DNA from: Thermoproteota archaeon
Lineage (GTDB): Archaea > Thermoproteota > Thermoprotei_A > Sulfolobales > Ignicoccaceae
Length of the DNA stretch: 36,731 bases
Direction of reading: 5' to 3'
Assembly: GCA_013154085.1 (NCBI GenBank)
Contig: JAADDE010000035.1
Location: forward strand, 1-36,731
A model generated the notes under the pieces. It saw only the letters and a list, made by a program, of their open reading frames with translations. It was not told the DNA's origin and made no database searches. Both the position numbers and the translations under genes were made by a program. Each line of letters starts with the position of its first letter. The first letter of the stretch is position 1. Of this stretch, positions 1 to 36,731 are shown piece by piece.

Positions 1-371
1 ATGTGCTTGTCGATTGCGAGCGAGGAGGACTGGAGGACGGCTATGTCCTTGTAGACGTCCACTATGAGGCCGGGGAAGGAGTCGCCGTCGCCATTGATTA
101 GACGGTAGGCCTCATACTTGAGGAGGCTCTTAGCATCTTGCGCCAGCTGGAGTATTTCTGCAAAGAGCTCCTCTGGGCGCTTCGGACACGGCTCGAAAGA
201 GAGAATTCTGACCCCTATCTTGTCTACTAGACCGCACGCGAGGTCCTCGTCTCCGTCGCTGAGGGTGACCAGCGAACCTATGGGTGCGCTACCCTTGACC
301 CACCTTCTATAAATTATGGGTTCTCCCCTGAGCAACAGCTTCAAGCCCTCTCCATAGACCAGCGCTCTCAC
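1..371 (-). CDS. RlmI-like SAM-dependent rRNA methyltransferase, 5' part only
   Basis: The gene runs off the left edge, so only about 123 N-terminal residues are visible. The start is the GTG at 371 (reads VRALVYGEGL). A PUA-like N-terminus is followed by the phrase RLINGDGDSFPGLIVDVY at about residues 95-112. That phrase is characteristic of the RlmI/YccW class of 23S rRNA 5-methylcytosine methyltransferases, where it joins the PUA domain to the EEHEE linker before the Rossmann catalytic domain. The catalytic domain lies outside the window, so activity cannot be judged. The family identification rests on this one well-conserved segment and the domain order. It diverges from the small hydrophobic protein gene at 481. 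Confidence 0.75.
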   Translation of the reverse strand, partial: MRALVYGEGLKLLLRGEPIIYRRWVKGSAPIGSLVTLSDGDEDLACGLVDKIGVRILSFEPCPKRPEELFAEILQLAQDAKSLLKYEAYRLINGDGDSFPGLIVDVYKDIAVLQSSSLAIDKH

Positions 372-434
372 TCCGAACCCTCACGAAAGTGCCGTTCGGA
401 TCACCTAAAATGGAGCGTATTACCTCGCGCGAAG

Positions 435-444
435 CTTTTATTAA
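435..444 (+). promoter_or_regulatory. TATA box of the small hydrophobic protein gene
   Basis: The A/T-rich CTTTTATTAA lies in an otherwise G/C-rich gap. Its centre at about 439 predicts a transcript start near 465, which leaves a short leader holding the purine-rich GAGAGGTGGAG just before the ATG at 481. Confidence 0.6.
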
Positions 445-480
445 GAGTGGCTCTCTAGGTTGAACCGAGAGGTGGAGAAG

Positions 481-717
481 ATGAGGAGGAGCAGGTTGTT
501 GACTGTCGGCGGCATCGGCTACATGGCCGTACTGGCTATTGCCGCCTTCATGATAGCCATGGGTGCGGCCGGCCTTCTCGTAAAGGTGCTGGCCGCCGCC
601 GGCGCGCTGCCTCCTAACATCGCCGAGGCCGCCAAGGTCTTGCCGGGCCTCGGTGCGAGCGTGACCGCCGACCCGGTCGCCGGCCAGCTGAGCAGCATCT
701 CCGTCTCCACTAAGTAA
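481..717 (+). CDS. Small hydrophobic secreted or membrane protein, candidate Ignicoccus-type outer-membrane pore protein
   Basis: The product has 78 residues from the ATG at 481, chosen because GAGGTGG sits about 6 nt upstream. A basic N-terminus (MRRSR) precedes a hydrophobic helix at about residues 14-40. An Ala/Gly/Val-rich segment and a polar Ser/Thr C-terminus ending in Lys follow. There is no cysteine and almost no charge in the body. The gene has its own TATA box and T-run terminator, as expected for a strongly expressed single gene. Summing residue masses by hand gives about 7.6 kDa for the precursor and about 6.2 kDa if the first 13 residues are removed after GGIG. From memory, the main outer-membrane protein of Ignicoccus hospitalis (Imp1227/Ihomp1) is a 6.23-kDa alpha-helical pore former without homologues. 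The link is a hypothesis; I cannot compare the sequences. Otherwise it is an unknown small membrane protein. Confidence 0.7.
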   Translation: MRRSRLLTVGGIGYMAVLAIAAFMIAMGAAGLLVKVLAAAGALPPNIAEAAKVLPGLGASVTADPVAGQLSSISVSTK

Positions 718-737
718 AGGGCTTGAAACACCCGTCG

Positions 738-743
738 TTTTTT
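738..743 (+). terminator. Oligo-T terminator after the small hydrophobic protein gene
   Basis: A run of six T lies 21 nt after the stop codon and before the next promoter, the usual archaeal intrinsic terminator form. Confidence 0.55.
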
Positions 744-759
744 GTGCTCCCCACGTACC

Positions 760-768
760 TTTAATAAA
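760..768 (+). promoter_or_regulatory. TATA box upstream of the transketolase gene
   Basis: TTTAATAAA centred at about 764 predicts a transcript start near 790, about 10 nt before the GTG at 801. The position fits a near-leaderless transcript for the transketolase, aIF2-beta and zinc-ribbon genes. Confidence 0.5.
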
Positions 769-800
769 GCGTCCCACTCCCCTCCCACAGGGTCAGATCC

Positions 801-1643
801 GTGAGCGGCGGGAATACACTGCTGATCCAGCGCACCCGCGACGAGCTCATAAACAGAATAGAAAATAAGGTAAAGGAGATGAGAAAGTATATTATCGAAA
901 TGGCTAGCGTTGAAAAGACCGTACACTTAGGCTCCAGCATGTCGGTGGTGGAAATACTGGCAACCATATGGTTCGGGGCTATGAAGCCGCGCAAGTGCGA
1001 CGAGGCTCCGACCGAGCACGACTGGCTAATTTTGAGCAAAGGCCACGCGGTACCGGCTTTCTACGCGCTCCTCGCTTCTGCCGGGTTAATACCCAAGCAC
1101 TGGGTTCGGACCATCAGGGACATAGCAAGTCCCCTTCAAGGTCACCCGGACGACACGCTCGCGTGCGTTGACGCGCCGACCGGTAGCTTAGCGCAGGGGT
1201 TCAGCTTCGCCACCGGTGTTGCGAAGGGACTGAAGATGCTGAAGAGCGAGAGGAGGGTATACGTGGTCTTGGGCGACGGCGAGCTCGACGAGGGGGAAGT
1301 GTGGGAAGCCGCCTCAACGGCCGCCGCGCTCAGGCTGGACAATCTAACTGCCGTAGTGGACTGGAACGGCTTCCAGCTGGACGGAGAGACGCATAAGGTC
1401 AAGAACAAGGGAGACTTGATAGGCAAGTGGAAGTCCTTCGGCTGGCATGTCATTGTGGTGGACGACGGACACGACGTCTCTCAGCTCCTCGATGCGCTGG
1501 AAGAATCGAAAAAGATTAAGGGAATGCCTACGGTCATCTTGGCCAAGACTGTGAGGGGCAAGGGGGTGCCCAGCATCGAGGGCACAAAACAGCAGAGGAT
1601 AAGTCCTTCGGAGGCAAAGCACTTGCTCGAGAACCTAGAGTGA
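801..1643 (+). CDS. Transketolase, N-terminal (thiamine diphosphate-binding) subunit
   Basis: This is the N-terminal half of a split archaeal transketolase, 280 residues against over 600 for a fused enzyme. The TPP domain is clear: SKGH at about 79-82, GHPD at 114-117, TGSLAQG at 127-133, and the cofactor motif GDGE (158-161) ending with DWNG near 187-190. The enzyme moves two-carbon ketol units between sugar phosphates in the non-oxidative pentose phosphate route. Archaea that split it usually encode the pyrimidine-binding C-terminal half directly downstream. Here the next gene is aIF2-beta, so the partner must be elsewhere if it exists. The GTG at 801 is preferred because of the TATA spacing. 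Confidence 0.88.
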   Translation: MSGGNTLLIQRTRDELINRIENKVKEMRKYIIEMASVEKTVHLGSSMSVVEILATIWFGAMKPRKCDEAPTEHDWLILSKGHAVPAFYALLASAGLIPKHWVRTIRDIASPLQGHPDDTLACVDAPTGSLAQGFSFATGVAKGLKMLKSERRVYVVLGDGELDEGEVWEAASTAAALRLDNLTAVVDWNGFQLDGETHKVKNKGDLIGKWKSFGWHVIVVDDGHDVSQLLDALEESKKIKGMPTVILAKTVRGKGVPSIEGTKQQRISPSEAKHLLENLE

Positions 1644-1650
1644 GCTTAAA

Positions 1651-2109
1651 TTGTTGTCTGCCGTGCGGGGCTGGGTGATAGGCGTTCCGATAAGGGACTG
1701 GCCCTACGAGAAGCTCCTAGAGAGGGCCTACAGCATGTTGCCCAGCCGTGTAGAGCACAAGGAGAGGTTCCAAGTGCCTAAGCCGAAGGTGCTCATAGTA
1801 GGCGACAAGACTATAGTCCAGAACTTCAAGCAAATATGCGACGTCTTGCGGAGGGAGCCAAAAGTAGTAACCAAGTGGTTCGCCAGGGAGCTCGCGGTTC
1901 CGGTGCAGATAGGCGAAAGGGGAGAGATGATCCTAACCGGCCGCTTCTCCTCTCAAATAATAGAGAAGCTGCTGCAGAGGTTCGTGGAGCAGTACGTGAT
2001 ATGCCCCACTTGCGGCGGTCCCGACACGGAGCTGGTCAGGCTGGACCGCAAGGTGTGGATCCTCCGGTGCCACGTGTGCGGCGCCGAAACGCCGGTGCCC
2101 CCGCTGTGA
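1651..2109 (+). CDS. Translation initiation factor aIF2 subunit beta
   Basis: The 152-residue product has the eIF2-beta/eIF5 layout: a short helix (LLERAYSML), the core fold with VGDKTIVQNF and RREPKVVTKWFARELAV, and a C-terminal zinc ribbon of two pairs, CPTCGG and CHVCGA. It is one subunit of the heterotrimer that delivers initiator Met-tRNA to the small ribosomal subunit. The TTG start follows the transketolase stop by 7 nt. It adds about 14 residues (MLSAVRGWVIGVPI) compared with typical archaeal proteins, which begin close to the LLERAY helix. The in-frame GTG at 1675 is a possible alternative start. Confidence 0.93.
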   Translation: MLSAVRGWVIGVPIRDWPYEKLLERAYSMLPSRVEHKERFQVPKPKVLIVGDKTIVQNFKQICDVLRREPKVVTKWFARELAVPVQIGERGEMILTGRFSSQIIEKLLQRFVEQYVICPTCGGPDTELVRLDRKVWILRCHVCGAETPVPPL

Positions 2110-2120
2110 GGTGATGCGGC

Positions 2121-2312
2121 GTGGTGAAGTACTGTCCCCGATGCGGCGCGCCCATGGAGCTCAACATAGAAAAGTCCGTGTCCCACGATGGAAGCATAAG
2201 GTTCAACTACTTCTACCGTTGCAAGGGATGCGGCTTCAGGCTGGACGACGCGATACTTGTGATGAAAAGGGTGGAGGGCGGCTACCAAGCAACGGCGGTG
2301 GAGCTCGGTTAG
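2121..2312 (+). CDS. Small zinc-ribbon protein
   Basis: The 63-residue protein carries two CxxC knuckles: CPRCG at residues 5-9 and CKGCG near 37-41. This is one treble-clef or ribbon zinc site. The start is the GTG at 2121, preceded by GAGGTGAT at good spacing. It lies 11 nt after aIF2-beta, so it is probably co-transcribed, and a nucleic-acid or translation role is a guess from context. The specific family is not recognised. Its last 4 nt overlap the end of the convergent permease gene. Confidence 0.75.
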   Translation: MVKYCPRCGAPMELNIEKSVSHDGSIRFNYFYRCKGCGFRLDDAILVMKRVEGGYQATAVELG

Positions 2313-4624
2313 CCCTCTTCCTTAACCGCTTCCGCAGTCCCCACTCTCCGGAACCACACGCTGTCGAGCAACGCCAGCAAGGGTACAGACAGCAGAGGGA
2401 GGAGGAAAATATTCCAGTCTATTACTATCCTCTTTATCAAGTAAATCTGCGACAGCACGGAAATGCCTACGATGCTCAAAGAATAGCTCAGCAGAGGCGT
2501 GAGCACGCTTGCCAGCAACGCCACCAAGCCCCACCTAACGAACGACGCCACGTAGTAGTCTAGAGACGTTGCCCCGAGAGCCTTCAAAATTGCGAGCAAC
2601 TTGCTCTTGATGACAACATCGCTGAATGTAAAGGTAAGTAAGGCAAGAATTATTATGGAGAAGTTGATAAGAGTTGTAAGAGTAACGGACGTTGCGACGA
2701 AGTTTATATTCATCTTTAAGTTGTTCTTAAAGCTCTCCCAAGTAGTAGAGCCGGCAGCATAAGCGTTGCCGATGAGGATTCCTTGCAGTTCCTTCGCCGC
2801 CAGCACTTGGTCGTCTGCCGTCGCATATACCGTGAAGACGTTGTACTCCTTCTTCGGGAGGAGCTCTTTCGGCAACATGATCGACGGAGGGAACGCCGGA
2901 TCTGCCATTATGCCGCTCACTCTCACGTCGTATGTCCACGTCCCTTCCTTTGCTGTCACGATTAACCGCACTGTGTCGTTTACCTTAATATTCATGATAT
3001 TAGACAGCAAGTCGCTGACCGCTATTTCAAGCCCCTTTGGCCTTCTGCCTTGAAGGATCTTGGGGCCGACGTCAGCGCACGAGCCCTTGAGCGCTTCAAC
3101 GCAGGAGGTCGCGAACACGCTCATCTTGCGTCCGTCTTTCTCTATTGTTGCCTTAAAGTTCACCGAACCGTACAAGTTTTCGATCCACAGGCTGAGAGAC
3201 TTTGTGTGGTTGGACTCCTTGAGTTGCTCCAAGACGAATGGCACTGGGGGGCTTATCCTCGGTATCCTCAAGAATGTGACGCTGACATCGAAGCTCTTTG
3301 GGTACTCTAGGGTTTTCAAGCTTTCTCCTAATATGAGCGGGACAACAATTAAGCTCAAGGACAGCGAAAGCAGAACCAGCGCAGCCGACGCCCTCCAGAG
3401 GACGCTGCGAATTTCCGAAAGCGCTACCATGACGTTAAACGGCAAGGAGCTTTCTACCTTCAACTTGATTCTTATTCCATAGAACCGGAGGGCCTCTACT
3501 ACGTTCATGCGCGAAATAACAAGCATGGAAACGGCTACTGTAAGAAGTGTAGTAAGTAAGGCAAGCATCATTATTATTAAAATGTCTGAGGCATAAAGGT
3601 TGAAGCGTACGAACCCCTTGAGGGGCTGAAGCCTGGGGTGCGACAGCGCCGCCTCGACCGCGTGAACCGCGAAGAGGTAGCCTATCACTAAGGCCAGAAC
3701 GGCGCCGACGAATATTCTGGTGCCCCAGAGGGCCAAGAGGTACTGGCCCATGTCGCGCTTGCTTGCTCCCAGCGCCCTCAGAGAGGCTACCTCGCGCACG
3801 TTCCTTTCTATGTATAGTATTGCAATCACCATTAGCACTACCGTTACGACGGACCACGAGACCGTCGAGAGGAACTGCAGAACGTTGCTCGTTTCAAGTA
3901 TTACATCTTCTCCCGGGTAGAACAGTAGGTCGTCTTTGCTGTAGAACGTCAATGCAATGAATGAATTAACCTTTTTTAAAGCATTCAAAACCCTGTCGAG
4001 CGCCTCTGATCCGTCCACGTCCTCCTTTAAGGAGACGCTGTAGACCGTGTACCCTCCGAAATCTAAGACGAGCCTCTTTCCTTCCTCTTCGTTTAAGAAG
4101 AGCACGGGCCCCGCTGGCAAGGGAAGGCCGCCCTCCGCGTAGCCGACTATAGTCTCTCGGAAGGGTTCAACGGGGCGCAGGGTTATCATGGGGTACACCT
4201 CTAAGGTCATGCCCGGCCTCAGAAACGACGAGCCCTCTCGGAGTAGCACTGCCTCTCCTTTCCTCAGCGGAGGGGCCTTGAAGCCTCCGAGGAGGGTGTC
4301 CTTCCTGTACGCGGCTTCCGTATAGCCGAGCAACAGCGGGAAAGTGCGGTTCCCGTCGCTGCCGTAAGACGGGACCACCGCGTACCCGGTGAAGTCCTCG
4401 ACCCATGCATAGGTGGAGAACAGGCGATCCACCTGGTACGGTATGTAGCCTATGACTATCACGTCGCCGTAGCTCATTCGGAGGTAGTTCCCGAAAAGGG
4501 GGAGGAGGGTGGCCCTAAGCACGCTCGCCGAAGCGTAGAGGCTTAGGGCAAAGGCCACCATTAGGGATATCGCCAGCGTCTCCAGAGCCCTCTTCCTAGC
4601 CACCTTAAGTCCTATTTTGACCAT
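2309..4624 (-). CDS. ABC transporter permease, two-module FtsX/MacB type
   Basis: The 771-residue membrane protein starts at the ATG at 4624, which overlaps the stop codon of the ATPase gene (TGATG), so the pair is translationally coupled. One helix near the N-terminus is followed by a large extracytoplasmic region, three helices, a second lone helix, a second extracytoplasmic region and three final helices. This is two tandem FtsX units in one chain. Each unit contains the hallmark cytoplasmic loop, ALGASKRD in the first and ALGATSLD in the second. Such permeases work with LolD/MacB-like ATPases in lipoprotein handling, peptide export or mechanotransmission rather than ordinary import. The substrate is unknown. 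The open frame extends 29 codons upstream, but those codons lie within the ATPase gene. Confidence 0.87.
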   Translation of the reverse strand: MVKIGLKVARKRALETLAISLMVAFALSLYASASVLRATLLPLFGNYLRMSYGDVIVIGYIPYQVDRLFSTYAWVEDFTGYAVVPSYGSDGNRTFPLLLGYTEAAYRKDTLLGGFKAPPLRKGEAVLLREGSSFLRPGMTLEVYPMITLRPVEPFRETIVGYAEGGLPLPAGPVLFLNEEEGKRLVLDFGGYTVYSVSLKEDVDGSEALDRVLNALKKVNSFIALTFYSKDDLLFYPGEDVILETSNVLQFLSTVSWSVVTVVLMVIAILYIERNVREVASLRALGASKRDMGQYLLALWGTRIFVGAVLALVIGYLFAVHAVEAALSHPRLQPLKGFVRFNLYASDILIIMMLALLTTLLTVAVSMLVISRMNVVEALRFYGIRIKLKVESSLPFNVMVALSEIRSVLWRASAALVLLSLSLSLIVVPLILGESLKTLEYPKSFDVSVTFLRIPRISPPVPFVLEQLKESNHTKSLSLWIENLYGSVNFKATIEKDGRKMSVFATSCVEALKGSCADVGPKILQGRRPKGLEIAVSDLLSNIMNIKVNDTVRLIVTAKEGTWTYDVRVSGIMADPAFPPSIMLPKELLPKKEYNVFTVYATADDQVLAAKELQGILIGNAYAAGSTTWESFKNNLKMNINFVATSVTLTTLINFSIIILALLTFTFSDVVIKSKLLAILKALGATSLDYYVASFVRWGLVALLASVLTPLLSYSLSIVGISVLSQIYLIKRIVIDWNIFLLPLLSVPLLALLDSVWFRRVGTAEAVKEEG

Positions 4625-5289
4625 CAGCACCTCAAGACACCCCGCTCCATCTGGCACACCCTGTCCGAGACAGACTTGAGCTCCTCTTCGTGTGTGCTGA
4701 CCACCACGCACTTCCCGGAGTCGGCAAGGGAGCGGAGCACGGAGGCTACTTTCGATCTGTTTTGTGGATCTAAGTTAGACACGGGCTCGTCCGCCACCAC
4801 GACCTTAGGATCGTTTGCTAAGGCCCTAGCGACTGCGACCCTCTGCTGCTCTCCGCCGGAGAGCTCAGCCGGGTACCGGTCGGCCTTATCAGCCAAGTCC
4901 ATTAGCTGAAGTAGCGACCTAGCCCTCCTAAGCGCTCTGTCCCGCGGAACGCCGTTGAGCTCCATTGGCAACAATATGTTTTCCAGCGCCGTCAAAGTTG
5001 GAATCAGCTGGACGTTCTGGAATACTATTCCTACGTTCTTCCTCCTCCACTTAGCCCTCCACTCTTCGCTCTTCCTTATCCTGGTTCCCATGTGGTATAC
5101 CGATCCCTTATCTGGGTAATCTATGGTTGACACGACGTTCAAGAGCGTGCTCTTGCCGGCTCCCGACGGACCGACTACGGCCACCAGTTCTCCTTCCCTT
5201 ACCTCTAGGCTTACCCCCTTCAGGACGACTATTCTTTTGTTGCCCAACTTGTAGGACTTCCACACGTTTGTCAGCTCTATGCACGTCAC
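4624..5289 (-). CDS. ABC transporter ATP-binding protein, LolD/MacB-like
   Basis: A complete 221-residue ATPase: Walker A GPSGAGKST at 40-48, Q-loop near 91, signature LSGGEQQR at 143-150, Walker B VVVADEP at 163-169, D-loop after it and switch histidine near 200. Length and motif form match the LolD/FtsE/MacB class that pairs with FtsX-type permeases, and the permease gene follows directly. It would power that permease from the cytoplasmic face. The GTG at 5289 lies about 9 nt after the predicted transcript start, so translation may be near-leaderless. Confidence 0.93.
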   Translation of the reverse strand: MTCIELTNVWKSYKLGNKRIVVLKGVSLEVREGELVAVVGPSGAGKSTLLNVVSTIDYPDKGSVYHMGTRIRKSEEWRAKWRRKNVGIVFQNVQLIPTLTALENILLPMELNGVPRDRALRRARSLLQLMDLADKADRYPAELSGGEQQRVAVARALANDPKVVVADEPVSNLDPQNRSKVASVLRSLADSGKCVVVSTHEEELKSVSDRVCQMERGVLRC

Positions 5290-5320
5290 AACAGGTACCG
5301 ACGGCCAGCTCTAGGTCAAG

Positions 5321-5331
5321 CGCTAAAAGCG
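5321..5331 (-). promoter_or_regulatory. TATA box inside a perfect palindrome, ABC exporter operon
   Basis: CGCTAAAAGCG is a perfect inverted repeat (CGCT/AGCG) around an A/T core. Read on the minus strand, its centre is about 35 nt before the ATPase GTG, correct for a TATA element with a leader of about 9 nt. The palindrome could let a dimeric repressor cover the TATA box. It sits just 3' of the upstream coiled-coil gene. Confidence 0.45.
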
Positions 5332-5332
5332 T

Positions 5333-6229
5333 TCAAAGCCCTTCCGACCCTTCGGTCATCCTCCGGAGGTCCGGGGAAGGGGTCCACCCCTCGACGGCGT
5401 CGTAGTATATGAGGCCGTCCTCGCGGAGGGCCTCGAAGAGCTTGAAGAGCCTCTCGTCCTCCAGCGCCTCAGCCACCTCATCCTCGGTGCCGCCGGCCTC
5501 CCTGAGCCGCTCCCAGAACTCCTCCCAAGCCTCGGGGTGCACCACTATCCTCCCGCGCCGCGTGGTTTCGATCACCACTGCCCCGCTCCTCCGGAGCTTC
5601 TCAATGAGCTTGTCGACGTTTCTCGCGAAGGACATGTCTTCCTCAAAGTTCACCTTTCTTTCCTTAAGCACATCAATGGCCGTCTTCCTCTGCTTCTTTT
5701 CTTGCCGCCTCTCAGGCCTCTGCGGCTCCGCTCTGGGGAGCTCCGGCTCTGGACGCTCAGCCTTCTCCTTCTTCACCGCCGACTCCAGCTCCTCAAGCCT
5801 TTCCATGATCTCGCCCAGCTGTCTGTGGAGCGCATCCACCTTCTGGCTCCATGGATTTATCATGTCCACTATTTTCCTTTCCACCTTCTTCGTAACCTCG
5901 TCAACTATTTTATTTACCAACTCTTTCGTGTCGACGTCTCCCAGCTGAACGTTTTGGAGCGCTTCCTCAATGAGCTTCCACACCGCCTCTTGGAGGGCGG
6001 GCGGAAGCTCTCCCTTCTCTATGCGCTCGATCCGCGCCTCCAAAGCCCTTGGGTTGAAAGGCGTCCTCTCTAACTCCCTCGAGAGGACCTCCAAGACGTA
6101 CTCGCTGACCAGCGAGTACCCTTCCTCCTCTGCCCTCTTCTTTAGCTCATCATAGAAGTCATCGCTGATCTTCAATATTACGTGCTTCGCCAAACCTCGG
6201 ACCCAAGCGTTATGGTCCCCTGCCCGCAT
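5333..6229 (-). CDS. Uncharacterised protein: ribbon-helix-helix-like N-terminus, coiled coil, helical C-terminus
   Basis: The product has 298 residues from the ATG at 6229, or 286 from the TTG at 6193. The N-terminus (AKHVILKISDDFYDELKKRA) resembles a CopG/MetJ-like strand-helix-helix. A long, highly charged helical region with heptad-like spacing follows (MERLEELESAV), then a Pro/Glu/Arg-rich hinge and a C-terminal basic helical domain with VVIETTRRGRIVVHPEAWEE. It has no signal peptide or membrane helix. A DNA-binding or scaffold role is possible; I do not recognise a named family. It diverges from the UPF0179 gene with only 19 nt between the chosen starts. Confidence 0.7.
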   Translation of the reverse strand: MRAGDHNAWVRGLAKHVILKISDDFYDELKKRAEEEGYSLVSEYVLEVLSRELERTPFNPRALEARIERIEKGELPPALQEAVWKLIEEALQNVQLGDVDTKELVNKIVDEVTKKVERKIVDMINPWSQKVDALHRQLGEIMERLEELESAVKKEKAERPEPELPRAEPQRPERRQEKKQRKTAIDVLKERKVNFEEDMSFARNVDKLIEKLRRSGAVVIETTRRGRIVVHPEAWEEFWERLREAGGTEDEVAEALEDERLFKLFEALREDGLIYYDAVEGWTPSPDLRRMTEGSEGL

Positions 6230-6248
6230 AAACTGAGGCGGTGCTAGC

Positions 6249-6719
6249 GTGAGGAAGGTAGTGCCCGTACCGAAGGAGTTCGATACCGGCGACAGGTTCG
6301 TGGCCTTAGGCACGCTACCCCTCTGCGAGGACTGCTTCTTGAGGGAGCGGTGCAAGGAGTACAAGAAGGGCTGGATCTACGAGGTTAAGGCTAAAGTAGG
6401 AATGGTGGAGCACGACTGCAAGATCCACGGCAAAGTAGTGATGGGAGAGGTGGAAGAGGTGGGGGTTCCGCTGGTGATACCGAAGAGGCTGGCCATCGAG
6501 GGGGTTACGGTCGAATATACGCCTACCCGCTGTGGGGAAAGGAATTGTCCGTTCTGGAAGGACTGCTCGAGGAGCATAGGGGACAGAGTTAAGATAAAGG
6601 TAAGGGAAGTTCTGGAAGACGTGGAGTGTCCGAAGGGATACTCCTTGGTTAAGGTGATAGGATTGCCCGTAGAGGTTGTAAGGAAGAAAAGGTTTAAAAA
6701 GAGGCATAGGGGCCGGTAG
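6249..6719 (+). CDS. UPF0179 family cysteine-rich protein
   Basis: The 156-residue protein matches my recollection of archaeal UPF0179. It begins with a beta-rich segment and LCEDC...RC, then HDC, then RCGERNCPFWKDC, and ends with VECPKG and a basic tail. Eight cysteines in paired spacing suggest a metal or Fe-S site. The function is unknown for the family. The GTG at 6249 is preceded by GAGGCGGTG. The 3' end of the gene holds the likely TATA box of the downstream tRNA gene. Confidence 0.82.
   Translation: MRKVVPVPKEFDTGDRFVALGTLPLCEDCFLRERCKEYKKGWIYEVKAKVGMVEHDCKIHGKVVMGEVEEVGVPLVIPKRLAIEGVTVEYTPTRCGERNCPFWKDCSRSIGDRVKIKVREVLEDVECPKGYSLVKVIGLPVEVVRKKRFKKRHRGR
6693..6700 (+). promoter_or_regulatory. 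TATA box of tRNA-Arg(CCU)
   Basis: TTTAAAAA is centred about 34 nt before the mature tRNA 5' end, giving a predicted transcript start near 6723. It lies within the last codons of the UPF0179 gene. Confidence 0.5.
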
Positions 6720-6730
6720 TCGTGGGGGCT

Positions 6731-6828
6731 GGCCCCGTAGCTCAGCTAGGACAGAGCGCCGGCCTCCTATCCGGTGCGGGGTTTGGGAAAGCCGGTGGTC
6801 CGGGGTTCAAATCCCCGCGGGGCCGCCA
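6731..6828 (+). tRNA. tRNA-Arg(CCU) with a 20-nt intron at 37/38
   Basis: The acceptor stem GGCCCCG/CGGGGCC (7 bp), D arm GCTC/GAGC, anticodon stem CCGGC/GCCGG and T arm CGGGG-TTCAAAT-CCCCG all pair, and the CCA is encoded (6826-6828). The anticodon CCT is at 6766-6768, reading AGG. An insertion at 6770-6789 separates position 37 (A6769) from position 38 (A6790), the usual archaeal intron site. Bases 33-36 can pair with GGGA at 6785-6788, which would form the central helix of a relaxed bulge-helix-bulge for the splicing endonuclease. The end of a PAP2 gene overlaps it on the other strand. Confidence 0.95.
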
Positions 6829-7315
6829 CAGCGCCCACCACGGGCTCCACCACTTCCTTCCACACGTCCCTCACCAGCACTGCGACCAGAAAGCCTCCCA
6901 CGACGTCCAGCGGATAGTGAACGCACAGCTCGATCCTTGACCAAGCGACCAAGAGCGCATATGCAAGGGCGCCCTTCCCCCCGAACCTAAGGGCCAGCCA
7001 AAACGCGCGCGCCGCGTGTCCGGACGGGTAGCCGGGCGTGCTCAGAGGAACTGGGCGGGGGGTGTTGAAGAGGTACTTGAGGACCAAGACAGCAACATTG
7101 AGCAAGAGTGCTTCCAGAAGCGGGGCCTTGCCGAGCTTCTTCCGGTGAGCCAGGAGAATGACCCAGAGGAAGAAGAGCGGGGCCTCCATGGTTAAGCTCA
7201 GCGCCCAAGCAATGCCCTCCAAGCCGGGCACTTTAACGCAAGGCAGTGCTGTGGAGAAGGGCGCCAGCAAAAACAGCAAGGCGGCGCTAAGCAGCGGCCT
7301 CCAGCTCCTCGCCAT
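6767..7315 (-). CDS. PAP2-superfamily membrane phosphatase
   Basis: The 182-residue multi-helix membrane protein has all three PAP2 catalytic motifs: K-x-FNTPRP near 80-87, PSGH near 96-99 and SRIELCVHYPLD near 125-136. The family removes phosphate from lipid pyrophosphates or phosphatidate; in archaea, polyprenyl diphosphate recycling is a plausible role. It begins 29 nt inside the 3' end of the uL15 gene and should be co-transcribed with the ribosomal cluster. The reading frame continues about 20 codons through the antisense strand of tRNA-Arg(CCU) and stops in its anticodon loop. The last residues (PRGFEPRTTGFPK) are therefore a by-product of the tRNA sequence. Confidence 0.85.
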   Translation of the reverse strand: MARSWRPLLSAALLFLLAPFSTALPCVKVPGLEGIAWALSLTMEAPLFFLWVILLAHRKKLGKAPLLEALLLNVAVLVLKYLFNTPRPVPLSTPGYPSGHAARAFWLALRFGGKGALAYALLVAWSRIELCVHYPLDVVGGFLVAVLVRDVWKEVVEPVVGAVAAPRGFEPRTTGFPKPRTG

Positions 7316-7727
7316 CGGGCGTTACCACTTTGCCGCCTGCTGCCTTGACCTTTTGTATGGCCTTCTTCGTCGCTTTTGCAACGATGACAGTATAAGATCC
7401 CTTAACCTTCCCAAATCCCAACAGCTTGTTGTAGCCAAGCGCCGCTAGGTCTATAGTAGCAGTGTTCAGCTTGCGGGCTATCTCGTCCAGCTCGCCCACG
7501 TTTATCTCGACGTACTCCACCCTGTCCTCCGGAGGCAAGTGGAATCCGTACTTGCCGAAGTAGCCGGGTGACTTCGCGGTCACCCACGTCCAGAAGTGCT
7601 TATGCATGCCGGCCCTGCCGAAGCCTCCTCTGGCGCCGCTACGCCTATGCTGGCCTATCCTACCCCAGCCCATGGTCCTCGTCCTGCCCCTCAACTTCCT
7701 GCTCTTCTTCCTCCGACGGACGACCAT
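7287..7727 (-). CDS. rpl15: 50S ribosomal protein uL15
   Basis: The 146-residue product has the archaeal/eukaryotic L15 (L27a) pattern: a basic N-terminus rich in RRRKKSRKLRG, the glycine-rich RIGQHRRSGARGG, the internal KSPGYFGKYGFH and a C-terminal domain with LGFGKVKG and AGG. It binds 23S rRNA in large-subunit assembly. It is the last ribosomal gene of the cluster. In many archaea secY follows; here the PAP2 gene overlaps its end. Confidence 0.97.
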   Translation of the reverse strand: MVVRRRKKSRKLRGRTRTMGWGRIGQHRRSGARGGFGRAGMHKHFWTWVTAKSPGYFGKYGFHLPPEDRVEYVEINVGELDEIARKLNTATIDLAALGYNKLLGFGKVKGSYTVIVAKATKKAIQKVKAAGGKVVTPDGEELEAAA

Positions 7728-7760
7728 TTCGCAAGTCCCCCGGTGCCCCGGCTAAGGGAC

Positions 7761-7768
7761 TTTATATT
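7761..7768 (+). promoter_or_regulatory. TATA box for the gene at 7799
   Basis: TTTATATT is centred about 26 nt before a predicted start near 7790 and supports the GTG at 7799 as the start rather than an upstream extension of the frame. Confidence 0.55.
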
Positions 7769-7798
7769 GATGAATGCCTTGGCGGGAGCCGGGAAGTC

Positions 7799-8350
7799 GT
7801 GAAGAAGACGGCAAGCAGGAGCGTCGGCAGGATCGTAGAAGACGTTATAATTTCTGCAAAGAAGGAGCTCATGATAGCTACGCCGAAAATCTCGCCGGAG
7901 TACGTTGAAATGATACTCGAGAAAGCGGAGGAAGTAAAAGTGAAAGTAGTTACGTCTGACATAAAGGCCTTGGAGAGGCTCGTCGAGCCTTCAGAGGAGG
8001 GCTCAAAGCTCCCCTTAACCATTGCCGGGACGAGTGCCGTCTTGCTCCTTATGGGTATTACCTTCAAAATCCCGATATTTGTGCTGGCGTCATTGCCACT
8101 GTTTATATTCTCGATAGTCTACGGCAGTGCAGTTGTTGAGACGGTTAGGAGGAGCAACGTCGAAGCGAGGTACTTGGAGGACTTGGAGGAATCTATTTAC
8201 GTCAATGAAGAAAGGGGCGTCAGAGGACCTCCCTTAAGGCCCTTAGAGCTGTGGGAGGAGTTCCGGGAAGCTGAGGTCTATGAGGGTCATGAAGTGCAAC
8301 ATCTGAGGGAGAAGTTCGAACGCTTATGGAACAAAGCTAAAGCATTCTGA
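7799..8350 (+). CDS. Uncharacterised membrane protein with two central helices
   Basis: The product has 183 residues from the GTG at 7799. The N-terminal cytoplasmic part (IVEDVIISAKKELMIATP and VKVKVVTSD) has an alternating beta/helix pattern reminiscent of the first half of a PLD-like fold, but no HKD motif is present. Two adjacent hydrophobic helices (about residues 75-110) are followed by a charged helical C-terminus. It is inserted on the opposite strand between uL15 and uL30, splitting the ribosomal cluster, and overlaps the uL30 end by 14 nt. No family is recognised. Confidence 0.75.
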   Translation: MKKTASRSVGRIVEDVIISAKKELMIATPKISPEYVEMILEKAEEVKVKVVTSDIKALERLVEPSEEGSKLPLTIAGTSAVLLLMGITFKIPIFVLASLPLFIFSIVYGSAVVETVRRSNVEARYLEDLEESIYVNEERGVRGPPLRPLELWEEFREAEVYEGHEVQHLREKFERLWNKAKAF

Positions 8351-8813
8351 TAACTAGCTCGTTTATCGCCTCTCCTCTGTAGCCCGCCTCTCCCTCAGAG
8401 CCGTAGGGCTTCTTGATGCTCTTCCGGAATCCGCCGCGCGGCGGGTGGAGGCGGAAGAACGGCTTGATGGCTTCCTGTTTGTGAAGCACTATTTCGCCGC
8501 TGAGTATCTTCTCCGCGAGCTCCTCGAAGCTGCTGACGCCGAACTTTTCCTTAATGTACTCCTCCGTCAGTCTCTTGTCTCCGGGGGCCCTTCCGCGCTC
8601 TTTTAACAGCTTGGCCAAGGTATCCTTGTTGACCTCTCCCCACGTTATCCACGCTTGGGCCTTCCTAAGCATGCCCTCGAGGCCCGGTAGGTCCGCCGGG
8701 TAGATGACGGCTGCATAGCGCCTCAGCAGCCTCAAGTTCTCAAGCGTCTTCCTGACGTCCGGATGGGCATCTGGCTCCCCTTTTATCCGGATGATTAGGT
8801 AATGCTTCTTCAC
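8337..8813 (-). CDS. rpl30: 50S ribosomal protein uL30
   Basis: The 158-residue protein has the long archaeal/eukaryotic L7/L30 form rather than the 60-residue bacterial one. The core helix-strand (LIIRIKGEPDAHPDVRKTL) and the C-terminal extension with FRLHPPRGGFRKSIKKPY are clear. It binds 5S/23S rRNA regions. It follows uS5 by 6 nt, in the normal spc order. Confidence 0.96.
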   Translation of the reverse strand: MKKHYLIIRIKGEPDAHPDVRKTLENLRLLRRYAAVIYPADLPGLEGMLRKAQAWITWGEVNKDTLAKLLKERGRAPGDKRLTEEYIKEKFGVSSFEELAEKILSGEIVLHKQEAIKPFFRLHPPRGGFRKSIKKPYGSEGEAGYRGEAINELVIRML

Positions 8814-8819
8814 GGGGCA

Positions 8820-9461
8820 TCACCTCAAGGTAACCTTTACCCAGTCCCACGGAGCTAGGAAGCGGTACGTCTGCTTGAGGGCGTTGAACGTAGCCTTGGC
8901 GAAGTTGTGCGTGGTCCTCGTTTCTCCTTCCGTATGGGTCCATACATCCTTTATGCCGGCATATCTGAGCACCGCTTTGGCCACGTCGCCTGCGACCAAG
9001 CCCGTGCCTCTAGGAGCCGGTTTGAGCACTACCTCGACGCTTCCGCTCTTCCCCCTCACGGTGAAGGGCACGCTGTGGGGCTCGCCGCACGTACACTCCC
9101 AGCTTCCGCACCCTCTTCTGATCGGAGTTATGTTGAGCTTAGCATTTGCCAGAGCCTTCTGGATGGCGAACCTCATCTGCTTAGCCTTGCCCATTCCAAG
9201 GCCTACGAGTCCATTTTCATTGCCTATTACTACCAGTACCCTAAGCCTTGTAACCCTTCCCGCGTCTGTCACCTTCTGCACCAAACTGACGTCCAGAACT
9301 TCGTGCTTCAAGTCTGGGACGAGGTAGTCTACTATCTCGGGTTCCAGAATGGGCAAGTTCTTCTCGAATAACTCATGTATGCTGGTTATTTTGCCTTCCT
9401 TGACTAGCTTGCCCACCCTTGTTCTGGGCACCCACTCGTCAACCGGCATCGGGGCAGACAC
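8820..9461 (-). CDS. rps5: 30S ribosomal protein uS5
   Basis: The 213-residue product has the S5 N-terminal RNA-binding domain ([24 protein letters not shown]) and the second domain with the archaeal insertion [26 protein letters not shown], plus [17 protein letters not shown]. It contributes to decoding accuracy at the mRNA entry channel. The GTG start has GGTGGTGA five nucleotides upstream. The gene lies 15 nt after uL18. Confidence 0.97.
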
Positions 9462-9476
9462 GACTCACCACCCGCG

Positions 9477-10082
9477 TCAGGCCGCTGTGACGGCCTTATA
9501 GTCTTCGAGTATCTTGGCCTTTACTTCTTCGAAGTGCTTGGGGTACTCTTCGGGGCTCAGCCCCCTCTCCAAGAGCTTTGCGAACCTCTTCTGATACTCC
9601 TCGGGCTTCTCTTCCTTCAGCGACTTGGCAAAGGAGGCTATATGCTCCCCCTTTATTCTGCTCTCCTCGGGCACTACGTCGCCCACCGGCACCTCCAAGC
9701 CGACGTCGTTTGCCGCCTTGATTGCCGCAAATACCCTAGCTCCCTTAGTAGGCTTGTGGAGGCCTATGTCCGGCACCGCGTAGCTCAGCCCGGCCTTCTT
9801 GGCCCTTAGGGCTGCGAGCAAGCCGGTTAGGTAAACGGCCGGGAGCGAGTTGCCGTAGCCCTTCCAGCCGTACTTCTTCTCGAGCTCTCTCGAATGAGCT
9901 GCGGCGATTACTTTGTCCCCCTCGGGCGAGAACTCGACCACTTGGACCCACACGTACTTGTTTGTCTTCCTTACGACGAAGCGCGGGTGGCGCGACAGTG
10001 CCATGGAGTAGCGCTTGTAGTAGTTCGTCTTGCCCTCCCTTCTGCGGCGCCTCGGAACCTTGTAACGCGGTCCCCTAGCCAC
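9477..10082 (-). CDS. rpl18: 50S ribosomal protein uL18
   Basis: The 201-residue product is of the long archaeal/eukaryotic L5/L18 type. Its basic N-terminus ([19 protein letters not shown]) and core motifs [15 protein letters not shown] and [16 protein letters not shown] are clear. It anchors 5S rRNA in the central protuberance. The start is ATG with 1 nt separating it from eL19, so translation is probably coupled. Confidence 0.96.
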
Positions 10083-10083
10083 C

Positions 10084-10536
10084 TTACCTCACCTCTATCC
10101 CGTACTTCTCCCTCAAGTACATCTTGAGGTTGCTCAAGCTGTCGAACATTCCACCCTTGGCCTTCATGTAGAGCTCGCGGTAGGTGCGGCGGTCTATCAC
10201 CTCGTGGTCCCGCAGGTAGCGCAAGTACCTGCGTATCTTCCTTATGCGGTGCATCCAAGCCTCCTTAGGATCTTGCCTGGCAGTGGCCTTGCCCTTCCTC
10301 TTGCCGTAGCCCCTCCTTCTGCCCTTCTTCCTCTGCTCGTGCCTTATCTTCCACCGGACGCGGCTGTTGCCCTTCTTAGGCTCAACCTTCACGACGCCCT
10401 CTTTTATAAGCCTGCGGACGTCGTCCTTCGAAACGGCTTCGGCTACCTCGTCGAGCCTTCTGGGGTCTATCCATATCCTGCTCTCGCCTACTCCCAAGAT
10501 CTCGGCAGCCAGTCTGGCTACTTGATCGGGCCTCAT
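10084..10536 (-). CDS. rpl19e: 50S ribosomal protein eL19
   Basis: The 150-residue basic protein has the eL19 N-terminus ([22 protein letters not shown]), then a very basic linker ([15 protein letters not shown]) and the helical tail with [17 protein letters not shown]. This is an archaeal/eukaryotic-only protein of the large subunit. It overlaps the eL32 stop by 4 nt. Confidence 0.97.
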
Positions 10537-10973
10537 GCCTTCGCACCCCCGTTCGCCACGCGTATGCCCAGTTCTTGAGCCCTCTTGAGTATCTCTTGCC
10601 TCTTCCTCTTCCCTACGGAAGAGGCTATGTATACTATGTGCTTATCCTTGTCCACCTTCTCAAGCTCCTTTACGTTGTGAACTATTACGGGCTTCAGACC
10701 GCTGGGATGGAGGTCTCTGTACTGCTTCGGGGTTCGGTATCCTACCTTAACTATGGGCGGATAGCCCTTGAGCTGTAGCCTGCTCTTGTTATCGTTGCCC
10801 TTAGGCTTCCTCCACTTGTAGCCCCTCTCAAGCCGGTAGTACCTCCACCAGTGGTAGCGGATGAATTCTGGCAAGTCGTTCCGCCAGCTGACTATCTTCT
10901 TCATGGCCTTCCTTTTTTTCCTGAGCTCCTTTAGGACCGCTTCCCTCTTTTTAATTATTTCGCCCGGCTCCAT
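10533..10973 (-). CDS. rpl32e: 50S ribosomal protein eL32
   Basis: The 146-residue product carries the eL32 core: WRKPKGNDNKSR, KVGYRTPKQYRDLHPSG and IASSVGKRKRQEILKRAQELGI. It is specific to archaea and eukaryotes. The start ATG overlaps the uL6 stop region by one nucleotide, giving a continuous coupled run uL6-eL32-eL19. Confidence 0.97.
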   Translation of the reverse strand: MEPGEIIKKREAVLKELRKKRKAMKKIVSWRNDLPEFIRYHWWRYYRLERGYKWRKPKGNDNKSRLQLKGYPPIVKVGYRTPKQYRDLHPSGLKPVIVHNVKELEKVDKDKHIVYIASSVGKRKRQEILKRAQELGIRVANGGAKA

Positions 10974-11533
10974 TAGGACATCACCTCTTTCGCGTAGATA
11001 TAAATACCGTCCATGAATACCCTCCTATCGAATTCGGTTATCTTCGTCGCTTGCTCTATGTTTGCCGCTGTTTGGGCCACTTTTTCTATATCTATGCCCT
11101 CGATCACGACGTCCCTTCCTTGCACTTTCACCGTCACACCCGGCAAAATCTTGGCCTTGCGGGGGGCCTTCTCCCCTATGAAGTTGTGTATTTCCACGGT
11201 ATCGCCTACGACCTTAACGGTTATGGGAAAGTGAGAGAACACTATTTTCATTTTGTATCTCCACCCCTTAGTAACGCCAGTTATCATGTTCTTTATGTGG
11301 GCCGCTATGGTGTTCACTAGAGCCTTCCTCTTCCGGTTGGCGAAGAAGGTCTCCACCAATACGTACCTCTTTCCTTCTTCCTCGAAGTGCCTTATCCGTA
11401 TGCCCTTCGCGTGGGAGAAGTCCCTCTCGAGCTCTCCCTTGGGGCCCCTGACGCGGACCTTCGAGCCCTCTATACTCACCTCAACTCCTTCTGGCACTTC
11501 CACCAGCGCGTGCACCCAGACGGCCTTCGCCAT
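10973..11533 (-). CDS. rpl6: 50S ribosomal protein uL6
   Basis: The 186-residue product has the two L6 repeats: [23 protein letters not shown] in the first, and [22 protein letters not shown] in the second. It sits near the GTPase centre of the large subunit. The ATG at 11533 is preferred over the GTG at 11548 because the TATA element at about 11569 predicts a transcript start near 11543. This is the first gene of the ribosomal run; uS8, uS14 and uL5, which usually precede it, are not adjacent. Confidence 0.96.
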
Positions 11534-11564
11534 TTTTCGTTGCCCCACGTGCGGGCGCTACGGG

Positions 11565-11573
11565 GATTTAAGG
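11565..11573 (-). promoter_or_regulatory. TATA box of the uL6 ribosomal operon
   Basis: On the minus strand this reads CCTTAAATC in a G/C-rich stretch, 36 nt before the uL6 ATG. The spacing predicts a leader of about 10 nt. Confidence 0.5.
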
Positions 11574-11605
11574 GGTTCCGAGGGCCCAGCCCTCATGTAC
11601 CCTGT

Positions 11606-11611
11606 AAAAAA
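11606..11611 (-). terminator. Oligo-T terminator after aIF1
   Basis: On the minus strand a run of six T lies 6 nt after the aIF1 stop codon and before the uL6 promoter, separating the two transcripts. Confidence 0.55.
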
Positions 11612-11617
11612 CGGTGC

Positions 11618-11932
11618 TTAGCCTACTATGACTATGTTATCGGGCGGATAACCCATTTCTACAAGGAGTTCTTTTACTCTATCTCGGTGGTCTCCTTGAA
11701 GTTCTATGCGCCCGTTCTTAACAGTTCCGCCCGTGGCCAGCTTGCTCTTGAGTTGCTTGGCTATCTTCTTGAGGTGCGCATCGTCTAGATTGAGGCCCTC
11801 TATTATCGTAACCTCTCTGCCCCATTTCCTCTTCTCTATTTTGATCTTTATCAGCTCCTGCTGATCCATCATGAGCTGTTCGCATATCTCCGGAGGCAGT
11901 CCTCCGCACACGGAGGGGTCCAGCATCCCCAT
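11618..11932 (-). CDS. Translation initiation factor aIF1 (SUI1)
   Basis: The product has 104 residues from the ATG at 11932. The SUI1 fold is clear: [13 protein letters not shown] at the N-terminus, then [56 protein letters not shown] and the ending PPDNIVIVG. It monitors start-codon selection on the small subunit. A TTG at 11959 is in frame but lies upstream of the transcript start predicted from the TATA box at 11969-11976, so the ATG is preferred. Confidence 0.95.
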
Positions 11933-11968
11933 CCTCAGCCCTTCGGGATTGTAGTCCAAAATGTTCCG

Positions 11969-11976
11969 TTTATAAA
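11969..11976. promoter_or_regulatory. Palindromic TATA box shared by divergent aIF1 and rpoP genes
   Basis: TTTATAAA is a perfect palindrome and the only A/T-rich octamer between the two divergent genes. Measured from its centre, transcripts would begin near 11946 on the minus strand (14 nt before the aIF1 ATG) and near 11999 on the plus strand (8 nt before the rpoP GTG). One element could therefore serve both directions. Confidence 0.6.
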
Positions 11977-12006
11977 GAGTTGGTCGGACCCGCGAGGGGG
12001 CTGAAG

Positions 12007-12165
12007 GTGACTAAAGAGATAGTATACAAGTGCGCTAGGTGTGGAGCAATAATCAAGAAGGAGGACTTAGAGAAGCTGAAGCTCGGAGTCAGGTGTCCTC
12101 GTTGCTACTACCGCATACTGTACAAAATCCGCACCAGCGGGCGCGTATACTTCAAGGCCGTTTGA
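12007..12165 (+). CDS. rpoP: DNA-directed RNA polymerase subunit Rpo12 (RpoP)
   Basis: The 52-residue protein has the zinc-ribbon form [18 protein letters not shown] followed by [16 protein letters not shown] and a short basic tail, typical of archaeal Rpo12 and eukaryotic Rpb12. It stabilises the Rpo3/Rpo10 platform of the polymerase. The GTG at 12007 is chosen because it lies just after the predicted transcript start and behind GAGGGGG. A TTG at 11980 is too close to the TATA box. Confidence 0.93.
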
Positions 12166-12167
12166 GG

Positions 12168-12220
12168 GATGATCGGGTCCTCGAACACTGAGCGTGATGA
12201 TGACTGTAGCCCGCGAGTGA
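12168..12220 (+). ncRNA. Candidate C/D box guide sRNA
   Basis: The 95-nt gap after rpoP contains, in order: a degenerate box C (GATGATC, 12169-12175), 12 nt, CTGA (12188-12191, box D'), a 2-nt spacer, a perfect GTGATGA (12194-12200, box C'), 16 nt, and GTGA (12217-12220, a weak box D). The total of about 53 nt matches archaeal C/D sRNAs. Flanking GGGA and TCC could give a short terminal stem. Against it: boxes C and D are imperfect and the D'-C' spacer is short. I could not assign a 2'-O-methylation target. Confidence 0.35.
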
Positions 12221-12260
12221 CTTATCCGTACTTCCGCTGGGCTCGCGCGGGGGCACAACC

Positions 12261-12842
12261 TTGAGGGGGAGCGCCAGGCTTACTGTATACCTCGCCAGTC
12301 CGGTGGACCTCGTGAAGATAGCCAGCGAGATGGCCCGCCGCGGTCTCTGGGTGGCCAAGGTACTGCCTACTGAAACGGGCTTTGAGGTGCTGGCACCGGA
12401 GCCGGGACTCTTAGGAGTGAAGAGCACTGAGGAGGAGTTCGAGTACAAGCTATACGCGGCGCCGGAGGGCACGAATCTGAGCTTGTTTGGCGATGCAAAA
12501 AATTTCTTCAGCAAGGTTGCCGAGCTAGTGAACTATTTGGTGATCGGCGGGTGCAACGAGCGGTGCATTGCTCACGCTGAGCTTAACGCGAGCTTTGATG
12601 TGGAGGGAGCGTGTTCATTTGGGACCGTTGAGATTGAAGACCTCGGATCTCTGGAACTGAGGGGGTTGGTCGCGAGAGGCGAGGGAGAGGGCCTGAGCTT
12701 GGTCCCGCTCAGCTCCGACAACTACCTCATGATATATTCCGTAGTGGGCGAGTGGAACACCGTCAAGGGAAGAGCGTTAAGTTTACACGCCCTGGCTCCC
12801 AAGATGTGGGAGGTGCTAAAGTCTTGGACTTGTCGTCGGTAA
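12261..12842 (+). CDS. Uncharacterised protein
   Basis: The product has 193 residues from the TTG at 12261. It is soluble and mixed alpha/beta, with no signal peptide. The sequence begins with a compact strand-helix unit (ARLTVYLASPVDLVKIASEM), then a helical section with GGCNERCIA, and ends with WEVLKSWTCRR. Five cysteines are scattered. It begins a run of overlapping genes that includes phosphoglycolate phosphatase. I do not recognise the family; Pcc1-like or prefoldin genes often follow rpoP in crenarchaea, but the sequence does not clearly match either. Confidence 0.65.
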   Translation: MRGSARLTVYLASPVDLVKIASEMARRGLWVAKVLPTETGFEVLAPEPGLLGVKSTEEEFEYKLYAAPEGTNLSLFGDAKNFFSKVAELVNYLVIGGCNERCIAHAELNASFDVEGACSFGTVEIEDLGSLELRGLVARGEGEGLSLVPLSSDNYLMIYSVVGEWNTVKGRALSLHALAPKMWEVLKSWTCRR

Positions 12843-13570
12843 AAGTGGTGGCCGCAGACGTTGATGGCACTTTGACTGAGGGCGTGAGCTTTCTGCTAAG
12901 CTTAGAAGCGATAAGGGCCTTGAGAGAGCTGGAAAGGGCCGGCATAAAGGTGATACTCGTATCTGGAAACAGCAGACCCATCACGCTGACCCTAAAGAGG
13001 TACCTGGGTACAACGGCTCCAGTAGTATACGAGAATGGGTGCGGTTGTGGGGACTATAGTTGGGAGGACTACGTAGTCGAACGCAACATGTGCATGCTTG
13101 CAAAAGAGGCGGCTGACATGTTGCTGAAAGTGCTCTCCGTCAAGGGCTGGAAGCCCTCCTGGCAAAACCCGTGGAGGAGGTGCGACTTCGCGATAAACGC
13201 GCCCGGCGGGGAGGCCAGCGAAGAGGACGCTCAGAAGGCCTACCAGATACTGGACGAGCTCGGATACATCAAACAAGGGCTTGTTGTAATGGCCAGTCGC
13301 CACGCCGTCCACATAATGCCCAAGGGGTGCGGAAAGGGTAAAGGCGTCAGGAGGGTGGTAGAAAGACTTGGCTACGAGATGAAGGACGTGCTCGCCGTCG
13401 GCGACGCGGAGAACGACGTAGACATGATTAAAGAAGCTGGAATAGGCGTCGCAGTTGCTGATGCACAAGAGGTCCTCAAGAGAGTGGCCGACATAGTTGC
13501 TCCCGAGCCCGCCGGGAGGGGGTTCGCGTGGATAGCGAAGAAGGTCTTGGAGGCAAGGTCCTCGTCTTAA
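12824..13570 (+). CDS. Phosphoglycolate phosphatase, archaeal HAD type
   Basis: The 248-residue product carries all HAD motifs: DVDGTLT near the N-terminus (nucleophile and acid/base Asp), VSGNSR (motif II), the lysine in MPKGCGKGKGV, and GDAENDVDMIKEAGIGVAVADA (motif IV). The type C2 cap between motifs II and III is typical of the archaeal TA0175 group, which hydrolyses 2-phosphoglycolate. The TTG at 12824 lies 8 nt after GGGAGGTG and overlaps the previous gene by 19 nt. The frame stays open upstream to 12752, but that stretch is inside the previous gene. Confidence 0.9.
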   Translation: MDLSSVKVVAADVDGTLTEGVSFLLSLEAIRALRELERAGIKVILVSGNSRPITLTLKRYLGTTAPVVYENGCGCGDYSWEDYVVERNMCMLAKEAADMLLKVLSVKGWKPSWQNPWRRCDFAINAPGGEASEEDAQKAYQILDELGYIKQGLVVMASRHAVHIMPKGCGKGKGVRRVVERLGYEMKDVLAVGDAENDVDMIKEAGIGVAVADAQEVLKRVADIVAPEPAGRGFAWIAKKVLEARSSS

Positions 13571-14097
13571 CTCAGTGTACGAAGAGGAAGAGAAGGGCTC
13601 CGGGCCCAGCTAAGCTCGTCTATTCTGGAAGCGTCAAGAACCTCTTCCTCTTTAGCGAGAGAGTGGGGGCGAAGTGCTTTATTATAAGCGCCAAATATGG
13701 TCTGATCTCCTGCGACGAGTACATTGAGCCCTACGACCTTTATTTGAAAGACCTAGGATTAGAGGAAAAGGCCTCTTTGAGGGACGCCCTATCGTCACGT
13801 TGCAAGGAGGTAGAGGGGCCTTGGCTGGCCGCTGTGGTGAACACATCTAGAGAGTACTCCGAGGTGTTTGGCTGCAAGGTGCGCGCCGAATATGCGCTCT
13901 TGATAGGCAAAGGCGCGCGCGTGGAGGCTGAGGTGGTCTATCAGGTAACGCCTAAAACGCTGGGAGAGAGGGCCTCGTTGCTGAAGTTGCTAGGAGGGTT
14001 GAAGAACGTTGAGGACCTTCTTCGACTTATTGAGGAGGGAGCTAGAAACGGAAGGGGCTATCTCCATAAACGCCACCGAATGGGAAGACATGATTAA
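13528..14097 (+). CDS. DUF6884-like protein
   Basis: The 189-residue protein begins, after a short lead, with VLVLTQCTKRK, then LVYSGSVKNLF, and then FIISAKYGLISCDEYIEPYD. This series matches the DUF6884 pattern (cysteine-containing first strand, then the SAKYGL and PYD motifs). Relatives of this fold handle modified bases or DNA-damage chemistry, but no activity is established for this group. It overlaps the previous gene by 43 nt and the next by 89 nt, with each neighbour in a different frame. Confidence 0.75.
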   Translation: MDSEEGLGGKVLVLTQCTKRKRRAPGPAKLVYSGSVKNLFLFSERVGAKCFIISAKYGLISCDEYIEPYDLYLKDLGLEEKASLRDALSSRCKEVEGPWLAAVVNTSREYSEVFGCKVRAEYALLIGKGARVEAEVVYQVTPKTLGERASLLKLLGGLKNVEDLLRLIEEGARNGRGYLHKRHRMGRHD

Positions 14098-14518
14098 AGA
14101 GTACAGAACCTTTGCCATAAATTGTTCAGAGGCGACCAACAGGGAGAGTTGCGACAAGAGGTTGAAAGATTACAAAGAAGCATTTAAGGACCTCGTAAAG
14201 TTGAGGGTATACAAGGTGTTGAAGGACGAAGTGCTCCCCGAAGAGGCGGTTGACAAGCGGTTCTTGACTCTGGTAATTAGGCTCGTTAACGACTTCGTGA
14301 GCTCCCTCGACGAGGTGGTGGCAGACGAGAAAGGGAGGGTGTTCGTAATAGTAAAGAGAAGAATAGAGCTGGGAAGGGCCATCGCAGAGCCGGAGGAGCT
14401 GGTTATGATGGACTTGATGGAGGCTGTGGCGCTGAGTGCGTTCGGGTATGTGGAGTTGCTGAGGCTGCCCGTGGAGGCTTCCGAGAGGTATTCGTGGATA
14501 ACTGCCGAAAGGATATGA
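14009..14518 (+). CDS. GINS complex subunit, Gins15/Gins51-like
   Basis: The 169-residue product has the helical A-domain pattern of archaeal Gins15: an N-terminal helix (FFDLLRRELETEG), a short link with EWEDMIKEYRTFA, then two long helices (YKEAFKDLVKLRVYKVL and KRFLTLVIRLVNDF). A small beta-rich C-terminal unit ends the chain. GINS binds MCM and GAN/Cdc45 in the replicative helicase complex. Sequence divergence is high, so the call rests on pattern and on the replication genes nearby. The TTG at 14009 (AGGAGGG about 10 nt upstream) is preferred over the ATG at 14090, which would delete the first helix. Confidence 0.65.
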   Translation: MRTFFDLLRRELETEGAISINATEWEDMIKEYRTFAINCSEATNRESCDKRLKDYKEAFKDLVKLRVYKVLKDEVLPEEAVDKRFLTLVIRLVNDFVSSLDEVVADEKGRVFVIVKRRIELGRAIAEPEELVMMDLMEAVALSAFGYVELLRLPVEASERYSWITAERI

Positions 14519-16645
14519 TTAAATCCACTTGATCAGTCCGAACCTCTTAACTCCCATGGCTTCGAGCGCTCTCCTAACGACGCCCGCACCCACAGCCTTA
14601 GCCGCCTTGTCGGGAAACTTTAGGAAGTCCTCCTTGCTCCTTATTCCGACCTCCCACAGCAACCGGGCCCTCACTCTGCCTATGAACGGTATTTGAACCA
14701 GCTCTACGAGCTCCTCGGCCACGCCGTACTTCAGACGCACCTCCAGCTTCTTCATGGCTTCTGCGTGCGTGTTCAAGCCCTCAAAGGTCGCTATCTCGGA
14801 ATAGGCGTGGACCAGCCAGGCGGCCGTGTCGCTGTAAACCCTGACGTCGCCCGGGTAAACGTTGTACCTTTCTGCTATCGTATCCTCGGGGACTTCGTTT
14901 ATCCAGTCTTCGAGTATTGATGCTACCTTGAGTGCCGACAGCCAAGCGGCCTCGGTCACGTAGTCCGAGGGCTCCTTTAGGAGCAGTTCGTCGTACCTTT
15001 CATCCGATGCTCTTAACAGGGACTTAACTTCTTTCGAAGCTATCCCTCTCTTGGGCATGTCGGGGGTGGAGGAGATCAAGTGCAAGTAGCCCCAGGGGCT
15101 GGTCTTCCCCTTCCTCTTCTTGAGCGCGTCCAGCACTATCTTCGCTCCGAGGGGGTCTACGTACTGCTTCGCGACGAGCTCGCCGAGCGGCGTGGCGCGG
15201 GATCCGGCCACCAAGCGTGCCCTCTCTAAGAACTCTAAGGCGCGCTCCGCGTCCTCCAGCGCCCTCTCAGCACCTTCTGTCACGCCGAATAGTGTATCCT
15301 CAATGAAATCTATCAGACCGTTCTTATCCCTTATAACTTTGGAAGCTATAAGGCCCAGAAGCGAGCGCCTCAAGGCCCTGGCGCTCGTAAGTGCGCTCTC
15401 CACATCTTCGGGGCGTCCGAGCACGTAGTGTTCGTAGAGCTCCACGGGGTCCGTGTAGGGCCTCGCGACCAGAACGGAAGTGCCCACCTCGTCGAGCCCC
15501 GCTCTGCCGGCTCTGCCGGCCATCTGCTTGTACTCGGACACGCTGATCGGTACTTCTCCCTCGTCGCCGTAGCGCGTGTACTTCTCAATTATTACCGCTC
15601 TGGCCGGCAAGTTGACGCCAGCCGCCAGGGTGGGCGTTGCCGACACGAACTTGATTGCGCCGCTCCTAAACGCTTCCTCCACCAACATTCTGGCCTCGTT
15701 CGTCAGACCGGCGTGGTGGAACGCTACCCCCTTCTCTATCATGCTTGCGAGCTTCTGCCCCAGCTCGCCCTCAAGCTCTATCCGGGCACGCTCAGCCCAG
15801 CGCTTGGAATCACTACCGCCTCTGACGAAGCGCGCCATCTTCTTTGCAACGGTCTCGGCCCTCTTTCTCGTAGAGGCAAAGTAAAGCACTTGGCCTTCCC
15901 GGAGCCACACCAACGAAGCGTCTAGGGCGGGCTCTCCCGTGACCCTTTCAACCCTCTCCTCTCTGTCTTCAAACAATATGACATAATCCTTTGGATCCAT
16001 CACTCCTTCTTCGAGCTCAACCGGTCTCCACTCGTCGTATATCAGCTCGGCCTCCAACCAGCTTGCCAAGACCTCCGGGTTGCCCACAGTGGCCGAGAGG
16101 GCCACAATCTGTTTCCCGAGCCTCTTGAGCTGAGTTACCACGACCTCCAACGTCGGTCCCCTTTCTTCGTCGCCTACGTAATGGATCTCGTCAACGACAA
16201 CTGTGCCGACTCCCTTTAGCCAAGCCGCGTTGTGTCTCAAGAGAGAATCCATCCTCTCGTAGGTAGCGACCAAGATGTCGGCGTTCCCCACTTGAGGTGC
16301 GTGGTAGTCGCCCACGCTCAGAACTACATTGAAGTCCGGAAAGACCTTCTTCAAGGAGAAATACTTCTCAAAGGCCAAGCTACGCAGGGGGAGCAGATAC
16401 ACCGCCTTGAAGCCGCTGTCCAAAGCGTTCTTTATTGCTATTTCTGCCACCAGTGTCTTGCCGGAGCCCGTAGGTGCGGAGACCAGCACGTTCTTGAAAT
16501 CAATGAGTCCCGAATCAAGGGCCGCTTTCTGTACCGGGAAGAGTCTGTCGTAGCCTCGCTCCTTCAGCCACTCCAGTACGCTAACCCCGGACCCCTCGAG
16601 ACCCTTGAGCGTGCGGGTAAAAGTAACACTAGGGGAGTAACGCAA
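14519..16645 (-). CDS. Hel308-type ATP-dependent DNA helicase
   Basis: The product has 708 residues from the TTG at 16645, the normal Hel308 length. The Q-motif FPVQ (36-39), Walker A APTGSGKT (57-64), DEIH box in VVVDEIHYVGD, motif III SATVGNPE, FHHAGL, SATPTLAAGVNLPAR and motif VI QMAGRAGR are all present. The winged-helix, ratchet and terminal helix-hairpin-helix (IPFIGRVRARLLWEVGI) domains follow. Hel308 unwinds lagging strands at stalled forks. The open frame extends to 17095, but that extension is antisense to aroA. The stop is adjacent to the convergent Gins15-like gene. Confidence 0.93.
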   Translation of the reverse strand: MRYSPSVTFTRTLKGLEGSGVSVLEWLKERGYDRLFPVQKAALDSGLIDFKNVLVSAPTGSGKTLVAEIAIKNALDSGFKAVYLLPLRSLAFEKYFSLKKVFPDFNVVLSVGDYHAPQVGNADILVATYERMDSLLRHNAAWLKGVGTVVVDEIHYVGDEERGPTLEVVVTQLKRLGKQIVALSATVGNPEVLASWLEAELIYDEWRPVELEEGVMDPKDYVILFEDREERVERVTGEPALDASLVWLREGQVLYFASTRKRAETVAKKMARFVRGGSDSKRWAERARIELEGELGQKLASMIEKGVAFHHAGLTNEARMLVEEAFRSGAIKFVSATPTLAAGVNLPARAVIIEKYTRYGDEGEVPISVSEYKQMAGRAGRAGLDEVGTSVLVARPYTDPVELYEHYVLGRPEDVESALTSARALRRSLLGLIASKVIRDKNGLIDFIEDTLFGVTEGAERALEDAERALEFLERARLVAGSRATPLGELVAKQYVDPLGAKIVLDALKKRKGKTSPWGYLHLISSTPDMPKRGIASKEVKSLLRASDERYDELLLKEPSDYVTEAAWLSALKVASILEDWINEVPEDTIAERYNVYPGDVRVYSDTAAWLVHAYSEIATFEGLNTHAEAMKKLEVRLKYGVAEELVELVQIPFIGRVRARLLWEVGIRSKEDFLKFPDKAAKAVGAGVVRRALEAMGVKRFGLIKWI

Positions 16646-16651
16646 CTTACG

Positions 16652-16668
16652 TGTGCCTTTTCGGCACA
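16652..16668. repeat. Inverted repeat between divergent Hel308 and aroA
   Basis: TGTGCC (16652-16657) and GGCACA (16663-16668) form a perfect 6-bp stem around a 5-nt TTTTC loop. It fills almost half of the 37-nt gap between two divergent starts, so it could be an operator or an RNA hairpin in the aroA leader. Confidence 0.45.
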
Positions 16669-16682
16669 AGGGGCGCGGAAAA

Positions 16683-17972
16683 ATGCGGGTAACGGTAGAG
16701 CCTTCGGTAGTGGAGGGCGTTCTGAAGGCGCCGCCCAGTAAGAGCTGGGCACAGAGGGCGGTGTTCCTAGCTCTGCTGGCTGATGGGAAGAGCGAGTTCG
16801 CGAACTTACCACAGTCTGACGACGTCAAGGCAAGTCTCGAGGCCGTGAAAGCGTTCGGTGCCGAAGTTGAGGGACACAAAATAGTTGGCGGGAAAGTGAT
16901 GGTCCCTGAGAACGTAATCGACATGAGGGGGTCCGGGACGGGGGCCCGAATCGCTATAGCGATGGGTACGCTGGTTCCCAGAGGGTTCGGAGCTGTCATT
17001 ACGGGCAACCGGAGCCTGAGAAGGAGGCCCATGGGACCGGTGGTGGATCTGCTTAGAGGGTTGGGCGCTGACGTGAGGTCCCTCCGCGGCGACAAACTAC
17101 CGGTAGTCAGCTTCGGGGGCCTCCCTGGAGGAGAGGTCGAGACCGATGGGAGGGTTACCAGTCAGCACGTCACGGCTGCTCTGATAGCCGGATCTGCCAG
17201 CGAGCTCGGAGTTGCTATAACTATCAAGAACCCCGTCTCTCGGGGATACATAGCTCTCACCGAAGAGGTGCTGAAGGACTTCGGCGTGCGAGTTGAATGT
17301 GCGTCCGACTACACTAGGTGCTCTGTGAAGCCCACCCGCCCACGTCCGATTAAGAGAGCCGTGCCCGGGGATTACGCGCTCGCGGCGTTTCCGGCCGTAG
17401 CAGCCGCCATCAGCGGCGGTGAAGTTAAGATAGAGGGGCTACCGGCGCCGCGTGAGGGCCCCGGAGACCACAAGCTGATAGATTACCTAAGGCGGTTCGG
17501 CGTGGACGTAGAGTACTCCAGCGGCTCGTTACGCGTCAGAGGCGATAGGAGACCCGTGGGCACTAGAGTCAACGTAAGGGACGAGCCGGACTTGGCGCTA
17601 CCGCTGGCCGCACTGGCCGCAGTATCCAAGGGAGAGAGCGTGATATCTGGAATCTCTCACTTGGCCTACAAGGAATCCGACCGCATCAGAACAATCATGG
17701 AAACACTGAGCTGCTTTGGGGTCAAGTCCAAGGTTGACGGCTCCAGCTTGAGGATCTGGGGCTCCGAGCGGCTGAGGAGGTGTGAGCTCACGTGTCCGGA
17801 CGACCACAGGGTGGCCATGATGGCCTCTCTTTTGGGCCTGGTTGCGGGGACAGTAATAGAAAAAGCTGAGTGTGTGGCTAAGAGTTGGCCGGAGTACTGG
17901 GAGGTACTAAGGGGCATAGGAGGGAAGGTGTATGTGGAAGGTGAAAAACGAAAGAGGGTACATCAGTATTAG
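16683..17972 (+). CDS. aroA: 3-phosphoshikimate 1-carboxyvinyltransferase (EPSP synthase)
   Basis: The product has 429 residues from the ATG at 16683, with GGGGCG upstream. EPSP synthase landmarks are clear: PPSKSWAQRA near the N-terminus, GSGTGARI (the phosphoenolpyruvate loop), GNRSLRRRPM, TSQHVTAAL, YALAAFPAVAAA, KESDRIRT and DDHRVAMM. It joins phosphoenolpyruvate to shikimate 3-phosphate in aromatic amino acid synthesis. No other shikimate-pathway gene is adjacent in this window. Its end overlaps the next gene by 41 nt. Confidence 0.96.
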   Translation: MRVTVEPSVVEGVLKAPPSKSWAQRAVFLALLADGKSEFANLPQSDDVKASLEAVKAFGAEVEGHKIVGGKVMVPENVIDMRGSGTGARIAIAMGTLVPRGFGAVITGNRSLRRRPMGPVVDLLRGLGADVRSLRGDKLPVVSFGGLPGGEVETDGRVTSQHVTAALIAGSASELGVAITIKNPVSRGYIALTEEVLKDFGVRVECASDYTRCSVKPTRPRPIKRAVPGDYALAAFPAVAAAISGGEVKIEGLPAPREGPGDHKLIDYLRRFGVDVEYSSGSLRVRGDRRPVGTRVNVRDEPDLALPLAALAAVSKGESVISGISHLAYKESDRIRTIMETLSCFGVKSKVDGSSLRIWGSERLRRCELTCPDDHRVAMMASLLGLVAGTVIEKAECVAKSWPEYWEVLRGIGGKVYVEGEKRKRVHQY

Positions 17973-18381
17973 AAGCGAAGAGACGTATGCTGTAGTCGAC
18001 CCCACAGAAGTGCCGGAAGAGAGCATAGATATAGACTTCCTCATACTAACCGAAAAGCCGAAAAGGCCTAAGGTAGTGGAAGAGATACTCCGGAGGAGCA
18101 AAGCCACCTTGGTCGGCGCTCCCAAAGTAGTCAAGAAATACTCCATAAAGCACTACACGGACGAGGTAGAGGATAAAAAGATCAAGGGCCTGGCCCCGGG
18201 ACTATGGGTAACGCGCCTCGGTAGCTCCTTAGTGGTAGGGGTAGGCGGTGAGGAGGAGTATCTGTTGCTCGTCAGCGACGAGAGTCAACACGGCGAAGCG
18301 AAAGAGTTGGGTAAGATGATTTACGGTAATGAAGGGAAAGTGGTAACGAAGGAGAAATTGAGAGAGGAGGAGGTGCGTTGA
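17932..18381 (+). CDS. Uncharacterised small protein
   Basis: The 149-residue soluble protein starts at the ATG at 17932 after AGGGAAGGTG. Strand-rich segments (YAVVDPTEVP, IDIDFLILTEKPK) are followed by a helix with VVEEILRRSKATLVGAPKVVKKYS and a strand pair containing GLWVTRLGSSLVVGVGGEEEYLLL. It is rich in Lys and Glu. It overlaps aroA upstream and ends in a stop/start overlap with the next gene, so the three are probably one transcript. No family is recognised. Confidence 0.75.
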   Translation: MWKVKNERGYISIRSEETYAVVDPTEVPEESIDIDFLILTEKPKRPKVVEEILRRSKATLVGAPKVVKKYSIKHYTDEVEDKKIKGLAPGLWVTRLGSSLVVGVGGEEEYLLLVSDESQHGEAKELGKMIYGNEGKVVTKEKLREEEVR

Positions 18382-18977
18382 GGTCGAAGAGGGTCAAGGA
18401 AAGGCCCCTAGACGTTGCTATAGCCGATTTCATATCTTATGCATTTAATCCATACTTCTTCAGCATACTCCTACCCATAATAAGCATAACAAAAGAGAGG
18501 GACCCTCTATACGGCATATTAGCGTTGATGTTTGTGGCTCTGCCGCCGCTCCTTAGACACATAATAGGCGTAATAACCGGCAACTACAACTGGAACATAG
18601 ACGATCATCAAAAGAGGGCGCCGGTGCTGATCCTTTCCGGAATAGGGGGACTTCTCGGCTTCTGGCTACTCCACTCAATGGGCGCCCACTACGTCTCCAT
18701 AGCGACGCTTTCCTATGCCCTTACCAGCATAACTGCGGCGATTTGCTCAAAAGTTGTGAAGGTCTCTATCCACATGGCCACGGCCTCTTCCAGCACCGCC
18801 ATAATTTACTGGGCATTTGGCGAAATGCCCGGCATCTTAGCAACGCTCTTAACCATACTCATAGCGTGGTCCCGTATCAAGCTCGGCGCCCACAACTTCA
18901 AAGAAATACTAGAAGGATATGCCGTAGCGGGCGTGGGAACGACCACCGCATTTCTCGTAGCAACAGTAGCGCTATGA
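18378..18977 (+). CDS. Polytopic membrane protein, PAP2-like
   Basis: The 199-residue product has about five or six hydrophobic helices. The C-terminal SRIKLGAHNFKEILEGYAVAG matches the third PAP2 motif (SR...GAH...E), and VSIHMATASSS resembles the second (S/T-x-H). A full first motif (K...RP) is degenerate; DDHQKRAP near residue 75 may be its remnant. It may be a lipid-phosphate phosphatase or an inactive relative. The TTG overlaps the previous stop (TTGA) and is preceded by the strong GAGGAGGTG. Confidence 0.7.
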   Translation: MRSKRVKERPLDVAIADFISYAFNPYFFSILLPIISITKERDPLYGILALMFVALPPLLRHIIGVITGNYNWNIDDHQKRAPVLILSGIGGLLGFWLLHSMGAHYVSIATLSYALTSITAAICSKVVKVSIHMATASSSTAIIYWAFGEMPGILATLLTILIAWSRIKLGAHNFKEILEGYAVAGVGTTTAFLVATVAL

Positions 18978-19007
18978 CCTAAAGTCCTCGCGACATCCCG
19001 CTCACCG

Positions 19008-19084
19008 GCCCCCGTAGCTCAGCCAGGAAGAGCGCGGGCCTTCGGAGCCCGTGGCCGCGGGTTCAAATCCCGCCGGGGGCGCCA
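19008..19084 (+). tRNA. tRNA-Arg(UCG)
   Basis: The cloverleaf is complete and intronless: acceptor GCCCCCG/CGGGGGC, D arm GCTC/GAGC, anticodon stem CGGGC/GCCCG with loop CTTCGGA (anticodon TCG), T arm GCGGG-TTCAAAT-CCCGC, discriminator G and encoded CCA. It reads CGN-type arginine codons, mainly CGA. It is the second arginine tRNA in the window. Confidence 0.96.
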
Positions 19085-19089
19085 AGCCT

Positions 19090-19329
19090 TCACCAAAGTC
19101 CTCTATACTCCTCGGAGACCTTGTAAACCCTCATACCGCAACACTCCTCAACCTCCACGAGTCCTTGTTCCGCGAGCATTACCATGTACCTCTTTAGCCT
19201 TGCCTTGTTCGTGCCCAACTCTCTGGCCAAGGAGCTGAGCGTGAGCGGGCCTCTCTCCTTCAACACCATCAATGCCTTGATTGCCGTTGGTTTCTTTAAT
19301 ATCTCATTCGAGAGGCGCAACGTTAACAC
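19090..19329 (-). CDS. Small winged-helix transcriptional regulator
   Basis: The 79-residue protein is a single helix-turn-helix unit: TAIKALMVLKERGPLTLSSLARELG leads into TNKARLKRYMVMLAEQGLVEVEE and a wing with CCGMRVYKV. The form is ArsR/MarR-like and archaeal. The GTG at 19329 overlaps the Orc1/Cdc6 stop by 26 nt, so it is probably co-transcribed behind the initiator gene. Its target is unknown. Confidence 0.75.
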   Translation of the reverse strand: MLTLRLSNEILKKPTAIKALMVLKERGPLTLSSLARELGTNKARLKRYMVMLAEQGLVEVEECCGMRVYKVSEEYRGLW

Positions 19330-20578
19330 CTCTAGCCCGCAACAGCTCCAAGACCCTCTTGCGGACGAGTTCCGGGCTGTAGTCCACCTTTATTATAGAT
19401 GATCTCCCCTTAGAGTTCTTTACTGTTGCCACGACGCGCTTCACCACGCCCTTCTCGGCCATATCTCTGACGTATTGGTACACTTGCGTGTGCTTGCGCG
19501 GCCTGAGGCCCACCAGCTCGCAGAGCTCCTCGTATTCTAGCTCCAGCCTTCCTATGGGAACTCCCTCAGGATACAGCTTCATCAAGTTAAAGAGGGCCAA
19601 GAGGAGCAGTAGCTTGTGTTCGTCAAGCTCTTTTATGCGCTCGAGCAGAGTCATCAGATCGCTGCCTCTGCCCAGCAGCAATGTTAGTGTATAGTTTACA
19701 TCGTCGAGAGTTATTTGGCTCTTGTGCTCAGCCTCTGCCTTTCTAGCGGCCGTATAGAGAATCTCTATTGCCAAGCGCGCGCTACCGGCGTCCGGATGGT
19801 TATGTGCCGTGTCGTAGCCCACGCGTCTACTTATTTCCATCAATACCTCCTCGTCGTACGCGCTGTCGTAGAGTGCGAGCTCGGCTCTGTCGCGCAAGAT
19901 GTCGTAGAGCTGGGTGGACGTGTAGGGCTTGTAGTGTATGTGCCTGCTCTTCAGCCCCAGCTTAGCCTTCTCATCCGTAAGGTGCCTCTCTAGCTCGCCG
20001 AAATCCCTAACTATGAATATTACGTGTATTCTTTTGTTCACGTTTTCCATGTCTTCATACAGCCTCACGAAGAAGTTGGCCACGCTTCCCCCTTGCTTTT
20101 GCAGTGCGAACTGGAAGTCGTCGAGTACTAGGAGCATGTACGCGTCTTTCCTCTCGAGCTTCTTCATTATTTGGTCTAGCTGCTCTCTGGGCGAGAGGCC
20201 CCGAGCGGGTTGAGGTATCCGGAGCACGTTGTTTATGACCGCGGCGAGTATACTCGTAAGCGTGGTATTCTTGTAGGCGTTAACATGTGCCAAAATAACG
20301 TCTTTGCCGTGCTTCTCTTGCATGTGCCTCTTCAGCCCGTGCTTGTAGAAATATATCACGGAGTGAGTTTTTCCAATTCCTTGAACGCCAGAAATTACTG
20401 CAGTGACGTAGGTTGAGCCCGGTCTCTCCACTAGAGGTAAGAATAATCTCGCCAGCTTCCTGAGCTCTTCCTCTCTATGGGGCATTCTGGGCGGAACCTT
20501 GTCTGGGCTGAGGTACTCCTCGTTCTTTATTATTTTTCTTCGACCTAAGTAGATCTCATCGAAAAGTTCGCTACTCAA
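19304..20578 (-). CDS. Orc1/Cdc6 family replication initiator
   Basis: The product has 424 residues from the TTG at 20578, where GGGGGGAAGG immediately precedes the start. The AAA+ core has Walker A SGVQGIGKT, Walker B LLVLDDF (a DD variant of the more usual DE), a sensor region with IHVIFIVRDFGELERHL, and the lid motif GSARLAIEIL. The C-terminal winged helix (LCELVGLRPRKHTQVYQYVRDMAEKG) would bind origin DNA and load MCM. The frame stays open to 20833, but that stretch overlaps the divergent gene. Confidence 0.9.
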   Translation of the reverse strand: MSSELFDEIYLGRRKIIKNEEYLSPDKVPPRMPHREEELRKLARLFLPLVERPGSTYVTAVISGVQGIGKTHSVIYFYKHGLKRHMQEKHGKDVILAHVNAYKNTTLTSILAAVINNVLRIPQPARGLSPREQLDQIMKKLERKDAYMLLVLDDFQFALQKQGGSVANFFVRLYEDMENVNKRIHVIFIVRDFGELERHLTDEKAKLGLKSRHIHYKPYTSTQLYDILRDRAELALYDSAYDEEVLMEISRRVGYDTAHNHPDAGSARLAIEILYTAARKAEAEHKSQITLDDVNYTLTLLLGRGSDLMTLLERIKELDEHKLLLLLALFNLMKLYPEGVPIGRLELEYEELCELVGLRPRKHTQVYQYVRDMAEKGVVKRVVATVKNSKGRSSIIKVDYSPELVRKRVLELLRARGVNVAPLE

Positions 20579-20602
20579 GCCTTCCCCCCGCTTACCTTCT
20601 GG

Positions 20603-20639
20603 GCGAAAGTTTTTACCTTGAGAGTGTCGAAGCGAAAGT
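20603..20639. repeat. Direct repeat GCGAAAGT upstream of Orc1/Cdc6
   Basis: Two copies of GCGAAAGT (20603-20610 and 20632-20639) lie 29 bp apart in the 79-bp gap between the initiator gene and the small plus-strand gene. A C-tract (20583-20589) flanks them. Together they could be binding sites for an initiator or a regulator, but they are short and I see no canonical Sulfolobus-type ORB element. Confidence 0.3.
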
Positions 20640-20657
20640 ATCAGGAGAAAACCGGAT

Positions 20658-20936
20658 GTGATCCGCCCGCTCTGGGGAGTCGGTGTGGTAACCGTGTGCC
20701 ACAGCGGATGCCGCGACGTCTGTGAGGCCGGCGACTGCGAGCTTCGCGTGCCGCTCAACAAAGAGGTTACGGTAAGAACCTTGGCTTCCTTGATAATCGA
20801 GGTCCTCACGGCAGAGGAGGTGAGGGTGTGCAACGAGCCCCGCGGCAGGCTGTTATGGGCCCTCGTGGAAGTGGCTAAGTGGATGGGGATAAAGGTTGTG
20901 GATGCATGCGGAGGCGGGGCTCAGAGCGGCGCGTAG
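20658..20936 (+). CDS. Uncharacterised small cysteine-rich protein
   Basis: The product has 92 residues from the GTG at 20658. The N-terminus holds four closely spaced cysteines (CHSGCRDVCEAGDC), which suggests a metal or Fe-S site. A helical section with LASLIIEVLTAEEVRVCNEP and LLWALVEVAKWMG follows, then a Gly-rich tail. It could be a remnant or a small relative of a radical-SAM activase domain, but the spacing is not the CxxxCxxC form. It is divergent from Orc1/Cdc6 and overlaps the MCM end by 16 nt. Confidence 0.55.
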   Translation: MIRPLWGVGVVTVCHSGCRDVCEAGDCELRVPLNKEVTVRTLASLIIEVLTAEEVRVCNEPRGRLLWALVEVAKWMGIKVVDACGGGAQSGA

Positions 20937-22990
20937 CAAGCTGGCTTGGGCGTGTAAAGCTCCCCCAGCCGCTGCATCTTGGAGAGCAACTCCTCTATTT
21001 CGTCCTCTCTGAGTCCTCTCTTCTTGGCCTCCTTCACAATCTCCTTCAACGGCACGCACTCGCCACCATCCTTTAGCTTTTCCCTTATAATATCCTTGAT
21101 GATTAGTCTTCTCTGTCTGGTGCTACGCGTCATGCCCGTGTAGATCGCGTCTATATCTATCCTACCGGTCTCAACGTCGACTCCAGCAGTGCTCAAGAAT
21201 GCCAACATCATTCTAACAGCCTCTATAGCGTCGCTCTCCTCCACGACGTTCCTTAGGGCCATCTTTGCGTGGGCCTCACTCATCCTAACAAGGGCTTCAA
21301 GTTGCCTCGCTGTTATTGGTATACCCATGTCTGGATTGTCAGCAGCCGTTTTTCTCAAGTCTACGAAGAATTCCTCGATTATCTTCGCGGCACCTTCAGT
21401 TAGCTTCGGCTTTACGCTTTTCCTCGCGTACGCGATGTATTTCTTTAGCATGTCAACTGGTATCTCCGGAATGATCTTGTCGCTTTCTTTGTGAACCCGG
21501 AGTATGTAGCGCACCAAACGACGATCCTTCTTGGGGTCCGGTATGTCCCTCAGCACGAAGATTAGGTCGAACCTCGAGAGTATGCTCGGGGGCAAATTGA
21601 TGTTCTCTGCGACGGACCTCTCTGGGATGTAGCGGCCGTATCGCGGATTGCCCGCCGCGAGCACCGCACACCTAGCGTTCAGCTTTGCAACTATTCCCGC
21701 CTTGGCTATAGATACCGTTTGTTGTTCCATTGCCTCGTGTATTGCGGATCTGTCCTCTTCCCTCATCTTATCTATCTCGTCTATTACGGCGACCCCGCCG
21801 TCGGCCAGGACTAAGGCCCCCGCTTCCAGATAGTACTCTCCCGTCACGTTGTCCCTCACGACGGCTGCCGTCAGTCCCGCCGCAGTGCTACCTTTTCCGG
21901 TGGTGTAGACGCTTCTGGGGGCCACGCGGGCGGCGTACTGGAGCAGTTGAGACTTGGCGGTGCCCGGGTCTCCTATTATGAGCACATGGATGTCGCCCCT
22001 TATTCGCGTCCCGTCCTCGAGCTCCTTCGGGACCCCGCCGAATAGCGAAAACGCTATCGCTTCTTTGATATCCCAGTGGCCGTAGATAGCAGGGGCTATG
22101 CTCAAAATGATGCTCTTGTGTATCCATGGATCCTTTGCCAGTTCCTTGATTCTTTCAATATCTTCCGGACTTAAGTGAACGTCTTCCAGAACCTTCTGGG
22201 AGACTTCAATGTTGTTCGCTATCATCTTGAAATCAAAAACTACGAACGATCCTCTCTTAGGCAGTCTATTGGGTATCGCCTCGAGCACCCCCACAACGGT
22301 CACTCTGTCGCCGGGCCTCGCCGTGTCGACCAAGTCCTTGCCCTCTACTATAACCTCAATGCTTCTCGGCATCTGTCCCGGGGGGACCTCCTCGGGGCGC
22401 TCTTGAACAACCAGAAGTTGCCAGTCCACATATTCGTTCTTGGGATGGTTTTCCAGCATTGTGAACGGTCCAGTTCTCTTAGGGCACTCTGGATTCGGGC
22501 AGACGGTCGGGGCCTGGTAGTACTTGCCCCTCTGCTCTACGGGGAAAACGTAGCCACACGCCTCACATCGGAAGTACAGCTTCCTAGGCTTCCCCTTTAC
22601 ATTGGTCGCTTTAGTAACTATACCGTCAAATGATACTAGCTTGCCCACGTACCTCTCTCTGAGCTCTCTGAGCCTAACCTTCTCCGGCAAGTTGGTGAAG
22701 CGGATGTGTAACGGATACTTCTTGCCCGCAAGCGCGCTGGCCATCTCAGTAGCAACTTTGTCTAGCTTGTCCAGCACGTCTAAGGGCGAATCTACTATCT
22801 CCTCAGCCAGTTGTTGGTCGAACTCTATTACGTCAGTGAAGTCAACTATTATGCTCGCTTTCCTTTCGCTGACGGCCTTTTTGATTTCATCCTTATACTT
22901 AACTCTTCCATCAACCTCATAGGTTTCTAGGAACTCCCTGAAGCGCTCTTCCGGAGGCAGTTGCTCCTCTACGACCTCCACCTTACTCAC
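20921..22990 (-). CDS. mcm: Replicative helicase MCM
   Basis: The 689-residue product has the full MCM plan: N-terminal A domain, a zinc finger (CEACGYVF then CPNPEC), OB fold, Walker A GDPGTAKSQLL, Walker B VAVIDEIDKM, sensor 1 AAGNPRYGRY, arginine finger LSRFDLIF, and a C-terminal winged helix. The homohexamer unwinds DNA at the fork. The GTG at 22990 overlaps the Gins23 stop by 8 nt. This gins23-mcm order is the crenarchaeal arrangement. No intein is present. Confidence 0.98.
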   Translation of the reverse strand: MSKVEVVEEQLPPEERFREFLETYEVDGRVKYKDEIKKAVSERKASIIVDFTDVIEFDQQLAEEIVDSPLDVLDKLDKVATEMASALAGKKYPLHIRFTNLPEKVRLRELRERYVGKLVSFDGIVTKATNVKGKPRKLYFRCEACGYVFPVEQRGKYYQAPTVCPNPECPKRTGPFTMLENHPKNEYVDWQLLVVQERPEEVPPGQMPRSIEVIVEGKDLVDTARPGDRVTVVGVLEAIPNRLPKRGSFVVFDFKMIANNIEVSQKVLEDVHLSPEDIERIKELAKDPWIHKSIILSIAPAIYGHWDIKEAIAFSLFGGVPKELEDGTRIRGDIHVLIIGDPGTAKSQLLQYAARVAPRSVYTTGKGSTAAGLTAAVVRDNVTGEYYLEAGALVLADGGVAVIDEIDKMREEDRSAIHEAMEQQTVSIAKAGIVAKLNARCAVLAAGNPRYGRYIPERSVAENINLPPSILSRFDLIFVLRDIPDPKKDRRLVRYILRVHKESDKIIPEIPVDMLKKYIAYARKSVKPKLTEGAAKIIEEFFVDLRKTAADNPDMGIPITARQLEALVRMSEAHAKMALRNVVEESDAIEAVRMMLAFLSTAGVDVETGRIDIDAIYTGMTRSTRQRRLIIKDIIREKLKDGGECVPLKEIVKEAKKRGLREDEIEELLSKMQRLGELYTPKPACYAPL

Positions 22991-23606
22991 CCAGAACGAG
23001 GTGTTTCCAGGTTCGGACGTCGCCGTCGAACTCTTGCGCGAATATCCTCTCCTCGGGAGTAAGCCTCTCGATCAGAGAGACCGGGATCTCCTCCTCTCCC
23101 AATACCTTAGTCACTATCTTCATCAGCCTCAAGTCGGTGAGTTCCTTTAACTGAGCTCTTATTCTTGTCACCTTGAGCAATTTTTGAGCGATTTCCTCCA
23201 CATCTACATCGCTTATCTCCGGTTTCCTATATTTCTCGATGATTTCCTTTACCCTTTTGTAAAAGTCCGGCGGAAGTTGAGTAGGATAAGGTTCATCTTT
23301 CTTTGATTCGAGGAACCTGTACTTCGCTACCTCCTTCAGCGTTTCTTCCACTGTTCTTTCTCTGCTGTACCTAGCAAAGCCCTTCTGCACCAAGTCGTCC
23401 GCCAACCACCGCGGAAGCTCCACCTCCATTCCCTTTCCGAGCCGGAGGAAGCTTTCCCCGTCGAAGAGATCGCTTATCTCTCTAAGTAAAATTACTTTAA
23501 CGCGTTCCTCCAAATAAATATTCCTTTCAAGCTTCAGTGCGATTTCCAACCGCAAGCTCTCGGGGCCCCGAAATCGTTTAGGACCCGTCGGCGGGTAATG
23601 AAACAC
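22983..23606 (-). CDS. GINS complex subunit Gins23
   Basis: The product has 207 residues from the GTG at 23606. The small beta domain comes first (ERVKVILLREISDLFDGESFLRLGKGMEVELPRWLADDLVQKG), followed by the helical domain (LPPDFYKRVKEIIEKYRKPE, IAQKLLKVTRIRAQLKEL). This domain order is that of the Sld5/Psf2-Psf3 (Gins23) type. It lies directly upstream of mcm, with overlapping stop and start, as in Sulfolobus. The N-terminal 15 residues before RGPESLRLE may not be translated if a later TTG is used. Confidence 0.88.
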   Translation of the reverse strand: MFHYPPTGPKRFRGPESLRLEIALKLERNIYLEERVKVILLREISDLFDGESFLRLGKGMEVELPRWLADDLVQKGFARYSRERTVEETLKEVAKYRFLESKKDEPYPTQLPPDFYKRVKEIIEKYRKPEISDVDVEEIAQKLLKVTRIRAQLKELTDLRLMKIVTKVLGEEEIPVSLIERLTPEERIFAQEFDGDVRTWKHLVLGE

Positions 23607-23638
23607 GAGGGCTGTTCCAAAACTTGCGGAGTATCTTC

Positions 23639-23648
23639 CTAATTATAC
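23639..23648 (+). promoter_or_regulatory. TATA-like element of the RFC operon
   Basis: CTAATTATAC is centred near 23644 and predicts a transcript start near 23670. That lies downstream of the TTG at 23664 and favours the GTG at 23679 as the rfcS start. Confidence 0.45.
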
Positions 23649-23678
23649 TTCAAGTGGTATGCGTTGAGGGAACGCCGC

Positions 23679-24662
23679 GTGTCGGCTGAGGAACTACTAT
23701 GGGCGGAAAAGTATAGGCCAAAGAGCCTTGACGAAATAGTAGATCAAGAAGATATAGTGAGGAGACTCAAGAAATTTGTAGAAGAGAAAAACGTCCCTCA
23801 CATGCTCTTCGCCGGGCCCCCGGGCACGGGCAAGACTACCGCCGCCCTCGCGCTGGCCCACGACCTCTACGGAGAGAGGTACAGACAGTACATCCTTGAG
23901 TTAAATGCCAGCGACGAAAGAGGTATAGATGTTATCAGAACCAAGGTGAAAGAATTCGCGCGCTCGAAGACCCCTCCCGACGTACCTTTCAAGCTGGTAA
24001 TCTTGGACGAAGCAGACAACATGACTGCCGATGCCCAGCAAGCCCTTAGAAGACTTATGGAGATGTACTCGGCTACGACAAGGTTCATATTGCTGGCCAA
24101 CTTTCCAAGCAAAATAATAGAGCCGGTGCAGTCCCGATGCGTGTACTTCCGCTTTAGACCTCTTCCAAAGGAGAAGGTTGTTGAAAGACTAGAGTACATA
24201 TGCAAGAAAGAAGGAGTCGAGTGCGAAAGGGAGGCCTTAGAAGAGATCTACAACCTCTCGGAAGGCGACATGCGCAGAGCTGTCAACATCCTCCAAGCAG
24301 CGGCCGCGCTGGGAAAGGTAACTAAGGACGCCGTGTATAAGGCAATAGGTTACGTCCATCCGAGCAAGGTAAAGGAAATACTCGATCTGGCGCTTAATGG
24401 AGACTTTACCAAGGCTTCTAAATTACTCCGTGAGGTTATGATAGAATACGGTCTTTCTGGACTCGACGTCCTCAAGATGTTCCAGAAGGAGCTCATGGGT
24501 GGATCGTTCGAGCTACCGGAGGAACTTAAGGTACTCTTGGCCGACTACGCCGGGGAGGTACAATTCCGGCTGGCTGAGGGAGCTGACGACGAAATACAGC
24601 TACAAGCCTTCCTAGCAAAACTGGCCCTGCTTGGACCCCGCTTCAGAGGTGCGAGTCGTTGA
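23679..24662 (+). CDS. rfcS: Replication factor C small subunit
   Basis: The 327-residue clamp-loader ATPase begins VSAEELLWAEKYRPK, matching known RfcS N-termini. An in-frame TTG at 23664 would add five residues. RFC boxes are present: Walker A GPPGTGKTT, Walker B VILDEADNM, and the SRC motif in QSRCVYFRF. The C-terminal collar domain follows. RfcS tetramers with one RfcL open PCNA and load it on primed DNA. The stop overlaps the rfcL start (TTGA). No intein is present. Confidence 0.97.
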   Translation: MSAEELLWAEKYRPKSLDEIVDQEDIVRRLKKFVEEKNVPHMLFAGPPGTGKTTAALALAHDLYGERYRQYILELNASDERGIDVIRTKVKEFARSKTPPDVPFKLVILDEADNMTADAQQALRRLMEMYSATTRFILLANFPSKIIEPVQSRCVYFRFRPLPKEKVVERLEYICKKEGVECEREALEEIYNLSEGDMRRAVNILQAAAALGKVTKDAVYKAIGYVHPSKVKEILDLALNGDFTKASKLLREVMIEYGLSGLDVLKMFQKELMGGSFELPEELKVLLADYAGEVQFRLAEGADDEIQLQAFLAKLALLGPRFRGASR

Positions 24663-26071
24663 GGGCCGTTCCGTGGATAATAAAGTATAGACCGCGTAGC
24701 GTAGAGGACGTAGTGGATCAAGAAAAGGCCAAGGAAGTGCTAGTACCTTGGATAAAGAAGTGGCTCTCAGGCACGCCACCGGAAAAAAAGGCCGCTTTGC
24801 TCTGGGGTCCGCCGGGCGTGGGCAAAACCAGCCTCGTAGAAGCTATATGCAACGAATACAAGCTAGAAAAAATTGAGATGAACGCCAGCGACTTCAGGAG
24901 GAAAAACGACATAGAAAGGATAGCGCTGGCCGCCGCGACGAAGAAGCCCCTCCCCCCGTGGAAGGGGAGACTCATATTGCTGGACGAGGTGGACGGTCTC
25001 TCCCCCAGAGGGGATGAGGGGGCCGTAGCTGCTATTCTGGAGCTGATAAAGAAGACAAAAAACCCAGTGGTGATGACGGCGAACGACCCATGGGGGCAAC
25101 ACCTCAGGCCCTTGAGGGAGGCAGCGCTCTTGGTGGAATTCAAGAGAATACCAAAGACCAAGGCTCGTTCGTTCCTCCTTAAGATTTGTGAAGAGGAGGG
25201 GGTGCACTGCGAAAAGGAAGCCATCGACTACATAATAGAGAAGAACAAGGGCGATCTAAGGGCCTCTATAAATGACCTCCAAGCAGTGGCCGAAGCCTTC
25301 GGAAAGGTAACTCTCGACTTGGCTAAGGCATTGCTTGCAGAAAGGGACAGAGTGCTGACCCCCTGGGAGATGTTGCAACAGCTGTTCTATGCCAAGTATG
25401 CGTGGCAGGCAAGGAAGGCCGTAACCAGCACAGACCTCGACTACGATACCCTCTTCCTATGGATTGCCGAGAACGTACCCAAGCAGTACGGTGACGATCC
25501 CTACGACTTGTGGAGAGGACTGGAAGCGCTGTCCAGAGCGAGCGTGATCTATGGACGAATAAAACGAAAGATGAACTGGTCTCTCTTGCCGTACTACTTC
25601 AATGCACTCGGGCCCGGGGTAGCGCTGGCTAAGACGAAGTACCACAAGCGGGCCCGCTGGAGCTATCCGGAAAGGATTACGCTTTTAGCGAAGACGAAGG
25701 AGGTAAGGAAGATCAGAGAGGAGCTCGCGGCGCACCTAGCAAGGCTTTCACACGTCTCCAAGTCCTACGCCAAGGGAGAGTTGATACCGTTGCTCTCTTT
25801 CATAGCCCAGGCGAATCCCAGATACTTCGCACGCCTAGCCTTAGGACTAAGGCTCAACGATTCTATGGTGAAATACTTAGCAAAGAAAAACTATGCAAAA
25901 GTGAAGTCGTTCATTGAGGAGCTCTCCGTCAGGCCGGCTGAAGAAGGAAAGAAAGAGGCTCAAGAAATACTGGAGGAATTAAAAGAAGAATATCAGAAGA
26001 AGACGAAGGAGAAGTCGAACAAAGGAAGAGAGGCTGGAGAGGGTCTTCTCAAGTGGCTTAAGAAGAAGTGA
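24659..26071 (+). CDS. rfcL: Replication factor C large subunit
   Basis: The 470-residue product has Walker A GPPGVGKTS, Walker B LILLDEVDGL, NASDFRRKNDIERI, and a long helical collar with a Lys/Glu-rich C-terminal tail. The end reads GLLKWLKKK, which could be a degenerate PCNA-interaction motif. The TTG start overlaps the rfcS stop by 4 nt, a coupled arrangement that would favour balanced synthesis. It overlaps the convergent TrpRS gene by 14 nt. Confidence 0.97.
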   Translation: MRAVPWIIKYRPRSVEDVVDQEKAKEVLVPWIKKWLSGTPPEKKAALLWGPPGVGKTSLVEAICNEYKLEKIEMNASDFRRKNDIERIALAAATKKPLPPWKGRLILLDEVDGLSPRGDEGAVAAILELIKKTKNPVVMTANDPWGQHLRPLREAALLVEFKRIPKTKARSFLLKICEEEGVHCEKEAIDYIIEKNKGDLRASINDLQAVAEAFGKVTLDLAKALLAERDRVLTPWEMLQQLFYAKYAWQARKAVTSTDLDYDTLFLWIAENVPKQYGDDPYDLWRGLEALSRASVIYGRIKRKMNWSLLPYYFNALGPGVALAKTKYHKRARWSYPERITLLAKTKEVRKIREELAAHLARLSHVSKSYAKGELIPLLSFIAQANPRYFARLALGLRLNDSMVKYLAKKNYAKVKSFIEELSVRPAEEGKKEAQEILEELKEEYQKKTKEKSNKGREAGEGLLKWLKKK

Positions 26072-27197
26072 ACTCCTTCAGTATCTCTTCCGTCTTTTCT
26101 ACGACCTTATCTACCTCTCCCCAGTCAACGTCGTGCAAGAAGAACTTGTCTGCCTTCTTGGCCACTTCTAGCTTCTTCTTGTGATGCATTTTAAGCTTCT
26201 TCACTACTTCGCCGTAGAGTTTCCTCTTACATTCGCCGCACATTATTTCTCCCCTCCTGCACTTTCCCTTCCATTCTTCGGCCTCCTTCGGGCTCAATAC
26301 GAACGCCTCCAACCACTTGAATACTACACATTTGTCGGGGTTCCCTCCCTTCTCCTTCTGCTCTTTCAGCGTCGGCTGGCCGCCCGTCAAGGCCTTCCAA
26401 ATTTTGCTCTTTATTACTTTAGGAGTGTCGCTTAAGAAAATCGCTGTTTCCGGCTTGCTGGCACTCATGGGTTCCCCCGTAAGACCAGGCAAGTACTTGC
26501 TGTGCAGAGCTGCCGGCTTTGGAAGCTTCGCGCGCTCGGCTATGTCCCTGCTGAGTCGTATGTAGGGATCTTGGTCTATTGCTATAGGCACCAAGGAGCG
26601 GTACCCCTTTCTTATTGTAGGAAAAAGTATGTGGGCAGACTGAACTACCGAGTAGAAGTATTTGCCAGGATTGTCGCTGTCACTGAACCCAAATACTGCT
26701 TTGACTTCGCTCAGCGTGACTTCAGTGCTCAATTCTACGGCTATCTCATATATTTCTCTTGTTTTTGAAGATATAAAGAAGAAGGTCTTCCTCTCGTCGA
26801 GGCCCAGCGCCGCGATGTCAAGAGCGTTATCGTATGCATAGTACCTACCCTCTCTGAGGCTACGGATTTTTAGGAACACGTACTTCTCGTCGTCGCTCAG
26901 CGGCAAGAAAGCTGGCACGTTGAACGTCCTCTGCATCCACGCTACGAAGTCGAAAATTAGCAGATGGCCTAGATGCATTACATTGGAGGGGCCCCTGCCG
27001 GTCAGTATGGCAAACTCGCTGCCTCTCCTCCATTCCTCCACTACTTTATCGAAGTCCCTGTGGGCGAAGAAGTAACCTATTTCAAAAAGCTTGTGTACTG
27101 AGGGTAAACGAGAGAGCAACTCTTTGGATATCGGCGTGACGCCGAAGATCTTTATCAAACGATCGTAGTCAGCTATCTTCTGGAGGGCGTCCGGCAA
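26058..27197 (-). CDS. trpS: Tryptophan--tRNA ligase
   Basis: The 379-residue class Ic synthetase is of the archaeal/eukaryotic type. The HIGH motif appears as RGPSNVMHLGH and KMSKS as EPMSASKPE. LSDDEKYVF, AIDQDPYIRLSRD and the conserved GGNPDKCVVFKWLEAF are also present. A C-terminal block with CRRGEIMCGECK holds three cysteines and may bind zinc. It charges tRNA-Trp. The TTG at 27197 lies about 10 nt after a transcript start predicted from the TATA-like element at 27227-27238. Confidence 0.96.
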   Translation of the reverse strand: MPDALQKIADYDRLIKIFGVTPISKELLSRLPSVHKLFEIGYFFAHRDFDKVVEEWRRGSEFAILTGRGPSNVMHLGHLLIFDFVAWMQRTFNVPAFLPLSDDEKYVFLKIRSLREGRYYAYDNALDIAALGLDERKTFFFISSKTREIYEIAVELSTEVTLSEVKAVFGFSDSDNPGKYFYSVVQSAHILFPTIRKGYRSLVPIAIDQDPYIRLSRDIAERAKLPKPAALHSKYLPGLTGEPMSASKPETAIFLSDTPKVIKSKIWKALTGGQPTLKEQKEKGGNPDKCVVFKWLEAFVLSPKEAEEWKGKCRRGEIMCGECKRKLYGEVVKKLKMHHKKKLEVAKKADKFFLHDVDWGEVDKVVEKTEEILKEFTSS

Positions 27198-27226
27198 ATC
27201 CTTGTGCCCCCACCAGAGGGGACACC

Positions 27227-27238
27227 AACATTATTTAG
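27227..27238. promoter_or_regulatory. A/T-rich element between divergent trpS and the gene at 27291
   Basis: AACATTATTTAG is the only A/T-rich stretch in the 93-nt gap. It is correctly spaced for a near-leaderless trpS transcript (minus) and could also start the plus-strand transcript near 27260. Confidence 0.45.
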
Positions 27239-27290
27239 GCACAAAGGACGCTCCTCCGTGGACCCGAAAACAGATGTGGGGGTGATGTAG

Positions 27291-27617
27291 TTGCCCAAGA
27301 CGGTGAGCGACAAGGACCTCGAAAGGATGTTAGAAGAGATAACAGATACAGAGACAGAAGACATAATGAGGAAGGACGATCCCAAGTACAAATGGATAAG
27401 ACAAATAATGATATCGGCGAAGAAGTATCACAAGCTCTGTCCCTACTATGATAAGAGAACTGGGAAGTGCTTCCTAGAGTTTGACTACAAGTGCGACAGG
27501 GCCGGAAAATTCGACGGCTGTCCGGTATTCATAAAGTATCTAGAAAAGAAGTACGAAGAACTTAAAGCCAGAGGAAAGAGGCTACCAATGGACTTCATGG
27601 ATCTATCTTTGGTGTAA
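27291..27617 (+). CDS. Uncharacterised small protein with four cysteines
   Basis: The 108-residue protein has an acidic helical N-terminus (SDKDLERMLEEITDTETEDIM) and a cysteine-bearing section: CPYYDKRTGKCFLEFDYKC followed by DGCPVF, then a basic helix. The four cysteines could form one zinc or Fe-S site. The TTG at 27291 has GGGGGTGAT upstream. It is probably co-transcribed with the 50-residue gene that starts 3 nt after its stop. No family is recognised. Confidence 0.75.
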   Translation: MPKTVSDKDLERMLEEITDTETEDIMRKDDPKYKWIRQIMISAKKYHKLCPYYDKRTGKCFLEFDYKCDRAGKFDGCPVFIKYLEKKYEELKARGKRLPMDFMDLSLV

Positions 27618-27619
27618 CC

Positions 27620-27772
27620 TTGGAGTGCGTAATCAAGGCTCGCATCGTTAAGAAGTACGGAGATCTGTTTTTAGTAGAGAACGAGCTGGGGGGACTCGCT
27701 TTAATACCGGCGAAGGAGCTCTGTAGCGTCATGGCGAAGCTAGGCATTTGTATAGATGAAGTCAAGTGCTAA
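27620..27772 (+). CDS. Very small uncharacterised protein (50 residues)
   Basis: The frame reads MECVIKARIVKKYGDLFLVE, then NELGGLALIPAKELCSVMAK, then LGICIDEVKC. It looks like a compact beta-rich domain, with four cysteines and codon use like its neighbours. The TTG begins 3 nt after the previous stop, so it is coupled to it. It overlaps the convergent 72-residue gene by 11 nt. It is easily missed because of its size. Confidence 0.6.
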   Translation: MECVIKARIVKKYGDLFLVENELGGLALIPAKELCSVMAKLGICIDEVKC

Positions 27773-27980
27773 CAACCAAGCGCGCGCCCTCACACCTCGC
27801 TGTACCCCTGCACCGCGCCACAAAGCCCGGACGTTCAGGATATCCCTCCAGCGTGCACCGAGCATTTATCTCAACTTGCCTCGCTTCCTCGCAACAGATC
27901 CTCTCCAACTCCTTGCCCTCGTCGTCGAGAACCATGTAGCAGTACTTCGTACCGTCGTATGAAACTATAACTCCCTTCAT
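27762..27980 (-). CDS. Small uncharacterised protein (72 residues)
   Basis: A strand-rich protein begins MKGVIVSYDGTKYCYMVLDD, continues with ICCEEARQVEINARCTLEG and ends in a basic section with CRGTARCEGARLVVS. Six cysteines are present. The ATG has GGGAGAG a few nucleotides upstream. It may be a small OB-like or SH3-like domain; no family is recognised. It diverges from the DUF2070-like gene at 27999. Confidence 0.6.
   Translation of the reverse strand: MKGVIVSYDGTKYCYMVLDDEGKELERICCEEARQVEINARCTLEGYPERPGFVARCRGTARCEGARLVVST
27963..27970 (+). promoter_or_regulatory. TATA-like element of the DUF2070-like gene
   Basis: AACTATAA is centred near 27967, about 32 nt before the TTG at 27999, giving a leader of about 7 nt. 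It overlaps the first codons of the divergent small gene. Confidence 0.35.
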
Positions 27981-27998
27981 CCACTCTCCCTGGAAGCC

Positions 27999-29297
27999 TT
28001 GGACGCGGTTCTAAAATACTACAAGCTACTCTTCACGCTACCACGAGGAAAGAAGGCGTACCTTGCGGCACTTCTATCGATCCCCTTGATAGTGAAGGAT
28101 CCAATATCGTTCTTAGCAGTATTTTTGTTTATAGTATTGTTCTACGAAGAGAGGGTGCTAAACGGTAGGAGGCTTTCCTTCTTACTGGCCACCGTCTCCG
28201 GTGCCGTCCTTATCAACAAGCCCTCGCTGGCGGCTGTATTTATGGCAGTTGCATCGACGCTCTTCAAGCCGTCTCCCCTTCTAGCGCTCCTCGCCCCGAA
28301 TCTTCTTTATTTAAAATATCCTCATGCTATGCTTGCAGTTATTCCAATATCCTTGGTTGTGTTTTATGGTAAGAGAAAAGGCACTGTGGACTTCGGCATA
28401 GCGTGGGTTAGGGCTTGGATGGGCGATGACTATTATTTGCTTGAACGAATTATTTATGAACAAGGTGTCGACAGAACCGCAAGGTTTGTGCGAGTAGGCC
28501 CGTTGCTCTTTACAGACGTCCACTTCGGCCTTATGAGATATGCTATGGGTTCCTTATTTCCCCACTTAGCCGCCCTGAAAGGTCTCGTGCCGCACCGGCT
28601 GTGCGGCTCACACGAGAACAACCCGGCGTCTCGCTGGGAAACGTATTCGTTGCTGAGCGTTCCGCTCGAAGGAGCAACGAAGGAGCTGTCGCTGGCCATT
28701 CTTAAAGGTGAAAATATAAATATTTATGAATACCAATTCAGAGAAGGTTGCATAGACATAGTCGAGCACCCAAAGGGTGCAGACGACTTGCCTTGCATCG
28801 ATTGGCGCTGTCATATAGCTGACCCGCACAACTCAGAGGGGCCCAGGCCGGACCCTGGCGTCCTCGAGAAGGAGCTAGCGACGGCGAGGCTCATCTCCTC
28901 GAAAAAGCTGGGCAAGCCTAAGGTAGTGGAGGTGAAGGTCCTTGGAGAATGGCTGTGCGAGGAGAGGGGGTTCTTAATAGACTGGGGGAACTTCAAACAT
29001 CTCGTGGTGTTCGGCAATAACATGAAAAGGGAGTCGCAGAAGGTCGCGGACCTCGTGAGCACAGTTGACGATCACAGCTGTGCTGGCTTCGGTAGAAGGA
29101 CCTATGAGCCCAGCGTCGTCAAGGGGATAATTCCCATTACGGATAAACACGTGCCCTCGCTCGTTGGGGAGAGGGTCGCTAGCTATAGAGCGATGGGTGG
29201 GTTGCTTTTCTCCCCCGAGTCTCAAAGAGATATTGTAAAGTCTATTAAAGCTGGTGTCCTCGCGGTCGCAACTGCCTTGCTCATATCTCTCATCTGA
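27999..29297 (+). CDS. DUF2070-like archaeal membrane protein
   Basis: The 432-residue product has several hydrophobic helices in the first 125 residues (LAALLSIPLIV, FLAVFLFIVLFY, LLALLAPNLLYL, MLAVIPISLVVFY). A large soluble domain and a final C-terminal helix (LAVATALLISLI) follow. The soluble part has DVHFGLMRYAMGSLFPHL and GSHENNPAS, matching my memory of the histidine-bearing DUF2070 segments, and DDHSCAGFGRR near the end. Conserved His/Asp residues hint at a metal-dependent hydrolase, but no function is established. Confidence 0.75.
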   Translation: MDAVLKYYKLLFTLPRGKKAYLAALLSIPLIVKDPISFLAVFLFIVLFYEERVLNGRRLSFLLATVSGAVLINKPSLAAVFMAVASTLFKPSPLLALLAPNLLYLKYPHAMLAVIPISLVVFYGKRKGTVDFGIAWVRAWMGDDYYLLERIIYEQGVDRTARFVRVGPLLFTDVHFGLMRYAMGSLFPHLAALKGLVPHRLCGSHENNPASRWETYSLLSVPLEGATKELSLAILKGENINIYEYQFREGCIDIVEHPKGADDLPCIDWRCHIADPHNSEGPRPDPGVLEKELATARLISSKKLGKPKVVEVKVLGEWLCEERGFLIDWGNFKHLVVFGNNMKRESQKVADLVSTVDDHSCAGFGRRTYEPSVVKGIIPITDKHVPSLVGERVASYRAMGGLLFSPESQRDIVKSIKAGVLAVATALLISLI

Positions 29298-29299
29298 AG

Positions 29300-29356
29300 G
29301 CTCAGGCAGCCACCGCCTCCCCATCCAGTCGGGAGTGGTCGGGATGATCATCATCG
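29300..29356 (-). ncRNA. Weak candidate C/D box sRNA downstream of atpA
   Basis: On the minus strand a perfect ATGATGA (29354-29348, box C) is followed 42 nt later by CTGA (29305-29302, box D), the right total length for an archaeal C/D sRNA. The internal boxes are poor (CGAC for D', GGATGG for C'). The gap between the DUF2070-like gene and atpA otherwise holds only the atpA terminator. I could not assign targets. Confidence 0.25.
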
Positions 29357-29368
29357 CGGGGAGGCCGG

Positions 29369-29373
29369 AAAAA
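29369..29373 (-). terminator. Oligo-T terminator of atpA
   Basis: A run of five T on the minus strand begins 2 nt after the atpA stop codon. Confidence 0.45.
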
Positions 29374-29374
29374 G

Positions 29375-31165
29375 TTAGGCGCTTAGGGCTTCGAGCTTCT
29401 CCATGAGCCTCGCATACAAGTCCTCTAGCTTCTCCAGCTCATCGTTCTTGACAGTAAACCTGCTCCTTATTAATTCGGCTATTTCGTCTTTCACTGCTTC
29501 CCTAATCTTCGCTACTGGGACGCCGGCGTTCACCAGCTCCTTGGCTTTCCTATAGAAGTCTATAATTATCTTCATCATAAGGAACTGTTTCTTGGGGGAG
29601 CAGAAGGCGTCCACGGGGTCGAATGCGTTCTGCTGCAGGAACGCTTCCTTGATCACCCTCGCGGTCTCTATGATCAGCTTGTCCGGCTCGCTCAAGCTCT
29701 CAGGGCCCACAAGCCTCACTATTTCCTTGAGCTCATCCTCCTTCAGCAGGATGTTCATCATTTCATCTCTGTACTCCTTCCACTTGGGGCTGATGTTCTC
29801 ATGCCACCACTTGGCGACGGTATCGACGTAGAGGCTGTAGGACACGAGCCAGTTTATGGCCGGGTAGTGCCTCGCGTACGCGAGCCTGGCGTCGAGGGCC
29901 CAGAAGACCCTCACGAACCTCCTCGTGTGGCTGGTCACGGGCTCGCTGAAGTCTCCTCCCGGCGGGGAGACGGCCGACGCTATCGTCACGCTACCAACCC
30001 TCTCCGGGCTACCGGGTATGCGCGCTCTGCCGGCCCTCTCGTAGTACTCTGCGAGCCTTGAAGCTAGGTAGGGCGGGAAGCCCTCCTCTGCCGGCATCTC
30101 CTCCATTCTGCCGGCGATGTCCCTCAGTGCCTCGGCCCAGCGAGACGTTGAGTCTGCTATCAGCAAGCTGTCGTAGCCCATGTCCCTGTAGTACTCGGCG
30201 AGCGTGACACCGACGTAAATGGACGCCTCTCTCGCCGCCACGGGCATGTTTGACGTGTTGGCGACCAGTATGGTCCTCTCCATCAGCGGGCGACCGCTCC
30301 ACGGGTCCTTGTAGTTGGGGAAGTTCACGAGCACGTCCGTCATCTCGTTGCCTCTCTCTCCGCAACCCACGTATATTACCACCCTGGCATCGCTCCAAGC
30401 CGCCAAGGTCCTCAGCGTGACGGTCTTTCCAGAACCGAAGGGACCGGGTATGGCGCCCGTTCCGCCCTTAGCCATGGGGAACAGGGTGTCGAGCACCCTG
30501 ACGCCGGTTATCAGCGGAGTGACCGGCTCGAACTTCTCTACTACCGGCCTCGGCCTTCGGATGGGCCAGCGGTGATACATCTTTAGCTCTATCTCTTTGC
30601 CGTCGTACTCGACGACGGCTATAGTGTCCTCTATCGTGTATTCGCCGGCGGGGGCAAGCCACTTTAGGCGTCCAGCTTTGTCAACGGGTATTACGTTGGG
30701 AGGCACCATGACCTTGTGCTCTATTAGGGGCGTCTCTGGCACGGTTCCGAGGATATAGTCTCCGCTCACCTTGTCTCCGGGCTTAAGAGAGGTATTGGGG
30801 CGCCACTCCCACTTCTTCGAGCGGTCCAGAGAGGGTACTTTGATCCCCCTGCGGATGAAGGGAGACTTGGCCACATCGTATATGCTCTCCAAAGGCCTCA
30901 ATATGCCATCGAAGATGTGGCTCAGCAAGCCCGGCCCGAGTTCGATGCTGAAAGGCGAGCCGGTACCTACTACGGGCTCGCCGGGAGTGATGCCAGTGGT
31001 GTCCTCGTACACTTGTATAACGGCTTTGTCTCCGGTGATCCTCGTCACTTCACCTATAAGTCCCTCTTTGCCTACCTCAACCACTTCGTACATCTGAACT
31101 CCTTGCATGTCCTCGGCGATGACGACCGGGCCTCTGACTCTTAGTACCTTGCCCTTAACTGCCAT
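29375..31165 (-). CDS. atpA: A-type ATP synthase catalytic subunit A
   Basis: The 596-residue product has the beta-barrel N-terminus ([20 protein letters not shown]), the A-type non-homologous region, the Walker A form specific to A-ATPases (GPFGSGKTV), [27 protein letters not shown] and [20 protein letters not shown]. It is the nucleotide-hydrolysing or synthesising subunit of the A1 head. The ATG follows GGAGGT, and a TATA element lies at 31199-31208. No other ATP synthase subunit gene is adjacent, whereas most archaea keep them in one operon. No intein is present. Confidence 0.98.
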
Positions 31166-31198
31166 ACCTTTACCTCCTCTCTGGAGGCCTTTCTGCCA

Positions 31199-31208
31199 CC
31201 TTAAAACG
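31199..31208 (-). promoter_or_regulatory. TATA box of atpA
   Basis: On the minus strand CGTTTTAAGG is centred near 31204, predicting a transcript start near 31178. That leaves a short leader containing the GGAGGT ribosome-binding site (31172-31177). Confidence 0.5.
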
Positions 31209-31240
31209 CCTTGTCCGTTGTAGGGAAGTGGAACCGCCCG

Positions 31241-31462
31241 TCATTTTATTATTTTCACCCATTTAGTTTTAGATGCATAACCTTTGATTATTTCGACTTT
31301 CGAGGCCCCGAAGAACTTCTTCAACAGCTTCACGAGCTCCCGGTTGGCCTTACCCCCTTCGGGAGGGGCTCTCACGCGCACTACCAAACAGTCGCCTTCG
31401 AAGCCGACCACCTCGCTCACCGGGGATCTAGGCTTTACGCAGACCTTGATCTCCTCTTCCAC
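31241..31462 (-). CDS. DUF167/YggU family protein
   Basis: The 73-residue protein has the family phrases VKPRSPVSEVVGFEGDCLVVRVRAPPEGGKANRELVKLL and the basic C-terminal strand with GYASKTKWVKI. The function is unknown; the fold is small alpha/beta. The GTG at 31462 overlaps the DHH gene by 35 nt, so both are probably one transcript. Confidence 0.92.
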   Translation of the reverse strand: MEEEIKVCVKPRSPVSEVVGFEGDCLVVRVRAPPEGGKANRELVKLLKKFFGASKVEIIKGYASKTKWVKIIK

Positions 31463-32456
31463 CTCTGCTCTCCAGATACTCCTTCAGTCCTCTCTCGAAA
31501 GCCCTTGCCTTGGGTCTCAGCAACAGCTTGTGAAGCATCTTATCCAACAGAGTGTAGTTCAAGTTCCCTCCCGCGGCCGCTGGGTGCCCGCCGCCGGAGA
31601 AGCGCCTCGCCAGCTCGCTTAGATCTACTTTTTCGCTGGACCTCCTTAAGTGCAAGCTCCCCACGTCACTCACAAAGGCTATTACGTCGTAGGGTTTTTC
31701 CCTCCTTATCTCCTCTGCCATGAATGATACCTTAGCAACGTCCTTACGTCTAATAGGAATTAAGATATAGCTCACGTCGCCTATCTTGCCCGCTTTCGCC
31801 TTCTTTAAGTAGTCATTGAGAGTTTTCTGCATCTCTCCTATTACTTCACTGTAGGCGTCCTCCCAGTCTTTGTCCCACCCGACGCACCTCCAGAGCTTCT
31901 CGACCAGATACCTCCTCCACCGTTCGTTGCTCAAAGCCAAACTCATCTTTTCGCTTCTTGGATCACTTCTAATCCATAAGTCTATGTCGCAGCTCAGTTC
32001 TACAAGCTCTTCGCAGCAGTCACAGAGCTTCGCTCCCCTTTCCTTAGCGTATCTAGCCGCTAGCCCGGCGCCACAAGTTGACCTATCGTAGACCACCTCG
32101 TCCGCCAGCTCTCTCATCTCTTCGAGGACCCTCTCCGGCCACTTGTGGTGGTCCATCCAAACCAACTTGAATGCCTTGTCGGTCATGAGCTTCTTTATCT
32201 TTTCCATTTCTTCCTCGTTAGGTCCGATGTCGACGACATAAAGTACTTCTGGATGCTCCTTCTTTAGGACGTCTTTAAGCGTCTCCAACATCCTCCTGCG
32301 TGACGTGCCCTTAGCAGAGAAATCGTCCGCGCTATGGAGCCGGTATAACGAAACGGCTCCCATGATGCCGTCGAAATCGTTGTGATGCAAAACGACCACC
32401 TTTCTGCGCTTCACTGGCCTCTTCGGCTTGCACAACTTACAAAGCGCTCCTAGCAC
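31428..32456 (-). CDS. DHH/DHHA1-family phosphoesterase
   Basis: The product has 342 residues from the GTG at 32456, preceded by GGTGGTGA. The DHH domain has VVVLHHNDFDGIMGA (motif I), VVDIGPNEEEM (motif II) and WMDHHKWPE (motif III). The DHHA1 domain ends with RRFSGGGHPAAAGG. Members are Mn-dependent nucleases or phosphodiesterases related to RecJ and NrnA; the substrate (nanoRNA, cyclic dinucleotide or DNA) cannot be chosen from sequence. The N-terminus also holds a CKLC pair. The frame continues upstream to 32531, inside the divergent methyltransferase gene. Confidence 0.9.
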   Translation of the reverse strand: MLGALCKLCKPKRPVKRRKVVVLHHNDFDGIMGAVSLYRLHSADDFSAKGTSRRRMLETLKDVLKKEHPEVLYVVDIGPNEEEMEKIKKLMTDKAFKLVWMDHHKWPERVLEEMRELADEVVYDRSTCGAGLAARYAKERGAKLCDCCEELVELSCDIDLWIRSDPRSEKMSLALSNERWRRYLVEKLWRCVGWDKDWEDAYSEVIGEMQKTLNDYLKKAKAGKIGDVSYILIPIRRKDVAKVSFMAEEIRREKPYDVIAFVSDVGSLHLRRSSEKVDLSELARRFSGGGHPAAAGGNLNYTLLDKMLHKLLLRPKARAFERGLKEYLESRGGRGDQGLRKA

Positions 32457-32483
32457 TCCTTCACCACCGCCGGTGAGTGAGGT

Positions 32484-33317
32484 TTGAGGGTTGATTTTGT
32501 TCCTAAAGGGGTTCCGGTGGTCACCGGCCACTGGCTCCTGCGCTTGCTACCAAGAGGGCGGGTCAAGGAAGGACGCATCGAGCTGGTGGTCGAGACGGTA
32601 AAGGATGGAGTCAGGGTGGGCGGGCTTGTCGTACCGAAAGATATGGTCAGAGAGGTAGTAGAGGCGATGGGGAACACCGTCCACGCTGTGTTGGAAGAAG
32701 GGTTCTTACCACTAGTTAGAAGAGGCCGCCACTTCTACAAGCTCAGAGGCCTCGAAAAGCCGGGACCGCCTACCCTAGAAATCGACGGCGTTCACATGCA
32801 TAGGATATCTGGGAGCGATCCGTGGAAGGATGCACTGAGCAAGGTGAAGCCCTTGAAAGTATCAGTTGGCGACAGAGTGCTGGACACGTGCATGGGTCTG
32901 GGGTATACCGCGATCGCATCTCTTAAGCGCGGAGCCGAGGTCGTTACTGTGGAGAAGGACGAAAACGTGATAGATCTAGCCACGTGGAATCCTTGGTCGG
33001 AAGCGCTCAAGCTAGCTGAAGTGCACCACGACGACATCTATTCCTTAGTAAGGGAATTCGGCGACGAGAGCTTTGATAAGATAATTCATGATCCTCCGGT
33101 AATCAACATGGCCGGAGAGCTGTACTCTATGGAGTTCTATGCAGAGCTTTATAGGGTTCTGAGGCCCGGCGGGAGGCTCTTCCACTACACGGGCTCCCCT
33201 AAGAGGAGGAGCGGGGTGGATTTAGCCAGAGGAGTTATGGAGAGGCTGAGGAGCGTCGGATTCGAAGCCAAGCGCTTGCCGGAGGCCCTCGGGGTCCTCG
33301 CTTTCAAACCTCGCTGA
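32484..33317 (+). CDS. Predicted archaeal SAM-dependent methyltransferase (COG2521-like)
   Basis: The 277-residue product has an N-terminal beta-rich domain and a C-terminal Rossmann methyltransferase domain. Motif I reads VLDTCMGLGYTAIAS, motif II VVTVEKDENVIDLA, the acidic loop HHDDIY and the catalytic-type motif IIHDPPV, then LRPGGRLFHYTG. HDPP resembles the (D/N)PPY/F motif of N-methyltransferases. The substrate is unknown. The TTG is preceded by GGTGAGTGAGG, and the divergent DHH gene starts 28 nt away. Confidence 0.85.
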   Translation: MRVDFVPKGVPVVTGHWLLRLLPRGRVKEGRIELVVETVKDGVRVGGLVVPKDMVREVVEAMGNTVHAVLEEGFLPLVRRGRHFYKLRGLEKPGPPTLEIDGVHMHRISGSDPWKDALSKVKPLKVSVGDRVLDTCMGLGYTAIASLKRGAEVVTVEKDENVIDLATWNPWSEALKLAEVHHDDIYSLVREFGDESFDKIIHDPPVINMAGELYSMEFYAELYRVLRPGGRLFHYTGSPKRRSGVDLARGVMERLRSVGFEAKRLPEALGVLAFKPR

Positions 33318-33339
33318 GCGAAACTCTAGGGGCGCGTCG

Positions 33340-33705
33340 TTGAGCTGGAAGCCGTTCTTCGCATCTGGTAAGCTTGTCAAAGACTATGAACCGTTGAAGA
33401 AATACCTAGAGCTGAGTAAAGGCACGGACGCCTACGAAAGGGCATTTATTGGAGAAGAAGATTTCAGGAGGCTCAAGGAGGTGGCTCACGGCAAAAAGCT
33501 CGGGGAGCTATGGGACGAGCTGACGGAAGAGCTGAAGGAGCGCATAGATCCGCAGATAGCGCTGGAGGCCTTAAGGGAGGCCGGCCTGGAGGCGGAAGAC
33601 CCAGAAACGGCCAGAAAGGAGATAGCCAAGCTCTTGGCTGGATGGCTCTTGGAGGCCGGGGAGGAATGGGACATAATCAGATTTAAAGACGTTACTCCAG
33701 AATAG
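33340..33705 (+). CDS. Uncharacterised helical protein
   Basis: The product has 121 residues from the TTG at 33340 (AGGGGCG upstream). It is soluble, acidic and nearly all helical (DYEPLKKYLELSKG, LGELWDELTEELKERI, ARKEIAKLLAGWLLEAGEEW). No cysteine or known motif was found. It follows the methyltransferase by 22 nt, so co-transcription is likely, and overlaps the end of the convergent gene by 14 nt. Confidence 0.7.
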   Translation: MSWKPFFASGKLVKDYEPLKKYLELSKGTDAYERAFIGEEDFRRLKEVAHGKKLGELWDELTEELKERIDPQIALEALREAGLEAEDPETARKEIAKLLAGWLLEAGEEWDIIRFKDVTPE

Positions 33706-34435
33706 ACTTCACCAGTTTTTCGGCGAGCAGAAAAGATTTCGCCAATTCTGATTCCAGCGCACTGCCGGTTCTCGGCGTCTCTTCTAGGACATGGTCGTCC
33801 AGCACGGCATGCAGAAACGCTTTCATTATCATACTTTTCAAACCTCTTTTCTTTATTCCGGCCCTAGAAGCCGCTGATTCCAGAATCTCTTCGTACTCGG
33901 AGAAGATCTGCGGTACGTCAACGCGGGCGCCGTTGTACCTTAGGACCGGAAGGCGGAAGCTGACTATTAGGGCCTCGTCGCGATAAGCCTTCTTAAGCTC
34001 CCTGAACGCTTTTCCTCTGGCTACCTCCTCGAGCTGGCGTGCAATAATGCGCACCGACTCCAAGCGCTTCAGTAGCCGCTCTTCATCACCCATGCTATGC
34101 GCCAACTTCAATAGGCTTTTTGAGCGTTCAAGCAACTCGTCGATAACAGCTCTGTCCGCGGAGAGGGCTTCGAGGGTCCCAGCTAGGGACGAGAGTATCA
34201 TGGCACTGTAAAAGGCCTTCACGGAGTCCGGCTCGCTGGTCCTCCTCTTGGCACCCATGAGCTCGAGCTCTTCTGTGAGGAGCCTTCTCAGAGCTTCTGC
34301 GTCCTCTTGCCGCGAAGCGTCCCAGAGCTTCTTGGCTATCTTGCGCGCCTCTTGGGGATTCGTGGTAGGAGGGCGCAGCACCACCCTATACTGCAGATAC
34401 TTCTCCAGACTACCCTTTGGAACCCGCAGTTGCAA
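33692..34435 (-). CDS. Uncharacterised helical protein
   Basis: The product has 247 residues from the TTG at 34435. It is rich in Leu, Glu, Arg and Lys and mostly helical: QEARKIAKKLWDASRQED, VIDELLERSKSLLKLAHSMG, VRIIARQLEEVARGKAFREL and a C-terminal section with SMIMKAFLHAVLDDHVLEE. No membrane helix or catalytic motif was found. The same frame stays open upstream for about 50 codons with no ATG, GTG or TTG, so the true N-terminus is uncertain. It follows the secreted-protein gene on the same strand. Confidence 0.65.
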   Translation of the reverse strand: MQLRVPKGSLEKYLQYRVVLRPPTTNPQEARKIAKKLWDASRQEDAEALRRLLTEELELMGAKRRTSEPDSVKAFYSAMILSSLAGTLEALSADRAVIDELLERSKSLLKLAHSMGDEERLLKRLESVRIIARQLEEVARGKAFRELKKAYRDEALIVSFRLPVLRYNGARVDVPQIFSEYEEILESAASRAGIKKRGLKSMIMKAFLHAVLDDHVLEETPRTGSALESELAKSFLLAEKLVKSILE

Positions 34436-34521
34436 GTTGTGCGAGCGCGGCGTTTCCCTCCCAACACTGCTGGCGCCCTTGTCTGCCGCTATCAGTTCGT
34501 GACACCCGGAAGGGTAATACT

Positions 34522-34546
34522 GGCGGGGTACTTGATACCACCCGCC
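34522..34546. repeat. Stable hairpin in the 145-nt gap between two minus-strand genes
   Basis: GGCGGG (34522-34527) pairs with CCCGCC (34541-34546) and GTA (34528-34530) with TAC (34536-34538), leaving a CTTGA loop and a 2-nt CA bulge. It could act in transcript processing or attenuation between the secreted-protein gene and the downstream helical-protein gene. Confidence 0.5.
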
Positions 34547-34574
34547 CGGTGTGATTACGCCAGGAGAGAAGGAG

Positions 34575-34579
34575 AAAAA
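34575..34579 (-). terminator. Oligo-T run after the secreted-protein gene
   Basis: Five T on the minus strand start 2 nt after the stop codon and are followed by a pyrimidine-rich tract, consistent with an archaeal terminator. Confidence 0.45.
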
Positions 34580-34580
34580 G

Positions 34581-35066
34581 TTAGTTCCTCTTCATTCTTC
34601 TCCCAAGGAGCGCAGCCAGCCCTACGGCGAGCAGGCCGGCAAACGGTATGGAGAGCTTGGCCACGTAGAGGACTACCTCTCCAGTTATGCTACCTCCGTT
34701 CGTCAGACTTATGTCTATATTGAGAGTGTTGGTCTTGTCGGGCTCCAGCATCATCGTGAAGCTCTGGCGTCCCGTAGCGACGTTGCCGTTGGAGTCTTGA
34801 GCTGTTACGTAGATCTCGCCCTCCAGTTCTATAGGCCATATGAGGGTTGGGGTCTGCGTAATGGATATGGTGGTGCTGTAGGGTACGTTGGCGGCCGTGA
34901 TTACGTCAGAGTTACTTAGGCTTAGCGGTCCGGCACTAACCTCTATCCTGTAGGTATAGGTTATTGCTACTCCTCCGGCTCCCGGGCTTAGCGTCAGCGC
35001 AATGTAGTTCTCTGCCAGCGCTGGAGCCGCTAGGAGAAGGCCTAACAAGAGCAGGCTGGCCCGCAT
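34581..35066 (-). CDS. Secreted, C-terminally membrane-anchored surface protein
   Basis: The 161-residue protein has a signal peptide (MRASLLLLGLLLAAPALA, likely cleavage after ALA), a Thr/Ser/Ile-rich beta-type body with repeated strand patterns, a C-terminal helix (LSIPFAGLLAVGLAALLG) and a basic stop-transfer end (RRMKRN). This is the layout of an archaeal surface or periplasmic protein held in the membrane. No named family is recognised. The gene probably forms its own transcript with a T-run terminator. Confidence 0.8.
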   Translation of the reverse strand: MRASLLLLGLLLAAPALAENYIALTLSPGAGGVAITYTYRIEVSAGPLSLSNSDVITAANVPYSTTISITQTPTLIWPIELEGEIYVTAQDSNGNVATGRQSFTMMLEPDKTNTLNIDISLTNGGSITGEVVLYVAKLSIPFAGLLAVGLAALLGRRMKRN

Positions 35067-35131
35067 TCGGCACTACCGTTGCGTATTGACGGCAACGGGA
35101 TTATAGAGTAGGAGGTGCCATTTCGCAAAGC

Positions 35132-36007
35132 TTACGCAAAAGTCTTTATGTGGAGCACACTCTCGATTGCCCGTCCGAAGAGATAGCTACCGAAGGCCGT
35201 AGCGAACAACAACATCAGCGTCTCCAAGTATTCTCGCTTAAAGTCCTTTCCTTGTATGGTGGTGCTATAGTACATGAAAACTCCCATTATTATCATTGCG
35301 ACGACTAGAGAAGCCGCGAAAGCATCCCACACGCTCCTCAAAATGAAGTAAGGTAAGGCTAATAATATTACAGAGACCAAGTAGCTGGCCATAGTGATGG
35401 CCGCGCTGACCGGAGGCTTCACCGTGGGGTCGTGCTTCGCTTGAACGTATGCGGCGCCGGCCATTGAGAGGGAGGCGGAGAAGCCCACTATTATGCCAGC
35501 CAGACCGGCCATTAGAGGGTTGTCGGTGGCCCCCAAGAAGCCTGCGTGGACGCCGGTAATTTCTACCACCGAATCCGCCAAGCCTAGGGCTATGTAGCCC
35601 ACATACTTTGCACGGACATCCTCTACCATCTCTATTAATTGTGCTTCATGCTTCTTTTCATCTTCTAATATTCTTTCTATTTCGCTCCGCTCTTCCGGAC
35701 TCGCCATTTTCAAGGCGTTCTCATAGAACTCTATGGATAGCTCCTCTCCACTTTCAAACTTCTTCAAGACGAAATGTAGGCCGAATAGCTTTCGGACGAG
35801 CTTTATCATCCTCAGAGGAACGCTTACGTCGCAGTCTCTGCCAAGAAGCTTTTTCCAGAACTCGTAGTGCCTCCTTTCTTCCTCGGCCATTTCTTCTAAC
35901 AGAGAGCGCACCTTCTCGTTCTTCTCGTTCTTTGCCAAGGTGCTGTATACCAGCCACGCTGCCTTCTCGGCTTTGCAGCCCGATTCGGCGACGTCCTCCG
36001 GTATCAC
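35132..36007 (-). CDS. Ferritin-like/VIT1 fusion membrane protein
   Basis: The product has 291 residues from the GTG at 36007, preceded by GGTGAAAGG. The N-terminal half is a rubrerythrin-like four-helix domain with carboxylate-bridge motifs (EKAAWLVY, EEMAEEERRHYEFW, SIEFYENAL, ILEDEKKHEAQLIEM). The C-terminal half is a VIT1/CCC1-like membrane domain with about five helices (GLADSVVEITGVHAGFLGA, GLAGIIVGFSASLSMAGAAYVQAK). It resembles membrane-bound ferritin proteins that move iron or manganese across a membrane. The frame continues to 36175, but the extension lacks family similarity. Confidence 0.88.
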   Translation of the reverse strand: MIPEDVAESGCKAEKAAWLVYSTLAKNEKNEKVRSLLEEMAEEERRHYEFWKKLLGRDCDVSVPLRMIKLVRKLFGLHFVLKKFESGEELSIEFYENALKMASPEERSEIERILEDEKKHEAQLIEMVEDVRAKYVGYIALGLADSVVEITGVHAGFLGATDNPLMAGLAGIIVGFSASLSMAGAAYVQAKHDPTVKPPVSAAITMASYLVSVILLALPYFILRSVWDAFAASLVVAMIIMGVFMYYSTTIQGKDFKREYLETLMLLFATAFGSYLFGRAIESVLHIKTFA

Positions 36008-36182
36008 TGACCTTTCACCCAAGGGTCCGCAGGAGAGGGAATTTTGAAAACCTCTCCGAAGGGCGCGGGGATCGAGGACCACCGCTTTGTTGTATGAGGT
36101 TATAAATGCAATGCAGAATGCTTTTGTATTACCGTATTTTAACTGCACGTAGGGGGCCGCTTGTCGGCTCTGCACTACAAGG

Positions 36183-36190
36183 ATATAAAA
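36183..36190 (+). promoter_or_regulatory. TATA box of the last gene
   Basis: ATATAAAA is centred 25-26 nt before the ATG at 36212, so the transcript would begin at or next to the start codon. A purine-rich GGAGGGGAG also lies between them (36199-36207). Confidence 0.6.
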
Positions 36191-36211
36191 TCACTGACGG
36201 AGGGGAGTATT

Positions 36212-36724
36212 ATGAAAGAGGTGGAGATATTGGGTGAATCGAAGGACGTCTGTCTGAGCCCCGCGCTGGTAAACGGCATTGTGGCCGCCTACCAGATAGC
36301 CGTAACCAAAGCTCTAGGGGCCGGCGCCAATGCGCTGAGCCAGATTCTCCTCCAAGAACTCGGGGACCTGCTCAGTAGCTACGTGGAGCAGATAGTGGAG
36401 GACGTGGACTTCAGTAAGCCAGAAGAGGCAATAAGGAAGGTGTTTGAGGAACTGAAGCTGGCGGAGAAGGTTGAAGTTGAGAGGGGCGACGGTGAGTGGT
36501 TAATAAAGATAAGGGGTTCTGTGTTCATCCCCACATACAAAATCTTGAGAGAGCGCAACGTGGAGTTCTTCACGCTCAGTCCCGAAGCCCTCATCGTAGC
36601 CTCTATCATAAGGAAGTATCTGAGGCTCAAGGGTACTGGAAAGGAGAGGGTGGCAGTAAAGGCCGAGGTTCCCGAGGACGACGTCTTGGTGTTTAAGGTA
36701 AGGGAGATAAGGAGTTTGCGATAA
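36212..36724 (+). CDS. Uncharacterised soluble protein
   Basis: The 170-residue product starts at the ATG at 36212, preferred over the TTG at 36161 because of the TATA position. A helical first half (LVNGIVAAYQIAVTKALGAGANALSQILLQEL) leads to a strand-helix section with IRKVFEELKLAEKVEVERGDGEWLIKIRGSVF and a C-terminal half with LSPEALIVASIIRKYLRL. The helix-then-strand layout is reminiscent of small-molecule-binding V4R-type domains, but conserved metal or ligand residues cannot be assigned. It ends 7 nt before the window edge. Confidence 0.65.
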   Translation: MKEVEILGESKDVCLSPALVNGIVAAYQIAVTKALGAGANALSQILLQELGDLLSSYVEQIVEDVDFSKPEEAIRKVFEELKLAEKVEVERGDGEWLIKIRGSVFIPTYKILRERNVEFFTLSPEALIVASIIRKYLRLKGTGKERVAVKAEVPEDDVLVFKVREIRSLR

Positions 36725-36731
36725 CCTTGGA

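Follow-up and report, generated by a model that had tools for sequence, protein, structure and literature searches.

Among archaea with an energised outer membrane, Ignicoccus is the best known. Bacterial outer-membrane porins are beta-barrels of several hundred residues; the Ignicoccus protein resembles them in forming pores and in its abundance in an outer membrane, whereas proteins of its type are helical, about 68 residues long, and without sequence relation to porins. Published accounts of the I. hospitalis protein, Ihomp1 (formerly Imp1227), describe it as helical, with a mass of 6.23 kDa, and as assembling into nine-subunit complexes that have 2-nm pores; they recognise no homologue of it in other archaea (PMC5468417, PMC3544247, PMC3422733). 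For Iho_1266, Giannone et al. 2011 (PMC3149612) give 85 aa and the name "Outer membrane pore protein", the outer membrane pore being built by oligomerisation of Iho1266.

The stretch of DNA analysed here, 36,731 nucleotides long and referred to as the window, is contig 47 in a draft genome of 1.18 Mb that is 82% complete. It carries a short gene (Table 1) that is very probably orthologous to Ihomp1 (Imp1227, Igni_1266), the protein that dominates the outer cellular membrane in Ignicoccus.

Table 1. Positions of the pore gene, its signals and other genes in the window.
Feature	Position	Strand	Basis
GTATTAC upstream promoter element	417..423	+	invariant in 4 Ignicoccus genomes
BRE/TATA region GAAGCTTTTATTA	431..443	+	position and sequence conserved in 4 genomes
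TATA-like sequence CTTTTATTA	435..443	+	
Shine-Dalgarno GAGGTG	469..474	+	6 nt before ATG; in 4/4 genomes, spacer 6-8 nt
Coding sequence, very probable Ihomp1 (Igni_1266) orthologue, 78 aa	481..717, stop included	+	68% identity, gene order, pN/pS 0.46
Basic leader, residues 1-10 (predicted)	481..510	+	predicted removal after invariant Gly10, from the I. hospitalis mass
Hydrophobic transmembrane helix, residues ~14-40 (predicted)	520..600	+	hydropathy, AlphaFold2; invariant Gly28 and Gly31
Short amphipathic helix, residues ~44-63 (predicted)	610..669	+	highest hydrophobic moments; AlphaFold2, low confidence
T6 transcription stop signal	738..743	+	T6-T7 run in 4/4 genomes
FtsX-type ABC permease (773 aa)	2309..5289	-	PF02687
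286-residue charged, coiled-coil-like protein	5333..6193	-	
tRNA gene	6731..6828	+	57 bits to Rfam tRNA

The gene and its relatives

The predicted product, MRRSRLLTVGGIGYMAVLAIAAFMIAMGAAGLLVKVLAAAGALPPNIAEAAKVLPGLGASVTADPVAGQLSSISVSTK, contains no cysteine and has five charged residues after residue 13; its hydropathy profile shows one strongly hydrophobic stretch, the 19-residue maximum falling on residues 16-34. A preliminary description of this DNA had proposed a hydrophobic, Cys-free product of 78 residues with a basic N-terminus, and both that portrait and the coordinates it gave (435-743) are exact. Two antisense reading frames of 156 and 135 aa overlap the gene, and on their account one might suppose that the frame arose by chance and that the real gene is one of those opposite; overlapping antisense frames are common in GC-rich DNA. 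Since four Ignicoccus genomes carry the protein, TATA box, Shine-Dalgarno sequence and T-run at one and the same location, and since substitutions between the window and I. hospitalis genes are biased toward synonymous sites, the frame is not a chance one. The pN/pS of 0.46 shows constraint on the protein despite its fast change, the start is conserved along with the promoter, and the I. hospitalis product has been detected and is abundant (PMC3149612). The four-species comparison refutes the chance reading, to which we give practically no credence.

When the window protein was used as query against the genomes of the genus, three other genomes each gave a single, full-length relative. The best was that of I. 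hospitalis (G002:C1:1128184-1128414; 68% identity over 77 residues, E 1.2e-25). Genome G003 has its relative at 48-49% identity (E 1.7e-16), and the most distant member is a 77-residue ORF in G001 at 32-34% identity (E 0.015). This ORF is flanked by counterparts of I. hospitalis genes 1265, 1267, 1268, 1269, 1270 and 1271, as in the other genomes, and because it shares this neighbourhood together with the TATA box, Shine-Dalgarno sequence and T-run, we take it to be an orthologue. A second tblastn match in G001 lies in a stop-containing stretch and was rejected. No match came from G004, the remaining fifth genome; with 56% completeness, and with the neighbouring transketolase gene missing too, this absence is uninformative. 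The preliminary description had pointed to other Ignicoccus genomes as the place to search, and orthologues are found in three of them besides the window genome; in 4/4 Ignicoccus genomes the gene is flanked, in unchanged order, by genes 1265, 1267, 1268 and 1269.

A profile built from the four members found nothing convincing in 214 genomes of the order (210 others) or 398 of the phylum (approximately 395 outside the genus), matches beyond the genus being weak and lying inside longer frames or across stops. Scans of the genome_contigs and viral_contigs collections, which may leave out near genomes, likewise returned no relatives; no family in Pfam or NCBIfam matches the protein, and a search of solved structures gave a chance match (E 0.83). 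The family thus appears to be confined to the genus Ignicoccus, yet it is present in all four genomes that could be assessed. It also diverges faster than the genes next to it. Between the window and I. hospitalis the pore protein is 68% identical, the adjacent transketolase 85% and eIF2-beta 93%; between G001 and I. hospitalis the neighbours are 71 and 78% identical, and the G001 and window pore proteins share 32-34%. Residues conserved throughout are Gly10, Gly28, Gly31, Gly41, Pro55, Ala59-Ser60 and Pro65.

The link to the published protein was made by calling genes on positions 1,080,001-1,180,000 of the I. hospitalis chromosome, which is 1,297,538 bp long (PMC2614490), and numbering them with Iho_1254 as anchor. 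This numbering recovers Iho_1243 (182 aa) and Iho_1254 (233 aa), Iho_1248 as the 3-isopropylmalate dehydratase small subunit, and Iho_1258/1259 as pyruvate:ferredoxin oxidoreductase alpha/beta, all as tabulated in PMC3149612. By these five landmarks the orthologue is gene 1266, and the longest ORF there, from a GTG, is exactly 85 codons. It is equated with Ihomp1 through the number and length that Giannone et al. 2011 (PMC3149612) give for the gene, and the window gene is shown to be its orthologue by its sequence and gene order as well as by promoter, ribosome-binding site and length. The earlier proposal of an Ignicoccus-type outer-membrane pore protein therefore gains support from an I. hospitalis orthologue that is Iho_1266, with 85 codons and the same neighbours. 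The two proteins agree in length within one residue and in promoter anatomy; the window protein carries one extra C-terminal Lys. The I. hospitalis sequence, predicted to begin MRRSRLLTLGGIGYTAVIALAALV and expected to equal Ihomp1, is MRRSRLLTLGGIGYTAVIALAALVLVMGALGLVLKVAAAAGALPSEVAKVANALPGLKASVDANPAAGSLSSVSVST.

Other genes lie close by. An FtsX-type ABC permease accompanied by a LolD/FtsE-like ATPase is found near the pore gene in 4/4 Ignicoccus genomes; beyond the genus, relatives of the permease are only weak, at 23% identity. By analogy with bacterial LolCDE, this permease could serve outer-membrane traffic; another gene, Igni479, is the one published as LolE candidate for I. hospitalis. 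The 286-residue protein has a ribbon-helix-helix-looking start, matches nothing in Pfam or NCBIfam, and is conserved in 4/4 Ignicoccus genomes at 41-68% identity. The tRNA gene has an anticodon that ARAGORN did not read, and it probably contains an intron.

Promoter, translation start and transcription stop

In the aligned upstream regions of the four genomes the heptamer GTATTAC stands 18-19 nt 5' of the TATA box and 64-68 nt 5' of the ATG. GTATTAC followed at that spacing by CTTT(T)ATTA occurs exactly once per genome in 4/4 genomes, always at this gene, and the reversed pattern, searched as a control, has no match in the four genomes. The element belongs to the pore gene, since its distance to the TATA box is steady and that to the divergent neighbour gene variable. 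We suggest that it may be the site of a dedicated activator driving the reported high expression.

The TATA box and Shine-Dalgarno sequence that the preliminary description assigned to this gene are both present. Its claim of a separate terminator stands in part: the T-run is there, lying in 4/4 genomes 20-31 nt past the first base of the stop codon, and a search for a stem-loop terminator after the window gene found none. T-run terminators without a stem-loop are normal for archaea.

In I. hospitalis the annotated 85-residue form has GTG as its first codon; in the window that codon would be a TTG. By the usual archaeal spacing from the TATA box, transcription would begin near these upstream codons or past them. 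Given this position, the in-frame stop just 5' of the ATG in G003, and the Shine-Dalgarno sequence 6-8 nt before the ATG in 4/4 genomes, the true precursor is most likely of 77-78 residues, and translation of the window gene probably begins at the Met codon at position 481 rather than at the upstream annotated start. For Igni_1266 itself (L002 1477-1734) the annotated GTG start (85 aa) is probably eight codons early, the ATG with a Shine-Dalgarno sequence giving 77 aa.

Predicted leader removal and the mature protein

The preliminary description had noted by hand sum that loss of the first 13 residues, after GGIG, leaves about 6.2 kDa, in agreement with the 6.23 kDa known for Ihomp1. The arithmetic was right (6221.4 Da), but it does not transfer to I. 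hospitalis, where the same cut gives 6002.0 Da, and we reject the agreement as coincidence. Among N-terminal cuts of the I. hospitalis protein just one yields 6.23 kDa; it falls three residues earlier, after Gly10 (LTLG|GIGY), and leaves 6229.3 Da, a match to a mass rounded to 10 Da that some cut would attain by chance about one time in ten. Gly10 is invariant in the four species, and a cut there leaves 67-68 residues in each. The basic leader is probably removed at this point, with a predicted mature mass of 6449 Da for the window protein (6448.7 Da) as against 6229 Da for I. hospitalis.

Class III signal-peptide (prepilin-like) proteins, such as the Iho670 fibre protein of I. hospitalis, likewise have a hydrophobic N-terminal helix immediately preceded by a short basic leader, and a matching A24 prepilin-type peptidase gene is present once in each of the four Ignicoccus genomes, that of I. 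hospitalis being named PibD (Igni1405). One might accordingly suppose that this family has nothing to do with the pore and that its product, given a class III leader, is a small subunit of the inner membrane or of a pilin-like fibre. Class III leaders usually carry a charged residue before the Gly, Ala or Ser at the cut; here Gly10 is invariant and the hydrophobic helix present, but the position ahead of it holds Leu, Val or Ile, which sets the leader apart from standard class III peptides. No pilin family matches the protein, and what is reported for Ihomp1 is a pore in a membrane rather than a fibre, the I. hospitalis orthologue itself being named a pore protein (PMC3149612). A pilin-like subunit is therefore a most unlikely identity for this gene. 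As for the Ihomp1 proteins themselves, one can picture them maturing along a prepilin-type route, with the A24 peptidase (PibD) cutting after Gly10 and the pore an offshoot of pilin-like proteins under a private promoter, but we put this forward as a tentative and somewhat doubtful idea.

Proposed assembly of the pore in the outer membrane

Hydropathy and the AlphaFold2 model, in which a helix of moderate confidence spans residues 4-39, indicate a helical membrane protein. The pLDDT is approximately 80-88 over residues 11-40, and two further helices, 45-53 and 55-63, are of low confidence; the monomer model as a whole is weak (mean pLDDT 69, pTM 0.38), supporting the helices only and silent on the ring.

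By analogy with I. hospitalis, the product would be exported and inserted in the outer cellular membrane, its long helix of about 25 residues crossing that membrane, and each copy would join about eight others around a central pore of approximately 2 nm. The four-species comparison suggests that removal of the basic leader after Gly10 would leave a hydrophobic N-terminal helix, that the invariant glycines may pack such helices into a ring, and that the amphipathic segment and the Ser/Thr-rich tail may line, cap or shape the pore. Pore function in the window species is thus carried over from the I. hospitalis work, and the protein might belong to the family and yet have no open-pore role, serving for example in a structural lattice in the outer membrane. 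The fast divergence of the family (68, 48 and 34% identity) would suit such a part, as would the report of ATP synthase in the same membrane, since open 2-nm pores are difficult to reconcile with it. Nevertheless the family has kept its length and hydrophobicity profile, its invariant glycines and prolines and its gene context unchanged, and we consider a lattice role unlikely and retain the pore as the preferred reading.

A protein of this kind was already known. What is new here is its probable start site, a probable processing site, the residues that have been kept, and a promoter element private to the gene, all brought out by comparing four orthologues, one of them only 34% identical, of a protein that had been described as lacking recognisable homologues in other archaea. 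With these in hand, how a one-helix protein assembles into a 2-nm pore can be tested directly, and the comparison bears on how pores and ATP synthase coexist in one membrane.
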